Shown here piece by piece: positions 1 to 64,000 of a stretch of 64,000 nt of DNA; positions within the stretch are counted from its first letter, which is position 1, and every line of letters starts with the position of its first letter. Under the pieces are notes generated by a model. That model saw nothing but the letters and a program-made list of their open reading frames with translations, had not been told where the DNA came from and searched no databases. The position numbers were made by a program, and so were the translations under genes. Source of the DNA: Crossiella sp. SN42. GTDB lineage: Bacteria > Actinomycetota > Actinomycetes > Mycobacteriales > Pseudonocardiaceae. The stretch covers positions 363,867 to 427,866 of the forward strand of contig NZ_JAMHIV010000002.1 of assembly GCF_023897065.1 (NCBI RefSeq), read 5' to 3'.

Positions 1-417
1 ACGGTGACGAAGCTGGCGAAGGAGCTGGAGCTGTCCTTCGACCGCTCGGCCACCGAGGTCGCGGTAGCCGCCCGGGTCGTGGACGCCAAGGCCAAGCGCG
101 CCGAGCTGATGAACAACCTCCTCGACGACGCCGCCCGGCTCCGCGCCCAGCTCTGGGAGCGGGCACACGTCTACAGCTTCGGCGGGAAGGACAACACCTT
201 CGCCGAGGCGCACGTCCCGCAGCCGTCCTTCCGCGACCAGCGCGACATCATGGGCTCGGTCTCCACCGCGCTCACAGCGTCGCTCCGGCTGGCCGAGCAC
301 GACAGCGACCCCGGCGTTGACGCCTCCAAGTCCATGCTTGGCGCGCTGGCAGGTGAACTGTCCCGGCTCGCCGAGCAGCTGCCGGCCGACGACCCGGTGC
401 CCGACGATGAACCTTGA
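1..417 (+). CDS. Phage terminase small subunit, 5'-truncated by window edge
   Basis: The reading frame is open from the first base; a GTG at position 4 exists, but the sequence looks like the C-terminal two thirds of actinophage terminase small subunits, so the gene probably begins upstream of the window. Small subunits bind the phage packaging site and deliver DNA to the large subunit. The visible part is helical, rich in Ala, Arg and Glu, and has an acidic Pro/Asp tail. It overlaps the start of the large-subunit gene by 11 bases, which suggests translational coupling. Identification rests on position directly before a clear large subunit and on general resemblance. Confidence 0.6.
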   Translation, partial: TVTKLAKELELSFDRSATEVAVAARVVDAKAKRAELMNNLLDDAARLRAQLWERAHVYSFGGKDNTFAEAHVPQPSFRDQRDIMGSVSTALTASLRLAEHDSDPGVDASKSMLGALAGELSRLAEQLPADDPVPDDEP

Positions 418-1693
418 GGCGATCACCCGGATCTTGTCCCGCAAGCAGATCCGCTCGATCGCCGACAGCGCCCGCGTCCGCATCTCGATCTGGGCTGGGG
501 CCGTGCGCTCCGGCAAGACCATCGCCAGCCTGATCGCGTTCCTGATCGCCCTGGCCGTCGCCCCCAACCACGGCCTGGTGGTCATCGTCGGCCGGACGCT
601 CCAGACCATCGAACGCAACATCATCGAGCCGTTGCAGGACGTCAGCCTCTTCGGTGCCCTGGCCAACCAGGTGCACCACACCCGGGGCTCGACCACCGCG
701 GTCATCCTCGGCCGCACCGTGCACCTGCTCGGTGCCCACGACGCCAAGGCCGAGGGCAAGCTCCGCGGCCTGACCGCCTGCCTCGCCTACGTCGACGAGG
801 CCACCCTCATCCCGCAGGCGTTCTTCCAGCAACTGCTGGCCCGCCTGTCCGTCCCCGGTGCCCGACTGCTGGCCACGACCAACCCGGACTCCCCCGCGCA
901 CTGGCTGCGCAAGCACTACCTCCTGCGCGCCGGTGAGCTGAACCTGGCCAGCTGGCACTTCACGATGGACGACAACCCGTCCCTGAGCCCGGAGTTCGTC
1001 GCGGACCAGAAGCTGGAGAACGTCGGCCTGTTCTACCGGCGCAACATCCTCGGCGAATGGTGCCTGGCCGAAGGCGCGATCTACGAGGCGTGGAACCCCG
1101 ACCGGCACATGGTCGACATCCTCCCGCGCATCCACCGCTGGTACGGCGTCGGCATCGACGTCGGCACCACCAACCCCTTCGCCGCCCTCGCCCTCGGCCT
1201 GGGCTACGACACCGACCGGCGCCCGCGGCTGTACCTGACCCACGAGTACCGGCATGACTCCAAGCTGGCCCGCCGCCAGCTGACCAACCCCGAGTACAGC
1301 GACAACGTCCGGACCTGGCTGGCCACCGCCGACCGTCCACACGAGACCGAGCGCGGCATCCGCCCGGAGTGGCTCTACATCGACCCGAGCGCCGCGGACT
1401 TCTCGTTGCAGCTCTACCGGGACGGGGTGTCCAACGTGGCCAACGCGATCAACGACGTGATCCCCGGTATCCGCACCCTGGCCGGTGTCATCGCCCGCGA
1501 CCAGCTCCGCGTTCACCGCTCCTGCAAGGGCTTCCTCGACGAGGTGCCCGGCTACAGCTGGGACGACAAGGCCAGCGAGCGCGGCGAGGACGCACCGATC
1601 AAGGCCGATGACCACTCCCTGGACGCCGTCCGCTACGTCGTCCACTCCACCGAGACGCTATGGCGTCCTCAGCTCGCCCTGGAGGCAGCCTGA
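407..1693 (+). CDS. terL: Phage terminase large subunit
   Basis: 428-residue packaging motor ATPase/nuclease that cuts concatemeric DNA and pumps it through the portal. The ATG at 407 is chosen over upstream in-frame codons because the protein then starts just before the ATPase fold. A Walker A motif GAVRSGKT is near residues 33-40, and a Walker B-like strand ending in VDEA near residue 128 is followed by TTNPDSP, a typical coupling motif. The C-terminal half has Asp-rich RNase H-like nuclease positions (GIDVGTTNP near 248 and a late DDHSLDAVRY). The stop overlaps the next ATG (TGATG). Confidence 0.9.
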   Translation: MNLEAITRILSRKQIRSIADSARVRISIWAGAVRSGKTIASLIAFLIALAVAPNHGLVVIVGRTLQTIERNIIEPLQDVSLFGALANQVHHTRGSTTAVILGRTVHLLGAHDAKAEGKLRGLTACLAYVDEATLIPQAFFQQLLARLSVPGARLLATTNPDSPAHWLRKHYLLRAGELNLASWHFTMDDNPSLSPEFVADQKLENVGLFYRRNILGEWCLAEGAIYEAWNPDRHMVDILPRIHRWYGVGIDVGTTNPFAALALGLGYDTDRRPRLYLTHEYRHDSKLARRQLTNPEYSDNVRTWLATADRPHETERGIRPEWLYIDPSAADFSLQLYRDGVSNVANAINDVIPGIRTLAGVIARDQLRVHRSCKGFLDEVPGYSWDDKASERGEDAPIKADDHSLDAVRYVVHSTETLWRPQLALEAA

Positions 1694-1941
1694 TGTCCGA
1701 GCCCAAGCCGAGCGTCGGCCGGATCGTGCACTACGTCAGCTACGGCACCCCGGGTGGCGAGTACACCTCGCAGTGCCGGGCCGCCGTGGTCACCGAGCTG
1801 TGCGGCGACGGCGACCCCGAGCACGACGGCTGCGTGAGCCTGTGCGTGCTCAACCCGACCGGCCTGTTCTTCAACACTCACGTCGGGCACGACGAGGACG
1901 ACAAGCGCGGTGGCACCTGGCACTGGCCGGAGCGCCTGTGA
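1693..1941 (+). CDS. Small phage protein of unknown function
   Basis: 82 residues, unrecognised. Start is the ATG overlapping the terminase stop; its own stop overlaps the next ATG in the same way, so the three genes are coupled. The sequence is soluble, with three Cys and a His/Asp-rich C-terminal half ending near GTWHWPERL, possibly metal binding. Small proteins of this kind commonly sit between terminase and portal in actinophages; no role can be assigned from sequence. Confidence 0.7.
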   Translation: MSEPKPSVGRIVHYVSYGTPGGEYTSQCRAAVVTELCGDGDPEHDGCVSLCVLNPTGLFFNTHVGHDEDDKRGGTWHWPERL

Positions 1942-2156
1942 TGGGCAACGACATTACCGTCGAGTTCAGCGGGCGCCCGCTCCCCGCGGTCAATGTCCTT
2001 CGGTTCCGCCGGCAGGTCGGCGAGCTGCCGCACTTGCTGCTCTCGATCGACCTGGATCGCCCCGCCGACATCGGCGGTGGCGTAGTCGAGCTGGACGAGC
2101 AGACCCGCGCCTTGCTGACCAAGCTCGGCTGGACCCCGCCCGGTGAGGACAGCTGA
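1941..2156 (+). CDS. Small phage protein of unknown function
   Basis: 71 residues, unrecognised. It starts at the ATG overlapping the upstream stop (TGATG) and ends two bases before the portal GTG. It has no membrane segment and no Cys; the middle reads like a short beta-strand domain (LLLSIDLDRP) followed by a helix (DEQTRALLTKLGW). Coupling to terminase and portal suggests a packaging or head role, but that is inference from position only. Confidence 0.65.
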   Translation: MGNDITVEFSGRPLPAVNVLRFRRQVGELPHLLLSIDLDRPADIGGGVVELDEQTRALLTKLGWTPPGEDS

Positions 2157-2157
2157 C

Positions 2158-3750
2158 GTGGCACTCCCTCAGCCCGGTATCCCGTGGCCGCCGCCGGCCT
2201 TCGCCAGCGTGCTCGACCGCATGGCCGAGCATGACGCCTGGTACTGCGGCGACCCGGACCGGCTCAGCCGCATCTACCGGAACCGCTCGATCAACAACCA
2301 CCCGGCCAACCGACCCAGCCAGTACCGCGGCGGCGTCGTCGGCGGGCTGGCCCGCTGGTGGTGGGGCGAGCCGACCCCGCCCGGGGAGAAGCGCACCAAG
2401 CTGCACCTCCCGCTGGCCTCCGACATCGCCACCGGCTCGTCCGATCTGCTCTTCGCCGAACCCCCGAAGATCACGTTCGAGGACTCGGCCACCCAAGACC
2501 GGTTTGATGAGCTGGCCGACGAGCTGAACCTGCACGCGATCCTGTCCGAGGCCGGCGAAGTCGGGGCCGCGCTGTCCGGCTACTACCTCCGCGCCACCGT
2601 CGCCCCCGACCTCGCCGACCACCCGCTGCTCACCGCGGTGCACCCCGACGCCGCGCTGCCGGAGTTCGCCTACGGGATGCTGACCGCGGTCACCTTCTGG
2701 TGGGTCATCCAGGAGGACAGCCAGACCCGCTACCGCCACGTTGAGCGACACGAGCTGGCCGGGCGTCAGGGCGTGGTGCTGCACGGGCTGTACAAGGGCA
2801 CCGCCGACAACCTCGGCCAGCAGGTGACCCTGGACCAGCACGAGGCCACCAAGGACCTCCCGGAGGTGTGGGAGTCCGGTGTGGACGGCCTGATGGTCAG
2901 CTACACCCCGAACATCCGGCCCAACCGCCGCGACCGCGGGTCCTTGCAGGGCCGCTCGGACCTCGACGGCATCGAGGGCGTCATGGACGCCCTGGACGAG
3001 ACCGCCACCAGCTGGATGCGGGACGTACGGCTGGCCAAGGCAAGGATCTTCATCCCCTCCGCCTACCTGGATTCGCAGGGCCCCGGCGCTGGCGCGCTCT
3101 TCGACCCTGACCGTGAGGCCTACGAGACGTTGTCCATCCCGCCCACCGCGGGCCAGGGCCTGACGCTCAACCAGTTCGCCATCCGGGTGCAGGAGCACAA
3201 GGACACCGCCGAGTTCCTGATGCTGCGCGGGGTGGAGGGCGCCGGGTACAGCGGCAAGTCCTTCGGCCTGGGCGGCAGCAACGGCGGCACCCAGACCGCC
3301 ACCGAGATCCGCGCCGAGGAGCGTAAGAGCTTCATCACCCGCGGCAAGAAGATCCTCTACGTCAAGGCGGGGCTCCGGCACATCGTCCCGGTCCTGCTCG
3401 ACCTCGACCGGGTGCACTTCAACGGCCGCGCCGAGCGCGCGGTTCCCAGCATCGAGTTCCCCGACGGCATCACCGACAGCCCGCTCCAGCTGGCCCAGAC
3501 GTTGCAGGCGCTGCGCGCGGCCGAAGCGGCCAGCACCGAGACCCTGGTGCGGTCGCAGAACCCGGACTGGGACGACCTCCGGGTTGACCAGGAGGTCGAG
3601 GCCATCCTCAAGGAGACCGGCCGCTTCCAGCCGGTGGAGGACCCCGACACCTTCACCGGCACCCGCCCGCAGATCACCGCGGGCACCCCCGGCCGGCCAC
3701 CGGCCGACGAAGACGACGCCGAGCAGGACGGCCCGCCCAGCGGGGAGTAG
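2158..3750 (+). CDS. Phage portal protein
   Basis: 530-residue portal of the SPP1 gp6-like type: it forms the ring at the capsid vertex through which DNA enters. The GTG directly after the preceding stop is chosen; another GTG lies five codons upstream. Features include the early Trp-rich stretch (ARWWWGEP), the stem/crown region with helices in the last third, and an acidic Pro/Asp/Glu tail (ADEDDAEQD). Size and position between terminase and the MuF-like gene fit the family. Confidence 0.88.
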   Translation: MALPQPGIPWPPPAFASVLDRMAEHDAWYCGDPDRLSRIYRNRSINNHPANRPSQYRGGVVGGLARWWWGEPTPPGEKRTKLHLPLASDIATGSSDLLFAEPPKITFEDSATQDRFDELADELNLHAILSEAGEVGAALSGYYLRATVAPDLADHPLLTAVHPDAALPEFAYGMLTAVTFWWVIQEDSQTRYRHVERHELAGRQGVVLHGLYKGTADNLGQQVTLDQHEATKDLPEVWESGVDGLMVSYTPNIRPNRRDRGSLQGRSDLDGIEGVMDALDETATSWMRDVRLAKARIFIPSAYLDSQGPGAGALFDPDREAYETLSIPPTAGQGLTLNQFAIRVQEHKDTAEFLMLRGVEGAGYSGKSFGLGGSNGGTQTATEIRAEERKSFITRGKKILYVKAGLRHIVPVLLDLDRVHFNGRAERAVPSIEFPDGITDSPLQLAQTLQALRAAEAASTETLVRSQNPDWDDLRVDQEVEAILKETGRFQPVEDPDTFTGTRPQITAGTPGRPPADEDDAEQDGPPSGE

Positions 3751-3753
3751 CCG

Positions 3754-4881
3754 ATGCCGGTTGACCGCACCCTCGCCGAAGACCTCGCCTGGACCCTGGT
3801 CGAGCTGTACCTCGACGCGCAGACCCGCCTCGCCCGCGAGCTGGCCCGGGCGCTGGTCGAGGACATCGACGCCCCGGACTGGGCTGGGCGCAAGCTAACC
3901 CAGCTCGGCCTGATGAAGTCCTTCGCCGAGCGGCTGGTACAGCTGCTGGAGCAGGACGTCACCGGCAAGGTCGAGCAGACCGTCACCCTCGCCTACGCCC
4001 GCGGCGGCAAGGCCGCCACCGAGGAGCTGGTCAAGCTCGCCGGGGGCACGGTCCGGGAGCTGGGCGAGATCCTGCTCGCGTTGCCCGGCACCGTCGCACT
4101 CCAGCGGCTGGTGTTCGCGTTGACGAGCAAGCTTCTCGGCACGCACCTGCGCATCCTGCGCTGGCCGCTGGACGTCTACCGCGAGGTCGTCGCGCCCCTG
4201 GCCCTCGCGCCGGTGCTGATGGGCACCACCACCCGCCTCGCCGCCGCACAACGCGCGTGGGATGCGTTCCTCGCCCGCGGGATCACCGGCTTCACCGACA
4301 AGGCTGGCCGGAACTGGGAACTGGCCTCCTACGTGGAGATGGCCACCCGCACCGGTGTCGCCCAGGCCGCGGTGCAGGGACACCTGGACCAGCTCACCGG
4401 CCGCGGCATCGACCTGGTCATCGTGTCCAACGCGCCGCAGGAGTGCGTGCGCTGCCGCCCGTGGGAGGGCGAGGTGCTGACCGTCAACGGGGCACCCGGG
4501 ATACGCACCATCGAGCGTGAGCACGAGATCCGCGACCACGAGATGGTCACCATCCAGATCGCCGGGTCCGTGACCGAGGCCATCGCAGCCGGGCTGATGC
4601 ACCCCAACTGCCGCCACAGCCTCCAGGCCTACCTGCCCGGGGTGACCAAGGCCCCGATGCGCACCACCGACCCCGACGGCGACCGTGCGCGGCAGCAGCT
4701 GCGGGCGCTGGAGCGCAAGGTCCGCAAGGCAAAGCTCCAGGCAACTGCCGCGCTCGACCCCGCTGCGCGCAAGGCGCACGAACGGCGGGTCGCCGAGCTG
4801 CAACACGACATCCGCGACCACATCGCCGCGACCGACCTGCACCGCCAGCGACACCGCGAGCAGATCGGCGCAGCCCGCTGA
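3754..4881 (+). CDS. Phage minor capsid protein (MuF / minor capsid 2 like)
   Basis: 375 residues. The N-terminal 200 residues are helical and amphipathic. The C-terminal half holds the head-morphogenesis signature: CVRCRPWEGEVL near residues 230-240, followed about 50 residues later by MHPNCRHSLQAYLPG. This Cys/His pattern is typical of the MuF/minor capsid 2 family, which associates with the portal and may be injected with DNA. The tail is a charged coiled coil. It starts three bases after the portal stop and is followed by a leader with three hairpins before the scaffold gene. Confidence 0.85.
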   Translation: MPVDRTLAEDLAWTLVELYLDAQTRLARELARALVEDIDAPDWAGRKLTQLGLMKSFAERLVQLLEQDVTGKVEQTVTLAYARGGKAATEELVKLAGGTVRELGEILLALPGTVALQRLVFALTSKLLGTHLRILRWPLDVYREVVAPLALAPVLMGTTTRLAAAQRAWDAFLARGITGFTDKAGRNWELASYVEMATRTGVAQAAVQGHLDQLTGRGIDLVIVSNAPQECVRCRPWEGEVLTVNGAPGIRTIEREHEIRDHEMVTIQIAGSVTEAIAAGLMHPNCRHSLQAYLPGVTKAPMRTTDPDGDRARQQLRALERKVRKAKLQATAALDPAARKAHERRVAELQHDIRDHIAATDLHRQRHREQIGAAR

Positions 4882-4884
4882 CTT

Positions 4885-4936
4885 CCGTCCACACCGGACG
4901 GACACCGCCGCACGGCGGACCCCATCCCGAAACGGG
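4885..4936 (+). promoter_or_regulatory. Three consecutive hairpins in the leader of the scaffold/capsid genes
   Basis: Between the minor capsid stop and the scaffold ATG there are three perfect inverted repeats in a row: CCGTCC-n5-GGACGG (4885-4901), CCGCCG-CA-CGGCGG (4905-4918) and CCCG-AAA-CGGG (4926-4936). They leave the Shine-Dalgarno GGGAG just before the ATG. Likely roles are mRNA processing or stabilisation that raises capsid expression above portal expression; none has a T-run, so simple termination is less likely. Confidence 0.55.
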
Positions 4937-4946
4937 AGCACACACC

Positions 4947-5492
4947 ATGTCCGACCAGCCTGACACCACGCCCGATCCGGGCGAGGACAAGCCCGACACC
5001 ACCCCCGACGCACCCAAGGCCGACCCGCCCGAATCGACCGGCACGCCGGACGAGACGGACTGGAAGGCCAAGTCGCGGGAGTGGGAGAAGCGAGCCAAGG
5101 CCAACAGCAAGGCGGCCGAGGAGCTGGAGAAGTACCGCATGGCCTCGATGACCGAGCAGGAGAAGGCGGTCGCCGACGCCGAGGCCCGCGGCCGCACGGC
5201 CGCCGTCACCGAACTCGGGCGCGAACTGGCTCAGGCCAAGTTCGAGGCCGCCGCGGCAGCCAAGGGCATTGACCTCGGCGACGCGGCCGACCTGATCGAC
5301 ACCGCGAAGTTCCTCGACGACAAGGGCCAGGTCGACACCGAGGCCATCAAGACCGCCGTGGCCAAGCTCGCCAAGCTCGCGCCGAAGCCCGCCACCCAGC
5401 GCTCCAGCAGCGACAAGGGCGGCGGCTCCGGCGAAGGGGCCAAGCGCCCCACCTCCCTCAACGCAGCCGTCTCCCAGGCCTACGGCCGCTGA
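4947..5492 (+). CDS. Phage capsid scaffolding protein
   Basis: 181 residues. The first 40 residues are a disordered acidic Pro/Thr/Asp stretch; residues 45-120 are a highly charged coiled coil (EWEKRAKANSKAAEEL, then MTEQEKAVADAEARGR); the C-terminus is basic and Gly/Ser-rich, as in scaffolds that contact the capsid with a basic tail. It lies directly before the major capsid gene with a good Shine-Dalgarno. Scaffolds guide capsid assembly and are lost or cleaved on maturation. Confidence 0.8.
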   Translation: MSDQPDTTPDPGEDKPDTTPDAPKADPPESTGTPDETDWKAKSREWEKRAKANSKAAEELEKYRMASMTEQEKAVADAEARGRTAAVTELGRELAQAKFEAAAAAKGIDLGDAADLIDTAKFLDDKGQVDTEAIKTAVAKLAKLAPKPATQRSSSDKGGGSGEGAKRPTSLNAAVSQAYGR

Positions 5493-5515
5493 CGGCCACA
5501 CCCTAGGAGAGTCCC

Positions 5516-6535
5516 ATGCCCGTCACCCTCGCTCAGGCGCAGGTGAACACCCAGTCCGATGTGGACTACAACGTGATCGACAACCTGCGCCGCTACAGCT
5601 GGCTGCTCGACCAGATCGTCTTCGACAACACGGTCACTCCCGGCACCGGCGGTGGCTCGCTGAACTACGCCTACACCCGGCTGACCGCCGCGGCCCCGGC
5701 TGGGTTCCGCGCGATCAACAGCGAGTACACCCCTGGCCAGGCCACCCGCGCCCGGCAGGCGGTGGACCTCAAGCCGCTGGGCGGAGCGTTCAACGTGGAC
5801 CGGGTGCTGGCAAACCTCGGTGCCCAGGCCACCAACGAGGTTGCTTTCCAGATGCAGCAGCTCCTGACCGCGGTCCGGACCCGCTTCCAGCAGGAGGTCA
5901 TTCTCGGCGACGTCGCGGCCGACCCGAACGGATTCGACGGGCTGTCCAAGGCCCTGGTCGGCACGAGCACCGAGAAGTCCGCGGGCTACGTCGCGGGTTC
6001 GGCAGACTGGACCCTCACCGGCGTCACCTCCCAGGCCGAAGCTCTCAAGCGGCTGACCGAGATCCGCAACTGGCTGTCCAACATCGTCCCGTCCCACACC
6101 GGCGGCGGCGACCAGGGCGAGCCCGGCGCGCTGCCGCCCGGTGTGAAGGCCATCCTCGGCAACACCGCCAGCATCACCGCCTTTGAGTCGCTGGCGCAGT
6201 GGGGCTCGATGTTCACCGAGTCCAAGGACGACCTCGGCCGTCAGGTCAAGAAGTACGGTGACTGGGTCCTCGTCGACCTCGGCGACCGCGTGGACGGCGC
6301 GACCCCGATCATCCCGATCTCCGGCGGCGGCACCACCGACCTGTACGCGGTGACCTTCGGCATCGACGCCTTCCATGGCGCATCGGTGGCCGGCGTCCCG
6401 CTGGTGCAGTCCTGGCTGCCGGACTTCTCCGTGGCCGGGGCCGTGAAGTCGGGTGAGGTCGAGATGGGCCCGATCGCGATGGCCTTGAAGAACACCAAGT
6501 CCGCCGCCGTGCTTCGGGGGGTGAAGATCGCGTGA
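5516..6535 (+). CDS. Phage major capsid protein (HK97-like fold)
   Basis: 339 residues, the expected size for a capsid subunit made with a separate scaffold. The start is an ATG with AGGAGAG about 7 bases upstream. There is no long N-terminal delta domain, consistent with the separate scaffold gene. The segment around residues 130-160 (helical, EVAFQMQQLLTAVRTRFQQEVI) and the beta-rich end (VPLVQSWLPDF, then EMGPIAMALKN) resemble the spine helix and P-domain of HK97-type subunits. Its stop overlaps the next GTG by four bases. Confidence 0.85.
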   Translation: MPVTLAQAQVNTQSDVDYNVIDNLRRYSWLLDQIVFDNTVTPGTGGGSLNYAYTRLTAAAPAGFRAINSEYTPGQATRARQAVDLKPLGGAFNVDRVLANLGAQATNEVAFQMQQLLTAVRTRFQQEVILGDVAADPNGFDGLSKALVGTSTEKSAGYVAGSADWTLTGVTSQAEALKRLTEIRNWLSNIVPSHTGGGDQGEPGALPPGVKAILGNTASITAFESLAQWGSMFTESKDDLGRQVKKYGDWVLVDLGDRVDGATPIIPISGGGTTDLYAVTFGIDAFHGASVAGVPLVQSWLPDFSVAGAVKSGEVEMGPIAMALKNTKSAAVLRGVKIA

Positions 6536-6807
6536 GCGAGTACCGAGTCACCACCCCTGCAACGGGATTCACCGGCGTCAGCGCGGGCGTGAACTTCACC
6601 AACGGCGTGGCCGAGCCCGTCACCGACGGCCCGGCCCTGTCCTACTTCCGCGCCGCGGGATACGGCGTCGAGGAGATCGAGCCGCCGGAGACCGCCTCGG
6701 CGACCGAGCCGAACGACCCGCCGCCCGCCGACCCGCCCAAGCCCACCGACAAGCCGACCACCCCGACCAAGACCGGCGGCAAGCCCGACAAGGAGCCGAC
6801 CCGATGA
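6532..6807 (+). CDS. Small phage head protein with Pro/Lys-rich tail
   Basis: 91 residues starting at a GTG that overlaps the capsid stop (GTGA). Residues 1-50 form a small beta-rich domain (YRVTTPATGFTG, then GVNFTNGVAEPV) ending in an aromatic helix; residues 51-91 are a disordered Pro/Thr/Lys tail. Proteins of this design after the capsid gene are often head decoration or head-tail joining factors; the family is not recognised with certainty. The stop overlaps the next ATG. Confidence 0.6.
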   Translation: MSEYRVTTPATGFTGVSAGVNFTNGVAEPVTDGPALSYFRAAGYGVEEIEPPETASATEPNDPPPADPPKPTDKPTTPTKTGGKPDKEPTR

Positions 6808-7412
6808 CCCAGCTCGGACGCTTCACCGGCCTCGCCCGTGACGGCCTGGCCGTCGCGGACGACGTCGTGCGCCAGATGCTCGCGGGCGCCGACTACGCCA
6901 ACCCGACCGGCCTGTACCGGTGCAACATGGCCCGCCTGAACGCCACCGCCGACACCGGCGCCCTGACCACCCAGGTCATGACCTCGGTGGCGCTGTTCCT
7001 GCGCAAGGGCGACGTGGTCACCAACCTGACCTTCCGGTCCGGCGCGACCGCCGCGGGCACGCCCACGAACTACTGGTTCGCGCTGTACAGCTCGGCGGCA
7101 ACGCCGGCGCTGCTGGCGCAGACCGCCGACCAGCTCACCGCGGCGTGGGCGGCCAACACCACCCGCACCCTCGCGCTCGCCTCGCCGGTCACCATCCCGG
7201 CCGACGGGATCTACTGGGCCGCGGTCATGGTCAAGGCCACCACCGTGCCCACCCTGGTCGGCCAGTCGCCGCTGGCCTCCGCGCCGCTGCTCGCGGGTGC
7301 GGGCGAGAAGACCCTCGCCCAGACCTCCGGCGCGGCGCTGACCACCACGGCCCCGGCCACCATCGCCAGCCCGGCCGTGGCCGCCACCGTCCCGCTGGTG
7401 CTCGCGTCCTGA
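6804..7412 (+). CDS. Phage structural protein, beta-sandwich type, function unknown
   Basis: 202 residues starting at an ATG overlapping the previous stop. The sequence is rich in Ala, Thr and Val with alternating hydrophobic strands (VMTSVALFLRKGDVV, then NYWFALYSS and GIYWAAVMVK), like a jelly-roll or Ig-like domain. It has no Cys and no membrane segment. A decoration or virion surface protein is plausible from its place among head genes; this is inference. Confidence 0.6.
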   Translation: MTQLGRFTGLARDGLAVADDVVRQMLAGADYANPTGLYRCNMARLNATADTGALTTQVMTSVALFLRKGDVVTNLTFRSGATAAGTPTNYWFALYSSAATPALLAQTADQLTAAWAANTTRTLALASPVTIPADGIYWAAVMVKATTVPTLVGQSPLASAPLLAGAGEKTLAQTSGAALTTTAPATIASPAVAATVPLVLAS

Positions 7413-7424
7413 CCCGTCCTTCCC

Positions 7425-7453
7425 GCGCCCGCCCGCACCACGCGGGTGGGCGC
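7425..7453 (+). promoter_or_regulatory. Intergenic hairpin in the head gene cluster
   Basis: Inverted repeat GCGCCC-G-CCCGC / GCGGG-T-GGGCGC in the 65-base gap before the next gene, followed by the Shine-Dalgarno GGAAAGG. It has no T-run. It may stabilise or process the late transcript, or attenuate it. Confidence 0.45.
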
Positions 7454-7477
7454 GGCACCGTCCGGAAAGGACACCCC

Positions 7478-7708
7478 ATGCCCACCTACGAGAAGGTCGA
7501 CAGCTGCCAGGTCGTCGAACGGGTCATCACCGTGGACGACCCGAAGGCCCAGCAGACCCAGCTCTACGAGGACTACGTCAACCGCGGTGTCGGCGGCTGG
7601 TGCCGCCTCGGCGACCCGGCCGCGCCCGCGCCCGCGCCGGTGGTCGCCTCGCCCGCGCCACACCCGCCCGCCAAGCCCGCTGCCGCCCGCGCCGAGAAGA
7701 AGGACTGA
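7478..7708 (+). CDS. Small phage protein of unknown function
   Basis: 76 residues. The ATG has GGAAAGG 8 bases upstream. Residues 1-48 form a compact domain with two Cys (DSCQVVERVIT, then GGWCRLGD); the rest is an Ala/Pro-rich tail ending in charged AEKKD. It is not recognised. Similar tiny proteins with Pro/Ala tails occur beside capsid genes of actinophages. Confidence 0.6.
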   Translation: MPTYEKVDSCQVVERVITVDDPKAQQTQLYEDYVNRGVGGWCRLGDPAAPAPAPVVASPAPHPPAKPAAARAEKKD

Positions 7709-7711
7709 CCG

Positions 7712-8215
7712 ATGGCCCTGGACAGCCGCATCTCCCTCGCCGTGGCCGCCAACCTCACCGGCACCGGCGACCTCGCCACCCCGGCCGCGCCCCTGAGCTA
7801 CCGCAAGGACATTCCCTTGCTCAACGGCACCGGGCTGGGCCAGGCCAACCGGGTCTTCTCCGACACCCGGACCGTCGTGGCCTCCGGCACCGACAGCCTC
7901 GACCTGGCCGGACCGCTGACCGACGCCTTCGGCGCGGCCCTGACCTTCGCCAAGATCAAGGCGGTGGTGGTCGTCGCGGCCGGGGGCAACACCAACAACG
8001 TGGTGGTGACCCGGCCCGCCGCCAACGGGCTGCCGCTGTTCGCCGCCGCCGGAGACGCCATCGCGGTGAGGCCGGGCGGGATGTTCGTCTGGGTCGCACC
8101 GGATGCCACCGCGGTCGCGGTCACCGCCGACACCGGCGACCTGCTCGACGTCGTCAACAGCGCGGGCGGCAGCTCGGTGACCTACGACGTCGTCCTCATC
8201 GGCACCTCGGCCTGA
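7712..8215 (+). CDS. Phage structural protein of unknown function
   Basis: 167 residues, ATG three bases after the previous stop. It is beta-rich, beginning MALDSRISLAVAANLTGTGD, with strands such as AVVVVAAGGNTNNVVV and GGMFVWVAPDATAVAV that suggest a compact beta barrel, and no Cys. Its position between capsid and connector genes suggests a virion component, perhaps decoration or tail related. The family is not recognised with certainty. Confidence 0.6.
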   Translation: MALDSRISLAVAANLTGTGDLATPAAPLSYRKDIPLLNGTGLGQANRVFSDTRTVVASGTDSLDLAGPLTDAFGAALTFAKIKAVVVVAAGGNTNNVVVTRPAANGLPLFAAAGDAIAVRPGGMFVWVAPDATAVAVTADTGDLLDVVNSAGGSSVTYDVVLIGTSA

Positions 8216-8218
8216 CCC

Positions 8219-8647
8219 ATGGCCAGGGTCTACGCCACCCAGACGCAGCTGACCGACTACGGCGCCCCGCAGGGTGTCCAGCTCCCGGAGGGCGCGGCGG
8301 CTGCCCGCGCGCTGCGGGTGGCGTCCACGCTGGTGGACAAGGCGCTCAAGTCCGCGGTCTACGACACCGACCCGGTCACCGGGCTGCCCACCGGTCCGAC
8401 AGTCGCCGAGGCGATGGCCAACGCGACCTGTGCGCAGGTGGTGGCCTGGGCGGCCAGCGGGGTCGACGAGACCGGCGCCGCCGGCCAGTGGCAGAACGTC
8501 TCGATCGGCTCCGTCCAGCTCGGCCGCGGCACCACCAGCGGCTCCGAGCCGGCGCCCGGCACCGCGTTGTGCCAGCAGGGCCTGACCGAGCTGGAAGTGG
8601 CCGGGCTGCTGCCCGGCACGATCGGCCGTCCCGTGTGGACGTGGTGA
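8219..8647 (+). CDS. Phage head-tail connector (adaptor) protein
   Basis: 142 residues. The N-terminus MARVYATQTQLTDYG and the following helices (AARALRVASTLVDKAL, then AEAMANATCAQVVAWAAS) match the helical-bundle adaptor of the gp6/gp15 type that docks under the portal. It stands first in a run of four small genes in the classical adaptor, stopper, tail-completion, tail-terminator order. Confidence 0.7.
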   Translation: MARVYATQTQLTDYGAPQGVQLPEGAAAARALRVASTLVDKALKSAVYDTDPVTGLPTGPTVAEAMANATCAQVVAWAASGVDETGAAGQWQNVSIGSVQLGRGTTSGSEPAPGTALCQQGLTELEVAGLLPGTIGRPVWTW

Positions 8648-8964
8648 CCGTGGCCTCCGTCCCAGCCTGGTTGCTGCGGCACACCGCCACGATCGAGCCC
8701 TACCTCGGCACCACCGGCACCGGCCCGCGGTTCGGGCCACCGGAGCAGGTGCGCTGCTTCGCCGACGACAAGCGCCGTCTTGTCCGCTCGGCCACCGGCA
8801 CCGAGGTGGTCTCCGAAACGACCCTGTACTGCCCGCCCGGCACCACCGCGCCGCCGGAGTCCCGGGTCACCGTCCAGGGCCGCGCGACCACCGTCATCGC
8901 CGCGCACCAGCGCGACGGCGGCGGCCTCCCGACCCCTGATCACGTTGAGGTGGTGCTGAAATGA
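8644..8964 (+). CDS. Phage head closure (stopper) protein
   Basis: 106 residues. Starts considered are the GTG overlapping the previous stop (GTGA, chosen) and a GTG two codons later. The protein begins with a short helix (PAWLLRHTATI) followed by a beta barrel (VRCFADDKRR, TLYCPPGT, SRVTVQGRATTVIA), the layout of SPP1 gp16/HK97 gp7-like head closure proteins that seal the connector after packaging. The stop overlaps the next ATG. Confidence 0.65.
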   Translation: MTVASVPAWLLRHTATIEPYLGTTGTGPRFGPPEQVRCFADDKRRLVRSATGTEVVSETTLYCPPGTTAPPESRVTVQGRATTVIAAHQRDGGGLPTPDHVEVVLK

Positions 8965-9311
8965 CCCAGAGCGTCCGCATGAAGTGGAACGGTGCCAAGG
9001 TCAGCGTGGTGACCCGCGGTGGCGCGGTCGAGGGCCTGGGCAAGGCCACCGAGCACCTGCTCGGCGTCGCCTCCCAGCTGGCACCGATCGAGGAGGGCAC
9101 CCTCGAACGCTCCGGGGTGGCCTCGGTCGATGAGGTCAACCTGCGCGGCGCGGTGTCCTTCGACACCGTCTACGCGGTGCGCCAGCACGAAGAGCTGACC
9201 TGGCGGCACGACCCCGGCCGGCAGGCCAAGTACCTCGAAGAGCCCGCCGACACCGAGGCCGACACCATGACCGCCCTCGTCGCCGCGGCGATCCGCAGGG
9301 CCTACCGGTGA
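8961..9311 (+). CDS. Phage HK97 gp10-like tail completion protein
   Basis: 116 residues. It has an early helix (VEGLGKATEHLLGVASQLAP) followed by IEEGTLERSG and strands around FDTVYAVRQHEELTWRH, the common pattern of gp10-like/minor capsid proteins in which an 'AP..TG.L..S' segment precedes a strand pair ending near an aromatic-His motif. It overlaps both neighbours by four bases. Confidence 0.7.
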   Translation: MTQSVRMKWNGAKVSVVTRGGAVEGLGKATEHLLGVASQLAPIEEGTLERSGVASVDEVNLRGAVSFDTVYAVRQHEELTWRHDPGRQAKYLEEPADTEADTMTALVAAAIRRAYR

Positions 9312-9730
9312 GCGTGACCGAGGAGTACGCCCTGCTGCTCGACCAGCTCGGCCTGGGCAACTACCGGCCAGAGGACACCACCGGGGACGTCTACCTCGAC
9401 GCGCTGCCCCAGACCCCGGACACCGCGGTGGCCGTTGCCCGCTACGGCGCCGGTGAAGCCGACTCCACCCTGCCGTATGACCCGGTGCGCATCCAGATCC
9501 GCGTACGTGTGGCCGTAGGCGAGCGCACCGCGGGCGAGGCCCGCGCCCAGCGGATCTACGACAACCTGCACGGCATGGGATCCCGGTACCTGCCGGGCGG
9601 CACCTGGTCGCTGTACATCACCGGCGTCAACGGCGGCCCCGCCTACCTCGGAGTCGACCTCAACGGCCGTCCAGAGTGGACGGTCAACCTCCGCGGCGAG
9701 GTCCAGCGCCGCACCGCGCACCGCCCTTAA
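9308..9730 (+). CDS. Phage tail terminator protein
   Basis: 140 residues, GTG start overlapping the previous stop. It begins with a helix (EEYALLLDQLGLG), then strands with the pattern of the minor capsid/tail terminator family (VRIQIRVRVAVG, TWSLYITGVNGGP, EWTVNLRGEVQR). This ring protein caps the tail tube and joins it to the head. It lies directly upstream of the major tail protein gene, as in most siphoviruses. Confidence 0.7.
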   Translation: MSVTEEYALLLDQLGLGNYRPEDTTGDVYLDALPQTPDTAVAVARYGAGEADSTLPYDPVRIQIRVRVAVGERTAGEARAQRIYDNLHGMGSRYLPGGTWSLYITGVNGGPAYLGVDLNGRPEWTVNLRGEVQRRTAHRP

Positions 9731-9749
9731 CACCCCGATCACCCCGTCA

Positions 9750-9770
9750 CCCGGTCGCCTCCCGACCGGG
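9750..9770 (+). promoter_or_regulatory. Hairpin in the leader of the major tail protein gene
   Basis: Inverted repeat CCCGGTCG / CGACCGGG with a short loop in the 70-base gap before the major tail gene, followed by a strong Shine-Dalgarno GGAGGAGAG. As with the other late-region hairpins it has no T-run and precedes a gene needed in high copy number. Confidence 0.45.
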
Positions 9771-9800
9771 CCCTAGCCATGCCCGGAGGAGAGAACACCC

Positions 9801-10250
9801 ATGGCACAGACCAAGATTTTGGCCAGAGACGTCATTTTCCAGGTGGAGACCACCACCCCGAACACCTGGCTGGCCGTCTCCTACCTGAACTCGGCCACCC
9901 TCAACCCGGCCGAGAACGAAGAGGTCGGCGACGCCACGACCTTCGAGAGCGCGGGCCAGTACGAGGGCGTGCCGATGCAGCGCGGCGCAGCCTTCGAGCT
10001 GGAAGGCCTGCTGTCCAAGGACAACATCACCGGCGTGCAGGACCCGGGCCAGGCCCGGGTGGAGGTGCTGGCCGCCGCGGTCGGCTACGCCGGCCTCGCG
10101 CGGGTGCGCTTCCGCCACCCCCTGGACACCGAGTGGCAGATTTGGACCGCGCTGTTCAGCCTCGGCGAGCAGGGCGGCGGCAACAACGACCTCTCCACGT
10201 GGGGCGCGACCATCACCCGCTCTGGCGCCAAGACCACGGCGGCCGTGTGA
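9801..10250 (+). CDS. Phage major tail protein
   Basis: 149 residues, the expected size for a tail-tube subunit. The ATG is preceded by GGAGGAGAG, the best ribosome site in the late region. It is beta-rich with the typical opening of a tube protein (ILARDVIFQVETTTPNTWLA), and internal segments such as QRGAAFELEGLL and RVRFRHPLDTEWQ. Followed by the chaperone frame and tape measure, which fixes its identity by order. Confidence 0.8.
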   Translation: MAQTKILARDVIFQVETTTPNTWLAVSYLNSATLNPAENEEVGDATTFESAGQYEGVPMQRGAAFELEGLLSKDNITGVQDPGQARVEVLAAAVGYAGLARVRFRHPLDTEWQIWTALFSLGEQGGGNNDLSTWGATITRSGAKTTAAV

Positions 10251-10723
10251 TGACCGACCTGGAGCGCTACGAGCGCGAGCAGGAAGCCGACTTCAACGCC
10301 TTCTGGGCCGAGCACCAGGCCGTGCGCGAGGTGCCGCAGGCCGTCGTGCACATCCTCGGCGTGGACGTGGTGGTCCCCACCGAACTGCCGCTGCGCGTGC
10401 AGGTCCTCGCCGAGCAGCTGGCCGGGGAGGACACGCCCACGGCGCTGCGGCAGATGCTGGAAGCGCTCTTCGGCGAGGACGTCTTCGACACCTGGGTCGA
10501 CAACGGGCTGACCACCGAGAAGTTCGCAACGCTGCTGATGTGGGGCATGGCCAACGCCCAGCGTGTCGACAAGACCATCCCGGTCAGCTTCGCCGAAGCC
10601 GCCCAGATGGTCGCTGACGCCGAGGCCAAGCAGGCCGAGGGAAAAGCGCCGGCGGGGCCGTCGAACCGGGCGGCTCGTCGAGCTGGCTCAAAGACACGCG
10701 CATCCGCCGCGGCTGGGCACTGA
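10250..10723 (+). CDS. Tail assembly chaperone, short form (gpG-like)
   Basis: 157 residues, ATG overlapping the major tail stop (TGATG). Chaperones of this type coat the tape measure during tail assembly and are not in the virion. It is helical with an acidic N-terminus and a basic C-terminus (RAARRAGSKTR). It carries the slippery heptamer G GGA AAA in the right phase at 10639-10645, from which a longer fusion can be made. The sequence after the heptamer in this frame is low-complexity, consistent with being the short product. Confidence 0.85.
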   Translation: MTDLERYEREQEADFNAFWAEHQAVREVPQAVVHILGVDVVVPTELPLRVQVLAEQLAGEDTPTALRQMLEALFGEDVFDTWVDNGLTTEKFATLLMWGMANAQRVDKTIPVSFAEAAQMVADAEAKQAEGKAPAGPSNRAARRAGSKTRASAAAGH

Positions 10724-10914
10724 TCGAGGGCGATTTCCAAGCCCTGTACGGCATCGACGCGCCCCGGCTCGCCGCGCTGGGGCATCGCCGGTTCCTGGCC
10801 CTGATGAAGGGCCTGGCGCACAACGAGCAGTCGACCTGGCGGCACTGGGCGTCCAAGCAGCCCAACGAGATCGAGGGCCACACCGCCGTGTCGGCGTTGC
10901 TGTCCCGAACATGA
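10250..10914 (+). CDS. Tail assembly chaperone, frameshifted long form (gpGT-like)
   Basis: About 221 residues if ribosomes slip -1 on G GGA AAA at 10639-10645. After slippage the frame runs AGC GCC GGC... and encodes a well-formed domain (SWLKDTRIRRGWALIEGDF, then YGIDAP and TWRHWASKQPNEIEG) with no stop until TGA at 10912. That segment lacks an upstream start of its own. Its composition is protein-like, unlike the zero frame after the slip site. The same gene pair and slip type are known from lambda and many siphoviruses. Confidence 0.8.
10639..10645 (+). promoter_or_regulatory. -1 programmed frameshift slippery site G GGA AAA
   Basis: The heptamer GGGAAAA lies in X XXY YYZ phase with zero-frame codons GGA (10640) and AAA (10643). 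A -1 slip fuses the gpG-like frame to the downstream domain ending at 10914. A GC-rich stretch follows directly and could fold, though I do not see one clear pseudoknot. Confidence 0.82.
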
Positions 10915-10924
10915 GGGGGTCTTG

Positions 10925-13384
10925 GTGGCGCTGACCGTTGGCGAGCTTGTCGCCTACATGGACGTCGATCAGACCCGGTTTTCCCGTGGGCTGGCGGCGG
11001 CACGGGCGGCGATGGCCAGCACCGCCAGCGCCATCACCAAGCACCTCAACGACATCGCCGACGACCAGCGGTTCCAGCGGTTTGCCGCCAGCCTGGACCG
11101 GGCCGCGGTGTCGGTGCTCAAGCTGCTCAACAACCTCTCCAACATCCCGACGGCCGTCCAGGGAATCGCCGGGCTGGCCAGCATCGCCAAGTCCGCATCC
11201 GGCGCGCTGGGCGTGCTGCCCGGCATCCTGGTCTCGGTGGCCGCAGCGTTCACCGCGGTCAAGGTCGGCGTCTCCGGCTTCGCCGACGCGCTCAAGGAGA
11301 TGGGCGACCCGAAGGCCTTCGCCGAGGCACTGAAGCAGCTCTCGCCCGCGGCACGGGCGGCGGCCATCGCGATCAAGCAGCAGGCCCCGGCCTGGCGCGA
11401 AGTCAAGAAGGCAGCGCAGGAAGCCTTGTTCTCCGGGATCGCACCGCAGCTGACCAAGATCGGCAAGCAGTACGCGCCGGTCGCCCGCGATGGCCTGGCG
11501 GGCATCAACAAGGAGTTCAACACCGCGGTCAAGACCGCCTTGGCCTTCGGTTCCTCGGCCAGCTCGGTGAAGGACGTCGGCACCATCTTCGGCAACACCC
11601 GGAAGACGGTCGCCGAGCTGGTCGGCGGAGGCTTGAAGCCGCTGTTGCAGATCCTGCTTGACGTCGTCACCGTCGGCACGGAGTTCTTGCCGAACTTGAC
11701 CGGAGGGTTCGGCAACGCCGCACAGGCCGCGGCAGATTTCGTCTCCAAGGCAAGGGAATCGGGCCGCCTCAAGGAGTGGATCTCCGGCGGGCTGTCCATC
11801 CTCGGTGACCTGTGGGAGCTGCTGAGCAACATCGGCACCATCGTCAAGACGGTGTTCGACAGCTTCCAGACCGAGGGCTCCGGGCTGCTGCCGATACTGC
11901 TCGACCTCACCGGCCGCGCGAAGGACTTCCTCAAGTCCGTTGAGGGACAACAGGTTCTGCACAACCTGGCGAGCGCGCTCAAGACCATCGGCGACATCGT
12001 GACCAACGTCCTGCTGACCGCGCTGCGGGAACTGGCCCCGCTGGTCGACGGCACCACGCCGGGGCTGACCGAGCTGGCCCGGGTCATCGGCGACGTGCTC
12101 ACCGGCGCGATCACGACCCTGGCACCGCACCTGGTGGGCATCATCAAGTGGCTGTCCGACAACATGACCTGGCTCGGGCCGGTCACGGTGGGCATCCTCG
12201 GCCTGACCGTCGCCATCCGCGCCTGGGGCCTGGCCACGAGCGTGTTCGCCGCGCTGCACAGCGGCGCGGCAGGCAAGGTGATCGGCGACTACGCAGTCAT
12301 GGTCGCCCGCGGCATCGCCGCCGCCGCAACGATGGTCGCCACCTGGGTGGCGGCTGCGGCCGGCGCCGTCGCCCAGGGCGCGATCATCGCCGCGGCGTGG
12401 GCAGCGACCGCGGCAAAGGTCGTCGCAGGCTGGGTCATGATGGGCGCCACGGCGCTCGCGCAGGCCGCACGCATGGCCCTGGCATGGCTAATCGGCATGG
12501 GCCCGGTGGGCTGGGCCATCGCCGCGGTGCTGGCCGTGGTCGCCGTGGTGATCACGTTCTGGGACGACATCGTGGCCGCCACCGAGGCCGCCTGGGACGC
12601 CGTGATCGAGGCCATCAACTCCGCCATCGACTGGGTCCTTGGCTTCGTTGAGCGGAACTGGCGGACGCTCCTGACGATCATCCTCGGCCCGCTCGGCATG
12701 ATCATCGTCGCGGTGGTCGACAACTGGGAGAAGATCAAGGCGTATTTCCGGGCCGGTGTCGACGCCGTGATCTCGGCGTTCCAGTGGCTCGGCCGCCTGC
12801 CGGAGATGATCCGAGGCTGGATGTCGGATGCCCGCGACTGGGCCAACCGCAAGCTCCACGAAGTGATCGCGGACTTCAAGGCCTTCCCCGGCCGGATCGT
12901 CGACGGCCTGGGCAACCTGGGCAACCTGCTGATCGACACCGGGCGGGACATCGTCACCGGCCTGTGGAACGGCATCAAAGCCGCGGGCGCCTGGCTCATG
13001 AGCATGATCACCGGCTGGATCAAGAAGGTGATCCCCGGGCCGATCCTCCAGTTTTTGGGCATCGCCTCACCGTCGAAGCTCATGGCCGAGATCGGCCGGT
13101 GGATTCCGGCCGGCCTGGCCAAGGGCATCGACGGCAACATCGGCGCGGTCAGCCGCGCTGCGCTGGAGATGGCCGAGGCCGCCGCGGTCCCCATGCCGCG
13201 CAACGGCGGGCTGCCGTTCACACCACCCGGTCTGCCCGCCGGCACAGCCGGGCCGCTCGGCCTGGACGGCACCGCCGGACGGCAGGGGCCGCTGGTGGCC
13301 ATCGAGAACTTCCACGCGGGCGGCGACCAGTCCCCCGACGCGATCGCCCGCGACCTCGCGTGGCATGCCAAGGCGAAGGGCTGA
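10925..13384 (+). CDS. Phage tail tape measure protein
   Basis: 819 residues, setting tail length and travelling into the cell with DNA. GTG at 10925 is chosen because GGGGG lies five bases upstream; an in-frame TTG precedes it. The N-terminal 450 residues are long amphipathic helices; residues about 460-600 are strongly hydrophobic, alternating Ala/Val/Ile/Trp stretches (for example IGMGPVGWAIAAVLAVVAVV), likely several membrane-spanning segments; the C-terminus has the 'GLWNGIKAAGAWL...SPSKLM.EIG' block common to tape measures. It is short for the family, implying a fairly short tail. Confidence 0.9.
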   Translation: MALTVGELVAYMDVDQTRFSRGLAAARAAMASTASAITKHLNDIADDQRFQRFAASLDRAAVSVLKLLNNLSNIPTAVQGIAGLASIAKSASGALGVLPGILVSVAAAFTAVKVGVSGFADALKEMGDPKAFAEALKQLSPAARAAAIAIKQQAPAWREVKKAAQEALFSGIAPQLTKIGKQYAPVARDGLAGINKEFNTAVKTALAFGSSASSVKDVGTIFGNTRKTVAELVGGGLKPLLQILLDVVTVGTEFLPNLTGGFGNAAQAAADFVSKARESGRLKEWISGGLSILGDLWELLSNIGTIVKTVFDSFQTEGSGLLPILLDLTGRAKDFLKSVEGQQVLHNLASALKTIGDIVTNVLLTALRELAPLVDGTTPGLTELARVIGDVLTGAITTLAPHLVGIIKWLSDNMTWLGPVTVGILGLTVAIRAWGLATSVFAALHSGAAGKVIGDYAVMVARGIAAAATMVATWVAAAAGAVAQGAIIAAAWAATAAKVVAGWVMMGATALAQAARMALAWLIGMGPVGWAIAAVLAVVAVVITFWDDIVAATEAAWDAVIEAINSAIDWVLGFVERNWRTLLTIILGPLGMIIVAVVDNWEKIKAYFRAGVDAVISAFQWLGRLPEMIRGWMSDARDWANRKLHEVIADFKAFPGRIVDGLGNLGNLLIDTGRDIVTGLWNGIKAAGAWLMSMITGWIKKVIPGPILQFLGIASPSKLMAEIGRWIPAGLAKGIDGNIGAVSRAALEMAEAAAVPMPRNGGLPFTPPGLPAGTAGPLGLDGTAGRQGPLVAIENFHAGGDQSPDAIARDLAWHAKAKG

Positions 13385-13390
13385 TCCGCA

Positions 13391-14278
13391 GTGGCCGCTG
13401 GTGATCTGCTGGTCCGGGATGGACAGATCGAGTGGCGCGGAGTCCTGCTCGGCGCCGGAACCCCGTACAAGCTCAAGGAGCTGTCCGGCTGGTCGGACCT
13501 GCCGGGGATGCGCGGCGGGTCCACCGACCTGACCGGCTACCACGGTGCCCTGGCCGGCCAGCTGCACGCCGAGTCCCGCCGCATCGTCGCCGAGCTGCTA
13601 CTCCCGGCCAGCATCCCCCTGGAACTGTTCCCCGCGGCCACAACGGAACTGCGCCGGATCACCGCCCCTGCTGAACAGCCGGCCGAGGAGCCGCTCGTCA
13701 TCCGGCTGGACGGGCAGCGGCGGCAGGTGCTGGCGCGGGTGACCAAGCGCGCGCTCCCGACCACCCGGGAGTACGCGCTCGGCTGGACCGCACCCAGCAT
13801 CGAGTGGGAGGCCAGCGACCCGCGGCTGCACTGGCTGCCGCAGCAGACCGGATCGACCCCGCTGGCCACCAGCTCCTCCACCGGCCTTGTCTTCCCGCTG
13901 GTGTTCCCGCTGGTGTTCGGCACCGGCCCGACCGGCGGATCGATGACCCTCCCCAACTCCGGCAACGCCACGGCATGGCCCAGGTTCCGGCTCACCGGGC
14001 CGCTGACCGGGCCAACTCTGTCCGACTTGGACACCGGCGCCCGGTTGCGCTTCGACCCCACGTGGACGCTGCCCGCCGGCCAGCAGGTCGACATCCACAC
14101 CCGGCCCGGTGCCAGAGGCGCGTCGTTCGTCGGCTCCGGGGTGTCGGTGTCCGGCAGGTTGTTCGACCGGCAGTGGCTCTCCATCCCCGCGGGCGGCCAG
14201 CTGCGCCTGGGGTTCTCGTCCCTGACCTACGACGCCGCGGCGAGCTGCCTCGCCACCTGGCACCACACCGACCTGTGA
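13391..14278 (+). CDS. Phage distal tail protein (Dit-like)
   Basis: 295 residues, GTG start seven bases after the tape measure stop. Its opening (WRGVLLGAGTPYKLKELSGW) and the following 'GGSTDLTGYHGAL' are typical of siphovirus tail component proteins that form the hub under the tail tube. The C-terminal half is a second beta domain with a Phe-Pro-Leu repeat (FPLVFPLVFG) and a carbohydrate-binding-like end. Position after the tape measure fits. Confidence 0.78.
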   Translation: MAAGDLLVRDGQIEWRGVLLGAGTPYKLKELSGWSDLPGMRGGSTDLTGYHGALAGQLHAESRRIVAELLLPASIPLELFPAATTELRRITAPAEQPAEEPLVIRLDGQRRQVLARVTKRALPTTREYALGWTAPSIEWEASDPRLHWLPQQTGSTPLATSSSTGLVFPLVFPLVFGTGPTGGSMTLPNSGNATAWPRFRLTGPLTGPTLSDLDTGARLRFDPTWTLPAGQQVDIHTRPGARGASFVGSGVSVSGRLFDRQWLSIPAGGQLRLGFSSLTYDAAASCLATWHHTDL

Positions 14279-14290
14279 AGGGACCTGTTG

Positions 14291-15568
14291 ATGCCTGAGC
14301 GCTTCTCCTGGGCCGTGGCCGACGCCGGTGGCGACATCACCACCGTGGACGCCCGGCAAGCCCTGGACTCCCTGTGGACGCCCGGCCCGACGCCATGGAC
14401 GCCGAGGCAGGGCCGCACCCCGGGCGGCAGCACCGAGCCGTGGAAGGTATCCGCCACCGCCCCCACCCCGGACGGCAACGTCACGGTCAACGGCGGCCAC
14501 ATGATCATGCGCGGGACGCGGTCGGTCGGCGGCTACACGATGACGATGGACGCGGCCAAGACCATCAACATCCTGAGCACGCCCGCGCACGGGTCGCTGA
14601 CCCGCTGGGACCTGATCATCGCCCACCAGTCCGACACCCTGCACTCCGACGCCGACAACCAGATGCGCGTCCGGCAGGTGACTGGCACCCCGTCGGCCAC
14701 CCCCGCGGACCCGTCCCTGACCAGCTTCCCGGACTGCGTCGTGCTGGCGCGGGTCATCGTCGGCCCGGCCGTCACCAGCATCACCCAGGGCAACATCACC
14801 GACTTGCGTCCACACAGGACGGTCGCGCTCGGTGGCGTCCTGCCGGTGCTCAACGCGACCGAGCGCACCGCGATCGAGTCTCCGTACGAGGGGATGACGA
14901 TCTACCGGGAGGACTACGAGCAGATCGAGGTGTGGGACGGCTCGGCGTGGCGGGTGCGCAGCGAGGTCACCGCGGCCGATTCCGCTGACCTCGCCGCGCG
15001 GGTGTCCAGTCCGTACACCGGGCAGCGCGCGCTGCGCCTGGACACGATGATGCTCTACCGCTACGACGGCTCCAGCTGGACCAGTCCGCTCCCGCTGGGC
15101 GGGACCACAGCAGCGACCCGGCACGAGTGCCGGTACCGCGCAACCACCCCGGATCAGCAAATCCCGGACTTCGCCGACACCAAGGTGCAGTACCCGGTGG
15201 CCCTCTACGACTGCAACGACGTCAGCCCGAACGGCTCCTTCGACACCTTCACGATCAACAGGTCAGGCCTGTGGCTGGTCGAAGCCAGCTTCCGCTTCGA
15301 TGCCACGGACCCCACCAGCGGCAACGGCGAGCGCGTGTTCTGGATCGCCAACGGCTCCGCGATCACCACCGGCCGCTACGGCGAGCAGGTCGCCCATCAG
15401 CGTGGGGACACCACTGCCTCGTCCACGGCGACGGTGACCGTGCTGCGACGCTTCACTGCCGGGGACACCGTCTCGGCCGCGATCTGGCACAACACCGGGT
15501 TCGCGATGGGCCTGGACAACACCTGGGCGGAGAGCAACAACATCTCCTTCGCCTACCTGCGAGCGTGA
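14291..15568 (+). CDS. Phage minor tail / receptor-binding protein with C1q-like C-terminus
   Basis: 425 residues. The ATG at 14291 has GAAGGG upstream; an in-frame TTG precedes it. Residues 1-175 form a domain common to tail fibre bases in actinophages (sequence around NGGHMIMRGTRSVGGYTM and LIIAHQSDTL). A linker follows that includes YEGMTIYREDYEQIEVWDGSAW, a motif frequent before tail-fibre tips. The last 140 residues resemble a C1q/TNF-like jelly roll (INRSGLWLVEASFRFDATD, then FAYLRA), which would trimerise and may bind the host surface. Confidence 0.65.
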   Translation: MPERFSWAVADAGGDITTVDARQALDSLWTPGPTPWTPRQGRTPGGSTEPWKVSATAPTPDGNVTVNGGHMIMRGTRSVGGYTMTMDAAKTINILSTPAHGSLTRWDLIIAHQSDTLHSDADNQMRVRQVTGTPSATPADPSLTSFPDCVVLARVIVGPAVTSITQGNITDLRPHRTVALGGVLPVLNATERTAIESPYEGMTIYREDYEQIEVWDGSAWRVRSEVTAADSADLAARVSSPYTGQRALRLDTMMLYRYDGSSWTSPLPLGGTTAATRHECRYRATTPDQQIPDFADTKVQYPVALYDCNDVSPNGSFDTFTINRSGLWLVEASFRFDATDPTSGNGERVFWIANGSAITTGRYGEQVAHQRGDTTASSTATVTVLRRFTAGDTVSAAIWHNTGFAMGLDNTWAESNNISFAYLRA

Positions 15569-15571
15569 CCG

Positions 15572-16714
15572 ATGGTGCTGCCGATCTACACCTACACCGT
15601 CGCCGACACCCGCACCGGGGTCACCGGCGACGAGCTGCCGCTCACCGGCGTGAAGTACAGCAAGATCCTCAACGGCTCCGGCGCCTTCTCCGGGACGCTG
15701 CCGCTGGGCTCCCCTGAGGTGCAGCGCCTGGACCCCTACGAGCTGACCACCCCGGCGCACCAGTGCATCTACGTGTGGCGCGATGGCCGGCCGGTCTGGG
15801 GCGGGATCATCTGGACCCGCCGCTACTCCAAGTCCTCCAACGCAATCGAAGTCCAGGCTGGGGACTTCCTGTCCTACTTCGACCGCCGCAAGTTGCTGCA
15901 CCCGCTCACCTCCGAGGCCTACTCCGATGCCCTCTACGTCCCGGGCCTGTCGCTGTCCTGGGCGGCGGTCGACCAGAACCAGATCATGCGCGAACTCATC
16001 GACAACGCCCAGGCGCACACCGGCGGCGACGTCGACATCGCGTTCGACCTGACCGTCAACACCGGTGTGTTCCGCGACCGCACCTATTACGGCTACGAGC
16101 TGGTCGACGTCGGCGAGGCGCTGCGCCAGTTGTCCACTGTGATCGGTGGCAGTGATTTCCGGTTCGACGTGGACTTCCCCGACAGCAACGGCAAGGTCGT
16201 GCGGCGGCTGATCCTCGGTGACCCGCTGCTCGGCCAGGCCGGGTCCCCGTGGGTGTTCGAGCTGGGCGCCAACATCCTCGACTACACCTGGCCCAGCGAC
16301 GGAACGCGCATGGCCACCCGGACGTTCGCGGTCGGCCAGGGCCAGGAGAAGGACGGCCCGATCGCAGTCGCGGAAAACCTGGGCCGCTACGTCGACGGCT
16401 GGCCGCTGCTGGAGTCCGAAACCAGCTACTCCACCGTGCTGGAGACCAGCACCCTCTACGCACACGCGCAGGCGGACCAGGAACTCGCACGGCTGCCGGT
16501 GGCGCTGCCGACGCTGGTGGTGCGCGGCGACGCCGACCCCGCGGTCACCGACTACTCCCCCGGTGACGATGCTCGCGTGATCATCCGCGATGACTTCTTC
16601 ACCGGGTCCGGTTTGGACACTCGCATGCGGATCGTGTCCATCGAGGTCGCCCCTGGCGAGAAGTCCGAGGAGGTCACCTTGACCATGTCGCCGATGCTTG
16701 AGGATGTGGCCTGA
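15572..16714 (+). CDS. Phage minor tail protein (Gp37-like hub)
   Basis: 380 residues. Its N-terminus (LPIYTYTVADTRTG, then LPLTGVKYSKILNGSGAFSG) and the motif VWRDGRPVWGGIIWTRRY are characteristic of the siphovirus Gp37-like minor tail proteins of actinophages, which form part of the baseplate hub. It starts three bases after the fibre gene and its stop overlaps the next ATG. Confidence 0.72.
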   Translation: MVLPIYTYTVADTRTGVTGDELPLTGVKYSKILNGSGAFSGTLPLGSPEVQRLDPYELTTPAHQCIYVWRDGRPVWGGIIWTRRYSKSSNAIEVQAGDFLSYFDRRKLLHPLTSEAYSDALYVPGLSLSWAAVDQNQIMRELIDNAQAHTGGDVDIAFDLTVNTGVFRDRTYYGYELVDVGEALRQLSTVIGGSDFRFDVDFPDSNGKVVRRLILGDPLLGQAGSPWVFELGANILDYTWPSDGTRMATRTFAVGQGQEKDGPIAVAENLGRYVDGWPLLESETSYSTVLETSTLYAHAQADQELARLPVALPTLVVRGDADPAVTDYSPGDDARVIIRDDFFTGSGLDTRMRIVSIEVAPGEKSEEVTLTMSPMLEDVA

Positions 16715-17448
16715 TGGCCGGGATCAACGTGCCTGCCAACCTCATCGACGAGGTCCGCGCGCTGCGCCGCGAGGTGGCCGCGCTGTCCAAGAAGGCCGGG
16801 CTGTCGAGCGCGAGCATCACGCGCGGGCGTCTGCGCGTGGCCGAAGGCGCTGAGCTGGCCGTCGAGCACGACAGCGGGGACTACAACCTCTTCTTCGTTG
16901 GCCGCGGTGACGCTGGCCGCTACACGGTGAACATGCGGCGCTCCGACGGCAGCGTCTGTTTCGGCATCGGCGGGTTCGCTGCGCACCAGTTCTGGTCCTT
17001 CGCCGACCGCTCCGGCGCGGGCGGCGGAACCGCGCCGGCCATCGTCCTGTCCGACGACGCCACCAGCGGCTGGGGACTGGCCAACCCGAAGTTGCCCATC
17101 GCGATGTACGAGACGCGGCTTGATCGCATGCCGGTGGTGACGAACTCCTCCTACGAAGAGCTGTTCGTCGGCCGGTGGAAGGCGATGAACCCCTACGTCG
17201 CGGGCGAGATCCTGGTGCAGGCCGACTCCGGCACGGTCGGCCAGGCCCGCCTCAAGATCAACGACACCCAGGTGTGGGAATCGGCTACCTGGACGAACTT
17301 CGTCGGACGCATCTCGATCCCGAAGATCCCCATCACCAGCGGCCGCAACTTCGGCGACGACACCGAGGTCAAGCTCGATGTCAGGCGCGTCTCCGGCAGC
17401 GACAACGTCCGCGCCACCGTCATCGGCATGTACGGCCACCAGTCCTAA
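16714..17448 (+). CDS. Phage minor tail protein of unknown function
   Basis: 244 residues, ATG overlapping the previous stop. The first 30 residues are a coiled coil (LIDEVRALRREVAALSKKAG), followed by a beta-rich body; the final part resembles a small jelly-roll (ETRLDRMPVVTNSSYEELF, then VGRISIPKIPI). The coiled-coil plus beta tip layout suggests a trimeric fibre, but the family is not recognised. Confidence 0.65.
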   Translation: MAGINVPANLIDEVRALRREVAALSKKAGLSSASITRGRLRVAEGAELAVEHDSGDYNLFFVGRGDAGRYTVNMRRSDGSVCFGIGGFAAHQFWSFADRSGAGGGTAPAIVLSDDATSGWGLANPKLPIAMYETRLDRMPVVTNSSYEELFVGRWKAMNPYVAGEILVQADSGTVGQARLKINDTQVWESATWTNFVGRISIPKIPITSGRNFGDDTEVKLDVRRVSGSDNVRATVIGMYGHQS

Positions 17449-17496
17449 GTGGACAACCATCCCGCCGCGCTGCGGCACCAACCCCAAGGAGTGCCT

Positions 17497-17766
17497 GTGG
17501 CGCCCGATCCTGGCACCGGTGAGGCCGGTGTGGTCATCCCGTTGTCCGAGGTGTACCGCGAGGTCCGCGAGATGCACAACGAGACCAAGGAAGTCCGGAG
17601 CGAACTCGGCGCGCTGCGCACCGAACTGCGCGCCGAACTGCGCCCGGTCAACGACCACGAGTCCCGCATCCGCTCGCTGGAGCGCAAGGTGTGGATCGCC
17701 TCCGGCCTCGCCGCGGGCGCTGGCGCGGGCCTGACCAAGATCCTCAGCACCGTCTTGGGAGGCTGA
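17497..17766 (+). CDS. XhlA-like lysis-associated membrane protein
   Basis: 89 residues. GTG at 17497 is chosen because AAGGAG lies five bases upstream; a GTG at 17449 has no such site. A charged coiled coil (EVREMHNETKEVRSELGALR) is followed by a single C-terminal hydrophobic segment (WIASGLAAGAGAGLTKIL), the layout of XhlA/haemolysin-type proteins that act with holin and endolysin. It lies directly upstream of the endolysin. Confidence 0.6.
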   Translation: MAPDPGTGEAGVVIPLSEVYREVREMHNETKEVRSELGALRTELRAELRPVNDHESRIRSLERKVWIASGLAAGAGAGLTKILSTVLGG

Positions 17767-17768
17767 CC

Positions 17769-18590
17769 GTGATCCCGTCCCCGCACCACTCCAGCCGTGG
17801 TGGCGCGCGCGTGCGCCTGGTCGTCATCCACACCGCCGAGGGTGCCCGCACGGTCGAGTCCCTGGGCCGGTTCTTCCAGGGCAAGACCCAGGCGTCCAGC
17901 CACGTCGGCATTGATGACCACCGCGTCGAGCAGTACGTGAACTACGACCGCGCGGCGTGGACGCTGCGGTCGGGCAACCCGATCTCCGACAACGCGGAGC
18001 TGTGCGGCTTCGCCGCCTGGGATCGCGCGGAGTGGTTGCGGCACCCGCGGATGCTCGAGCTGGCGGCGGCCTGGATCGCCGGGCGCTGCCGGGCGCGGGG
18101 CATCCCGCTGCGCAAGCTCACCCCCGCCCAGGTCGCCGCGGGCGAGCCCGGCGTGATCGGGCACCACGACTGGACGGTGGGCAAGAAGGAGGGGTCCCAC
18201 TGGGACCCCGGACCGCAGTTCCCCTGGGACCTCGTGATGGCCAAGGCCAGCGGGTCCCCGACGCACGGAGGTTTCCTCATGGCCCTGTCCGACCACGATC
18301 AGGCCGTCTTGCTGGAGGCCGCGAACGCGGTGCTGCTCGGCGAGGCCGGCAAGCGCAGCGCGGGCCGGACCGCGCTGGCCATCGACGAGGCCCGCAACGC
18401 CTCGCTGTCCACCCTCGGAGAGGTCGCCGGACTCCGCGCGGCCGTCGAGCGCCTGGCCGCGGCCGTCGGCGGTGACCCGGTCACCGCCGACGAGCTGAAG
18501 GCCGCGGTGCGCCAGGGCATCGCGGAGTCGACGTTCCGGCTCACCGGCGCCCAGATCACCCCCACCACCGGAGAGGACCCCACCGCATGA
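17769..18590 (+). CDS. Endolysin, N-acetylmuramoyl-L-alanine amidase (amidase_2 type)
   Basis: 273 residues, GTG two bases after the previous stop. It cleaves the amide bond between N-acetylmuramate and L-Ala of peptidoglycan at lysis. Zinc ligands are visible: His21 in VIHTAEG, His132/His133 in GHHDW and Asp146 in HWDPG. The catalytic domain covers residues 1-160; the rest is a helical, Ala-rich tail without a recognised wall-binding repeat. It has no signal peptide, so export depends on the holin, whose gene overlaps the stop by four bases. Confidence 0.87.
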   Translation: MIPSPHHSSRGGARVRLVVIHTAEGARTVESLGRFFQGKTQASSHVGIDDHRVEQYVNYDRAAWTLRSGNPISDNAELCGFAAWDRAEWLRHPRMLELAAAWIAGRCRARGIPLRKLTPAQVAAGEPGVIGHHDWTVGKKEGSHWDPGPQFPWDLVMAKASGSPTHGGFLMALSDHDQAVLLEAANAVLLGEAGKRSAGRTALAIDEARNASLSTLGEVAGLRAAVERLAAAVGGDPVTADELKAAVRQGIAESTFRLTGAQITPTTGEDPTA

Positions 18591-18802
18591 CCGTCTTCCT
18601 AAGGGCCGCGCTTGAGCGCGCGCTCAAGACCTTCGCCCAAGTGCTCGGTGCGCTGCTCGCCATCGACGGCATCGGCCTGCTGGACGCCCCGTGGGGGGCG
18701 GCCCTGTCCACCGCGGGCATGGCCGCCGTGCTGTCGGTGCTGTCCTCGGTCGCCTCGCGGCCGGTCGGCGAGCCGGGCACGCCCAGCCTCACCCGCGAGT
18801 AA
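18587..18802 (+). CDS. Holin (r1t-like)
   Basis: 71 residues, ATG overlapping the endolysin stop. The N-terminal segment FLRAALERALKTFAQVLGAL is the usual start of r1t-type holins; two hydrophobic segments follow (residues about 14-30 and 38-56) separated by LLDAPWGAALS, and the tail is short and hydrophilic. It would form the membrane lesion that releases the amidase. It is the last gene of the late transcript. Confidence 0.82.
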   Translation: MTVFLRAALERALKTFAQVLGALLAIDGIGLLDAPWGAALSTAGMAAVLSVLSSVASRPVGEPGTPSLTRE

Positions 18803-18805
18803 CGC

Positions 18806-18825
18806 TGTCGGCCAGCTGGCCGACA
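18806..18825. repeat. 20-bp perfect palindrome between holin stop and terminator
   Basis: TGTCGGCCAG followed by CTGGCCGACA is a perfect palindrome with no loop, four bases after the holin stop and seven bases before the terminator stem. A loopless palindrome is a poor RNA hairpin and may be a protein binding site; its function is unknown. Confidence 0.7.
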
Positions 18826-18832
18826 CAGCACT

Positions 18833-18870
18833 GCGGCCCCACCCTTCCCGCGCCGGGAGGGTGGGGCCGC
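18833..18870. terminator. Terminator of the prophage late operon
   Basis: Perfect stem GCGGCCCCACCCTTCC / GGGAGGGTGGGGCCGC with a small loop, followed by TTTCGCGTT. It lies between the holin (+) and the convergent minus-strand operon and may serve both. Confidence 0.85.
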
Positions 18871-18883
18871 TTTCGCGTTCCGG

Positions 18884-19276
18884 TCAGCTCGGCGTGCGCG
18901 TGCCGTTCAGCGGATCGCCCGCGACCTCCAGCGGAACCGGCACCCCGCCGAAGTCGGTGTCGTCGTCGGCCGCCCACTCCAGCCGGTACAGCTTCGTGCC
19001 CCAGTAGATGTGTTCTCGGCGGCAAGAATCCTCGTCACACTGGTAGACCCAGCACAGATCCTTGCCGGGGATTCGGTGGGCCTGGGTCAGCGTCAGGTGC
19101 CCACGACGGCACTCCGTGCACTTCGGCGCCGGGTGCGACGTCGGGTCGTATCCGAGACGTCGTCTGGTGCCGACGTTGATCCACACCGGTTGCGGCGGAT
19201 CGACGTCGCAGCCGTCCTCCCCGTCCCCGTAGTAGCCCTGGTAGCCGTAGTCGTAGTCCACGTCCAAGGTGGCCAT
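18884..19276 (-). CDS. Unknown acidic protein with Cys pairs (last gene of minus-strand operon)
   Basis: 130 residues. The internal ATG at 19276 is preferred because GAAGAGGA lies just upstream; an in-frame ATG seven codons earlier has no clear site. The N-terminus is very acidic and Tyr/Gly-rich (DVDYDYGYQGYYGDGEDG). The middle has CTECRRGHL and, later, CWVYQCDEDSCRREH, a Cys/His pattern suggesting a zinc ribbon. No family is recognised. It ends 13 bases from the late terminator. Confidence 0.6.
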   Translation of the reverse strand: MATLDVDYDYGYQGYYGDGEDGCDVDPPQPVWINVGTRRRLGYDPTSHPAPKCTECRRGHLTLTQAHRIPGKDLCWVYQCDEDSCRREHIYWGTKLYRLEWAADDDTDFGGVPVPLEVAGDPLNGTRTPS

Positions 19277-19361
19277 GGTCCTCTTCCCCCTTGCCATTGG
19301 GTCCCTGCCTGCTCGTCTGCGCGCTCGTGCGGGGCGTTACCACCGCCACCCGGTCGTGCGG

Positions 19362-19526
19362 TCAGCGGAACATCCACGTCACGCCGTGCCACAGCTCGTC
19401 GAACACCGAGCTGACGTACTCCAGCAGCTGCTGCGGATCGCCGCCCAGCAGCAGCCACACCACCACGGCCGCGGCGGTGGCCAGCACCAGGCCCACTGTC
19501 CACCACTTGCTTGGCGTGCCCGTCAC
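19362..19526 (-). CDS. 54-residue single-pass membrane protein
   Basis: GTG start overlapping the stop of the upstream 333-residue gene by four bases. A short polar start (MTGTPSKW) is followed by a hydrophobic segment (residues about 9-27, WTVGLVLATAAAVVVWLLL) and an amphipathic Trp-containing tail (EYVSSVFDELWHGVTWMF). It is too small for family assignment. The coupled start and the membrane design support a real gene. Confidence 0.6.
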   Translation of the reverse strand: MTGTPSKWWTVGLVLATAAAVVVWLLLGGDPQQLLEYVSSVFDELWHGVTWMFR

Positions 19527-20524
19527 GTCGTGGTCCCGCCACCGAGCAGGGTCACCTGGTCGGCTGGGACGGTGACCGTCCCACTGCCGTGCACCCGGAT
19601 CACGTAGCTTGTCGGCGCGCCGATGGGACCCCACAGGCACCGATCAACGGCGCCCTCTGCCTGCTCGCCGTCGACCACGGCGACGACGCAGGCACCGGGC
19701 GGGTGCCCGTCGGCCGTGCTGCACACCAGCAAGTCCAAGACGTCCAGCGCCCCGTCCAGGTTGATGAAGCCCTCCACGGTGTAGCCGCGGTAGTCCGAGG
19801 GCTGGAGCGCCTGTTCGACGCGGTGCAGGAGGTGTGCGGCCAGCCGGGCATGCTTGCCGTCACCGGAGGCGAGCCCGGCCAGCACGTCCTGGGCATGCGT
19901 CACCGCGCCGGTGGCACCCAGGTGTCTGCGCGCAGCCCGGTCCAGCTCCGCGCACATGGCATCCACCACCGAGGGGTAGCCGGTGGCCACCAGCTCATCC
20001 AGCATCACGGGATTGGGAATGACCTTGGGCTGGTGGTGCATGGCCAGCACGAAGCCCAGCGCCAGCGCCAGCTGAGTCTGGCGGCCGGAGTGGGATTCGC
20101 CCGCCTCCGGGAACATGTCGACGAGGTGCCAGGCCCTGTTCGCAGGCGGGTTCGCGGCCAACCGGGTGTGGTGGGTGAGCATGGACTCCGTCCACCGACG
20201 GACGCGCGACCACTCCTTCTGTCGTCGTCGCCACACCCGCGCGTGTGTCGCCTCCCACCAGGTGCCCGCTGGCGGCGCCGGGGGCTGGGCGTACCAGTCC
20301 GACCAGTGCGCACCCTCGGCCACCGCCAGCCCGTCTGCTGCTTGCTGCTCCATGTCTCCCCCTCGCTCTGCGATCGGTGCCGGGTCAGGCGGGGACCCGG
20401 CCAGGATCCTGGCCAAGCCAGCGTCCATCACTTCTTGATCAACAGGCATCGCAGCGAAGCGCCGCCGGACCGTCTCCAGCGCCTCGGCGAACTCGTCGTC
20501 CGTGGAACCGTTCACCGCGCCCAC
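19523..20524 (-). CDS. Unknown 333-residue protein
   Basis: GTG at 20524 is chosen (GAGGAG 9 bases upstream, 4 bases after the previous stop); the frame is open further upstream but overlaps the preceding gene there. The N-terminal third is helical (DEFAEALETVRRRFAAM) and Trp/Arg-rich in the middle (WSDWYAQ, RVWRRRQKEWSRVRRW); the centre is a helical bundle (LALALGFVLAMHHQPK, then ELDRAARRHL); the end is beta-rich. It has no signal peptide and no recognised catalytic motif. It is the largest product of the operon and the most likely effector if the operon has one. Confidence 0.6.
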   Translation of the reverse strand: MGAVNGSTDDEFAEALETVRRRFAAMPVDQEVMDAGLARILAGSPPDPAPIAERGGDMEQQAADGLAVAEGAHWSDWYAQPPAPPAGTWWEATHARVWRRRQKEWSRVRRWTESMLTHHTRLAANPPANRAWHLVDMFPEAGESHSGRQTQLALALGFVLAMHHQPKVIPNPVMLDELVATGYPSVVDAMCAELDRAARRHLGATGAVTHAQDVLAGLASGDGKHARLAAHLLHRVEQALQPSDYRGYTVEGFINLDGALDVLDLLVCSTADGHPPGACVVAVVDGEQAEGAVDRCLWGPIGAPTSYVIRVHGSGTVTVPADQVTLLGGGTTT

Positions 20525-20528
20525 CAGG

Positions 20529-20759
20529 TCACGGCTCCTCCCGCTGGTCGGGGTCCGGCTGCCAGGTGACGGTACGTCTCCACCGGCCGTTGCCGCGCGG
20601 TCGCAGCGGCACCCCGGCGGCCAGGACCGCGCGCCGGACCTTGTGCGGCTGCATGCCGGCGGCTGCGGCGAGGACGCCCAGCGGCTGCGGCACAGCACGG
20701 AACCGGCGGACCAGGTCCCTCGCCTCAAGAGCGGGGTGGGCGCGGCTGGGGCTGGTCAT
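20529..20759 (-). CDS. Small putative helix-turn-helix protein
   Basis: 76 residues, ATG overlapping the upstream stop (ATGA). The segment LVRRFRAVPQPLGVLAAAAGMQPHKVRRAVLAAGVPLR has the spacing of a helix-turn-helix DNA-binding unit (helix, Gly turn, basic recognition helix), like the DNA-reading part of small phage or transposon proteins. The tail is basic with Trp. The identification is structural inference. Confidence 0.55.
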   Translation of the reverse strand: MTSPSRAHPALEARDLVRRFRAVPQPLGVLAAAAGMQPHKVRRAVLAAGVPLRPRGNGRWRRTVTWQPDPDQREEP

Positions 20760-21010
20760 TCGACCACCTCACCGGGGACGACCCGGGGCTGCTTCGGGTT
20801 CCGCATCTCCTGGTGCAGGTCCAGCAGGTGCGCCAAGTTCACCGACGCGCTGGCCAAGCCCATCTCCTGGTGCTCGGTCAGGGCCGCCGCTACCGGGTCG
20901 CGCCGCTTCAGCCGCCTTGCGGTCTGCACCTTGGTGGCCGCTTCGACGATGGTCTCCAACGACATCAGGATCGACCCGACCAGCAGGGCGCGTTCTTCCT
21001 GCTCGGTCAC
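20756..21010 (-). CDS. Small helical protein of unknown function
   Basis: 84 residues, ATG overlapping the upstream stop by four bases; its own stop overlaps the next ATG likewise. It is almost entirely helical (EERALLVGSILMSLETIVEAA, then LASASVNLAHLLDLHQEM), with the look of an oligomerising or coiled-coil adaptor. Not recognised. Confidence 0.6.
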   Translation of the reverse strand: MTEQEERALLVGSILMSLETIVEAATKVQTARRLKRRDPVAAALTEHQEMGLASASVNLAHLLDLHQEMRNPKQPRVVPGEVVE

Positions 21011-21684
21011 CGCAGGCTCGTTCCCGTGGCGGAGGTGGGCGCCACCGCCACGGCTCGCAGCTCCACCTCCGCCACCTGAGCCCGGCCTTCGGGGGATGCG
21101 GCGCGGTCCACGCGCGCCGTGGCCGGGCCAGTGCGCGCCGACGGCCGGACTGCAACGGGCTGCCGGTGCGGTAGGTCAGCAGGGGCGGCGGGCGGGTTGT
21201 TGAATCCCTCCGCCGCCCCCACCCGGGCAGTTCGCGCTTGCCCGGGTCCACCAGCCTCGGGGGGTTGGCTGGGGTTCAGGGCGGGGACGGCTCGGCGGTC
21301 CGTCCCCGCAGTCCGGCGCTGGTCGGGAAGGACCACGCCCGCCACCGGGATGAGCACACCGGCTCGCACGAGGGCGAGGGCCTGCGGTTCCGGGCCGGGG
21401 GCAGCGGCCCCGACCGCCACCCCCGGTTGCCCAGCTGCACTGTGTGCGGGCGACAGCGATGGCCCGTGCAACAGGGACGGGTGGGCGGTGACGGCGGGCC
21501 CGGCTGGATGGGCGTCCGCCGCCACCGTTCCCCGGCGGACCGGCCGCGCGGCACTCGGTGCGCGGTGGGGGACCCAGTCGGGCCGGGGGTCTCGGTGCTG
21601 CTCGCGGGTCAGGTCGAGCAGCGGCAGGAGGACGAGCAGGCTCCAGACCAGCGCGGTCGCCCACCATGGGGTGCCGGGGATCAT
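21007..21684 (-). CDS. Membrane-anchored Pro/Ala-rich protein of unknown function
   Basis: 225 residues. ATG overlaps the stop of the 40-residue gene. One N-terminal hydrophobic segment (residues about 7-24, WATALVWSLLVLLPLLDL) is followed by a 200-residue low-complexity Ala/Pro/Arg region. Because such composition is also typical of shadow frames in GC-rich DNA, the evidence that it is real is the clean four-base overlaps at both ends and the N-terminal membrane segment. Confidence 0.5.
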   Translation of the reverse strand: MIPGTPWWATALVWSLLVLLPLLDLTREQHRDPRPDWVPHRAPSAARPVRRGTVAADAHPAGPAVTAHPSLLHGPSLSPAHSAAGQPGVAVGAAAPGPEPQALALVRAGVLIPVAGVVLPDQRRTAGTDRRAVPALNPSQPPEAGGPGQARTARVGAAEGFNNPPAAPADLPHRQPVAVRPSARTGPATARVDRAASPEGRAQVAEVELRAVAVAPTSATGTSLR

Positions 21685-21803
21685 CGCCAGTCCCGCGGGT
21701 TCTGGCGGTCACCGGGGCCACCGCCGCGCCGGAACCACGCGACCAGGAACGCCGTCGAGACCACCACGGCGGCTGCCACCATCACCCACGCCTGGGTGCT
21801 CAC
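21681..21803 (-). CDS. 40-residue single-pass membrane protein
   Basis: GTG start overlaps the upstream stop (GTGA) and the stop overlaps the next ATG (CGATGAT), so it is a linked link in the chain. Sequence: short start MSTQAW, hydrophobic segment VMVAAAVVVSTAFLVAWF (residues about 7-24), then basic RRGGGPGDRQ tail, giving an N-out/C-in single pass by the positive-inside rule. It falls below usual gene-calling length limits. Confidence 0.6.
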   Translation of the reverse strand: MSTQAWVMVAAAVVVSTAFLVAWFRRGGGPGDRQNPRDWR

Positions 21804-22033
21804 GGCCGGGCCTGGGGACTGGGGGTGTTGCGCACGCGCCGGGCGATCCGGACGACCTCGGTCAGGTGCTCGCTGAGCGTGAGCGCGTCCTCATCGGTCA
21901 GGAGCGCGGGGTCACCGGTGCTGGCCTGGACGAACACCTGGCCGTCCGCGGTGACCCCCGTCCAGATCGCCACCTCGGCACCAGAGCGGCGGCGAGCGGG
22001 AGCCCATCTTTTCTCGATGTGTCGGCCGGCCAC
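21800..22033 (-). CDS. Small protein of unknown function, first gene of minus-strand operon
   Basis: 77 residues. GTG at 22033 is chosen because GGGAGG lies five bases upstream; an upstream start at 22078 lacks one. Basic N-terminus (GRHIEKRWAPARRRSG), a strand pair (EVAIWTGVTADGQVFVQAS) and a helix (TDEDALTLSEHLTEVVRIARRV). It is divergent from the XRE regulator with a 251-base control region between them. Similar small proteins often neighbour XRE/DUF397 pairs in actinomycetes, but no function is known to me. Confidence 0.6.
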   Translation of the reverse strand: MAGRHIEKRWAPARRRSGAEVAIWTGVTADGQVFVQASTGDPALLTDEDALTLSEHLTEVVRIARRVRNTPSPQARP

Positions 22034-22103
22034 CGCTGCCTCCCTGGTCGTGGGGCCAGCGGCCCAGCCCGCTGACACCGGACCAGGCCGCTGGAGTGTT
22101 TGG

Positions 22104-22137
22104 CCCGCCCCGCAAACCTGTGAGAGTGCGGGGCGGG
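22104..22137. repeat. Hairpin in the divergent control region
   Basis: Perfect 11-bp arms CCCGCCCCGCA / TGCGGGGCGGG separated by 12 bases, between the minus-strand operon and the XRE gene. It looks like a terminator but lies upstream of both units, so it is more likely an insulator or a leader structure. Confidence 0.5.
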
Positions 22138-22169
22138 TGCCACCTGCCGAACATCCGGGAACAGGCGCA

Positions 22170-22196
22170 GAGGAAACGTACCGCAGGAATTTCCTC
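22170..22196. promoter_or_regulatory. Candidate operator upstream of the XRE regulator
   Basis: Inverted repeat GAGGAAA / TTTCCTC (13-base spacer) in the most AT-rich part of the divergent region, about 90 bases before the XRE start. It is a reasonable binding site for a dimeric regulator; the assignment is inference. Confidence 0.35.
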
Positions 22197-22284
22197 AGCG
22201 CGTTGCCCCCGTCGGGTGAACTCTCGCCGAGGTGCGATGGCGGACAGTGCAGGATGGGGATTACCGATCACGTGGAGGAGCACC

Positions 22285-23139
22285 ATGGCGAGAAACCCGG
22301 GGCCGACGATCCGTCGCTGGCAGCTCGGTGAAGAGCTGCGCGACCTTCGCGAGCAGGCTGGTGTGACCGCGCGAGATGCAGCCAATGAGATCGAAGTGAC
22401 CACCGGAACGCTGTCGAAGATCGAGGGTGGTCGCCAAGCGATCAAGGTCCCTTACGTCAAGCTGCTGGCGCTGAAGTACGGCGCGGCCGAAGACCGGCGG
22501 CAGCGACTACTCGCCCTCGCTGAAGAGGCGGCTCAGCCGGGATGGTGGGTGACCTACGGCCGGTTGGTGCCGGACTGGTTCAAGTTGTACTTGAGCTACG
22601 AGAGCGAAGCGTCGCAGATCCGCACCTACACGTCCGAACTCGTTGACGGCCTGCTTCAGACCGAGGACTACGTCCGCGCCCTGCTGCGGATCAACCGGCC
22701 GACCATCACCGATGCCGAGCTTGATCAGCAGGTTCGGCTACGGCTGGAGCGCCAGAAGATCCTGACGAGCGCCGATCCTCCGCACTTTCATGTCGTGTTC
22801 AACGAGGCCGTGCTGCGTCGCCCGGTCGGCGGCCGCGATGTGATGCGCTCGCAATTGCGCCGGATCAACGAGCTACTCGATCTGCCGAACGTCGAGGCGC
22901 AGGTGTTGATGTTCGACGCCGGGGAGCATCCAGCCATGACGTCTCCGTTCACCATGCTCGGGTTCGACGCCGAGCCACGGATGAACACGGTCTACCTGGA
23001 AAACGGCCGTGGATCGCTCTACTTGGAGAAGAAGCCCGACCTGGACCTGTACGGCGGGAAGTTCACCACGCTGACCAAGATGGCCCTCAGCGCGAAGGCG
23101 ACGCGGAAGGAGATCGCTAGAGTCGCGGCGAACCTGTGA
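22285..23139 (+). CDS. XRE-family regulator with DUF5753 domain
   Basis: 284 residues. ATG at 22285 is fixed by GGAGGAG five bases upstream. Residues 15-70 are a Cro/C1-type helix-turn-helix (LREQAGVTARDAANEIEV, then TLSKIEGGR); residues 100-280 are the DUF5753 ligand-like domain typical of actinomycetes (SEASQIRTYTSELVDGLLQT, then FNEAVLRRPVGG and NTVYLENGRGSLYLE). These regulators are nearly always paired with a DUF397 protein, as here, and control development or act as toxin-antitoxin-like pairs. It could be prophage cargo or, less likely, host. Confidence 0.9.
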   Translation: MARNPGPTIRRWQLGEELRDLREQAGVTARDAANEIEVTTGTLSKIEGGRQAIKVPYVKLLALKYGAAEDRRQRLLALAEEAAQPGWWVTYGRLVPDWFKLYLSYESEASQIRTYTSELVDGLLQTEDYVRALLRINRPTITDAELDQQVRLRLERQKILTSADPPHFHVVFNEAVLRRPVGGRDVMRSQLRRINELLDLPNVEAQVLMFDAGEHPAMTSPFTMLGFDAEPRMNTVYLENGRGSLYLEKKPDLDLYGGKFTTLTKMALSAKATRKEIARVAANL

Positions 23140-23155
23140 GAGAAAGGGGTGCGGG

Positions 23156-23356
23156 ATGGCCCCGGACCTGGATCGCCTGGACTGGCGAAAGAGCAGCTAC
23201 AGCGGAGGTGAAGGAGGTCAGTGCGTCGAGGTTGCGCGCACCTCCGAGATGGCTGCGGTCCGTGACTCAAAAAATCCAAGTGGCGGAGTGCTCGTGTTCA
23301 ACCCGGCAGCCTTCCAGAGGTTCCTGGACGACCTGCCGGGACTCCCGAGCGCCTGA
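23156..23356 (+). CDS. DUF397 protein
   Basis: 66 residues, ATG with GAAAGGGG upstream, 16 bases after the XRE gene. It carries the family motifs WRKSSYSGGEGGQCVEVA, then VRDSKNP, and FQRFLDDL near the end. DUF397 proteins partner with XRE/DUF5753 regulators and modulate them; in Streptomyces such pairs (for example WhiJ-like) influence differentiation. The function here is inferred from pairing. Confidence 0.9.
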   Translation: MAPDLDRLDWRKSSYSGGEGGQCVEVARTSEMAAVRDSKNPSGGVLVFNPAAFQRFLDDLPGLPSA

Positions 23357-23362
23357 CGAGAA

Positions 23363-23401
23363 AGCGAGGGCGGGGCGCGACGTGTGCGCCCCGCCCTCGC
23401 T
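23363..23401. terminator. Bidirectional terminator after DUF397
   Basis: 16-bp perfect stem AGCGAGGGCGGGGCGC / GCGCCCCGCCCTCGCT with a 7-base loop between the DUF397 gene (+) and the convergent lipoprotein gene (-). There is no long T-run, as is common in GC-rich actinomycetes. Confidence 0.8.
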
Positions 23402-23429
23402 CATGTCCGGACGGCTCCGAGCGTATCGA

Positions 23430-23894
23430 CTACTTCGCCTCCCACCGCTGGCAGCCCCGCACCTCGAAGGCCTTGTCCCCCTTGGCGATCGTCACGGTCG
23501 CCGGGCCGCGGCCGTAGCCGTTGGCCACGATCCCCGACGTCTCGCCGGAGGTGTCGCGCCGCCGCGCCCAGTAGCAGCCGTCCGGGCGGCCCTGCGTGGC
23601 CCCAGCGGTCCGGTAGGTGCCCGGCTCGATGTCCTGGCCGACGAGGTAGAGGCCGTCTCCGTCGATGTGCCGCACGGGCCCGGCCTGCGTGGTCGCCTCG
23701 CTGGCCACCTGGGACGGCGTGGCCACGCGGAGCGTCGGCAGCAGTTGCCCGCCGCCCGGCTCGGCCGGCACCTGGCACCCGAGCGCGGTCAGCCCGACCA
23801 ACGCGAGCACGGACAGCACGCCGAGCAGCCCCGGCCAGACCCGCTGTCGCCCCTGCTCTGTCCCAGATCTGTCCCAACGAAGATCCTTTTTCAT
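23430..23894 (-). CDS. Putative secreted lipoprotein of unknown function
   Basis: 154 residues, ATG with GAAGGGGAAG upstream. A basic start (MKKDLRW) and hydrophobic segment (residues about 20-40) end in LTALGC, a lipobox-like site at Cys40. The mature part carries a motif seen in many actinobacterial surface proteins: DIEPGTYRTAG, then CYWARRRDTSGE and TVTIAKGDKAFEVRGCQRW with two Cys likely bridged. The gene's leader lies exactly at the junction with the rtcB fragment, so it is probably the outermost prophage gene. Confidence 0.65.
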   Translation of the reverse strand: MKKDLRWDRSGTEQGRQRVWPGLLGVLSVLALVGLTALGCQVPAEPGGGQLLPTLRVATPSQVASEATTQAGPVRHIDGDGLYLVGQDIEPGTYRTAGATQGRPDGCYWARRRDTSGETSGIVANGYGRGPATVTIAKGDKAFEVRGCQRWEAK

Positions 23895-23930
23895 GACCTG
23901 CGCTTCCCCTTCTGTCGCAGGTCAGAGTGC

Positions 23931-24353
23931 ATGCACGAGATCAACTGCCCCGCGCTCCTTGGCCACCACAACTACGTCGCCGAGGAGACCCACTTCGGCG
24001 AGGACCTGCTGGTCACCCGCAAGGGCGCGATCCGCGCGGGCCAGGGCGACCTGGGCATCATCCCCGGCTCGATGGGCACCGGCTCCTACATCGTCCGCGG
24101 CCTGGGCAACCCGGACTCCTTCTGCTCGGCCAGCCACGGCGCGGGCAGGCGGATGTCCAGGAACCAGGCGCGCAAGCGGTTCACCGCCGAGGACCTGGCG
24201 GCGCAGACCGCGGGGGTGGAGTGCCGGAAGGACACCGGGGTGGTGGACGAGATTCCGGCCGCGTACAAGGACATCGACCAGGTCATCGCCAACCAGGCCG
24301 ACCTGGTCGAGGTGGTGGCCAAGCTCCGCCAGGTCGTCTGCGTCAAGGGCTGA
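23931..24353 (+). pseudogene. rtcB: 3' fragment of rtcB (RNA-splicing ligase), broken
   Basis: 140 residues matching only the C-terminal third of RtcB, the GTP-dependent RNA 3'-phosphate ligase. Visible family motifs: HHNYVAEETHFGED, VTRKGAIRAGQGDLG, IIPGSMGTGSYIVRG and the guanylylation motif SASHGAGRRMSR (His69 of the fragment), ending QVVCVKG. The N-terminal two thirds with the metal ligands Asp, Cys and two His are absent. Homology starts at HEINC; five residues PALLG interrupt the conserved Cys-His-His-Asn motif. Upstream sequence is unrelated, consistent with insertion of the prophage into the gene. Confidence 0.85.
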
Positions 24354-24356
24354 GCG

Positions 24357-24389
24357 ACCGCCGTCGGCACCAGGTCCGGTGCCGGCGGT
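24357..24389. terminator. Bidirectional terminator after rtcB fragment
   Basis: Stem ACCGCCGTCGGCACC / GGTGCCGGCGGT with one bulge and a 6-base loop, immediately after the rtcB stop and before the convergent hydrolase gene. Confidence 0.65.
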
Positions 24390-24397
24390 GGGCTGAG

Positions 24398-25162
24398 TCA
24401 GCTGGTCGCGGGCAGGGCGCGGTAGGTCGGGAGCTTCGCCACCCGGCCGTCGCCGCTGCTCTGCCCGCGCAACCGGCGCACCAGCCACGGCCACAGGAAC
24501 GTGCGCAGCCACCGCAGGTGATCGGCGTCCACCGGCTCGGCCACGTTGACCTCCAGCGCGGGCGCCACCCCGTCCAGCACCGCCAGCCCCGCCGCGGCCA
24601 TCGCCTGGTGCGCGTCCGGCCCCGGGTGCAGCCGGTCCTCGGCCCAGGCCGCCATGCCGGCCGGGGTCAGCGAGGCCAGGTCCATGCACAGCAGCCCGTG
24701 CCTGCGGGCGGCGGCGGTGATCACCGCGTTCATCCGGGTGATCCGGCGGTCCATCCGGCTGCGCAGGGCCGGCGGCAGCGGGGCGAACAGGCCGGGCGCG
24801 GGGATGGTCGCGGTGAGCACGGTGGCGCCGGTGGCGCGCAGGCCGCCGAAGAGGGCGTCCAGGTCCGCGGCCAGCTCCAGCGGGTTGAGGCTGGGCCGGA
24901 TCACGTCGTTCATGCCGACCACCGCGGTGACCAGGTCCGGGGCCAGCTCCTGGGCCGGGGCCAGCTGGGTTTCCAGCACGCGCCGGGTGGTCAGCCCGCG
25001 CACCGCGAGGTTCGCGTACCGCACACTCCCTTGCCGGTCCGCGATCGCCTCGGCCAGCCGGTCCGCCCAGCCCCGGAAACCGCCGTCGGCGTCCGGATCC
25101 CCGAGCCCCTCGGTCACGCTGTCGCCCACGGCGACGAAGCGCTGCCATCCGGTGTTCAACAC
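24398..25162 (-). CDS. SGNH/GDSL-type hydrolase
   Basis: 254 residues, cytosolic (no signal peptide). SGNH blocks are visible: GDSVTEG near residues 13-19 (nucleophile Ser), a Gly/Asn pair in ANLAVRG, GMNDV near 83-87 and DRLHPGPDAH near 175-184 with catalytic Asp and His. The family hydrolyses esters and acyl groups of lipids, sugars or peptidoglycan precursors; the substrate cannot be read from sequence. It starts just inside the end of vapC (overlap about 7 bases). Confidence 0.88.
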   Translation of the reverse strand: MLNTGWQRFVAVGDSVTEGLGDPDADGGFRGWADRLAEAIADRQGSVRYANLAVRGLTTRRVLETQLAPAQELAPDLVTAVVGMNDVIRPSLNPLELAADLDALFGGLRATGATVLTATIPAPGLFAPLPPALRSRMDRRITRMNAVITAAARRHGLLCMDLASLTPAGMAAWAEDRLHPGPDAHQAMAAAGLAVLDGVAPALEVNVAEPVDADHLRWLRTFLWPWLVRRLRGQSSGDGRVAKLPTYRALPATS

Positions 25163-25563
25163 ACCACCTCGACCTTGCAGGGCAGTCCATGCGCGTTGGC
25201 CAGCTTCGCGTCCGCGGTGAGCAGCGGCACGTCCAGCGCGGCGGCCAGCGCCACGTACAGCGCGTCGTAGTAGCTCACCGAGTGCCGCAGCTGCCAGGCG
25301 AGCTGGCCGATCGGTCCGGTGTGCGGATACCGGTGATCGACCAGGTGAGCCACCGAGGAAAGCACGGTCTCACCCATCTCCGCGGAGATCAGTCCCGACC
25401 TGGCGTGCTTGCGCACCGCCTGCCCGACCTCGGCGTCCACCAGGTGTGGCGCGTGACAGGTGGCATCGCGGAGCCGCTGCCGCAGCTCCTGCAGGTCCGG
25501 CATGATCAGGGTGTTGACCAGTGCCGAGGCGTCCGTGACGACGTGTTGAGCACCCTTATTCAT
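25156..25563 (-). CDS. vapC: VapC-type PIN-domain ribonuclease toxin
   Basis: 135 residues. The four acidic PIN residues are visible: Asp in VVTDASALV near residue 11, Glu in DAEVGQAV near 45, Asp in SYYDALYVALA near 99 and Asp in LLTADAKLA near 117. PIN toxins of this size cleave tRNA or rRNA and are blocked by the partner antitoxin. The start overlaps the antitoxin gene by eight bases, the usual toxin-antitoxin coupling. Confidence 0.88.
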   Translation of the reverse strand: MNKGAQHVVTDASALVNTLIMPDLQELRQRLRDATCHAPHLVDAEVGQAVRKHARSGLISAEMGETVLSSVAHLVDHRYPHTGPIGQLAWQLRHSVSYYDALYVALAAALDVPLLTADAKLANAHGLPCKVEVVC

Positions 25564-25801
25564 CGCGCGACTCCCGGATCGCGGCCACCGTCTCGGCCGG
25601 AGTGGGCAGGCGGATGCCGGGCGGGTACTGGGCGTGCATCGCCTCGATCACGTCCATCACCTCGTCCTTGGTGCGGCGGTTCACCAACTGGATCAGTTCC
25701 TCTCGCATGTACGCCTGCAGGGACATGCCGGCCACCTGAGCCCTCTTGCGGAGTGCCTCATAGGTCTCATCCGGGACATCGCGGATCTGGATGGTCGCCA
25801 T
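25556..25801 (-). CDS. vapB: VapB/FitA-type ribbon-helix-helix antitoxin
   Basis: 81 residues. The N-terminal 45 residues are a ribbon-helix-helix unit (MATIQIRDVPDETYEALRKR, then GMSLQAYMREELIQL) that would bind DNA as a dimer; the C-terminal 35 residues (IEAMHAQYPPGIRLPTPAETV) would thread into VapC. Two copies of the palindrome TAGCGCTA abut the start codon, and there is no clear Shine-Dalgarno, so the transcript may be leaderless. Confidence 0.88.
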   Translation of the reverse strand: MATIQIRDVPDETYEALRKRAQVAGMSLQAYMREELIQLVNRRTKDEVMDVIEAMHAQYPPGIRLPTPAETVAAIRESRDE

Positions 25802-25819
25802 AGCGCTATTTTAGCGCTA
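25801..25819. promoter_or_regulatory. Double palindromic operator of vapBC
   Basis: TAGCGCTA occurs at 25801-25808 and 25812-25819, separated by TTT, so the centres are 11 bases (one helical turn) apart. The first copy begins at the A of the minus-strand start codon. Ribbon-helix-helix antitoxins bind such paired palindromes, so VapBC very likely autoregulates here. Confidence 0.75.
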
Positions 25820-25833
25820 CCGTCGCCGGTGCC

Positions 25834-26481
25834 TCACCGAGGCGTGATGAAGCCGGACTCATAGGCCGCGATGACCGCCTGGGTGCGGTCCCTGGCCTGC
25901 AGTTTCGCCAGCACGTTGCCCACGTGCGTCTTCACCGTCTGCAAGCCCACGAACAGCTTCTCCGCGATCTCGGCGTTGGACAGCCCGGTGGCCATCAGCC
26001 GCAGCACCGCCTCCTCGCGCTCGGTCAGCTGCGCCCTGGCCAGGGTGTCCGCGGCCCGTTTGCTGTGGTGCTCGGCGGCCAGCGACCGGATCGCTGAGGG
26101 GAACAGCAGCGTGTCGCCACCGGCCACGATGCGGATCGCGTGCACGATCTCCTCCGGCCGGGCCCGCTTGAGCAGGAAGCCGCTGGCGCCGACCCGCAGC
26201 GCGTCGTAGACGTACTCGTCGTTCTCGAAGGTGGTCACCACCAGGATCTTCGGCGGTTCGGCCACCGTGTCCAGCAGGTGCCGGGTGGCCTGGATGCCGT
26301 CCACCGCGGGCATCCGCACGTCCATCAGCACCACCTCCGGCCGCAGCCGGTGCACCAGGCCGGGCACCTCGGCGCCGTCGGCGGCCTCGCCGACCACGGT
26401 GAGGTCGGGTTCGGCGTTGATGATCGCGCGCAGCCCGGCCCTGATCAGGTCCTCGTCGTCGACGAGCAGCACGCTGGTCAT
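25834..26481 (-). CDS. NarL/LuxR-family response regulator
   Basis: 215 residues; ATG overlaps the stop of the sensor kinase (ATGA). Receiver domain residues 1-120 with DDEDLIRAGL at the start, phospho-acceptor Asp in LMDVRMP near 54 and the Lys in LLKRARPEEI near 105. The C-terminal LuxR helix-turn-helix is LTEREEAVLRLMATGLSNAEIAEKL, then VKTHVGNVLAKL. It controls transcription in response to the adjacent kinase. Confidence 0.93.
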   Translation of the reverse strand: MTSVLLVDDEDLIRAGLRAIINAEPDLTVVGEAADGAEVPGLVHRLRPEVVLMDVRMPAVDGIQATRHLLDTVAEPPKILVVTTFENDEYVYDALRVGASGFLLKRARPEEIVHAIRIVAGGDTLLFPSAIRSLAAEHHSKRAADTLARAQLTEREEAVLRLMATGLSNAEIAEKLFVGLQTVKTHVGNVLAKLQARDRTQAVIAAYESGFITPR

Positions 26482-27737
26482 GAGGTGGCCGCCCGCATCG
26501 GCAGGGTGGCCGCGACCCGCCAGCCGCCCTCGCACTCGCCAGCGGTGAGCTGACCGCGCAGCACGGTCACCCGCTCCCCGATACCGCGCAGGCCGCGCCC
26601 GCCGCCCTGTCCGCGACCGGCAGGCCGCTCCCCCAACGGGTTGGTCATCTCCAGCTCCAGGTGGTCCGCGCGCACGGCCAGCCGCAGGGTCACCGGAACC
26701 TTGCCGGCATGCCGCATCGCGTTGGTGAGTCCTTCTTGGACGATCCGGTACGCCTCCCTGGACACGGCCTTGGGCACGCGGTCCAGGTCGGCGCCGAGTT
26801 CGGCGGTGATCTCCACCCCGGCCAGCCTGGTGGTGCGCAGCAGGCCGTCCAGGTCGGCGAGGGTGGGTTGCGGGGCGGTGCCGCGGGACTCCTCGCGCAG
26901 GATGCCGAGCACGTGGTCCAGGTCGGCCAGCGCGCTGCGGGCGGCCTCCTCGATCGCACCCAGGGCGGCCCGCGCGAAGTCCCGGTCGGTGTCCAGCACC
27001 CGTCCGGCGGCCGCGGCCTGGATGGTGACCACGCTGAGCGCGTGCCCCACCGAGTCGTGCAGCTCGCGGGCCAGCCGGTTGCGCTGGGCCAGCTGCTCGG
27101 CCTTGCGCTCCAGCTCGGCCAGCCGCTCGGCCGGGGTGGGGCCGAGGAAGAACCCGGCCAGCCGGGCCAGCAGCCAGCCGATCGCGGCCACCAGGTACAC
27201 CGCGACCAGGGTCACGCCGATCGCGGCCAGCGGCGCCCACCACTTGTCGGGGCCGCCGGTGACCGGGAACGCCTGTGCGATGAACAGCGTGGTGTACCGG
27301 CTGAACGGCAGGGTAAACGCGCCGACCACGAACACCGGGATGATCAGCGTGAGCAGGCTGACCAGGAACCCGGTGATCAGGTGGATGATCAGCCAGGCCG
27401 CCACCCGCCACCGGATGCCCTGCCGGTGACCGCCCGCGAGGTCGGTGACCTGGACGCCGAGCAGGGTGCGCACCGCGGTGGTCTCCAGCACGCCCAGCGC
27501 CGGGATGAACGTGGTGAGCACCAGCGTGCCCAGGGCGAAGAAGGTGGCCAGCGCGCCCAGGGTCCAGCCCTCGGGCAGCGGCAGCGGCGGGATCTCGCCG
27601 CGCAGCAGCTCGGCTACCGCGGTGCCCGCGATGAAGTAGGGGGTCAGCAGCGCCCCGCCCAGCACGAGGTAGATCCACCGCAACAGGGTGGACCTGCTCG
27701 TCAGTGGCGTGAGCAGCTTGCCGAGGAGACCGGGCAC
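26478..27737 (-). CDS. Two-component sensor histidine kinase (HisKA_3 type)
   Basis: 419 residues. Four or five membrane segments lie in residues 15-200 with little extracytoplasmic sequence, suggesting that a membrane-related signal is sensed. The phospho-acceptor His lies in ARELHDSVGHALSVV near residue 222, with the HATPase_c domain after residue 310 (EGLTNAMRHAG as N box, GRGLRGIGERV as G box). It is co-transcribed with the response regulator and divergent from a small membrane protein gene. Confidence 0.92.
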   Translation of the reverse strand: MPGLLGKLLTPLTSRSTLLRWIYLVLGGALLTPYFIAGTAVAELLRGEIPPLPLPEGWTLGALATFFALGTLVLTTFIPALGVLETTAVRTLLGVQVTDLAGGHRQGIRWRVAAWLIIHLITGFLVSLLTLIIPVFVVGAFTLPFSRYTTLFIAQAFPVTGGPDKWWAPLAAIGVTLVAVYLVAAIGWLLARLAGFFLGPTPAERLAELERKAEQLAQRNRLARELHDSVGHALSVVTIQAAAAGRVLDTDRDFARAALGAIEEAARSALADLDHVLGILREESRGTAPQPTLADLDGLLRTTRLAGVEITAELGADLDRVPKAVSREAYRIVQEGLTNAMRHAGKVPVTLRLAVRADHLELEMTNPLGERPAGRGQGGGRGLRGIGERVTVLRGQLTAGECEGGWRVAATLPMRAATS

Positions 27738-27894
27738 ACGGACGATCCTGACACGTCCGGCCGCCGCCGGGGCTCACTCCGGGGAAGCGCGGCGTTCCCC
27801 CGTGCGGGGGAGTTCGCTCGGCCGTCGGCGGGATGCCCCGGGATGGGGGCTGCGGCACCCTGGAGGCACACTGTGAACCGGAGGTCACGCCATC

Positions 27895-28308
27895 ATGCCC
27901 ACATCCCAGCGCTCGGCCCGCGGCACCCGCTGGCTCGGTTACGCGGCCTGCGTGTGGGCGCTCGGCTTCGCGGTGGTGGTGTTCCTGACCGGCTCGCCCG
28001 AGCACGGGTGGGGCCTGACCCTGCTGCCCGCCGGCGACTCGCCGACGCTGTGGCTGCTCCAGCTCGCGGCCAGCCTGCTGATCCCGGCGGGCGGGGTGAT
28101 CGCGCTGGCGCTGACCCAGCCCTGGGGCGCGAGCTTCCCCCGGCCGCTGCTGCTGACCGTGGTGTGGACCGGAGCGGCGCTGGCCTTCGCGCAGGCGGGC
28201 TACGACGCGTTCGGCCCGATCGGCGCGGAGCCGCTGCACACCGCCTGGTTCGTGGTGCTGGGGCTGCTGCTGGCCGCCACCGGGCTGCTGCACCGCAAGC
28301 CGCGGTGA
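27895..28308 (+). CDS. Four-segment membrane protein of unknown function
   Basis: 137 residues, ATG with GGAGGTC upstream. Four hydrophobic segments at about residues 14-31, 50-72, 80-98 and 112-128 with short loops (SPEHGWG, QAGYDAFGPIG). It is divergent from the two-component system across a 157-base region that contains a GC-rich inverted repeat, so it is a likely regulatory target. Family not recognised. Confidence 0.65.
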   Translation: MPTSQRSARGTRWLGYAACVWALGFAVVVFLTGSPEHGWGLTLLPAGDSPTLWLLQLAASLLIPAGGVIALALTQPWGASFPRPLLLTVVWTGAALAFAQAGYDAFGPIGAEPLHTAWFVVLGLLLAATGLLHRKPR

Positions 28309-28591
28309 GACGTTTCACAGCCGCCGACTAAAGCAATTCTGGCTCCTTACGCGATCTTCACAGCTTTTCGCCGTTTACGCTGTCCGATTCGCGCTGTTGC
28401 GATCCATTTCGCCCGGATCACCCTGGCATGTCGGGTGGATTTCTTATACCAGTTCTTTACCTTCCCGGTTTCCTGACCAGCACCCGGCGGCTTACCCCGT
28501 TAGTGGGACGCCATGGACAGCGCGTGGAAAATCTGCGTAGATTTTGACTCATCCCATCACCCCATCGCGTAATTTCCGGGGAGCAGGTCCG
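28309..28591. other. AT-rich intergenic region before the lysyl-tRNA synthetase cassette
   Basis: About 280 bases with clearly lower GC than the surroundings and no gene visible on either strand. It contains several T-rich runs (CTTTTCGCC, TTTCTTATACCAG) that could include a promoter, and the inverted repeat AAAATCT-GCGT-AGATTTT at its end. The low GC continues into the first part of the synthetase gene, a possible sign of transfer. Confidence 0.6.
28528..28545. promoter_or_regulatory. AT-rich inverted repeat upstream of the class I LysRS gene
   Basis: Perfect 7-bp arms AAAATCT / AGATTTT around GCGT, 46 bases before the ATG. In a genome this GC-rich it stands out and could be an operator or a small leader hairpin. 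Confidence 0.5.
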
Positions 28592-30166
28592 ATGCCGCCA
28601 CGAGACTGGTGTGTCGCCGAGTCAGCCAAAGTCAGCGCGTTGCTGGACAAACGCGGGGAAACCGCCGGAGAGGTGCTTTTCGGCGCTGGGTTCGGTCCAT
28701 CCGGGTTACCGCACATCGGCACGTTGTGCGAGGTCATGCGCACCGGTTTTGTCCGCACGGCCTTCGCGGAGACCACCGGCCGTCCGACCAGGCTGGTGCT
28801 GGTTTCCGACGATATGGACGCCCTGCGAAAAGTCCCGGACGGTTTTCCGAACCGCGAGCTTCTGGAACAGCACCTGGGTTTGCCACTGCATCGGGTACCT
28901 GACCCTTTTGAGCAGCATGAAAGCCTTTCCACGGGGATCAACGCCCGCTTGCGCCGCGTGCTGGATGCCTTCGAGCTGGACTACGAGCTGGTGTGCAGCT
29001 CCGCCGCGTACGCATCTGGTAAGTACGATGACACGATCCGTTCGTTGCTGGCCGACCTGGCCGGGTTCAACGAGCTGGTCGGCGCTTCGGTGGGTCCGGT
29101 GCGCCGTGGCTCGTACAGCATCCTGATGCCGGTGTCCGCGAGCACCGGCCGGGTTATCGAACACACCAGGGTTCTCGAAGTGGACCCGGTGGCGGGCACC
29201 CTCACCTACGAGATCCCGGCCGATGTGATCATCCAGCGACCGGGCCTGGACTACGGGATCGAGCCGCAGGAGTACTACGCGGGCGAGCCGATCGGCGAAC
29301 CGGTCACCGTGTCCGCGCTGGGCGGGGCCTGCAAGCTCCAGTGGAAGGCCGACTGGGCGATGCGGCTGCTGGCCGGCGGCGTGGCCTACGAGATGCACGG
29401 CGAGGACCTGGCCGCCTCCGCCCAGGTGGTGCGGCGGATCTGCCACCGGTTGCGCCGGGAACCGCCGGTGCTGTTCGGCTACGGCCTGTTCACCGACGAA
29501 CGCGGGCACAAGATCTCCAAGTCCCGCGGCAACGGCTTCTCCCTGACCGAGGCCCAGGACTACTTGAGCCAAGAGGCCCTGCGCCTGCTGCTCTACCGGA
29601 AACCGCGCCGCCCCAAGCGGTTCGGTCCCGCGCTGACGCCCCGGCTCAACGACGCGGTCCGGCAGGAGGCCCGCCGCGCGGCCGATCCCGAGCGGGGCGC
29701 GGGCGCCAGGGTCCGGCTGCACCGGATCGGTGCGACGGCCCGGATCACGGGGCCGGGCTTCGGGAAGCTGTGCCGGGTGCTGGACGCCTGCGCGCCGGTG
29801 GACTTCGCGGCAGCGGTGGAGTTCGCGCGGCGGTACTTCGGCGACGGGATCGAGCACGAGACGCTGGTGCGGGCCTGGAACTTCCACGAGGCGCGCAAAC
29901 CCGTCGCGGAGCCAAGGGTTTTCGCGCCGGCGGAGGCCGCGTTGCTCGAACGCGCGGCGGAGGTCATCGAGCTCGCCCCGCCCGCCGAGCTCGCGGTCCG
30001 CCTGCACCTCCTGCTCACCGTCTCCCCGCTCGGCAGACCCGCCGCCTGCCGGGTCCTCTACCTGGCCCTGCTCGGCCGCCCGCACGGCCCGCGCCTGGCC
30101 ACCTGGATCCGGATCACCGGACCCAAACGCTCTCTCCGCCTGCTCCGCGAGACCCTCGCCCGTTGA
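28592..30166 (+). CDS. lysK: Class I lysyl-tRNA synthetase
   Basis: 524 residues. ATG at 28592 is chosen (GGGGAGCAGG upstream; family-like N-terminus). It charges lysine to tRNA(Lys) through lysyl-adenylate. Signature motifs are intact: PHIGTL (HIGH motif, His41) within SGLPHIGT, and KISKS at residues 307-311. The middle carries the class I LysRS blocks YELVCSSAAYASGKYDD and PGLDYGIEPQEYYAGE. Slightly shorter than usual. It is followed 16 bases later by an aldehyde dehydrogenase and then an exporter, which suggests a role beyond housekeeping; a class II LysRS elsewhere cannot be checked here. Confidence 0.85.
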   Translation: MPPRDWCVAESAKVSALLDKRGETAGEVLFGAGFGPSGLPHIGTLCEVMRTGFVRTAFAETTGRPTRLVLVSDDMDALRKVPDGFPNRELLEQHLGLPLHRVPDPFEQHESLSTGINARLRRVLDAFELDYELVCSSAAYASGKYDDTIRSLLADLAGFNELVGASVGPVRRGSYSILMPVSASTGRVIEHTRVLEVDPVAGTLTYEIPADVIIQRPGLDYGIEPQEYYAGEPIGEPVTVSALGGACKLQWKADWAMRLLAGGVAYEMHGEDLAASAQVVRRICHRLRREPPVLFGYGLFTDERGHKISKSRGNGFSLTEAQDYLSQEALRLLLYRKPRRPKRFGPALTPRLNDAVRQEARRAADPERGAGARVRLHRIGATARITGPGFGKLCRVLDACAPVDFAAAVEFARRYFGDGIEHETLVRAWNFHEARKPVAEPRVFAPAEAALLERAAEVIELAPPAELAVRLHLLLTVSPLGRPAACRVLYLALLGRPHGPRLATWIRITGPKRSLRLLRETLAR

Positions 30167-30182
30167 CCCAAGGTGGTTCGCC

Positions 30183-31427
30183 GTGACCGTCACCTCCCTC
30201 CCCGTGTCCACTGTGGACTTCACCGAGCTCCGGCAGCGCGCCGCCGCCTTCGCCGCGCATCTTCAGACCCGCGCCGAGGACGTCGTGCGCAGCCTCTCCG
30301 GCTACCAGTGCGCCAACGTGGCGCTGGACGAGATCGACCGCTCGGTGGAGTTCCTGGCCAACCTGCACCGCAACCGGGAGTACTTCCAGGGGCGGGTGCA
30401 GGGCGTCACCAGCTTCCTGCCGCTCAACCAGCCGTTGTACGCCACGGTGTGCTTCGGCGTGATCCCCTCGCTGATGGCCGAGGAGGCCGCGCTCCGGCCG
30501 CCGACGGTGATGCACCCGCACTACCGCAAGCTCGCCGAGGTCCTCGACCTGCCGGCGTACTTCCCGAACCTGCGAGTGTCCTATCAGGACCGTGAGGTGT
30601 TCGTGGCCCAGCGCGCCCGGCGCACCGACGCGGTGGTGTTCACCGGCTCGCCGGACAACGCGGCCAAGGTCCGGCGGCTGTTCCTCAAGCGGACCCTGTT
30701 CATCCTCAACGGTTCCGGCCACAACCCCCTGGTGGTCACCGAGTCCGCGGACCTGGCGGCGGCGGTGGACAGCGCGCTGCGGGTGGTGCTCTACAACCAG
30801 GGCCAGGACTGCGCCGGACCCAACGCGATCCTGGTGCACCGGGCCCGGCTGGCCGAGTTCCGGGAGGCGCTGGTGCTCCGGCTGCGCGGCTTGGAGCACC
30901 GGGTCGGGCCCTACGCCGACCCGGACAACCTGGTCGGCCCGAACAGCGACCCCGACCACCCGGTGAAGATCATCCGGATGTTCAAGGAGGACCGGGAGTT
31001 CTGCGTCTACGGCGGCGACATCAACCCGGTCACCGGGATGATCCGGCCCACCGTCTTCCAGAAGGACCTCGCACTGGGCGGCAACTACCAGGAGTTCTTC
31101 GCCCCGGTGTTCTACCTCCAGCCCTACGACACCGACGGCGAGCTGGCCACCTACTTCACCGACCACCGCTACCGCAACAACGCCATGTACGTCTCGCTGT
31201 TCGGCGAGAGCCCGTACGTGGACTCGCTGCTGGACACCCCGCTGCACGAACCGGACTCGATCCTGCGGAACACCGACCTGCACCTGACCGAGAAGGGCTA
31301 CCTGCCCTACGGCGGCCAGGGCCCGGCCGCCTCCTGCCGGTACGTGGACGGGGAACGGGTGCCGGGCGCGACCTCGCCGCAGCGGGACATCTTCCAGCAC
31401 CTCGTGGCGCCGCGGCTGGCATGCTGA
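30183..31427 (+). CDS. Aldehyde dehydrogenase-family protein without the general-base Glu
   Basis: 414 residues, GTG with AAGGTGG upstream. ALDH superfamily: catalytic Cys210 in YNQGQDCAGPN is present, but the usual ELGGK-like motif reads LNGSGHNP with Asn176 in place of the Glu that activates water. Loss of this Glu is common in acylating (thioester-reducing) ALDHs, so a reductase of an activated acyl group is possible. It is shorter than typical ALDHs (about 480), with a short N-terminal cofactor region. Lies between class I LysRS and an exporter with an 8-base overlap to the latter. Confidence 0.75.
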   Translation: MTVTSLPVSTVDFTELRQRAAAFAAHLQTRAEDVVRSLSGYQCANVALDEIDRSVEFLANLHRNREYFQGRVQGVTSFLPLNQPLYATVCFGVIPSLMAEEAALRPPTVMHPHYRKLAEVLDLPAYFPNLRVSYQDREVFVAQRARRTDAVVFTGSPDNAAKVRRLFLKRTLFILNGSGHNPLVVTESADLAAAVDSALRVVLYNQGQDCAGPNAILVHRARLAEFREALVLRLRGLEHRVGPYADPDNLVGPNSDPDHPVKIIRMFKEDREFCVYGGDINPVTGMIRPTVFQKDLALGGNYQEFFAPVFYLQPYDTDGELATYFTDHRYRNNAMYVSLFGESPYVDSLLDTPLHEPDSILRNTDLHLTEKGYLPYGGQGPAASCRYVDGERVPGATSPQRDIFQHLVAPRLAC

Positions 31428-32569
31428 GCCGCCGCTGGGAGCCGGTCGCCGCGGTCAGCACGGTCGCGGTGGTCGGCCTGGCCACCGGACTGGCGATTCC
31501 GTTGGTGTCGCTGCGGTTGGCCGCCGCCGGGGCGGGCAGCGCGGTGGTCGGCGCGGCCGCCGCGCTGCCCGCGCTGGGCATCCTGTGCGCGGCCCCGCTG
31601 ACCGGGCCGCTCACCCGGCGCTGGCCGGTACGCACCGTGCTGCTGGGCGCGTTGCTGGCCTCGGCGCTGAGCCTGCTGCTGCTCACCACCACCGCGGACC
31701 TGTTCGCCTGGCTGGTGCTGCGGTTCACCGTGGGCGCGGCCGCCGGCGTGCTGCTGGCGCTGGGTGAGACCTGGATCAACGCGGTGGCCGCCGACGGGGT
31801 GCGCGGGCGCTGGGTCGCGGTGTACACCTCGGTGTTCACCCTGTGCCAGGTGTCCGGGCCGGGACTGCTGGCCTGGCTGGGTTCCGGCGGGTCCGCGCCG
31901 ATCCTGGTCACCGTGGCCGCGCACCTGCCCGGCCTGTTACTGCTCGCGTTCACCCGCTGCGAGATCGACGTCGAGCACGGGCCGCGGTCCTTCGGGCTGC
32001 TGGGTTTCGCCCGGGCCGCGCCGGTGATCGTGCTGGCGGTGCTGCTGTTCTCCTTCTTCGACAGCGTGGTGCTCGCGCTGTTCCCGTTGTACGGCATGGC
32101 CTACGGACAGCCGGAGCGGATCGCGGTGCTGCTGGTCGGCGCGGTCTTCGCCGGGGACGCGCTGCTCCAGGTGCCCCTCGGTTGGCTGGCCGATCGGGTG
32201 GACCGAAGTCGGCTGCACCTGGCCTGCGGAGCCGTGGTGCTGCTGCTGGCGCTGGGTTTGCCGCTGCTGATGCCGCACCCGGTGCTGCTGTGGCCCGCGC
32301 TGGTGCTGCTCGGCGGTGCGGCCGGTGGCGTCTACACCCTTGGCCTGGTGCGCATCGGCGAACGGTTCCGGGGCGCGGACCTGGTCACCGCGAACGCCTG
32401 CGCCACCACGCTGTGGGGCCTGGGCAGCCTGGCCGGGCCGCCGCTGGGCGGACTGGCGGTGGAGCTGCTGCGGCCGGACGGGCTGATGCTGGCGCTGGCC
32501 GCGGTGACCGTGCTGTTCCTGCTCTCCGGCCGGTTCAGCGTTGCACGCCACGGGGTTTCACCGCGCTGA
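31421..32569 (+). CDS. MFS transporter (exporter-like)
   Basis: 382 residues, about 12 hydrophobic segments. The ATG overlaps the end of the dehydrogenase by eight bases, so the two are translationally coupled. The cytoplasmic loops have MFS features (GPLTRRWPVRTVL in loop 2-3, GWLADRVDRSRLHL in loop 8-9). It resembles YcaD-type efflux proteins. By position it would export (or import) the substrate of the LysRS/ALDH cassette. Its last 35 bases overlap the convergent permease gene. Confidence 0.82.
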   Translation: MLSRRWEPVAAVSTVAVVGLATGLAIPLVSLRLAAAGAGSAVVGAAAALPALGILCAAPLTGPLTRRWPVRTVLLGALLASALSLLLLTTTADLFAWLVLRFTVGAAAGVLLALGETWINAVAADGVRGRWVAVYTSVFTLCQVSGPGLLAWLGSGGSAPILVTVAAHLPGLLLLAFTRCEIDVEHGPRSFGLLGFARAAPVIVLAVLLFSFFDSVVLALFPLYGMAYGQPERIAVLLVGAVFAGDALLQVPLGWLADRVDRSRLHLACGAVVLLLALGLPLLMPHPVLLWPALVLLGGAAGGVYTLGLVRIGERFRGADLVTANACATTLWGLGSLAGPPLGGLAVELLRPDGLMLALAAVTVLFLLSGRFSVARHGVSPR

Positions 32570-33332
32570 GCCCGAACAGCCCGGCCACGGTGAGCGCCAG
32601 CAACAGGATCGTGCTCGCCGCGGCCAGGAACACCGCGCCGCGGTCGGTGTGCGCGAAGATGCTCACCGGCAGCGTGCGCCAGTCCGGCGGGTACAGCATG
32701 ATCGTCGCGCCGACCTCGCCCATGGACAGCGCCAGTCCCAGCCCGGCCGCGCCGGACATCGCGGGCAGCAGCAGCGGCAGTCGCACCCGCCACAGCACCC
32801 GGCCCGGCCGCGCGCCCAGACTGGCCGCGACCTGGTTCAGCGCGGGGTCGGCGCGGTCCAGCGCGGCGGCGACCATGCTGTAGGTGAACGGCAGCACGAT
32901 CACCAGGTGCGCCAGCAGCACGATCCACCGGGTTCCGTTGAGCAGCAACGGCGGCCGGCTGAACGCCACCAGCAGCGCCAGGCCAAGCACCACCGAGGGC
33001 ACCGCGATCGGCAGGTGCAGCACCAGGTCCACGATCCGGCGCGGCAGCTTGGGCAGGCCGCGCACCACGATCGCGCCCCAGGAGCCCAGCAGCACCGCGG
33101 CCAGCGAGGCCAGCGTCGCGGTCTGCAAGCTGACCAGGGCGCTGGCCAGGCCGTCGCCGGAGACCGCGGCGGCCAGGTGGTCGCCGGTGAGCTCCCCTGG
33201 CAGCACGCCGTTCCAGCTGCCCGCCACCGCGGCCAGCGCGATCATCGCCAGCGGGGCCAGCACGATCACGCCGAACAGCAGCGCGAACACCAGCCACAGG
33301 ATGATCCGGCTACGCCTTGTCCAGACCAACAC
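32535..33332 (-). CDS. ABC transporter permease, 2-aminoethylphosphonate type
   Basis: 265 residues with six membrane segments. The EAA-type loop that contacts the ATPase is visible (NQVAASLGARPGRVLWRVRLP). It ends the minus-strand phosphonate operon and overlaps the second permease by 23 bases, and the exporter gene on the other strand by 35. The Fe3+/spermidine/phosphonate (PhnV-like) class is inferred from the binding protein and ATPase. Confidence 0.82.
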   Translation of the reverse strand: MLVWTRRSRIILWLVFALLFGVIVLAPLAMIALAAVAGSWNGVLPGELTGDHLAAAVSGDGLASALVSLQTATLASLAAVLLGSWGAIVVRGLPKLPRRIVDLVLHLPIAVPSVVLGLALLVAFSRPPLLLNGTRWIVLLAHLVIVLPFTYSMVAAALDRADPALNQVAASLGARPGRVLWRVRLPLLLPAMSGAAGLGLALSMGEVGATIMLYPPDWRTLPVSIFAHTDRGAVFLAAASTILLLALTVAGLFGLSAVKPRGVQR

Positions 33333-34110
33333 GGTCGGCTCCCGTCCTGCTGAAGACCCAGCGGTACAGCCCGTACAGGGCGAGGGAAAGCGCCACGTTC
33401 ACCACCGCGACCACACTGGCCTGCGGGAAGTCGAAGGTGATGATCCCCTTGGTGTAGACCAGCATCGGCAGGGTGACCACGTCCTTGGCGCCGATGAACA
33501 GCACGATGCCGAACTCGTTCATGGTGAGCAGCAGGGTCAGGCAGGCCCCCGCGGCCAGCGCCGGACGAGCCTCCGGCAGCACCACCCGCCACAGCACCCG
33601 CCACGGCCGCGCGCCCAGGCTGGCGGCCACGTCCAGCTGCGCGCCGGGCAGCTGGCGGAACGCGGCCAGCGCTGGCCGCAGCACGAACGGCGTGTAGAAG
33701 GTGACCTCCGCGAGCAGCACACCCCAGGGCGTGTACAGGAAGTCCAGCGTCCCCTGGCCGAGCACCGCGTTGAGCACCCCGGCACTGCCGTAGAGGAAGG
33801 TGAAGGACAGTGCGATCAGGAAGGAGGGGAAGGCCAGCACCGCGTCCACCAGCCGCACCGCCAGCCCGGCCCCGGGAAACGGCGCGAAGGCCAGCACCAG
33901 CGCCAGGAACGTGCCCAGCAGCAGGCAGCCCGCGGTGGCCGCCACGGCCAGCAGCACGGTCCGCCACACCGCCTGGCCGAACTCCGCGGAGGAGAGCACC
34001 CGTACCCAGGCGTCCCCGGTGAAGGACTGCTGGGCCACCAATACGAGCGGATAGCAGAAGAAGCCGAGCACCACGAGCAGCGGCGGCAACAGCCACAGCA
34101 GTCGTCTCAC
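33310..34110 (-). CDS. ABC transporter permease, 2-aminoethylphosphonate type
   Basis: 266 residues, six membrane segments. Start ATG overlaps the stop of the ATPase gene by four bases. The EAA loop is LDVAASLGARPWRVLWRVVLPE. The two permeases share this loop closely and would form a heterodimer. PhnU-like position in the operon; the substrate is inferred from neighbours. Confidence 0.82.
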   Translation of the reverse strand: MRRLLWLLPPLLVVLGFFCYPLVLVAQQSFTGDAWVRVLSSAEFGQAVWRTVLLAVAATAGCLLLGTFLALVLAFAPFPGAGLAVRLVDAVLAFPSFLIALSFTFLYGSAGVLNAVLGQGTLDFLYTPWGVLLAEVTFYTPFVLRPALAAFRQLPGAQLDVAASLGARPWRVLWRVVLPEARPALAAGACLTLLLTMNEFGIVLFIGAKDVVTLPMLVYTKGIITFDFPQASVVAVVNVALSLALYGLYRWVFSRTGADRVGLDKA

Positions 34111-35174
34111 CAGGTGCCCCCGGCCGGTACCAGCGGGCAGCCGTCGGCCACGGTCACCCCGACCCGCTCGCCGAGCGCGGGCAGTCCGTCCATTGTGGAC
34201 ACTTCGGCGCGGGCGGGGCCGAGGTCATCCAGCTCCAGGTCGAGCCGGAACCCGGTGCCGCGCCACTGCACCCCGACCAGCCTGCCGGGCAGGCCACCTG
34301 CCGGATCGGCGTGCACGCTGAGCCGGTGCGGCCGGACGCCGAGCGTGGCCTGCTGCCCGGCCTGGACCGCGCCGTTGGCCGCCGCGCGCACGACCAACTG
34401 TCCGAGCCGCACCTCGGCGGCGTCCGCGCCACTGTCCAGCACCCGCACCGGCAGCAGGTTGGCCGAGCCGAGGAAGGCGGCGGTGAACGCCGAGGGCGGC
34501 CGCTGGTACAGCTCGCGGGCCGGGCCGATGTCGACCAGCTTGGCCTCCCGCATCACCGCGATCCGGTCGGCCAGCGCGAGTGCCTCGCCCTGGTCGTGGG
34601 TGACGTGGATGATCGCGGTGTCCGGCAGTTCGGCGCGCAGCCGCAGCAGTTCGGCGATCATGTCCTCGCGCAGCGCCGCGTCCAGCGCGGAGAGCGGTTC
34701 GTCCAGCAGCAGCACCGGTGGCCGGATGGCCAGTGCGCGGGCGATCGCGATCCGCTGCTGCTGCCCACCGGAGAGCTCCCGCGGATACCTGTGCCGGAAC
34801 CCGGCCATACCAACAAGTTCCAGCACCTCGGTCACCCGGCGCTCGACCTCCCGGCGGCCGGCCCGGCGGGCGCGCAGGCCGAAGGCCACGTTGTCGAAGA
34901 CCCGCATGTGCGGGAACAGCGCGTAGCTCTGCACCACCACGCCGAGCCCGCGCCGGTGCGGCGGCAGGTCGGTGACGTCCTCGCCACCCAGGAACACCCG
35001 GCCGCCGCTGGGCCGCAGGAACCCGGCGATGGCCTTGAGCGCGGTGGACTTGCCGGAGCCGGAGGGACCGAGCAGGGCCAGGGTCTCGCCGACCGCGACC
35101 TCCAGGTCCAGCCCGGCCAGCGCCACCGTTCGTCCGAAGTGGACACTGACCTGTTCGAGGCGGACCGCGCTCAC
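34107..35174 (-). CDS. ABC transporter ATP-binding protein, phosphonate type
   Basis: 355 residues. Walker A GPSGSGKST near residues 36-44, Q-loop VVVQSYALFPHM, signature LSGGQQQR, Walker B VLLLDEPLSALD and H-loop VTHDQ are all intact. The C-terminal 110 residues are the TOBE regulatory domain. It fits the PotA/PhnT-like importer ATPases. Overlaps the binding-protein gene and the permease gene by four bases each. Confidence 0.9.
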   Translation of the reverse strand: MSAVRLEQVSVHFGRTVALAGLDLEVAVGETLALLGPSGSGKSTALKAIAGFLRPSGGRVFLGGEDVTDLPPHRRGLGVVVQSYALFPHMRVFDNVAFGLRARRAGRREVERRVTEVLELVGMAGFRHRYPRELSGGQQQRIAIARALAIRPPVLLLDEPLSALDAALREDMIAELLRLRAELPDTAIIHVTHDQGEALALADRIAVMREAKLVDIGPARELYQRPPSAFTAAFLGSANLLPVRVLDSGADAAEVRLGQLVVRAAANGAVQAGQQATLGVRPHRLSVHADPAGGLPGRLVGVQWRGTGFRLDLELDDLGPARAEVSTMDGLPALGERVGVTVADGCPLVPAGGTW

Positions 35175-36196
35175 CGGCCGACCGCCTTGCCGTAGGCGGC
35201 CAGGTCGGCGTCCAGCCGGGCCAGCACCGCGTTCCAGTCCGGCTGCCAGATCTCCACCCCGGTCAGCTGCGCGCTGACCTGTTCGGCCAGCGGCCCCTCG
35301 GCCTTGACGTCCGTGCGGCCCGGCGAGCCGAAGCTCTCCGGCGCGGTGCGCTGCACCTCGGTGGAGAACAGGAACTCCAGCAGCTTCTTCCCTGCCTCGG
35401 CGTGCGGGGCGTTCGCGGCCAGCCCGGCGTGGTACGGGATGGCGAAGGTGGAGCGCTTGCCGTCCGGGCCGGCGGGCAGGAACAGCCGCATGTTCGCCTT
35501 GTCGTTGTTGACCAGGGCGAGGTTCATCTGCAGGTCACCGTTGGCCACGTGCAGTTCGCCCTTGGCCAGCTTGGGCTGGAGCTTGCCGGTGGAGGCGGAC
35601 GGGCCGACGTTGTTGGCCTCCAGGCGCTTGAGGTAGTCCAGCGCGCCCTGCTCGCCGTAGACGTGCTGGAGCTGCAACAGCATCGCGGTGCCGTCCCCGG
35701 CCTGGCCGGGCGTGGAGTACTGGATCTTGCCCTTGAACCGGGGGTCCAGCAGGTCGTCCCAGGTCTGCGGGGCGGGCTTGGCGAAGTCCGGGTTGTAGGC
35801 CATCACCAGGTAGTTGTTCAGCATCGCCGCGTACCGGTTGCCGGGGTCGCGGGCCGGCACCTGGTCGCTGCCCGGGATCACGTGCTGGGCCAACAGGTTC
35901 TGCTGGGCGGCGCGCTGCACGAACGGCGGCAGCGTGACCACCACGTCGGCCTGCGGGTTGCTCCGCTCCCGCTCCATCCGGGAGACGATCCCGCCGGAGC
36001 CCTCCTCCACCAGGTTGACCCCGATGCCGGTCTTCTTGGTGAACTCGGCGAACCGCTTGCCGTACCAGTCCTTCAGGCCGTCCGCGCTGTAGACGACCAC
36101 GGTGCCCTCGGTTCCCCCGCCCGCCGCGGTGCCACCACAGGCACCGGTGGCGGCGAACAGGAGCAGTGTGGCGGCGGCGGCCAGCACACGACGCAT
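35171..36196 (-). CDS. 2-aminoethylphosphonate ABC transporter substrate-binding lipoprotein
   Basis: 341 residues. ATG at 36196 is chosen because GGGAG lies six bases upstream; the TTG five codons earlier lacks a site. Signal MRRVLAAAATLLLFAATGAC is a lipoprotein signal with Cys20. The mature protein is an iron/phosphonate-type extracellular binding protein (VVVYSADGLKDWYGKRFAEF, then NNYLVMAYNP and SFGSPGRTDVKA). Its resemblance to PhnS-type proteins and its place in the operon suggest capture of aminophosphonates. Confidence 0.85.
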   Translation of the reverse strand: MRRVLAAAATLLLFAATGACGGTAAGGGTEGTVVVYSADGLKDWYGKRFAEFTKKTGIGVNLVEEGSGGIVSRMERERSNPQADVVVTLPPFVQRAAQQNLLAQHVIPGSDQVPARDPGNRYAAMLNNYLVMAYNPDFAKPAPQTWDDLLDPRFKGKIQYSTPGQAGDGTAMLLQLQHVYGEQGALDYLKRLEANNVGPSASTGKLQPKLAKGELHVANGDLQMNLALVNNDKANMRLFLPAGPDGKRSTFAIPYHAGLAANAPHAEAGKKLLEFLFSTEVQRTAPESFGSPGRTDVKAEGPLAEQVSAQLTGVEIWQPDWNAVLARLDADLAAYGKAVGR

Positions 36197-36207
36197 GGTG
36201 TTCTCCC

Positions 36208-36891
36208 TCAACGACTTTGGCTGATCAGCAGATCGGGTAGCTCACGAACGGAGTCGAGCACATGGGTCGCCCCGGCGGCACTGAGTGCTTCCCGGTCATG
36301 TGCCCCGGTGAGCACCCCGGCAACCACCGAAGCTCCGGCCCGCAGTCCACTGTGGACATCGGAGGCGGTGTCACCGACCACGGCGACCTGGCGCACGTCC
36401 TCGATCCCCAGGCGCAGCACCGCGGTGAGCACCAGATCGGGGTACGGCCGCCCCCGCCCGGCCTCCGCCGGGGTGAGGCTCAGGTCGACCAGATCCCGCC
36501 ACCCCAGCGCGTCCAGCAGACGATCGCGGGTCGGCGCGGCGAACCCGGTACCGAGGGCGACCCGGATCCCGTTGTCCCGCAACCGGGTAATCGCCTCGGC
36601 CGCACCCGGCACCGGCGCGCAGTGCCCGGCGTCGACCAGGTCCGCGTAGGCCAGCTCGAAGGCTTGGTTCGCGGTCTGCGCACGGTCCTCGTCGTTGTCC
36701 AGCAAGGCCCGGAACACGGTGATCTTGGATTCGCCCATGGTGGCGCGCACGTAGTCGAGCATGCCGGGATAGGCGGGGTCCTCCGGCCGCACACCGACCG
36801 CGCCGACCGCGGCGGTGAAGGCCTGTTCGACCAGCCCGCCGTCGAGCACGGTGGTGCCCGCCATGTCCAGCACTGCCAAGGTGATCGTCAC
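36208..36891 (-). CDS. Phosphonatase-like HAD hydrolase (PhnX-like)
   Basis: 227 residues, GTG overlapping the stop of the oxidoreductase gene. HAD nucleophile motif is LDMAGTT near residue 9, the phosphonatase form rather than DxDxT. The cap has GESKITVFRAL with the conserved Lys (near 54) expected to form a Schiff base with the aldehyde, and Arg replaces Lys in GRGRPYPDLV; VVGDTASDV is the last acidic motif. These features match the 'phosphonatase-like' family that cleaves phosphonoacetaldehyde or its hydroxyl derivative and pairs with an FAD amine oxidase rather than the transaminase PhnW, exactly as here. Confidence 0.88.
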   Translation of the reverse strand: MTITLAVLDMAGTTVLDGGLVEQAFTAAVGAVGVRPEDPAYPGMLDYVRATMGESKITVFRALLDNDEDRAQTANQAFELAYADLVDAGHCAPVPGAAEAITRLRDNGIRVALGTGFAAPTRDRLLDALGWRDLVDLSLTPAEAGRGRPYPDLVLTAVLRLGIEDVRQVAVVGDTASDVHSGLRAGASVVAGVLTGAHDREALSAAGATHVLDSVRELPDLLISQSR

Positions 36892-38003
36892 AGTCCGGCC
36901 TCCAGCGCGGTGGTTTCGGCGATCGCCGGCGAACAGGTCATGCCCCGCCCGCCGGGCCCGGCGATGACCCAGGCCCGCTCGGTGAGCCGCGCCCGGTGCA
37001 CGATCTCCCCGGTCAGGCTCTGCGCGTACACCCCGGCCCAGCGCCGCCGGATCAGCGGAAGCTCGCGCCCCAGCAGGGATTCGGTGACCTCGCGCAGGTA
37101 CTCGTAGGGCTGTTCGTCGGTGTCGAACGGGAACGGCTCCGCATAGCCGTGGGTGTCCCCGATGGTCAGCCCGCCGTCCCGCCGCTGCACCACCAGCAGC
37201 TGCATGTCGTGCTCCTCGGCCACCGCCGGCTGCGGCTGCCTGACCCGCAGCTCGTCCAGCGCGGGACCCGCGTAGGCCGGGTAGTAGCGCAGGCTGTCCG
37301 CATCGGCCAGCGCGGTCGGGAACTCCTCCCCCAGCGGCTCGGTCTGCATCATCTGCAACCGCACCCGCCGCAACGGCAGCTCCCCCGCCACCTCCCGGGC
37401 CAGCCCGCCCAGCTGCGCCCCGACGCACAGCAACACCAGATCGGCCTCGTGCACCTGCCCGTGGTCGTCCCGCACCCCGTTCGCGGTCAGCTCCCGGACC
37501 TCCCGCCCCGGCAACCAGGCATACCGCCCGGTGGCGAGCAGGTGCTCCCGCAACGCCGGCTGCGCGGTCCGCGGCTCCACCACGGCATCCCGCGCACACC
37601 ACAGCGCGGCCAGGAACTCCCCGCGCAGCGCCGGATTCCGCACCCGCGCCTCGGCCGGATCGAGCAACGTGGTGCCCCGCCGCTCCGCCGCACCCGAGGC
37701 GACAAACGCCTCAGCCACCGCCAGCTCGGCATCGGTCCGCAACGCGGTCAGCGACCCCGCCGCCCGGAACCCCAGCCCCGGCACCACCGCACCCAGCTCC
37801 GCCCACAGCTCCCGGGCCCGCGCCGCGGTCGCCAGCTCAGCGCCGTCGGCCCGCCCACTCACCCAGACCAGCCCGAAGTTGCGCACCGAGGCGCCCCGCG
37901 CCTCCGGCTCCCGCTCCAGCTGGATGACGTCATGGCCCCGGCTGAGGGCCTGCCAGGCGTGCATGGTGCCCAGCACGCCACCGCCCACGATCAATACTCG
38001 CAC
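36888..38003 (-). CDS. FAD-dependent amine oxidoreductase of phosphonate pathway
   Basis: 371 residues. GTG at 38003 gives the usual start MRVLIVGGGVLG, an FAD-binding GxGxxG-like fold; other in-frame starts lie just upstream. The body is DAO-type (VIQLEREPEARGASVRNFG, LTIGDTHGY, GPGGRGMTCSPAIAE at the end). This family (related to glycine/N-methyl amine oxidases) lies next to phosphonatase-like hydrolases and is thought to oxidise aminophosphonates or their N-methyl or hydroxyl derivatives to the aldehyde. First gene of the operon. Confidence 0.85.
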   Translation of the reverse strand: MRVLIVGGGVLGTMHAWQALSRGHDVIQLEREPEARGASVRNFGLVWVSGRADGAELATAARARELWAELGAVVPGLGFRAAGSLTALRTDAELAVAEAFVASGAAERRGTTLLDPAEARVRNPALRGEFLAALWCARDAVVEPRTAQPALREHLLATGRYAWLPGREVRELTANGVRDDHGQVHEADLVLLCVGAQLGGLAREVAGELPLRRVRLQMMQTEPLGEEFPTALADADSLRYYPAYAGPALDELRVRQPQPAVAEEHDMQLLVVQRRDGGLTIGDTHGYAEPFPFDTDEQPYEYLREVTESLLGRELPLIRRRWAGVYAQSLTGEIVHRARLTERAWVIAGPGGRGMTCSPAIAETTALEAGL

Positions 38004-38080
38004 GGGCCACACGCTTGTCGGCGCAACCGAACAGACCGGGACGGTCAGCCCAACTGGGGGTGAACTCCCAGCCAAAGGAG

Positions 38081-38093
38081 AACTAGACCAGTT
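38081..38093. promoter_or_regulatory. Candidate GntR-type operator in the phosphonate control region
   Basis: AACTAGACCAGTT is symmetric at 10 of 13 positions and resembles operators of HutC-type GntR regulators, such as those of phosphonate genes. It lies between the FAD oxidoreductase and the divergent hydrolase genes. Assignment to the GntR protein encoded at 38866-39645 is inference. Confidence 0.4.
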
Positions 38094-38114
38094 ACCCGTT
38101 CGTTACTTTCGGGC

Positions 38115-38146
38115 TTGACCCTCACAGCGGTGTCAGCGTTTACCGT
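38115..38146 (+). promoter_or_regulatory. Candidate promoter giving a leaderless transcript of the alpha/beta hydrolase gene
   Basis: TTGACC (38115) and TACCGT (38141, matching the actinobacterial TAnnnT -10) are 20 bases apart; the ATG at 38154 is 8 bases after the -10 and has no Shine-Dalgarno. The layout fits transcription starting at the A of the ATG. Confidence 0.4.
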
Positions 38147-38153
38147 CGCGATC

Positions 38154-38888
38154 ATGACCCGCCCCACCGTCCTGCTGACCCACGGCGTCGGCAGCACCAT
38201 CGAGGACAGCTTCGGCCCCCTCCTCGCCCCGCTCGCCCGCGACCACAACGTCATCGCCCACGACTACCCCGGCTCCGGCGCTACTCCCGCCGAGCCGCTC
38301 ACCCTGGACCGCCTCGCCGACCGCCTGGTCGCCGAGGTCACCGGCCCCTTCACCGTGCTCGGTTTCTCCACCGGTTCCGCCGTCGCCGTGCGCATCGCCA
38401 CCCGCTACCCGGACCGCGTCACCGGCCTGGTCCTCACCGCCGGGTTCGCCTACCCCGAGCCGCACCTCCGACTGGCCCTCAAGCTCTGGCGACGGCTGGT
38501 CGAGTCCGGCGACCGTGACGCCCTGGCCGAGTACCTGACCCTGATGTGCCACAGCGAGTCCCACCTCGCCGCCAACGACCTGCCCGCCCTGGTCTCGGGG
38601 CTGGCCAAGTGGCTGGCCGAGGATCCCACGCCGGGTGTGCTGCACCAGCTGGAGATGGCCCTCGCCGTGGACGTCCGGGCCGAGCTGGCCGGCATCCGGG
38701 TGCCCACGCTGGTGATCCCCGCCCGCGCCGATGCCCTTGCCACGCCTGGACATTCGCGGGTGCTGGCCGAGGGCATCCCCGGCGCGCGGCTGGCCGAGCT
38801 GGACTGTGGGCACGCGGTGGCGGTGGAACGCGGTGCGGAATGGGCGGGGCTGGTGCTGGGGTTCCTCAGTTCGGTCGCAGGCGGGTGA
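38154..38888 (+). CDS. Alpha/beta-hydrolase fold protein
   Basis: 244 residues. ATG at 38154 gives MTRPTVLLTHGVG, the usual family start with the oxyanion HG motif. Nucleophile Ser in LGFSTGSAVAV near residue 75, a catalytic Asp in IPARADAL near 195 and His in DCGHAVAVE near 222 complete the triad. Substrate unknown. It is divergent from the phosphonate operon and overlaps the convergent GntR gene by 23 bases. Confidence 0.85.
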   Translation: MTRPTVLLTHGVGSTIEDSFGPLLAPLARDHNVIAHDYPGSGATPAEPLTLDRLADRLVAEVTGPFTVLGFSTGSAVAVRIATRYPDRVTGLVLTAGFAYPEPHLRLALKLWRRLVESGDRDALAEYLTLMCHSESHLAANDLPALVSGLAKWLAEDPTPGVLHQLEMALAVDVRAELAGIRVPTLVIPARADALATPGHSRVLAEGIPGARLAELDCGHAVAVERGAEWAGLVLGFLSSVAGG

Positions 38889-39645
38889 CGAAGCTGAACC
38901 GGTCGCCGCGGAACAGGGAGCGGACTCGTTCGATCGGGTTGCCGTCCGGGTCGACCGAGATGCGGTGCAGCAGCAGCATGGGCAGGGCCGGGTTGGTGCC
39001 GATCAGCAGCGCCTCGCGCGGGGTGGCCAGCACCGTCTCCACCCGTTCCTCGGCCTCGGCGAAGACCACGCCCAGCTGCTGTTGCAGGCAGGCGTAGAGC
39101 GACTCGGCCGGGTCGAAGACCTCCAGCAGGCCCGGGTAGCGCTGCTCGGCCAGGTAGGTCGACTCCAGGCCGACCCGCTCGTCGTCGGCCAGCAGCACCC
39201 GTTCGATGTGCACCACCGGCGCGCCCAGCTCGACGCGCAGATCATCGGCGAGACCGGAGTCGGCGGTGAGGCGTTCCAGGGTGATCAGGTTGCGGCCGGG
39301 GCGGACGCCCTGGGCGCGCATGCCCTCGGTGTAGCTGGACAGCGACAGCGGCTGGCTCAGCTTGGGCGGCGAGATGCTGGTGCCGCTGCCGTGCCTGCGC
39401 TGGAGCTTGCCCTCCAGCACCAGCTCGCCGACGGCCTGCCGCAGGGTGACCCTGGACACGCCGAACCGCTCGGCCAGCTCGCGCTCGCTCGGCAGCATCG
39501 CGCCCGGACCCAGCTCCTCGATCACCGCGCGCAGTTGCACCTTGACCGCGTAGTAACGGGGAATCCGCCCGTGCTCGGGAATTCCGTCGCGGACCGGTTC
39601 CCCGGCACGGTGCGCTGGCTGGGCAGGTGGCATGTGATCAACCAT
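38866..39645 (-). CDS. GntR-family regulator (HutC type, UTRA domain)
   Basis: 259 residues (an ATG four codons in could be the true start). Winged helix residues 28-95 with SERELAERFGVSRVTLRQAVGEL; the UTRA effector domain follows (SSYTEGMRAQGVRPG, then PVVHIERVLLADDERVG and LLLHRISVDPDGNPIE). HutC-type regulators sense small metabolites and include PhnF-like phosphonate regulators. It lies 8 bases downstream of the GNAT/synthetase gene, so it may be last in that operon rather than dedicated to the phosphonate genes. Confidence 0.88.
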   Translation of the reverse strand: MVDHMPPAQPAHRAGEPVRDGIPEHGRIPRYYAVKVQLRAVIEELGPGAMLPSERELAERFGVSRVTLRQAVGELVLEGKLQRRHGSGTSISPPKLSQPLSLSSYTEGMRAQGVRPGRNLITLERLTADSGLADDLRVELGAPVVHIERVLLADDERVGLESTYLAEQRYPGLLEVFDPAESLYACLQQQLGVVFAEAEERVETVLATPREALLIGTNPALPMLLLHRISVDPDGNPIERVRSLFRGDRFSFVTRLRPN

Positions 39646-39653
39646 ATGTCCAG

Positions 39654-42368
39654 TCAGCGAAGTCGGCGCGGCCCACTGTCCGGTCGGGACGGTGGCGGCC
39701 CGAGGCAGGCCCGCGCACTGGTCACGAACGCGCCGGCCGCGGAGGCCAGCACCGGTTCCAGGGCAAGGGATCGGACCTCCGGCAGGTCCTCGGCCAGCGC
39801 GGCCACCCGGAGCGCGAGCTGGGCCAGCGCGTCCAGGTCCGCGGGCTCCGCGCCGCGGTAGCCGGTGAGCAGCGGGGCGGCCTTGGGCGCGCGGACCAGG
39901 CGGTCGGCGTCCACGTCGGTGAGCGGCACGGCCCGGTAGGCGCGGTCGCCGAGCAGGTCACTGACCACACCGGACAGTCCGAAGGAGACCAGCGTGCCGA
40001 AGGACGGGTCGTCCTGCAGGCCGATCACACAGGACGCGCCCTTGGGCGCCATCCGCTGCACGTACACCTCGGCCATCCCGGAGACCGCGCGCAGGTCCTC
40101 ATACGCCGAGCGCACCGCGTACTTCCCCGGCAGGTCAAGGCGCACGCCCACCAGGTCGGTGCGGTGCCGCAGGCGTTCGCTGACCGACTTCAGGGCCACC
40201 GGGTAGCCGAGCTCGGCCGCCGCGGCCACCGCTTCGTCCACATCGGACACCACCCGGTAGGGCACGATCGAGATCCCGTAGCAGGCCAGCAGATCGCGCA
40301 CCTGGTCGTCGGTGAGCTCGACCTCCTCGGCGCTGACCCACCGCGCCACCAGGCCACGTGCCCTGCCGGGATCGAGGTCCGATGGGCGGTGGAAATGGCC
40401 CTGTGGCGCGGATCGCCACTGCGCATAGCGGACCGCCCTGGACAGCGCGAGCACCGCGCGCTCGGGGCTCGGATAGGACGGCAGCGAACCGGGTCCCGGC
40501 GAGCCGTCCGGTCCGGGCACCGCCAGCTCGGCAGGCACCCCCTCGACCGCCAGGAACGTGGACACCACCGGCTTGCGCGCGCCGCAGCCCTGCGAGACGG
40601 CCTCCCGCAGCGCCCGCGCGTAGGCGGTGCCCGGCACCGCGACCGGTGGCGCGAACACCGCCACCAGCGCGTCCACGTCCTCCCGGCAGACCGCCGCACG
40701 CACCGCCTCGGCGAAGACCTCCGGTGTGGCCGAGGGCCCGACGTCGATCGGCTCCGCGGCCAGCTCCAGGCCCTGGGCCAGTGCCGAGTCGGCAGCCAGC
40801 ATGCCCAGCGCCGAGGAGTTGCCCACGATGGCCACCCGCGGTCCGGCGGGCAGCGGCTGGTGCGCGAACAGCAGCGCGGTGTCGAACAGCTGGGCCAGTG
40901 ACTCGACCCGGACCACCCCGGCCTGCTCGAACAGCGCCTGCACGCTGGCCTCGTCCACCGCCACCGAGGTGGCCGCCAGACCGGGCCGCACCGCGTGCCG
41001 CCCGGACTTGACCGCGATGATCGGTTTGGATCGCCCGAGCCGCCGGGCCAGCCGCCCGAACTTGCGCGGGTTGCCGAAGGATTCCAGGTACAGCAGCACC
41101 ACGTCGGTGGCCGGATCGGTCTCCCAGTACTGCAACAGGTCGTTGCCGGAGACGTCCGCGCGGTTGCCCGCGGAGACGAAGGTGGACAGGCCCAGCCCGC
41201 GTTCGGCCGCGGTGGCCAGGATCGCGCTGCCCAGCGCGCCGGACTGGCAGAAGAACCCGGTGCGGCCGCGGCCGGGCAGGGTGGGCGCGAGGCTGGCGTT
41301 GAGCCGCACCGCGCCGTCGGTGTTGACCACGCCGAGCGCGTTCGGCCCGACCACCCGCATGCCGTGCGCCCGCGCCTCGGTGACCAGCTCACGCTGCCGG
41401 GTGGCGCCCTCGGTGCCGGTCTCGGCGAACCCGGAGCTGACCACGACCAGGGCTTTCACCCCCTTGGCCAGGCAGGCGTCCATCACCTCGCCGACCCTGG
41501 CGGCGGGCACCGCGACCACCGCGAGGTCCACGTCGTCGGGGATGTCCAGCACCGTCGGGTAGGCGCGCACCCCGCGCACCGAGCGGTGCTCGGCGTTGAC
41601 CGGGTAGACCGGACCGGCGAAGTCGGCGACCAGCAGGTTGCTCAGCACCGCGTGGCCGACCTTGGCGTGGTCGGTGGAGGCGCCGATGACCGCCACCGAG
41701 CGCGGGTGCAGCAGGTTGTGCACGCTGCGCGCCTCGGCGGCCTGCTCGCGGGAGTGCGCGACGGCCAGTGACTCCTCGGTGGGGTCGATGGCGAACTCCA
41801 GGTGCAGCACGCCCTCGTCGAAGGCCCGGCTGACCTCGTAGCCCGCCTCCCGGAACACCCGCACCATCTGGCGGTTCTCCGCGAGCACCTCGGCCACGAA
41901 CCGCCGCACCCCGACCTCGCGCCCGGCCGCGGTGAGGTGTTCCAGCAGGATCGAGCCCAGTCCCCGGCCCTGGTGCGGGTCCTCCACCACAAAAGCGACC
42001 TCGGCCAGCTCGCCGTCCGGGGCCTGCGCGCTGACCGGTGACTTGATCAGCGCGGCCTTGCCGGTGCCGCTGAGCCGGTCGAACCGCCCCACCGCCACGA
42101 TCTCGTCGCCGAGCAGCGCGACCAGCGCCACCCGGTGCTGGTGGTCCACCGTGGTGAACCGTTTCAGATCGCGGTCCGGGATGCGTGGGTACGGCCCGAA
42201 GTAGCGCAGGTAGCGGGTGCGCTCGGAGAGCCTGCCGTGGAAGGCGCGCAGGCGTTCGGCGTCGTCGGGGGTGATCGGCCGCAGGTGCGCCGTGCCGCCG
42301 TCGGACAGCACGACGTCGGCCTCCCACTGACGGGGGTAGTCGAACGGGTCCGGCTCGGTCTCGCTCAT
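39654..42368 (-). CDS. GNAT acetyltransferase fused to ADP-forming acyl-CoA synthetase-like domain (Pat-like)
   Basis: 904 residues; ATG with GAGGGA upstream. Residues 15-190 are a GNAT domain with the acetyl-CoA loop HQGRGLGSILLEHL. Residues 220-900 resemble ADP-forming acyl-CoA synthetases: CoA-binding VAVIGAST, then FFCQSGALGSAI, and an ATP-grasp end (YVQRMAPKGASCVIGLQDD). In the ligase family a phospho-His lies in an SHTG-like motif after VKSGR; here that stretch reads VKSGRHAVRPGLAATSVAVDE with no SHTG, so ligase activity is doubtful and the domain may be regulatory, as in Salmonella Pat. Probably acetylates lysines of metabolic enzymes. Confidence 0.85.
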   Translation of the reverse strand: MSETEPDPFDYPRQWEADVVLSDGGTAHLRPITPDDAERLRAFHGRLSERTRYLRYFGPYPRIPDRDLKRFTTVDHQHRVALVALLGDEIVAVGRFDRLSGTGKAALIKSPVSAQAPDGELAEVAFVVEDPHQGRGLGSILLEHLTAAGREVGVRRFVAEVLAENRQMVRVFREAGYEVSRAFDEGVLHLEFAIDPTEESLAVAHSREQAAEARSVHNLLHPRSVAVIGASTDHAKVGHAVLSNLLVADFAGPVYPVNAEHRSVRGVRAYPTVLDIPDDVDLAVVAVPAARVGEVMDACLAKGVKALVVVSSGFAETGTEGATRQRELVTEARAHGMRVVGPNALGVVNTDGAVRLNASLAPTLPGRGRTGFFCQSGALGSAILATAAERGLGLSTFVSAGNRADVSGNDLLQYWETDPATDVVLLYLESFGNPRKFGRLARRLGRSKPIIAVKSGRHAVRPGLAATSVAVDEASVQALFEQAGVVRVESLAQLFDTALLFAHQPLPAGPRVAIVGNSSALGMLAADSALAQGLELAAEPIDVGPSATPEVFAEAVRAAVCREDVDALVAVFAPPVAVPGTAYARALREAVSQGCGARKPVVSTFLAVEGVPAELAVPGPDGSPGPGSLPSYPSPERAVLALSRAVRYAQWRSAPQGHFHRPSDLDPGRARGLVARWVSAEEVELTDDQVRDLLACYGISIVPYRVVSDVDEAVAAAAELGYPVALKSVSERLRHRTDLVGVRLDLPGKYAVRSAYEDLRAVSGMAEVYVQRMAPKGASCVIGLQDDPSFGTLVSFGLSGVVSDLLGDRAYRAVPLTDVDADRLVRAPKAAPLLTGYRGAEPADLDALAQLALRVAALAEDLPEVRSLALEPVLASAAGAFVTSARACLGPPPSRPDSGPRRLR

Positions 42369-42375
42369 CGGTCCC

Positions 42376-43551
42376 TCAGTCGCGTGGATCATCGGGGTCG
42401 AGGCCGTGCAAGGGGAAGACCGCCCGCCGGGTGTCCCTGATGGCGGAGTCCACGGCGTCACCGGCTGCGTCGTCCCACGGCACGAACACAGGGTCGCACT
42501 CGTCGGTCATCGAGGTCGGCAGCGGCACGTGTGGCGCGAGTCGCGCCGTGTGCGCGATCCACTCCGCGGGCAGTGCGGTGTCCGGGTCCAGGTCGCGGTC
42601 CAGCACGGTGGCCAGCAGATGGGTCCAGGACCGCGGCACCACCCGCATCAGCGCGTAGCCACCGCCGCCGAGCACCAGCCACTTGCCGCCCGCGTAGGTC
42701 TCGGCCAGCTCGCGCAGCGCCTGGTAGGTGGCCCGGTGCCCGTCCACCGACAGCGACAGGTCGGCCAGCGGGTCTTCCCGGTGGGTGTCCGCGCCGCACT
42801 GGGTGATGAGCACCTGGGGGCGGAACGCCTGGAGCAGTGACGGCACGGTGGCGTGGAAGGCGCGTAGCCAGCCCGCGTCGGTGGTGCGCGGTGGTAGCGC
42901 GATGTTGACCGAGGTGCCCTCGGCCGCGTCGATGCCCAGCTCACGGGGGTAGCCGGTGCCCGGCCACAGGGTCAGCGGGTGCTGGTGCAGTGAGATGGTG
43001 AGCACGCGTGGGTCGTCGTAGAAGGCGGCCTGCACGCCGTCGCCGTGGTGCACGTCCACGTCCAGGTAGGCCACCCGCTCGACACCGTTGGCGAGCAGGT
43101 CGGCGATGGCCACCGAGCAGTCGTTGTAGACGCAGAACCCGGCCGCGTGCCCGGCCATCGCGTGGTGCAGGCCGCCCGCCAGATTGACCGCGCGGTCCGC
43201 CCTGCCCTCCGCGATCGCCCGGGCCGCGACCAGTGAACCGCCCGCGACCAGCGCGGATGCCTCGTGCATGTGCTCGAAGACCGGGTTGTCCGGGGTGCCC
43301 AGGCCGTGCCCGACCTCCCAGGCCGAGGTGGGCGCGGCCTGCACCGCGGCCAGGTAGCTGGGTTCGTGCACCCGTTCCAGCTCGGCCTCGGTGGCGGGCA
43401 CCGGCAGGTGGAACGACACCCCGTCCAGCACCCCCAGCGCACGGGCCAGCCGCACGGTGAGGTCGAGCCGGACCGGGTTGAGCGGATGGTCCCCGCCGAG
43501 GTCGTAGCTCAGAAAGGACTCGTCCCACACGACCGCGACCCGCTCTCCCAT
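42376..43551 (-). CDS. acuC: AcuC-like protein lysine deacetylase
   Basis: 391 residues, histone-deacetylase superfamily. Motifs: GLHHAMAGHAAGFCVYNDC (active-site His pair), LDVDVHHGDG (zinc Asp/His), QCGADTH and GGGGY (transition-state Tyr). AcuC reverses acetylation of acetyl-CoA synthetase in Bacillus. Stop lies 7 bases before the GNAT fusion gene, so writer and eraser are co-transcribed. Confidence 0.9.
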   Translation of the reverse strand: MGERVAVVWDESFLSYDLGGDHPLNPVRLDLTVRLARALGVLDGVSFHLPVPATEAELERVHEPSYLAAVQAAPTSAWEVGHGLGTPDNPVFEHMHEASALVAGGSLVAARAIAEGRADRAVNLAGGLHHAMAGHAAGFCVYNDCSVAIADLLANGVERVAYLDVDVHHGDGVQAAFYDDPRVLTISLHQHPLTLWPGTGYPRELGIDAAEGTSVNIALPPRTTDAGWLRAFHATVPSLLQAFRPQVLITQCGADTHREDPLADLSLSVDGHRATYQALRELAETYAGGKWLVLGGGGYALMRVVPRSWTHLLATVLDRDLDPDTALPAEWIAHTARLAPHVPLPTSMTDECDPVFVPWDDAAGDAVDSAIRDTRRAVFPLHGLDPDDPRD

Positions 43552-43560
43552 GGCCCGAAC

Positions 43561-44004
43561 TTACCCCGACAGGCCCTGGATGGGGATGATGCCGAGCTGC
43601 ACCAGGATGCTGAGCATGTCCGTGTAGACCCGTTCGCAGACCAGGTCCGCGCCCTCGAAGACGAAGAACGCGGTGGCAGGCACGGTGAAGGACTTGCCGG
43701 TGGCCGGGATGCCGCGCAGCGGGCCCTCGTGGGTGCCCTTGAGCAGGAACTCCGCGATCACCGCGTCGTCGGCGTGGTGCAGCGCGACCAGCTCGTTGCG
43801 CTGGTCGGGGAAGGCGGTGCGGCTCTCCTCGAAGTACCGGCTGACCGCCTCGGCCCCGTCGTAGACGTCGCCGGTGGCCATGATCTCGTAGCGCGGGTGC
43901 TCAAAAGTGCCCAGGGTCACGTCGAACTCGTGCCGGTTCTCCGACTCCATGTGCTCCCGCACGATCGCTTCGCGGGCCGCCCTCAGCTCCGAGTTCACTG
44001 ACAC
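43561..44004 (-). CDS. SnoaL-like/NTF2-fold protein
   Basis: 147 residues. GTG at 44004 is chosen because AAGGAG lies 7 bases upstream. The fold is the cone-shaped NTF2 type (EHMESENRHEFDVTLGTF, then YDGAEAVSRYFEESRTAFPD and ATAFFVFEGADLVCERVY), as in polyketide cyclases, ester cyclases and lipid-binding relatives. It lies 9 bases upstream of acuC. The function is not fixed; an enzymatic or ligand-binding role is possible. Confidence 0.8.
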   Translation of the reverse strand: MSVNSELRAAREAIVREHMESENRHEFDVTLGTFEHPRYEIMATGDVYDGAEAVSRYFEESRTAFPDQRNELVALHHADDAVIAEFLLKGTHEGPLRGIPATGKSFTVPATAFFVFEGADLVCERVYTDMLSILVQLGIIPIQGLSG

Positions 44005-44149
44005 GTTGGCACTCCTTGCTCGATACGGGTGGTTGTCCGGCCCATGGTGCCCCGGCACGATCGAACCTCGTGGCTATTCCTCGGATTTCCGCCCCGGATC
44101 GAGAGCTTGCCGACTCCCATCGCGCTTCCGGTATGTGGCGCGCAGGGGG

Positions 44150-45433
44150 GTGCGGCCGGGCGAGGTGGTCTCCTTCCAGCTGCCGAACCGCTGGGAGAAC
44201 GCCGCGCTGACCCTGGCCTGCGCCGCCGCCGGCGCGGTCGCGGCGCCGATCATGGCCGGCATGGGACCGCGGGAGCGGGCCAGGTTCCAGGACTGGACCG
44301 GCGCGCGGATCAGCGTGCTGCCCGAGGATCTGCCGCACTACACCGACGGTGACTGGCCCACCGAGGACGACCTGTCAGAGGATGATCCGGACCGGGTGTT
44401 CCTGGCGCTGTTCACCTCCGGCACCACCGGCGAGCCGAAGGCCGTGCTGCACAGCCACAACACGCTGCACGCCGCACTGGCGCACTTCACCGCGGTGGAG
44501 GACCTGGGCGATCCGGTGGTCACGGTGACCCCGCACTCGCTGTCCCGGATCGCCGGGCTGACCTTCGGCGTGCTGCTGCCGCTGCTGACCGGGGGCACCG
44601 CGCTGTACCAGGACGAGTGGAACCCCGCTGCCCTGCACCGGCTGATCTCCGCCGAGGGCGCGACCGTGCTGGCCGCCGCGCCGCCGTTCCTGTCCGCGAT
44701 CCTGGCCGCACAGCGGGAAAACCCGCTGCCGCTGTCCTTCCGGTGTGTCATGGCAGGCGGGATGCCGGTGCCGCGTCAGCTCGCCGGCGAGGTGGCCGAG
44801 CAGTTCGGGCTGCCGCTGCGCGCGCTGTGGGCGATGACCGAGGGCGGGTTCAGCTGGACCAGGGCCAGCGATCCAGCGGACTTCGCCACCCGCAGCGACG
44901 GCCGGTTCGGGCCGCACCTGGAGTTCGACCTGGCACCTGACGGCGAGTCGCCGCTGCGCATCAGGGGCGCGGCAGCGGCACTGGCCACAATGGACACCGG
45001 AACCGGCGCGGTCCGGGTGCTGGCCGAGGAAGGCTGGTACGACACCGGCGATCTGGTCCAGTCCGACGGGCACGGCGGGATCAGGGTGACCGGGCGCGCG
45101 GTGGACCGGATCGGCGGGATCTCGATGATCCTGGTCAAGGAGGTCGAGGACGAGCTGGCCGGGCACCCGTCGGTGAGCCAGGTCGCGCTGGTCGGTTACC
45201 CGGACCGGGCACACGGCGAGCTGGCCTGCGCGGTGGTGGTGCCCGAGGGCGCGCCGCCGACCCTGACCCAGCTGCGCGCCTACCTCACCGAACGCGGGAT
45301 GACCGAGTGGTACCAGCCGCACCGGCTGGAGCTGGTGCCCGAGCTGCCCCGCAACGAGATGGGCAAGGTGCGCAAGAACCTGCTACGCAAGCAGCTCATC
45401 GCCACCGACCAGGGCTTCCACCCTGGCGTGTAG
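44150..45433 (+). CDS. AMP-dependent acyl-CoA synthetase/ligase, N-terminally short
   Basis: 427 residues from GTG 44150. ANL superfamily motifs are intact: FTSGTTGEPKAVLHSH (P-loop), MTEGGFSW, GWYDTGDL (A7/A8) and the A10 Lys in RNEMGKVRKN. The protein starts at GVRPGEVVSFQLPNRWENA, about 80 residues into the usual fold, and I find no N-terminal remnant in the other frames of the 145-base gap upstream. It may be a shortened but functional ligase or a decayed gene. Its last 51 bases overlap the convergent decarboxylase gene. Confidence 0.78.
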   Translation: MRPGEVVSFQLPNRWENAALTLACAAAGAVAAPIMAGMGPRERARFQDWTGARISVLPEDLPHYTDGDWPTEDDLSEDDPDRVFLALFTSGTTGEPKAVLHSHNTLHAALAHFTAVEDLGDPVVTVTPHSLSRIAGLTFGVLLPLLTGGTALYQDEWNPAALHRLISAEGATVLAAAPPFLSAILAAQRENPLPLSFRCVMAGGMPVPRQLAGEVAEQFGLPLRALWAMTEGGFSWTRASDPADFATRSDGRFGPHLEFDLAPDGESPLRIRGAAAALATMDTGTGAVRVLAEEGWYDTGDLVQSDGHGGIRVTGRAVDRIGGISMILVKEVEDELAGHPSVSQVALVGYPDRAHGELACAVVVPEGAPPTLTQLRAYLTERGMTEWYQPHRLELVPELPRNEMGKVRKNLLRKQLIATDQGFHPGV

Positions 45434-46747
45434 CGCGTCCACAGTGGACTCGTGCTCCGGCTTCATCAGGACGCTGCGCAGGATCCGGGCCTGTGCGGCG
45501 TCCTCGGTGAACCGGTGCCCCCTGGCCCGCAGCGCCTCCGCGGTGACGGTGTAGGTGGCCAGGAACACCGGGTCTTCCGGATCGGTCATGCCCCGGTCCA
45601 TCACCCCCGCGCTCACTCTGTCCACTTCGGACAGTGCGGCCACGTTCGGCAGGTAGCTGACGATGTCGAGCTCGGGCTTCTGGTACAGGGACAGGGTTTC
45701 CGAATTCTCGATCAGCTCGGCCCAGCGCACGGCGGCCCGTCGTCCGGCCGCCACCACGGCACCCAGTCCGTCCCTGGTCAGCGGCAGCACCTTCAGCGTC
45801 AGCCACAGCGCGGCCGCGGCGGCCCCGGCCCGGCTGCACTCCAGGGAGATCTCACCGAGGTGCAGCTCGTCGGAGGTGAAGTAGGTGTAGGGCGAGTCGT
45901 GCCGGTAGAAGCGGCCAACGGCGGGATCGGCGAACAGCACCGCGCCGCAGCCGTAGGGTTGCAGGCCGTGCTTGTGCGGGTCGACCACCACCGAGTCGCA
46001 GCCCGCGATCGCGGCGAACGGCCCGGCCGGGATGCCGAACTCCCCGGCCACCAACGAGAAGAACCCGCCGTAGGCCGCGTCCACGTGGATGCGCACGCCG
46101 TACTTCTCCTTCAGCGCAAGGGCTTCGTGGATCGGGTCCACCGCACCAAGCCCGGTCGTGCCCGGCGTGAGCACCACCGTGCCGACGTCCCCGCGCCGCA
46201 ACCGGTCAGCCAGCGCGTCCAGGTCCATCCGCCCGCCGGCGTCCACCGGCACCGGCTCACCGGCCACGCCGAGCACCTGGCACATCCGGCTGTGCGTGTA
46301 GTGCGCGTCCGCGCTGTAGAGCACCACCTTGCCGGGGTGGGTCTCCCGCGCCACGAACAGCGCCTCCAGGTTGGCGATGGTGCCGCTGCTGGTGAGGTGG
46401 CCGAGGTGGGTGCGGTAGCCGAACATCCCGGCCAGCTGCGCCACCACCTCCTTCTCCAGCTCCGCGGTGGCCCGCCCGCCGTCCAGGGCGTGGTTGTTCG
46501 GGTTGATCTGCATCGCGGCCAGGTAACCCACGACCGCGGCCGGGTGCGGCGGTTTGAGCATCTGCCCGGCGTAGCGCGGGTGGAAGAACGGGTAGTTGTC
46601 CCTGAGCCGCTCGCCCAGCTCGCCCAGCGCCTCGCCGAAGCGGGTCTCGTCCACGTGCAGCGCGGGGTGCGGGCTGAAGTCGCCGAAACCCTTCGCCCAG
46701 GACTCGTGCGCGTCGACGGCGGCGCTGAGCCAGTGCCGGAGGTTCAC
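45383..46747 (-). CDS. Group II PLP-dependent amino acid decarboxylase
   Basis: 454 residues. GTG at 46747 is fixed by GAGGAG six bases upstream. PLP-Lys lies in [13 protein letters not shown], with HVDAAYGGF (Asp pairing with the pyridine N) and [13 protein letters not shown] (phosphate binding). The family includes tyrosine, glutamate, aspartate and diaminobutyrate decarboxylases; the substrate cannot be decided. It lies 10 bases downstream of a glutamine-synthetase-like gene, suggesting that the amine formed, or a related one, is glutamylated. Confidence 0.86.
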
Positions 46748-46757
46748 CTTCGTCTCC

Positions 46758-48059
46758 TCACAGGTGGTGGGCGTACTCGCGGAACTCCCAGTCGGTGACG
46801 TACCTGGCGAACTCGGCCACCTCGAACCGCTTGACCGCGGTGAAGGCCTCGACCAGCCCGGCGCCGAGCACCTCGGTGAGCGCGGCGTCGGCGGCCAGCG
46901 CGTCCAGCGCCGAACCCAGATCGCCCGGCAGGACACCCGACCGCGCCGGGTCGTACCCGTAGCCGGACAACGGTTCTCCCGGTTCCAGCCCGCCCTCGAT
47001 GCCCAGGTAGGCGGCGGCCAGCACGGCGGCCGCGCCCAGGTACGGGTTGGCCGCGGCGTCGCCCAGCCGGACCTCCAGCCGGGCCCCGTCGCCGCGTTCC
47101 GGCGGCACCCGCACCAGCGCGCACCGGTTGTCCAGGCCCCAGTCGATGAGGAACGGGGCCAGGGTGTCGGGCTGGAGCCTGCGGTAGGCATTGACCGTGG
47201 GCGCGAGCAGCGCGGTCAGCGCGGGGGCGTGCGCCAGGATCCCGGCCACCGCGTGCCGGGCCAGCGCGGAGAGCCCGTGCTCGCCGCCGGGGTCGTCGAA
47301 GAGGTTGCGGCCCTCGCCGTCGGCGATGGACAGGTGCAGGTGGAACCCGGAACCGCCGTCGTCGTTGAACGGCTTGCCCATGAAGGTGGCGTGCAGCCCG
47401 TGCCCGGCGGCCAGCTCGCGCACGCCGAACTTGAAGCCGAAGCAGGCGTCGGCCGCGGCCAGCGCGGGCGCGTGCCCCAGGTTGATCTCGAACTGCCCCG
47501 ACCCGAACTCGTGGTTGCCGCCGAGGACGTCCAGGCCCATCCCGGTCAGCCCGCGCAGGAAGTGCGGCAGCAGGCCACGCGGATCGCCTTTCAAACCGGT
47601 GGTGTAGATGTTGCCCAGCCCCGGCCCGTACCGGCGGAAACCGCCATCCACCGGCTCCAGCAGGAAGAACTCCAGCTCCGGGCCGAGCACCGGGCTGAGC
47701 CCCTCGGCGGCGAACCTGGCCAGCACCCGGCGCAGGGCCGCCCGTGGGTCCTCCACCGCGGGCGGCCCGCCCGGCTCGGTCACCTCCGCCAGGCACCAGG
47801 CGGTTCCCGGCGCCCAGGGCAGCGGGGTGACCGTGTCCAGCAGCGGCCGGGCCACCACATCGGGCAGCCCGGCCCCCAGCGCGGCAGGCGCCGGGATGTT
47901 CTCCCCGCGCGCGCTGGTGTAGTAGACCCCGCGGCAGAAGGAGAGTCCGCGCTCGGCGAGCTCCGGCAGCAGCCGGGCCGGGACCTCCTTGCCGCGCGGG
48001 ATGCCCAGCAGGTCGGGGAAGAGCACCCGGACCAGGTCGATCCCGCCGTCTGGCACCAT
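46758..48059 (-). CDS. Glutamine synthetase-like gamma-glutamyl-amine ligase
   Basis: 433 residues; ATG with GGAGGGG upstream. GS catalytic blocks: GPELEFFLLE, GNHEFGSGQFEINL, GSGFHLHLS, NAYRRLQPD and RLEVRLGDAAANPYL. The N-terminal domain is short (DLVRVLFPDLLGIPRGKEV), as in PuuA/GlnA3-type enzymes that join glutamate to amines rather than ammonia. With the decarboxylase and a dehydrogenase-like gene it suggests an amine gamma-glutamylation route. One MarR-type operator lies 19-36 bases upstream of the start. Confidence 0.85.
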   Translation of the reverse strand: MVPDGGIDLVRVLFPDLLGIPRGKEVPARLLPELAERGLSFCRGVYYTSARGENIPAPAALGAGLPDVVARPLLDTVTPLPWAPGTAWCLAEVTEPGGPPAVEDPRAALRRVLARFAAEGLSPVLGPELEFFLLEPVDGGFRRYGPGLGNIYTTGLKGDPRGLLPHFLRGLTGMGLDVLGGNHEFGSGQFEINLGHAPALAAADACFGFKFGVRELAAGHGLHATFMGKPFNDDGGSGFHLHLSIADGEGRNLFDDPGGEHGLSALARHAVAGILAHAPALTALLAPTVNAYRRLQPDTLAPFLIDWGLDNRCALVRVPPERGDGARLEVRLGDAAANPYLGAAAVLAAAYLGIEGGLEPGEPLSGYGYDPARSGVLPGDLGSALDALAADAALTEVLGAGLVEAFTAVKRFEVAEFARYVTDWEFREYAHHL

Positions 48060-48077
48060 CCCCGCCCCTCCGAAAAC

Positions 48078-48095
48078 TTGTTTGGATGCGAACAA
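48078..48095. promoter_or_regulatory. Candidate MarR operator, GS/decarboxylase side
   Basis: TTGTTTGGATGCGAACAA, arms TTGTT / AACAA with near-symmetric flanks. It shares AACTTGTTTGGA, then CG and ACAA, at identical spacing with the site at 48841-48870. The two sites flank the MarR gene. Confidence 0.6.
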
Positions 48096-48278
48096 TACGA
48101 GCCGCCAACACGCCCGCACAAGGGTCGACCGTTTGGCACCAAATGAACTTTGGCGCCCATTTGCATGCGCATACACCCGCGCCGGCGCGGGCTGTTCCAC
48201 TATCAGGGAAGCAAACGATTTGGGCACGCCGGACACGTTCACTCGGACGGCGCGGCCGACAACCCGCACAATGATCGC

Positions 48279-48812
48279 GTGACCACACAGCGCACCGTCC
48301 AGGAGACCGAGCACGCGGTCCGGGAGCGGCTCGGCGACCTGCCGCTGGACTTCGAGGCGATGGCCGCGGTCGCCAACATCCACCGGGCCGCGGTCGCGGT
48401 GCGCAATCACATGGAAAGCGTCATCCTCCGCCCGGCCGGGCTGACCTGGACCGGGTTCGTGGTGCTCTGGGTGGTCTGGATCTGGGGCGACATGGAGACC
48501 AGGCACGTGGCCGCGGAGGCCGGGATCACCAAGGGCACGCTCACCGGCGTGGTCAAGACGCTGGAGCAGAACGGCCTGATCGAGCGGCGCGAGCACGCCG
48601 CGGACGGCAGGCTGGTGGTGCTGCACCTGACTGCCAAGGGCAAACGGTTGATGCGCAAGCTGTTCCCGGCCTTCAACGCCGAGGAGTCCTTCGTGGTGGA
48701 CGAGCTGTCCAGCTCCCGCCGCCAGCAGCTGGCCACCACCCTGCGCGGGTTGATCGGGCACCTGGAACGCGAGGGCGAACCGCGCCGGGCCGCCCTGCGC
48801 GAACAGAGCTGA
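48279..48812 (+). CDS. MarR-family regulator
   Basis: 177 residues. GTG at 48279 is chosen; it has no Shine-Dalgarno and a CACAAT element lies just upstream, so the transcript may be leaderless. The winged helix is clear: ETRHVAAEAGITKGTLTGVVKTLEQNGLIERREHAADGR with the wing DGRLVVLHLT. MarR dimers bind palindromes; two such sites sharing sequence flank the gene, in front of the GS and aldehyde dehydrogenase genes. The ligand is probably an amine, amino acid or aromatic acid. Confidence 0.88.
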   Translation: MTTQRTVQETEHAVRERLGDLPLDFEAMAAVANIHRAAVAVRNHMESVILRPAGLTWTGFVVLWVVWIWGDMETRHVAAEAGITKGTLTGVVKTLEQNGLIERREHAADGRLVVLHLTAKGKRLMRKLFPAFNAEESFVVDELSSSRRQQLATTLRGLIGHLEREGEPRRAALREQS

Positions 48813-48840
48813 TCGGCGGTTGACCCGCATCTGAGCCCGA

Positions 48841-48870
48841 CCTAACTTGTTTGGAGCCGTACAAGTTAGG
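48841..48870. promoter_or_regulatory. Candidate MarR operator, aldehyde dehydrogenase side
   Basis: Perfect 10-bp inverted repeat CCTAACTTGT / ACAAGTTAGG around TTGGAGCCGT, ending 8 bases before the dehydrogenase ATG and overlapping its ribosome site. Shares its left half with the site before the GS gene. Confidence 0.68.
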
Positions 48871-48878
48871 TGGCGGAG

Positions 48879-50336
48879 ATGGTCGCGACCGTCGCCGGGG
48901 TGCGCATCCCCGAGGATCACTGGATCGGTGGCGACTGGGTCGCCTCGGCGCGGCGGTTCACCGACCTCTCCCCGCTGGACGAGCAGCCGGTCGCCGAGCT
49001 GGCCGCGGGCGGGGCGGCCGAGGTGGACGCCGCGGTCACCGCCGCGCGCAGGGCCTTCCGCGACTTCTCCCGCACCACCAGGGAGGAACGCGCCGAGCTG
49101 CTGCACGCCATCGCCGATGAGATCCTGGTCCGGCTGGACCACCTGGCCGCGGTGGAGACGGTGGACAGCGGCGGCCTGCTGCGCACCCACCTGCGGGTCA
49201 CCCTGCCCAGGGTGGCCCACCACTTCCGGTTCTTCGCCGACCGGCTGCTGGAGCTGCACCACCCCGACTTCCACCTGCGCGCGCACCGCAACCACGTCAG
49301 CTGGGAGCCGGCCGGGGTGTGCGGGCTGATCACCCCGTGGCACTCGCCGCTGCCGCAGGCCACCTGGCGGATCGCGCCCGCGCTGGCCGCGGGCAACACG
49401 GTGGTGCTGAAACCGGCCGAGTGGGCGCCGCTGACCGCCGCGCTGCTGTGCCGGATCACCGCCGAGGCCGGACTGCCCGACGGTGTGCTGAACCTGGTGC
49501 ACGGCACCGGCGAACAGGCGGGCGCCGCGCTGGCCGCGCACCCCGGGCTGGCCAGGCTGGCCTTCACCGGATCGGCCGCGGCCGGTCGTCGGGTGGCCGC
49601 GGCGGCCGGGGCCACGCTGACCCCGGTCTCGCTGGAGCTGGGCGGGAAGTCGCCGATCCTGGTCTTCGCCGACAGCGACCTGGACCAGGCGACCGCGATC
49701 GTGGTCGAGCAGTTCGACCACGCCGGGCAGCTGGGCCGCACCGGCGCCCGGCTGCTGGTGCAGCGCCAGGTCGCCGAGGAGTTCAGCACCCGGTTCCTGG
49801 TGCGCGCCAACGCCATCCGGCAGGGCGACCCGAGGGATGTGCGCACCGACGTCGGCCCGCAGATCCACCGCGAGCACCTGCGCCGCATCGACGGTTGCGT
49901 CAGCCGCGCGCTGGCCGCCGGGGCCCGGCCGCTGCTCGGCGGCTCTCGCAACGCGCGGCTCGGCGGCCTGTACTTCCAGCCCACCCTGCTCGCCGATCCG
50001 CCGCCGGGCGGGGAGATCCTCACCGAGCAGGTGCTCGGCCCGGTGCTCACCCTGCAAACCTTCGAGACCGAGGCGCAGGCGTTGTCGCTGGCCAACAACA
50101 GCAGGCACGGGCTGACCGCGACGGTGTTCACCGGCAGCACCGAACGCGCCCGCCGGGTGAGCGCGAGCCTGGTGGCGGGCACGGTGTGGGTGAACTGCCA
50201 CGCGGTGCGCGACCTGCGCGCGCCCTATGGCGGGGCCAGGCGGTCCGGCATCGGGCGCGGCGGCGGGCAGTGGAGCTTCGACTTCTACTGCGAGGTGAAG
50301 AACACCGTGTTCGCCCCGGACGGACTGCTGGACTGA
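48879..50336 (+). CDS. Aldehyde dehydrogenase-family protein lacking the catalytic Cys
   Basis: 485 residues; ATG with AGGTGG upstream. Full-length ALDH fold: NAD site LITPWHSPLPQATW, VLKPAEWAPLTA, FTGSAAAGR and general-base Glu in SLELGGKSP. The active-site loop, normally GQxC, reads HAGQLGRTGARLL with Gly286 where Cys is expected, so normal dehydrogenase chemistry should be impossible. It may use another reaction, act as a structural partner or be a recent loss. Regulated together with the GS/decarboxylase arm by the adjacent operators. Confidence 0.82.
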   Translation: MVATVAGVRIPEDHWIGGDWVASARRFTDLSPLDEQPVAELAAGGAAEVDAAVTAARRAFRDFSRTTREERAELLHAIADEILVRLDHLAAVETVDSGGLLRTHLRVTLPRVAHHFRFFADRLLELHHPDFHLRAHRNHVSWEPAGVCGLITPWHSPLPQATWRIAPALAAGNTVVLKPAEWAPLTAALLCRITAEAGLPDGVLNLVHGTGEQAGAALAAHPGLARLAFTGSAAAGRRVAAAAGATLTPVSLELGGKSPILVFADSDLDQATAIVVEQFDHAGQLGRTGARLLVQRQVAEEFSTRFLVRANAIRQGDPRDVRTDVGPQIHREHLRRIDGCVSRALAAGARPLLGGSRNARLGGLYFQPTLLADPPPGGEILTEQVLGPVLTLQTFETEAQALSLANNSRHGLTATVFTGSTERARRVSASLVAGTVWVNCHAVRDLRAPYGGARRSGIGRGGGQWSFDFYCEVKNTVFAPDGLLD

Positions 50337-50363
50337 CCCCACGGCTTCGCGGGGCCAGTCCAG
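50328..50363. terminator. Bidirectional terminator between ALDH and EF-Tu genes
   Basis: Stem CTGGACTGACCCC / GGGGCCAGTCCAG, mostly perfect, with loop ACGGCTTCGC. It overlaps the last codons of the dehydrogenase gene and ends five bases before the EF-Tu stop. Confidence 0.75.
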
Positions 50364-50367
50364 TCGT

Positions 50368-51555
50368 TCAGTCGAGCAGCTCGCTGATGGTGCCCGCGCC
50401 CACGGTCCGGCCACCCTCACGGATGGCGAACCCCAGGCCCGCGTCCATCGCGACCGGCTTGCCAAGGCGCACGGTCAGTTCCACCGAGTCACCCGGCCGC
50501 ACCACGCCGCCCTCGGGCAGCTCGATCTCACCCACCACGTCCGCGGTGCGGAAGTGGAACTGCGGCCGGTAGTTGGCGTGGAACGGGGTCCGGCGGCCAC
50601 CCTCCTGCGCGGAGAGCACGTACACCTGCGCGCGGAAGGCGGTGTGCGGGCGCACGCTGCCGGGCAGCGCCAGCACCTGTCCGCGCTGCACCTGCTCCCG
50701 CTTGACCCCGCGCAGCAGGATCGCCGCGTTGTCCCCGGCCTGCGCCCGGTCCAGCGACTTGCCGAAGGTCTCCAGTCCGGTGCACACGCTGCCGAAGGTC
50801 GGCTCCAGCCCGACCACCTCCACCGCGTCGCCCAGCGCGATCGAACCCTGCTCCACCGCGCCGGTCACCACGGTGCCGCGGCCGGTGATGGTGAGCACGT
50901 TCTCGATCGGCATCAGGAACGGCAGGTCGAGGCGCCGCACCGGTTCCGGCACGTGCTCGTCCACCGCGCGCAGCAGGTCGAGCACGCTGTTCACCCAGCG
51001 CGGGTCGCCCTCCAGCGCGCGCAGCCCGGACACCGGCACCACCGGCACCCGGTCACCGTCGAAGCCGTACCGGGACAACAGGTCCCGGATCTCCAGCTCC
51101 ACCAGCTCCAGCAGCTCCTCGTCGGCCACCACGTCCGCCTTGTTCAGTGCGACCACCAGGTGCTCGACGCCGATCCGCCTGGCCAGCACGATGTGCTCCC
51201 TGGTCTGCGGCTTCGCGCCGTCCTCGGCGGAGACCACCAGGATCGCCCCGTCCAGCTGCGCCGCACCGGTGATCATGTTCTTCACGTAGTCGGCGTGGCC
51301 GGGCATGTCGACGTGCGCGTAGTGCCGGGTCGGCGTCTCGTACTCCACGTGCGCGATGTTGATGGTGATGCCGCGCTCGATCTCCTCCGGCGCCTTGTCG
51401 ATCCGGTCGAAGGCGACGTAGTCGGTGGTGGAGCCGGCCTGCTCGGCGAGGACCTTGGTGATCGCGGTGGTCAGCGTGGTCTTGCCGTGGTCGACGTGGC
51501 CCATGGTGCCGATGTTGAGGTGCGGCTTGGTCCGCGTGTACTGCTGCTTGCTCAT
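50368..51555 (-). CDS. tuf: Divergent elongation factor Tu
   Basis: 395 residues; ATG at 51555 gives [21 protein letters not shown]1 GHVDHGKT, switch [16 protein letters not shown]3 [12 protein letters not shown] (usually DCPGHADY), G4 NKAD and G5 SGL (usually SAL). It is a complete translation GTPase but stands alone, outside the str operon where the main tuf gene lies in actinomycetes. Streptomyces have such extra, diverged genes (tuf3), some linked to elfamycin resistance or stress. Its 313-base leader contains a strong hairpin. Confidence 0.85.
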
Positions 51556-51868
51556 GGCTGTTCCTCGGGTCGGGATGAGACCAGGCTCGGCCCTCACGTT
51601 CGGTGAGGGTCAAGCGAGAACCGGCCAACGGCCCCCGGCTGAGTGAACGAGCGGGGAGCCGCCGGGGCGGGCCACCCTCCTCCTTCGGTTCTCCACAGCG
51701 GGAGGAGGGTCAGCTTCGCGCGCCGGACAGCCAAGCGGAGACGGCCGACAGCGCGCCCGGCAGGCAGTGGCCTGCGAGCTGTGCGCTGTGGACGGTCCCG
51801 AACATGCCACCGAGGATGACAGGGCCGGACCCGCCCTGTCATCCGATTTACGTTGCGGTGCTTGCCAA
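51556..51868. other. Intergenic region upstream of the EF-Tu gene
   Basis: 313 bases without a gene on either strand. It holds two hairpins: ACCCTCCTCC / GGAGGAGGGT (51674-51710), inside the probable EF-Tu leader, and GGATGACAGGG / CCCTGTCATCC (51814-51844), the rhodanese terminator. The remainder is GC-rich with no clear promoter hexamers. Confidence 0.6.
51814..51844 (-). terminator. Terminator of the rhodanese gene
   Basis: Perfect 11-bp stem GGATGACAGGG / CCCTGTCATCC with a 9-base loop, 24 bases downstream of the minus-strand rhodanese stop. Confidence 0.7.
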
Positions 51869-52723
51869 TCAGCCCGGCTGCGCGCCGGTGGCGATCGGGC
51901 GGCTCGGGTCGGCCGACCAGTTGGACCAGGACCCGGCGTACAGCGCGGCAGGCGCCTCCGGCGTGGTCACCCCGGCCACCTCCAGCGCCAGCACGACCGA
52001 GGAGGCGGTCACCCCGGACCCGCAGTACGCGCCGACCGGCTTGCCCTCGGCGACCCCCAGCTCGCGGAACCGCGCGGCCAGCTCCGCCGCACCGCGCCAG
52101 GTGCCATCCGGCCCGATGTGCCCGGAGAACGGCGCGTTCACCGCACCCGGCACGTGCCCGGCGGCGGGGTCGATCGGCTCCACCTCGCCGCGGTAGCGCT
52201 CCGGCGCGCGGGCGTCCAGCAGCAACGCCTCCCTGGCCCACTTGCCGGCCTGCTCGGCGTCCAGCACCGGCAGGTGCCCCGGCTCGACGGTGATGTCACC
52301 CGCCTGGACGGCGGGCACCTCGGCGGTAACCGGGTGTCCCTGCGCGGTCCACGCAGCGTAACCTCCATCGAGTACGGCGACCTCGCGGTGCCCGGCCCAG
52401 CGCAGCAGCCACCACAGCCGCGCGGCGACCGAGCCATCCCCCGCGTCGTAGGCCACCACGGGCCGCCCGGCCGAGACCCCGGCCGCGCGCAGCACGTGCT
52501 GGAGGTGCTCGGCGCCGGGCAGGGGATGACGACCGAGGGGTCCGGGCGTTGCAGAGAGGTCGGCATCCAGGTCGATGAACACCGCGCCAGGGAGGTGGCC
52601 GCGGTCGTAGTCGGCTTTCGCCGGCGGCCCGGCCAGTCGCCAGCGGACGTCGAGGACCACCGGCGGGTGATCGGTGGCGAGCAGTTCGGCCAGCGCGGCG
52701 GGAGTGATCAGCGGGTGCACCAC
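51869..52723 (-). CDS. Sulfurtransferase (two rhodanese domains)
   Basis: 284 residues with tandem rhodanese domains; the first (DVRWRLAGPP, then HLPGAVFIDLD) is non-catalytic and the second has the persulfide-forming Cys in YCGSGVTAS near residue 234. The CGSGVT loop is shared by thiosulfate and 3-mercaptopyruvate sulfurtransferases (SseA-like). Cytosolic. Divergent from ideR over 95 bases. Confidence 0.9.
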   Translation of the reverse strand: MVHPLITPAALAELLATDHPPVVLDVRWRLAGPPAKADYDRGHLPGAVFIDLDADLSATPGPLGRHPLPGAEHLQHVLRAAGVSAGRPVVAYDAGDGSVAARLWWLLRWAGHREVAVLDGGYAAWTAQGHPVTAEVPAVQAGDITVEPGHLPVLDAEQAGKWAREALLLDARAPERYRGEVEPIDPAAGHVPGAVNAPFSGHIGPDGTWRGAAELAARFRELGVAEGKPVGAYCGSGVTASSVVLALEVAGVTTPEAPAALYAGSWSNWSADPSRPIATGAQPG

Positions 52724-52818
52724 CCCATACTGCCCGCCCGCATTACTCCTGGCACCGGGTGAACGCCATGGATGTCAGCCAGTAGGACTAACATTGAGCC
52801 CGACGAAGGGGAACGCGC

Positions 52819-53511
52819 GTGAACGACCTCATCGACACCACCGAGATGTACCTCCGCACGATCTACGAGCTTGAGGAAGAGGGCGTGGTTCCACTGCGCG
52901 CCCGCATCGCCGAGCGACTGGAGCAGAGCGGGCCGACGGTGAGCCAGACCGTCGCGCGGATGGAGCGCGACGGGCTGCTCGTGGTCGCCGACGACCGGCA
53001 CCTCGAGCTGACCGACGCCGGCCGGAGCAGGGCGATCGCGGTGATGCGCAAACACCGGCTCGCCGAGCGCCTGCTGGTCGACGTCATCGGCCTGGAGTGG
53101 GAGCACGTGCACAGCGAGGCGTGCCGCTGGGAACACGTGATGAGCGAGGCGGTCGAGCGCAAGCTCGTCAAGCTGCTCAACCACCCCACCACCTCGCCCT
53201 ACGGCAACCCGATCCCCGGCCTCGACCGCCTGGGCGTCGGCGAGCCGGCGCCGCCGGCGGACCTGGACCTGCGCCGGCTGACCGACATCGCCAGGGCGGG
53301 CGGCGGCGTGGTGGAGATCTGCCGCATCGCCGAGCACGTGCAGTCCGACCCGGACCTGATGAACGAGCTGAAGTCGGCCGGGATCACCCCGGGCGGCTCG
53401 GTGCAGGTGCACCAGTCCGGCGCCAGCCAGCCGGTGCGCGTCACCGGCGACACGGCCTCCGCCGAACTGACCTACGACATCGCACACGCGGTCCTGGTCC
53501 GAACCCGCTGA
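52819..53511 (+). CDS. ideR: Iron-dependent regulator, DtxR/IdeR family
   Basis: 230 residues with GAAGGGG upstream of the GTG. N-terminal helix-turn-helix (IAERLEQSGPTVSQTVARMERDGL), dimer/metal domain with the conserved block HRLAERLLVDVIGLEW and ligand His/Cys/Glu region (SEACRWEHVMSEAVE), then a C-terminal SH3-like domain. Full length for IdeR. It represses siderophore and iron uptake genes when iron is plentiful. The upstream region has TAACAT as possible -10. Confidence 0.92.
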   Translation: MNDLIDTTEMYLRTIYELEEEGVVPLRARIAERLEQSGPTVSQTVARMERDGLLVVADDRHLELTDAGRSRAIAVMRKHRLAERLLVDVIGLEWEHVHSEACRWEHVMSEAVERKLVKLLNHPTTSPYGNPIPGLDRLGVGEPAPPADLDLRRLTDIARAGGGVVEICRIAEHVQSDPDLMNELKSAGITPGGSVQVHQSGASQPVRVTGDTASAELTYDIAHAVLVRTR

Positions 53512-53680
53512 GCCCGTCCGGCCCGCTGGCCACCAGCAGCGGGTCCGGGCGGCCTCGCCCAACCTCGGGCCCAGCCCAGCAGTCACCGGCCCGGCCCGCC
53601 AGCCACTGAGCGCCGCTCACCACGCAGCGCTGCCCGGCCTCGCAAGCATGCCGCCCCCGCTTCTCATCCATGGAGTACGT

Positions 53681-54919
53681 GTGAACCAGGCCCAACGGGC
53701 GGCGGAGGAGTTCCGCGCGCGCATCGGCGAACCCACCGGCGTGTGGTCGGCCCCCGGTAGGGTGAACCTGATCGGCGAGCACACCGACTACAACGACGGA
53801 TACGTGCTCCCCTTCGCCATCCCGCACCGCATCGCGGTGGCCGGCGCCGCCCGCACCGACGGCCTGCTCCAGGTGGCCACCCTCGGCGACGACGGCAAGC
53901 TCAACCAGGCCGACCCCGTCCCGGTAGCCGACCTGACCCCGGGCAAGGTCACCGGCTGGGCCGCCTACCCCAGCGGCGTGGCCTGGTCCCTGCGCGAGAA
54001 CGGCATCCCGGTCACCGGCGCCACCCTGCTCATCGCGGGCGACGTCCCAGCTGGCGCGGGCCTGTCCAGCTCCCACGCCCTGGAATGCGCCACGGCCCTG
54101 GCCCTGCTGGACCTCTCCGGCCACCCCGCCGTCCCCGGTCCCAGCAACTCCGCCGTTCCTGGCCCCGGCCACTCCCCCGGCCAGCCCGCCTTCTCCGGCG
54201 GTCTCGCGCCCGACCTGCCCACCCTCGCGCGCTGGATCCAGCGCGCCGAGAACGACTTCGTCGGCGCCCCCACCGGCCTGCTGGACCAGACCGCCTCCCT
54301 GCGCTGCGTCGAAGGCCACGCCCTGTTCCTGGACGTCCGCTCCGGCGAGACCGAGCAGGTCCCGTTCAACGCCGCCGCCAGCGGCCTGGAGATCCTGGTC
54401 ATCGACACCAGGGCCAGCCACTCGCACACCGACGGTGGCTACGCCGCCCGCCGCGCGGGCTGCGAGGAGGCCGCCCGGCTGCTCGGCATCCCCGCCCTGC
54501 GCGATGTCTCCCTGGACGGCCTGGCCGAGGCCGAAGCCGCCCTCCCGGAGAACCTGCGCCCCCTGGTCCGGCACATCGTGACCGAGAACGCCAGGGTCCT
54601 GGCCGCCGTCGACCACCTGCGCGCGGGCGACCTCGCCGAGATCGGCCCGATCCTGACCGCCTCGCACGCCAGCATGCGCGACGACTACCGCATCTCCTGC
54701 CTGGAGCTCGACGTCGCCGTCGACTCCGCGCTCAAGGCAGGCGCCCTGGGCGCCCGGATGACCGGCGGCGGCTTCGGCGGCTCCGCGATCGCCCTGGTCC
54801 GGGTCGAGGACGGCGAGCGCGTCCGCGCCGAGGTCACGGCCGCCTTCGCCGCGCACAAGCTGACCCCACCACGCCTGTTCAGCGGCGTCCCGGCCGCGGG
54901 CGCGGGCCGCGACCAGTAA
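53681..54919 (+). CDS. galK: Galactokinase
   Basis: 412 residues; GTG at 53681 with GGAG seven bases upstream. Galactokinase signature GRVNLIGEHTDYNDGYVLP, GHMP ATP loop PAGAGLSSSHALE and end motif MTGGGFGGSAIA. Makes galactose 1-phosphate in the Leloir pathway. Unusual: between the ATP loop and the substrate region there is a Pro/Gly-rich insertion with a tandem eight-residue repeat (AVPGPSNS, AVPGPGHS; residues 150-165), probably a surface loop. Lies upstream of galE. Confidence 0.92.
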   Translation: MNQAQRAAEEFRARIGEPTGVWSAPGRVNLIGEHTDYNDGYVLPFAIPHRIAVAGAARTDGLLQVATLGDDGKLNQADPVPVADLTPGKVTGWAAYPSGVAWSLRENGIPVTGATLLIAGDVPAGAGLSSSHALECATALALLDLSGHPAVPGPSNSAVPGPGHSPGQPAFSGGLAPDLPTLARWIQRAENDFVGAPTGLLDQTASLRCVEGHALFLDVRSGETEQVPFNAAASGLEILVIDTRASHSHTDGGYAARRAGCEEAARLLGIPALRDVSLDGLAEAEAALPENLRPLVRHIVTENARVLAAVDHLRAGDLAEIGPILTASHASMRDDYRISCLELDVAVDSALKAGALGARMTGGGFGGSAIALVRVEDGERVRAEVTAAFAAHKLTPPRLFSGVPAAGAGRDQ

Positions 54920-55036
54920 CCGTGTCACCGGGTGAGGAAGCCACTTCGCTAGGTTGACCTGGTCGGCGCCCGCGCGGACATCACCACCCCACGGGCCGCC
55001 GACCAGCAGTTTTCTCCCACAGGAAGGTTGGACGTA

Positions 55037-55996
55037 GTGAGGCTTCTGGTCACGGGCGGCGCCGGTTACGTGGGCAGCGTGTGCGCCGCCCGGTTGGTGG
55101 AGTCCGGACATGAGGTGACCGTGGTGGACGACCTGTCCACCGGCCACGCCGACGCGGTGCCCTCCGGCGCCCGGTTCGTGCAGGGCGACATCGGCGAGGT
55201 CGCGGGCACCCTGCTCGCCGAGGGCTTCGACGGCGTGCTGCACTTCGCCGCCAAGTCCCTGGTCGGCGAGTCGATGACCGACCCGGCCAAGTACTGGCAG
55301 GGCAACGTGGTGACCTCGCTGAAGCTCCTCGACGCGATCAAGGAACACGGCACCCCCCGCCTGGTCTTCTCCTCCACCGCCGCCACCTACGGCGAGCCGA
55401 AGGAGGTCCCGATCCAGGAGACCGCCCCGACCAGCCCGACCAACACCTACGGCGCGAGCAAGCTGGCCATCGACCACGCGATGACCTCCTACGCCGCCGC
55501 GCACAACCTGGCCGCGGTGAGCCTGCGCTACTTCAACGTGGCCGGCGCCTACGGCCAGTTCGGCGAGCGCCACGCCACCGAGACCCACCTGATCCCGCTG
55601 GTGCTCCAGGTCGCCCTGGGCCAGCGCGAGCAGATCCAGGTCTTCGGCGACGACTGGCCCACCGAGGACGGCACCTGCGTCCGCGACTACATCCACGTCG
55701 TCGACCTGGCCGACGCCCACCTCCTCGCGCTGGAGCACGCCACCCCTGGCGAGCACCGGATCTTCAACCTGGGCAACGGCACCGGCTTCTCGGTCCAGCA
55801 GGTCATCGAGACCTGCCGCGCCGTCACCGGCCACCCCATCCCCGCCAAGATCTCCCCCCGCCGCGCGGGCGACCCCGCGGTGCTCATCGCCGCCAGCGAC
55901 CGCGCCCGCGAGGACCTCGGCTGGAAGCCCCAGCGCGCCGACCTGTCCGGCATCGTCGCCGACGCCTGGGCGTTCACCAAGGCCCGGAACAGCTGA
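55037..55996 (+). CDS. galE: UDP-glucose 4-epimerase
   Basis: 319 residues; GTG at 55037 (AGGAAGG upstream) starts at the NAD fold [14 protein letters not shown]. Catalytic Ser/Thr in FSSTAATYG, Tyr/Lys in NTYGASKLA and the family end motif ([16 protein letters not shown], then [11 protein letters not shown]). Interconverts UDP-galactose and UDP-glucose with galK upstream. Confidence 0.93.
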
Positions 55997-55999
55997 CCA

Positions 56000-56620
56000 G
56001 TGCCTGACACCCCCGCCCCCGCCACCCCGGCGGCACCCACACCCGACCCCGCGGCCCGACCGGCCGCACCCGTGGGCTCGCCGGACGCGCCAGCGCCCGC
56101 CCAGCACGCGCCTGTGGTCGGCTTGGTCGTCTCCGGGGCAGGCGGGGCCGAGGGGCTGCTCGACGGCTTCGTCCGCCCAGCCCTCGCCCAGGGCTGGCGG
56201 GTGGCCATCACCCTCACCCCAACCGCCGCCAGGTGGTTGGAGGCGGCCGACCTCATCACCCCACTGGCAGACCTCACCGGCCTCCCGGTCCGCTGGGCCG
56301 CACGCCTGCCCACCGAACCCAAGCCACATCCCCCGGCCGACTGCTACGCAGCCGCCCCGGCCACGGCCAACACCATCGCCAAGCTGGCCCTGGGCCTGTC
56401 CGACAACCAGGCCCTCACCCACCTGTGCGAAGCGGTCGGCATGCCCAGCACCCCGGTCATCCTGCTGCCCAGAGCCGCCGTGGACGCCACCCGCCACCCG
56501 GCCTGGCCGGGTCACCTGGACCGCCTCCGCGACGCCGGCGTCCGGGTCCTGCCCACCGCCAGCGGCCCAGCCATCCCTTGGGACCAGGTCCTGGCCGCCG
56601 TGGCCGCCGAGCTCAGCTAG
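56000..56620 (+). CDS. Flavoprotein, HFCD family
   Basis: 206 residues, GTG three bases after galE stop. A disordered Ala/Pro-rich N-terminus (residues 1-38) precedes a Rossmann-like flavin fold (VVGLVVSGAGGAEGLLDGF, then ITLTPTAARWLE) with the FMN/Asn motif AAPATANTIAKLALGLSDN. Relatives include phosphopantothenoylcysteine decarboxylases and lantibiotic Cys decarboxylases; the substrate is unknown. Probably co-transcribed with galKE, although no functional link is known. Confidence 0.78.
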   Translation: MPDTPAPATPAAPTPDPAARPAAPVGSPDAPAPAQHAPVVGLVVSGAGGAEGLLDGFVRPALAQGWRVAITLTPTAARWLEAADLITPLADLTGLPVRWAARLPTEPKPHPPADCYAAAPATANTIAKLALGLSDNQALTHLCEAVGMPSTPVILLPRAAVDATRHPAWPGHLDRLRDAGVRVLPTASGPAIPWDQVLAAVAAELS

Positions 56621-57154
56621 CCCCAGTCCGCGGACGACTTCCCCGCGCAGGCTGTTCCCGGCGGAAAGCCCGTCAGCGCGGAATGCCACGGTCAGGCACT
56701 CCTGGCCGTAGGACCCGGCGACGTTCACCGCTCGCGCTCACCGCTGCCTGGAGCCGACCTCCGACACAGTGCCGGGTGGGGTGAAGCCGTTGGCGATCGG
56801 CTCGCGCGACGCGACACCGAAGCGGAACGCGCGGTGTGCGACAGCGGCTGGCCTGAGCTGAGTCGATCAGCGCGACCGCCCAGGTGTGATGGATCCGCGG
56901 GATGTGACGCCGTCGCGGCGGATACCTCCTCTCTTCAATCCACAGTGGACAGACACGGACGTCGGAGTGTCCTGGGCACGGCGGGGGCACAACACCGTGC
57001 CCAGGACGCGAGTGCTGGGGCGGCACTCGACGGGGTTCGAGTGGCGGGCTTGGGATCACCTCCGGGAGTTCGGCGTGGGGCGGGCGAGGACTGGGCTGGC
57101 CGGACGCAGCCGCGTGATTTATCGTGAATCGATAAATCGAGGGGGTTGGGACGC
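56621..57154. other. Intergenic region, possibly with decayed coding sequence
   Basis: About 530 bases with no convincing gene. On the minus strand around 56640-56820 short protein-like stretches appear in different frames (for example GSYGQECLTVAFRADGL and FGVASREPIANGF), which could be remnants of a lost gene; this is weak. The right end holds the AT-rich inverted repeat at 57117-57137. Confidence 0.4.
57117..57137. promoter_or_regulatory. Inverted repeat upstream of the DUF2975/XRE pair
   Basis: Perfect arms ATTTATCG / CGATAAAT around TGAAT, 17 bases before the GTG of the DUF2975 gene and overlapping a probable -10. Strikingly AT-rich here; probable autoregulatory operator of the small XRE protein. 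Confidence 0.65.
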
Positions 57155-57748
57155 GTGGAACAAGGGGTTGTGGGGACCGGTTCGCCGACTCGATGGTTGC
57201 GGGTGGTGGCGGTGCTGGCGGCGTTCTTGGGCGTCGCGCGACTGGCCGGGGTGGTCGTCCAGTTGGCGGTGGGACAGGACGGGGTCCAACTGACCGTGCT
57301 CGCCGCCGCACCGGAGGGGCTGGCACCGGGTTTTCGGGTTGGTGGCGGAGTGATCACCTTCCTTGGTCGGGACGGCTCAGCGGAGTTCTTCTGGTTGGCG
57401 CTGCTGACCTGGCTGCCGTACGCGGTGGTGGATGTGGTCGTGCTGTTCCTGGTGGCGCGGGTGGTTCGTCAGGCCAACGTGGGTGAGCGGCCCCTGTTCG
57501 CCGCTACCACGGCCCGGTCGTTTCGGCGCATCGGTTTCCTGTTGCTGCTCGGCAATCTGGTCGCCGGTGTGCTCGATTCGCTGGGGCGATCCGCGCTCAC
57601 CGGGGTGGTGCTGACCGGACCGTCGATGTTCCAGTGGCCGGACGGCCGGGCGATCGCCTGGGCACTGGTCGGTCTGGTCGGGCTGGCGGTCTCGGAGATC
57701 GTCTGGCGTGGTGTGGTGTTGCGCGAGGAAGTGGAGGGCACTGTCTGA
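57155..57748 (+). CDS. DUF2975 membrane protein
   Basis: 197 residues; GTG at 57155 chosen, a TTG three codons earlier is possible. Four hydrophobic segments (about 15-37, 70-95, 125-145, 160-180) with RQANVGERPLFAATTARSFRRIGFLLL between the second and third, the family hallmark. DUF2975 proteins pair with a small XRE regulator, as here (the YoaS/YozG arrangement of Bacillus). Function unknown. Confidence 0.85.
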   Translation: MEQGVVGTGSPTRWLRVVAVLAAFLGVARLAGVVVQLAVGQDGVQLTVLAAAPEGLAPGFRVGGGVITFLGRDGSAEFFWLALLTWLPYAVVDVVVLFLVARVVRQANVGERPLFAATTARSFRRIGFLLLLGNLVAGVLDSLGRSALTGVVLTGPSMFQWPDGRAIAWALVGLVGLAVSEIVWRGVVLREEVEGTV

Positions 57749-57981
57749 TGTCGCCAGCCGAGCTGGTCGAGGGCCATCGGGTCGAGGTTCTGCTGGACGA
57801 GCTGCTGGAGCGCCGGGGTATGACGCTCACCGAGCTGTCCCAGCGGGTTCAGATCAGCATCGTGAATCTCTCCAATCTCAAGACCGGGAAGGCCAGGGCC
57901 ATCCGGTTTTCCACGCTGACCCTGCTGTGCGAGGCGTTGCGGTGTCAGCCAGGCGAACTGTTGCGGTACCGGGATCGGTGA
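57748..57981 (+). CDS. Small XRE-family regulator (YozG-like)
   Basis: 77 residues, ATG overlapping the DUF2975 stop (TGATG). A single Cro/C1-type helix-turn-helix (RRGMTLTELSQRVQISIVNLSNLKTGKARAI, then TLTLLCEALRCQPGELL). It almost certainly binds the inverted repeat upstream of the pair. Confidence 0.88.
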   Translation: MSPAELVEGHRVEVLLDELLERRGMTLTELSQRVQISIVNLSNLKTGKARAIRFSTLTLLCEALRCQPGELLRYRDR

Positions 57982-58068
57982 ACCCTCCGGTGGACGGCCG
58001 AGCGGGTTCCGGTGTCGGCGGGTTGGGTTGTTGCCGTTGGGACGACGGCGGTTGAGGTGAGCTGTCCT

Positions 58069-58114
58069 GGCTGGAGCCGCTGGGCTGGACGGTTCCCGGG
58101 AGCGGCTTCCAGCC
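58069..58114. terminator. Candidate terminator between XRE and DUF4192 genes
   Basis: Arms GGCTGGAGCCGCT / AGCGGCTTCCAGCC with a single bulge and a 19-base loop in the convergent gap. No T-run. Confidence 0.45.
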
Positions 58115-58202
58115 GAAATCGTTGTGGCGCAATGGAGCGGTGTTCAGCTGAGCCATTGGACCGCTGTCGGTGGGGTCGGCCGACGGCGTGCCCGGGATCG
58201 GC

Positions 58203-59321
58203 TCAGTCGGACGAGGTCGCCTGCGTGGGGATGAGCAGGTCCATACCGGGCCGCTGGGAGTTGTTGATGGCGGCCAGCACGTCCTTCGGGGGCAGTCCGG
58301 CGTCGATGGCGCGGCCGAGCAGGGAAGCCAGCATGTGACCGGGCTGCGCCTGCTCCGCGCGTTCCAGGGCGATGTTGGCCAGCACCCCGTCACCGCGGTG
58401 GTAGGCGGCGAAGGCGAGCAGTGTCGCCGGTTCGGCGCATTCCGGGGCCGGGGTCTCGCGGGTCAGCTCCAGCCACAGGCGTTCGGCGGCCTGACCGCTC
58501 TCCTTTCCCAGGGTCATGGTGAGCGCCACGTCCCGGACCCGGTGGTCGTTGAGGGCGATGGCGAGACGTACCACGAGATTGTCGGTGATCTTGAACGAGC
58601 CGTCCGCGATGTTCTTCAGCTCGGCCTGGATGGCGCGGATACCGGCCCCCGCGGTCGGTATGCCGCCGGGGACCGTGTTGTCCGCGTGCCAGTCGAGTCG
58701 GCAGCTCCGGCGTTTCAGCGCCCCCTCCTCGCCCCGCAGGCTGTTGACCAGCGTCTCGCGCGAGTCGTAGGTGACACCGCCCGAGGCGACGGTGGCCACG
58801 TTCAGCAGTGAGACGTCCGGGTCCGGGACAGCGCCGGTGAGGTCGGGGTGTTCGTAGTCCTGCCAGAAAGCGTTGTGACGGGTGTGTTCCGCCCAGAGCG
58901 ATTCCATGACCTCGACGCCTTGCTTGTGCAGTACCTGGGTGAGGGCGAGGACCAGCGCGCGACGCGGCGGCCGGGTGGGCAGGGCCACCACGGGCGCGGG
59001 CTCACCGGGATCCGTTGGCGGCGCAGGTGTTCGGGTGCCACCGCCGATGACGCAGAGCTGCACGGCGGTGGCCCCGCTGCTGAGGATGTTGTCGCACACG
59101 AACGCGATGAGGTCTTCCTCGTCAGCCGCCTCGGGCAGCGGCGCGCGCAGGACGCGCTGGATCTCCAGATCGTCGCTGTTGGCGAAGTAGAGGACCACGA
59201 GCGAGTCGTCCGGGTGGTAGCCGATGAGGGGTGGGAGGGCGGCGATGACGTCACCGGGTTCCCGGAGCTTCACGGTTGTCGGTCGGGATGGGCGGAGTGG
59301 GGTGGCTGTGGCGGTGGTCAT
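58203..59321 (-). CDS. DUF4192 protein
   Basis: 372 residues, cytosolic. Family features: an opening LREPGDVIAALPPLIGYHPDDSLVVLYF, then LVNSLRGEEGA and a C-terminal helical repeat region (LLAFAAYHRGDGVLANIALERA) like a TPR. The family is widespread in actinobacteria, and no function is established. A homologous protein in each genome suggests a conserved cellular role. Confidence 0.88.
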   Translation of the reverse strand: MTTATATPLRPSRPTTVKLREPGDVIAALPPLIGYHPDDSLVVLYFANSDDLEIQRVLRAPLPEAADEEDLIAFVCDNILSSGATAVQLCVIGGGTRTPAPPTDPGEPAPVVALPTRPPRRALVLALTQVLHKQGVEVMESLWAEHTRHNAFWQDYEHPDLTGAVPDPDVSLLNVATVASGGVTYDSRETLVNSLRGEEGALKRRSCRLDWHADNTVPGGIPTAGAGIRAIQAELKNIADGSFKITDNLVVRLAIALNDHRVRDVALTMTLGKESGQAAERLWLELTRETPAPECAEPATLLAFAAYHRGDGVLANIALERAEQAQPGHMLASLLGRAIDAGLPPKDVLAAINNSQRPGMDLLIPTQATSSD

Positions 59322-59453
59322 GGGTCGAGATTGGCGGGAGGGCGGGTGGGAAGGGAACTGGCGCGGCGGGGGGCTGTGGACAGGTGGCTGATTGTGGATA
59401 GGTCGCGATCTTGGAGGTGGATTGGCGCGGAGGTGGGGGCGGAATGGTGTATA

Positions 59454-59494
59454 GGGCTGGCTCGGCGTGCGGTGGTGCGAGGCCGAGCCAGCCC
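59454..59494. terminator. Terminator of the phosphodiester glycosidase gene
   Basis: 13-bp perfect stem GGGCTGGCTCGGC / GCCGAGCCAGCCC with a 15-base loop, 25 bases downstream of the minus-strand stop. Confidence 0.75.
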
Positions 59495-59518
59495 TGGAGG
59501 TCGCTGGATGCGGCAGGG

Positions 59519-62500
59519 TCAGCGGATGGTGACGGGGGTGCTGGTCGCGGTGGTGTTGACGGTCAGCGTAAGCGTGGCGGCGCCCGGACGCAGGGCGGTG
59601 AGGGTGTTGGTCGCCGGATCGAAGGCGGCGATGTGCGTCGGCCCCGCCGTCGCCGGTGGGCCCAGGTGCAGGGCCGGACTCGCGGTGTAGGTCGTGGCGA
59701 TGGGGTAGCCGATCGGGAACGTCCGCGCGCCCTGGCGCAAGGCTGGGGTCAGCCGGTGACTGGTTCCCGGGGTCAGCGTGGCCGGGATGTCCAGGACCAG
59801 TCCGTCGACGTGCGGGCGCTGTTCGGCCTGAACGGGACTGCTCGCGGCCGGATCGACGCGGAGCAGGGTCCAGCCGGTGAAACCGCCGTCAGCGGGTGCC
59901 GCGGCCGGTGCCTTCCCCGAGTTGCCGTTGATCAGGTAGGGCACGCCGTCGCGCCTGGTCGCGTGGAACAGGCCGGCGTGCGAGGCCACCGAGACAGCCG
60001 GTTTCCCGGTCTCCGCCCGGAAGTCGGACAGCCAGGTGGTCAGCAGGTTCGCTTCCTTCGGGTCGGACAGCTCGGAGGCGCCTGAAGGGGTCGGGTCGTC
60101 GACCGGGTGGTGCATCGCGACCAGGACCGACTTGACGTTCGCATCGCCTGCCGCGCTGTCCAGGGCGGTGCGCAGCGCTCGCAGCTGGTCGAAGCCGCCT
60201 GCGCGGAGCGAGCCGAGCGCGGAGTCCAGCAGGATCAGCCGCAGGCCGTTCTTGTCGACCACCCGATGGGTCGCGCCGAAGTGCTTGCGGAACTCGGAAG
60301 TGTCGCCCGGGCCGTAGGTCTCGTGGTTGCCTGGCAGGTAGAACCACGGAATCCGGTCGCCCAGCTCGCTGTCCAGGATCTGCCGCGCCAGGGCCATGTC
60401 GGCCGGGAGGGCGCGGTCGACCAGGTCGCCGTTGATGAGCACCACGTCGGGCCGGGCGGCCAGCGCCTCGCGGAGGGTGCGCCTGGCCTGCGCCACCAGC
60501 GGACCTTCGGGGGCGTCCGCGGTGAACTGGGCGTCGCTGACGACCGCGACGCGCACCGCGCCCGGCCGGGGTTCCAGCGTGCCGGTGCGGATGATCGCCG
60601 GGTCCTGGGGCGCGGGGTCGACGGGAACGGTGATCGGCACGGCCGCCTGCGCGGTGAGGCCGGAGAAGGCGATCTTGCCCTCGTACTGCCGTTCGCGGTC
60701 GGTTTCCACTACGTAGAGCCGTTGCAGGCGGAGCTGGCCGGTCAGCGCGGGCGGGATCGGGGCCTCGACGTAGCGCCAGCCGGTCCAGTCGACCTGGCGG
60801 GCGAGGTCGATGACCGTGGGTGTGCCCGCGGCGTCCAGCACGGTCATCCGCAGCCACACCTTGCTGTTGTCACCGTGTGCCCACACACCCAGCCGCTGGG
60901 TGCCCGGCGGCAGACCGACGGGCGGGTCGGCGTTGAGGTAGGCGGCCCGGGTCGCGGTGGTGCCGGTCAGCCGGTAGTTCAGGCTGACCGCCTTGCCGCC
61001 ATCGCGGCCCGGCACCAGGGAGAGGTCGGCGCCGACCACAGCGGGGAAGACGCTGGCCTGCCAGCCGGTCAGGTCGTCCATTGTGGACACCACGCGCGGG
61101 CTGACGCCGATGGTCACGCCGAGGTGCGTGGTCAGGCCACCCACCTTGGCCTTGACCACGGTGGCGCCGGACCCGGTGACGGCCGCGGCGACAAACCCGT
61201 TGCGGTCCTTGCTGATCTGCACCACTCGCTGGTCGTACTCGAGGGTCACGTCAGCCGGTTCGAGCCAGGTGCTGAAGCCGTCGGCGTCCTGCCCCAGGAT
61301 CTGGAACCGGCCGCGCGCACCCAGTCCGGACAGGGCGACGCGCTCGGTGTCGGAGTCGATGCGGGCGGCTTTACCCAATACGGTGAAAGTCGCCGATCCC
61401 TTGGCAGAACCCCGGGAAGCGGTCACAGTCGCCTTCCCGGAAGTGCTAGCGTGGAACACATCCCGCGACACCTTCCCTGCTCGTGTTGGGGTAACACGCC
61501 AGGTCGGTTCACCGGGTACAGGGGCACCAGTCTCGTCGTGACCATGGGCAGTCACGGCACGGGTCTGACCGGCAAGCACTCGGTCGGCCGCACCGGCCCG
61601 GACAGCCGGTTCCACGCGGAAGGCGGTCAAGCGGCCGCTGCCGCGATTCGCGGTCAGGCCGATTCCGTTGGGCACCAAGCGTTCGCCACCATCGGAGGGC
61701 TGGTTGTGCACGCCGGCGGCGCTGTCGCCGGGACGGCGGGCCAGCAGCGTGGACGAACCGCCGCCGTCCAGGTTCAGGGCGTCATCGGCGCCGAACGAGC
61801 GCAGGAGCTCGGCGAGCTCGCGTTCGGTCATGCCTCGGCTGTCGGCCTGCCTGCCGTCGACCGTCACCATCCACAGGCGACGGCCTTCGGCGGAGAAGCC
61901 GATGGCGGTGCGTGGGTGCATGGTGGTGTCGTCGAGGTTCTGAACGACACCGTCCCGCACCAGCACCCGGTTGCCGCCGACCGCGGCGATCGGCAGTGGG
62001 CCGTCGGTGCGCGGCTTGTAGGCCACCTCGACCCGCTGGCCCGGGACGAGAGCGGCCAGGCGTTCGGCGCCCGCGTCGACGCCGAGCAGGTAGGCGGTGT
62101 TGGCCGGGATCGGTCCCTCCCCCGGGGCGGGGCGGACCGCGGTCACCACACCGTCGCGCAGCTCCACCTCGGTCACCTTGGACGCGGTGCCCGTGGCGGT
62201 GCGACGGGAGGCGTGGCCCCACAGCGCGGTGAACACACCGACGCCGTTGGCCGCGATGACCGGTGAGTTCAGGTTGGTGCCGGTCAGCCGGGCGCCACCG
62301 GGCAGGGTGACGGTCGCGTCGAGGAACACCTCGGCGAGGCGGCCCAGGTCGGCGGGGCCGATGGCCGCGGTGAGGTTGTGGCCGGCGGCCGGGGCGTGGC
62401 GCAGCGTGCCCGCGTCCATGCCGACGCCGAGTGGGGCGCCGGTGGCGTTGATGTCGAAGAAGTCGCCGTTGACGCCGGCGACCACACCGCGGGCGGCGGC

Positions 62501-62878
62501 CTGCTCGGAGAGCGGGCTGCGCGCGGCGACCACGCCTGGACTCAGGTAGGCCGGGCGCAGGGTGCCGCGGCCCAGGTCGGCGGTCAGGACGTCGCCGCGG
62601 ATCCAGCCGCGGGCGTCCAGGCGGTCGAACTCGGTCAGGTCGAGGCCGGGGGCGACCGGCGAGGTCACCTCGGCCACCGGCAGGGCGTCCACCCGGGGCG
62701 CGGCGGTGGTGAGGGTGCTGACGCCGCCGTCGGCGGTCGAGGCAGCGGGCGCGTCCTCGATCGGGCGTGGTCCCAGCGGTGCGGTGACGCCGCCCCGATC
62801 GGCGATGGCCGGGACGGGGACGGCGGTGGTGAGGGCGAGGGCCGACAGCAGGGCGACGGTGGCGCGCAGGGCTCGCAC
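59519..62878 (-). CDS. Secreted phosphodiester glycosidase / metallophosphoesterase fusion
   Basis: 1119 residues. GTG at 62878 is fixed by GGAGGT four bases upstream and starts a signal peptide (MRALRATVALLSALALTTA, cleavage near AIA). Residues about 90-400 are a NAGPA-type phosphodiester glycosidase (VNGDFFDINATGAPLG, then MVTVDGRQADSRGMTERELA and LNLDGGGSSTLL). Ig-like/bacterial domains follow. Residues about 770-1020 are a calcineurin-like phosphoesterase (VVSDAQFTAD, INGDLVD, YLPGNHETYG, AMHHPVDDP, SHAGLFH). The protein may trim cell-wall sugar phosphates or extracellular phosphodiesters to release phosphate. Confidence 0.87.
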   Translation of the reverse strand: MRALRATVALLSALALTTAVPVPAIADRGGVTAPLGPRPIEDAPAASTADGGVSTLTTAAPRVDALPVAEVTSPVAPGLDLTEFDRLDARGWIRGDVLTADLGRGTLRPAYLSPGVVAARSPLSEQAAARGVVAGVNGDFFDINATGAPLGVGMDAGTLRHAPAAGHNLTAAIGPADLGRLAEVFLDATVTLPGGARLTGTNLNSPVIAANGVGVFTALWGHASRRTATGTASKVTEVELRDGVVTAVRPAPGEGPIPANTAYLLGVDAGAERLAALVPGQRVEVAYKPRTDGPLPIAAVGGNRVLVRDGVVQNLDDTTMHPRTAIGFSAEGRRLWMVTVDGRQADSRGMTERELAELLRSFGADDALNLDGGGSSTLLARRPGDSAAGVHNQPSDGGERLVPNGIGLTANRGSGRLTAFRVEPAVRAGAADRVLAGQTRAVTAHGHDETGAPVPGEPTWRVTPTRAGKVSRDVFHASTSGKATVTASRGSAKGSATFTVLGKAARIDSDTERVALSGLGARGRFQILGQDADGFSTWLEPADVTLEYDQRVVQISKDRNGFVAAAVTGSGATVVKAKVGGLTTHLGVTIGVSPRVVSTMDDLTGWQASVFPAVVGADLSLVPGRDGGKAVSLNYRLTGTTATRAAYLNADPPVGLPPGTQRLGVWAHGDNSKVWLRMTVLDAAGTPTVIDLARQVDWTGWRYVEAPIPPALTGQLRLQRLYVVETDRERQYEGKIAFSGLTAQAAVPITVPVDPAPQDPAIIRTGTLEPRPGAVRVAVVSDAQFTADAPEGPLVAQARRTLREALAARPDVVLINGDLVDRALPADMALARQILDSELGDRIPWFYLPGNHETYGPGDTSEFRKHFGATHRVVDKNGLRLILLDSALGSLRAGGFDQLRALRTALDSAAGDANVKSVLVAMHHPVDDPTPSGASELSDPKEANLLTTWLSDFRAETGKPAVSVASHAGLFHATRRDGVPYLINGNSGKAPAAAPADGGFTGWTLLRVDPAASSPVQAEQRPHVDGLVLDIPATLTPGTSHRLTPALRQGARTFPIGYPIATTYTASPALHLGPPATAGPTHIAAFDPATNTLTALRPGAATLTLTVNTTATSTPVTIR

Positions 62879-62990
62879 GGCGACCTCCGGATCAGGACGG
62901 ACATCGAGCTCGGTGAATTGCCAACAGAAAGGACAACGCACCTGGAGGAAGTTTGACTAGCCGCCAGATGGACGCCGGATGACACGCCCA

Positions 62991-63038
62991 GAAAAAGGCG
63001 GACCTCCCGGCCCAGGGGGGTGAAGACCGGGAGGTCCG
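62991..63038 (-). terminator. Intrinsic terminator of the M23 peptidase gene
   Basis: 12-bp perfect stem CGGACCTCCCGG / CCGGGAGGTCCG with a 16-base loop; on the minus strand it is followed by CCTTTTTCTG. One of the few classical T-run terminators of the window. Confidence 0.88.
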
Positions 63039-63086
63039 TAGGTGGCGCGCACTCTGGGGGGCGATCTGGCGCGCCACGTCAGGGGG

Positions 63087-63605
63087 TCAGCAGTTGCGGC
63101 TGGTGTAGCTCCGCGTGCCGTAGTACAGGGCGGTGGCGCCGTTGAGGACGATGCGGACGGCGGCGCCGTTGAGGCGCTGCTCGTAGTGCAGGTGCGCGCC
63201 GGTCGAGCCGCCGGTGTTGCCGACGTTGCCGATCTGCTGGCCACGCGTGACCCGCTGGCCGACGCTGACCCGCTGCGCCGACAGGTGGGCGTACCGGGTG
63301 CGCCAGCCGGCACCGTGGTCGATCTCGATCCACCGGCCGTAGCTGGTGGAGCCGGTGTTGCCCACGACCGTCACCGTGCCGGCGGCCGAGGCGTCCACGA
63401 TGTCTCCTTCGTCGTTGGCGCGGTTGAAGTCGAGGGACAGTTGCGGGTTGTGGTTGGTGCGGGTCTGCCCGGACCAGACCTGCCCGCAGGGGAACGGCAT
63501 CTGGAACGCGGGTGCGGCGCTCGCCGAACCCGTGCCGACCACGACGGTCAGCACCGGGGCGACGACAGCTCCGGCGAGCACCGCGGCAAGACGCTTGCTG
63601 GACAT
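63087..63605 (-). CDS. Secreted M23-family (LytM-like) metallopeptidase
   Basis: 172 residues; ATG with GGAGGT four bases upstream. Signal peptide residues 1-31 (MSSKRLAAVLAGAVVAPVLT, cleavage near ASA). M23 zinc site: His/Asp in NHNPQLSLDFN (spacing longer than the usual HxxxD) and HLHYEQ near the end; GHGAGW-like loop EIDHGAGWRTRYAHLS. Likely a peptidoglycan or small peptide endopeptidase. One Cys pair (PCGQ, SRNC) probably bridged. Confidence 0.87.
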   Translation of the reverse strand: MSSKRLAAVLAGAVVAPVLTVVVGTGSASAAPAFQMPFPCGQVWSGQTRTNHNPQLSLDFNRANDEGDIVDASAAGTVTVVGNTGSTSYGRWIEIDHGAGWRTRYAHLSAQRVSVGQRVTRGQQIGNVGNTGGSTGAHLHYEQRLNGAAVRIVLNGATALYYGTRSYTSRNC

Positions 63606-64000
63606 ATGACCTCCGCAGGGGTGAGGAGGTCACAGGACAGCAGCGGCTCGTACAACCCGCCTACAAACCATATACAAACTGCGGCGATTATTGGTTGAGA
63701 ATTCTCGAAATCGGTTCAGACGACTTGATCACCACTGGTTGCGACGTTTGGGGGCGGCCGGGCGGCGCGGACCAGGCGGGACCGGGGAGACCGGCTGCGG
63801 GCCGGGAACGGAAGCCGGCCGCAGCCGGGACTGGGGTGCGGGGCAAAGGGAGGCAGGCGGGCGAATGCGCGAGGCCGGGGAGCCGGGACGACTGGGCGGG
63901 GCCGACGGCCTGGCCCCAGAGCGGGGCGGAGCGGAGCGAGGCGAGGGCGAGGCGAGGCGAGAGCGAAGGCCGGGCCGGGCCAGGGCGAGGGCGAAGGCCG
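63606..64000. other. Intergenic region ending in purine-rich low-complexity sequence
   Basis: About 395 bases with no gene visible. The first part is AT-rich (CCATATACAAACTG, AGAATTCTCGAAATC) and probably contains the M23 promoter. From about 63,900 the sequence is a run of GGCGA/GAGGC/GCGAAG units, purine-rich and low complexity, reaching the window edge. Nothing else can be supported. Confidence 0.55.

What the first reader, a model, noticed from the sequence alone, without database searches (positions are those of the whole stretch)
28528..32569. Class I LysRS + Glu-less aldehyde dehydrogenase + MFS exporter: candidate lysine-derived metabolite cassette
Seen: lysK (HIGH and KISKS intact), 16 bases on a ALDH-fold protein with Cys but Asn in place of the general-base Glu, then an MFS exporter overlapping it by 8 bases, all behind an AT-rich leader with a 7-bp inverted repeat and a lower-GC 5' end. 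Known: ALDHs without this Glu are often acyl (thioester) reductases; glutamyl-tRNA reductase shows that aminoacyl-tRNA can be a reduction substrate. Inference: the synthetase may supply activated lysine (adenylate or tRNA ester) that the ALDH-like protein reduces to an aldehyde, and the exporter removes the product; a minimal tRNA-dependent natural product or self-resistance unit.
Basis: partly seen in the sequence, partly recalled or inferred. Interest (0 to 1): 0.75.

Follow-up and report, generated by a model that had tools for sequence, protein, structure and literature searches.

The report
Synthetase-coupled amino acid reductase cassette
Three adjacent bacterial genes encode a relative of the enzyme that loads lysine onto transfer RNA, a dehydrogenase-like protein that likely reduces the loaded amino acid to an aldehyde, and a predicted exporter; in other bacteria the first two are fused into one protein, which points to a likely undescribed way of making small molecules from an activated amino acid.

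Summary
LysRS-ALDH-MFS recurs in the same order in 11 of 11 genomes found with the close ALDH (three genera). The genome has two other, class II, LysRS genes. The decisive evidence is fusion: of 181 listed members of this ALDH family, 45 carry a whole or partial class I LysRS catalytic domain in the same chain (35 LysRS-ALDH, 10 ALDH-LysRS), and 59 more carry a LysRS C-terminal part behind the ALDH. All 181 keep the Cys; 180 have Asn where oxidising ALDHs have Glu. The sister ALDH clade is fused to AMP-binding domains in 7 of 7 long proteins scanned. Best reading: an aminoacyl reductase, somewhat more likely using the tRNA ester than the free adenylate. Corrections: the overlap is 7, not 8 bases; the inverted repeat is not conserved; the LysRS misses both curated LysRS cut-offs and differs from canonical enzymes at three near-invariant positions, so the substrate may be a lysine analogue. 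Against: several candidate-phyla fusions have lost the KISKS motif. No activity is shown. Our searches found no paper on it.

The parts
28433..28470 (+). leader block 1, nearly identical in 5 Crossiella sequences; possible regulatory element
   Evidence: alignment of window, L051, L050, L006, L049
28490..28520 (+). leader block 2, nearly identical in the same 5 sequences; possible regulatory element
28528..28545 (.).
   Evidence: intact in 0 of 4 relatives aligned
28592..30166 (+). class I LysRS-like protein, 524 aa (ATG; an upstream TTG at 28544 stays in frame)
28712..28723 (+). HIGH-type motif (HIGT), residues 41-44
29510..29524 (+). KISKS motif, residues 307-311
29648..30163 (+). C-terminal helical (tRNA-binding type) domain of the LysRS, residues 353-524
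30183..31427 (+). ALDH-fold putative aminoacyl reductase, 414 aa (GTG)
30708..30710 (+). Asn176 codon at the general-base Glu position
   Evidence: N in 180 of 181, E in 6 of 6 outgroup ALDHs
30810..30812 (+). catalytic Cys210 codon
   Evidence: C in 181 of 181
31421..32569 (+). MFS transporter, predicted exporter, 382 aa
   Evidence: next to the ALDH with a 7-base overlap in 11 of 11 genomes

Best explanation
The cassette encodes a class I LysRS-like enzyme that likely activates lysine or a close analogue, an ALDH-fold protein lacking the general-base Glu that likely reduces this activated amino acid to an amino aldehyde, and a predicted MFS exporter that would move the product out. Proposed steps, all inferred: (1) amino acid + ATP gives the aminoacyl-adenylate and then, somewhat more likely than not, the aminoacyl-tRNA; (2) Cys210 of the ALDH-fold protein attacks the activated carboxyl and forms an acyl-thioester; (3) NAD(P)H reduces the thioester, and with no Glu to activate water, hydrolysis to the acid is not favoured; (4) the amino aldehyde (2,6-diaminohexanal if the substrate is lysine, which could close to a seven-membered cyclic imine) is released and exported. 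Shown here: gene order, overlaps, fusions, residues, predicted folds, trees. Not shown: any of the four chemical steps.
Against: No biochemical data. The LysRS scores 350.6 and 101.3 bits against curated LysRS cut-offs of 648 and 147.55, and three positions near-invariant in canonical enzymes are changed, so lysine is not certain. Several canonical C-domain columns are lost in the cassette (for example N395 to R in 9 of 9), which weakens tRNA binding. In 5 of 9 ALDH-first (candidate-phyla type) fusions KISKS is not recognisable, and in 1 of these HIGH is also gone, so some of those LysRS domains may not activate anything. The sister ALDHs work with ligases that use no tRNA, which fits direct use of the adenylate. 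74 of 181 members show no LysRS part; genomic neighbours outside Actinomycetota could not be read. At least two of the 59 'C part only' proteins carry a sub-threshold PF01921 trace (P0267; P0077). No tRNA gene lies in the window.
Confidence: 0.65

Rival explanations
1. Same chemistry without tRNA: the LysRS-like protein makes an aminoacyl-adenylate that passes straight to the Cys of the ALDH, as LuxE and LuxC do for fatty acids (recalled). Counted inside the 0.65 of the best explanation.
For: Sister ALDH clade is fused to AMP-binding domains and Pfam showed no carrier domain between them in 7 of 7 proteins scanned, several cut at one end by the locus; the cassette LysRS C domain has lost canonical columns.
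Against: 59 ALDHs carry a LysRS C-terminal part without a detected catalytic domain, which makes little sense without tRNA; the C-domain fold is kept.
Confidence: 0.28
2. The extra LysRS is a resistant spare copy that protects the host from a lysine-like inhibitor, the MFS exports that inhibitor, and the ALDH acts on an unrelated aldehyde.
For: Two class II LysRS exist beside it; an exporter-type gene is next to the ALDH in 11 of 11 genomes; three near-invariant residues are altered.
Against: Does not explain covalent LysRS-ALDH fusions in both orders, ALDHs that carry a LysRS C part, or the loss of the Glu needed for aldehyde oxidation.
Confidence: 0.12
3. The ALDH-like protein is an esterase or editing factor that clears wrongly charged tRNA-Lys, a quality-control unit rather than a biosynthetic one.
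For: ALDHs can show esterase activity (general knowledge); a C-terminal LysRS part is attached to 59 of 181.
Against: Residues conserved across the ALDH superfamily are kept (E304 in 178 of 181, N82 in 177 of 181, the rest mostly gaps); sporadic distribution (own genome only among 394 of its class); MFS gene and, in the second genus, a SARP-type regulator nearby.
Confidence: 0.06

Closest known systems
Glutamyl-tRNA reductase (HemA, tetrapyrrole pathway; recalled)
   Same: would reduce an aminoacyl-tRNA through a Cys thioester with NADPH to an amino aldehyde
   Different: P0002 is an ALDH-fold protein (PF00171) and its Pfam scan lists no other family at E 0.001; GluTR is not fused to its synthetase (recalled)
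LuxC/LuxE fatty acid reductase (recalled)
   Same: adenylate-forming partner plus an ALDH-fold reductase; two members of this clade, P0015 and P0055, pass the LuxC cut-off (29.4 and 24.1 bits, cut-off 21)
   Different: [quoted passage not shown] P0002 itself has no LuxC match at E 0.001
AMP-binding + ALDH fusion proteins of Pseudonocardiaceae, three of them in this genome, and Streptomyces ALDH + ligase clusters
   Same: about 30% identical ALDH domain, Cys kept, Glu lost, activating partner fused or nearby
   Different: separate clade, SH-aLRT 99; Phe or Tyr instead of Asn at the Glu position in 14 of 14; ANL-type ligase instead of LysRS
Class I lysyl-tRNA synthetase (1irx, lysK)
   Same: domain, motifs, whole-length fold
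   Different: under both curated cut-offs where a canonical control, P0113, passes both; changed residues 32, 271, 298
Aminoacyl-tRNA synthetase relatives used in biosynthesis, such as MshC (mycothiol) and VlmL (valanimycin; recalled)
   Different: none is known to me with an ALDH partner
Leupeptin pathway (leupABCD; passages of PMC11480411 and PMC8283571 seen)
   Same: bacterial peptide aldehyde; a lysine analogue is reported in the passages of PMC11480411
   Different: gene functions were not in the passages seen; no sequence was compared here

Membership tests
Housekeeping class I LysRS | PF01921 catalytic domain with HIGH and KISKS motifs | tested here: met
   275 bits, cut-off 27; motifs kept
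Housekeeping class I LysRS | curated equivalog cut-offs NF001968 and TIGR00467 | tested here: not met
   350.6 of 648 and 101.3 of 147.55; canonical P0113 scores 808.6 and 190.7
Housekeeping class I LysRS | residues near-invariant in non-linked enzymes (S/T32, K271, E298) | tested here: not met
   103 canonical plus 17 actinobacterial: S/T 120 of 120, K 117, E 117; cassette-type and LysRS-first fusion 27: A32 in 26 of 27, K 0, E 0
Housekeeping class I LysRS | only lysine-charging enzyme gene of the cell | tested here: not met
   two class II LysRS in the genome, one a lysX type with LPG synthase domain
Housekeeping class I LysRS | functional anticodon-binding C domain | tested here: inconclusive
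   fold kept, several conserved columns lost
NAD(P)-dependent aldehyde dehydrogenase (oxidising) | ALDH fold and catalytic Cys | tested here: met
   [not shown]
NAD(P)-dependent aldehyde dehydrogenase (oxidising) | general-base Glu | tested here: not met
   Asn176; N in 180 of 181 members, E in 6 of 6 outgroup ALDHs
LuxC acyl reductase | PF05893 above cut-off | tested here: inconclusive
   no match for P0002 at E 0.001; relatives P0015 and P0055 pass
Aminoacyl-tRNA reductase (functional class of GluTR) | NAD(P)H-dependent reduction of an aminoacyl-tRNA | not testable with these tools
   needs an enzyme assay
LysRS-coupled ALDH clade defined here | ALDH clade joined to LysRS by fusion or adjacency, Cys and Asn kept | tested here: met
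   P0002 inside the 60-row clade, SH-aLRT 100. Part of the clade shows no LysRS link (74 of 181)

The most novel reading that the evidence does not exclude
This is a second kind of aminoacyl-tRNA reductase: an ALDH-fold lysyl-tRNA reductase, coupled to or fused with its own class I LysRS, spread over Actinomycetota, Gammaproteobacteria and candidate-phyla bacteria, where LysRS domains were joined to the same reductase lineage in two opposite orders, and where even the tRNA-binding end of LysRS alone was attached to the reductase.
Probability: 0.37. Interest if true: 0.9.

Novelty: new variant of a known kind. Interest (0 to 1): 0.77.

Why it matters
If true, it adds an aminoacyl-tRNA (or aminoacyl-adenylate) reductase of a different fold to a list on which I recall only glutamyl-tRNA reductase, and a gene-level marker (LysRS fused to an ALDH without its Glu) by which genome miners could find small biosynthetic clusters that need no NRPS or PKS gene. 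It would also give a reason for a class I LysRS copy in a bacterium that already has class II enzymes. Amino aldehydes are protease-inhibiting warheads (leupeptin type, general knowledge) or precursors of cyclic imines, so the product could be bioactive. The question is directly testable with two purified proteins.

Tried and rejected
Literature: ten searches listed no paper on a LysRS-ALDH fusion or a lysyl-tRNA reductase; the library holds open-licence PubMed Central papers only, so print elsewhere is not excluded. Phages and viral contigs: no close relative (query P0015: 15 records of distant ALDHs; none). Plasmids: 13 records, all Streptomyces, all of the sister type. Rfam in the leader: nothing. 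tRNA genes in the window: none. Fusion of LysRS and ALDH in the frame-open loci of the second genus: rejected, the genes are in different frames in 11 of 11. An early reading that every ALDH starts with a LysRS C-terminal piece was an artefact: that profile had been built with three fusion proteins in it; rebuilt from 103 canonical sequences. The three LysRS-C-then-ALDH proteins (P0013, P0014, P0256) may be broken or wrongly started fusion genes and are not used as an argument. Three truncated fusions (P0104, P0107, P0120) fell under the 250-bit ALDH cut and are not among the 181. Gene neighbours of the fusions outside Actinomycetota could not be read. Mended on checking: the regulator upstream in the second genus is adjacent in 3 of 4 loci, not 4; the odds of the novel case went from 0.40 to 0.37, of the best explanation from 0.66 to 0.65, of the adenylate rival from 0.38 to 0.28 and of the resistance rival from 0.10 to 0.12, because one search showed KISKS missing in 5 of 9 ALDH-first fusions and because the first set of odds did not add up.

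Full report
What is there. The window lies in a Crossiella-like actinomycete: same-genus hits include Crossiella sp. S99.2, 90% identical in the ALDH. Three genes run on the + strand: a 524-aa class I LysRS-like protein (28592-30166), a 414-aa ALDH-family protein (30183-31427) and a 382-aa MFS protein (31421-32569). The gap between the first two is 16 bases and the overlap of the last two is 7 bases. The leader is 56-58% GC in a 71.4% GC window. No Rfam family was found there at E 0.1.

Is the trio a unit? In the family search 33 of 297 genomes had a match to the ALDH at E 1e-20; in 10 of them the best match is close (73-100% identity), the others are about 30% identical. A search of the 25 genomes held of the second genus found 5, one of them new. 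In all 11 genomes with the close ALDH (5 of the own genus, 1 Kibdelosporangium, 5 of the second genus, which is Saccharothrix judging by a shared contig length with P0009) the order is LysRS, ALDH, MFS; ALDH and MFS overlap by 7 bases in 11 of 11, and LysRS and ALDH overlap in 9 of 11 and are 16 bases apart in 2 (starts are taken from the alignment). Among 10 loci of about 20 kb each, no other gene family was found in common between the genera (rough gene caller, 35% identity cut). In 3 of 4 flanked loci of the second genus a large regulator lies about 0.2 kb upstream of the LysRS, in the fourth about 2.5 kb upstream; the two scanned are SARP-type (BTAD, NB-ARC, TPR). The trio is sporadic: own genome only among 394 of the class (E 1e-60) and, for close matches, own genome only among 396 of the phylum.

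Is this the only LysRS? No. The genome has one class II LysRS in a 525-codon frame and one class II LysRS fused to a transmembrane and an LPG-synthase domain, the lysX type. A single class I homologue was found.

Fusions. A search with the ALDH alone returned 92 proteins (only the 8000 best word-sharing candidates were scored), and a search widened in length returned 287, best 120 listed. Many of the latter are single proteins with PF01921 and PF00171, mostly 935-1000 aa, from Photorhabdus, Xenorhabdus, Photobacterium, Vibrio, Brenneria, Pseudomonas and Saccharothrix sp. Mg75, and from Peribacterales (names as printed). With profiles built from 103 canonical class I LysRS, 181 listed members of this ALDH family (over 250 bits, the window's own included) sort as follows: 35 LysRS then ALDH, 10 ALDH then LysRS, 59 ALDH then a LysRS C-terminal part without detected catalytic domain, 3 LysRS C part then ALDH, 74 with no LysRS part. 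In 4 of the 45 the catalytic domain is clearly partial (P0220, P0222, P0270, P0292). Two of the 59 carry a PF01921 trace below its cut-off (P0267; P0077). The sample is shaped by the length windows and the capped list. The C-terminal parts are weak one by one (for the ALDH-then-C-part examples printed, 10.6-19.8 bits) but strong together: 61 tails against the canonical C domain, 95.9% probability and E 6.5e-9 over 71 columns; against the catalytic domain 0.4% and against the ALDH 0.1%; 56 of 61 real tails and 0 of 1220 shuffled proteins hit.

Trees. The LysRS of cassette type and of LysRS-first fusions form one side of a branch (27 rows, SH-aLRT 93) apart from the canonical sample (26 of the 103 rows, 98) and from the ALDH-first fusions (9 rows, 100, joined by a long branch of unsure placing). 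The ALDHs of all LysRS-linked kinds form one clade (60 rows, 100), and the ligase-linked ALDHs another (14 rows, 99). Both trees are quick searches and both calls warn of long branches. The same reductase lineage is thus joined to LysRS in two opposite orders, which suggests at least two joining events (inference). Saccharothrix Mg75 carries a fused form inside the group with separate genes.

Mechanism. The fusions make functional coupling of the two proteins close to certain (inference). Loss of the Glu, and a sister clade paired with ligases, make reduction of an activated carboxyl the likeliest joint reaction. tRNA as carrier is favoured by the kept C domain and above all by the 59 ALDHs that carry only that part; direct use of the adenylate is the main rival. 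Export by the MFS rests on family membership and constant adjacency alone.

Novelty. None of ten searches of the paper library listed this fusion or a lysyl-tRNA reductase; I saw listings, plus passages of PMC11480411 and PMC8283571 on leupeptin. I rate it a new variant of a known kind (activation followed by reduction by an ALDH-fold enzyme), with the bolder reading in the novel case.

Noticed in passing
G000:C56:237794-238966, G000:C30:49718-50908, G000:C20:117815-118957 (loci L040-L042): The same genome holds three AMP-binding + ALDH fusion proteins of about 900 aa (Pfam), possible carboxylate reductases with no carrier domain seen.
   Followed up: partly
L043:11860-16633 and L044:11911-16983: Streptomyces plasmid clusters with a sister-type ALDH, a thiamine pyrophosphate enzyme and an adenylate-forming enzyme, near NikS-like, ATP-grasp and cysteine synthase genes: likely a natural product cluster.
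   Followed up: no
L045:5085-8138, L046:12148-15063 (same gene family in L047, L048): A SARP-type regulator (BTAD, NB-ARC, TPR; two scanned) stands upstream of the LysRS in the second genus, adjacent in 3 of 4 loci.
   Followed up: partly
window 28433-28470 and 28490-28520: Two leader blocks nearly identical in five Crossiella sequences; possible operator or promoter.
   Followed up: partly
proteins P0311, P0298, P0080, P0083: Relatives of the ALDH are fused to GNAT acetyltransferase, PLD-like or weak nucleotidyltransferase-like domains, hints of what may happen to the product.
   Followed up: no
proteins P0019-P0051 and similar (about 500-530 aa): A frequent N-terminal extension of about 80-130 residues ahead of the ALDH; in the one such protein scanned (P0026) Pfam named nothing but the ALDH.
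   Followed up: no
L072-L074: Three class I LysRS of one actinobacterial genus have Ala and Val at positions 298 and 271; over all groups the two positions keep or lose Glu and Lys together with one exception among 156 sequences, which suggests contact.
   Followed up: partly
window 25834-27737, - strand: Response regulator with LuxR-type domain and a histidine kinase upstream of the cassette; the kinase recurs in the five Crossiella loci and in none of the other five compared.
   Followed up: partly
window 32535-38075, - strand: ABC importer genes (two permeases, ATPase, solute-binding protein) and a DAO-type oxidoreductase downstream; they recur in the five Crossiella loci and in none of the other five compared.
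   Followed up: partly
P0266, P0268, P0272, P0292, P0300: ALDH-first fusions whose LysRS domain lacks a recognisable KISKS motif: possibly no longer synthetases.
   Followed up: partly
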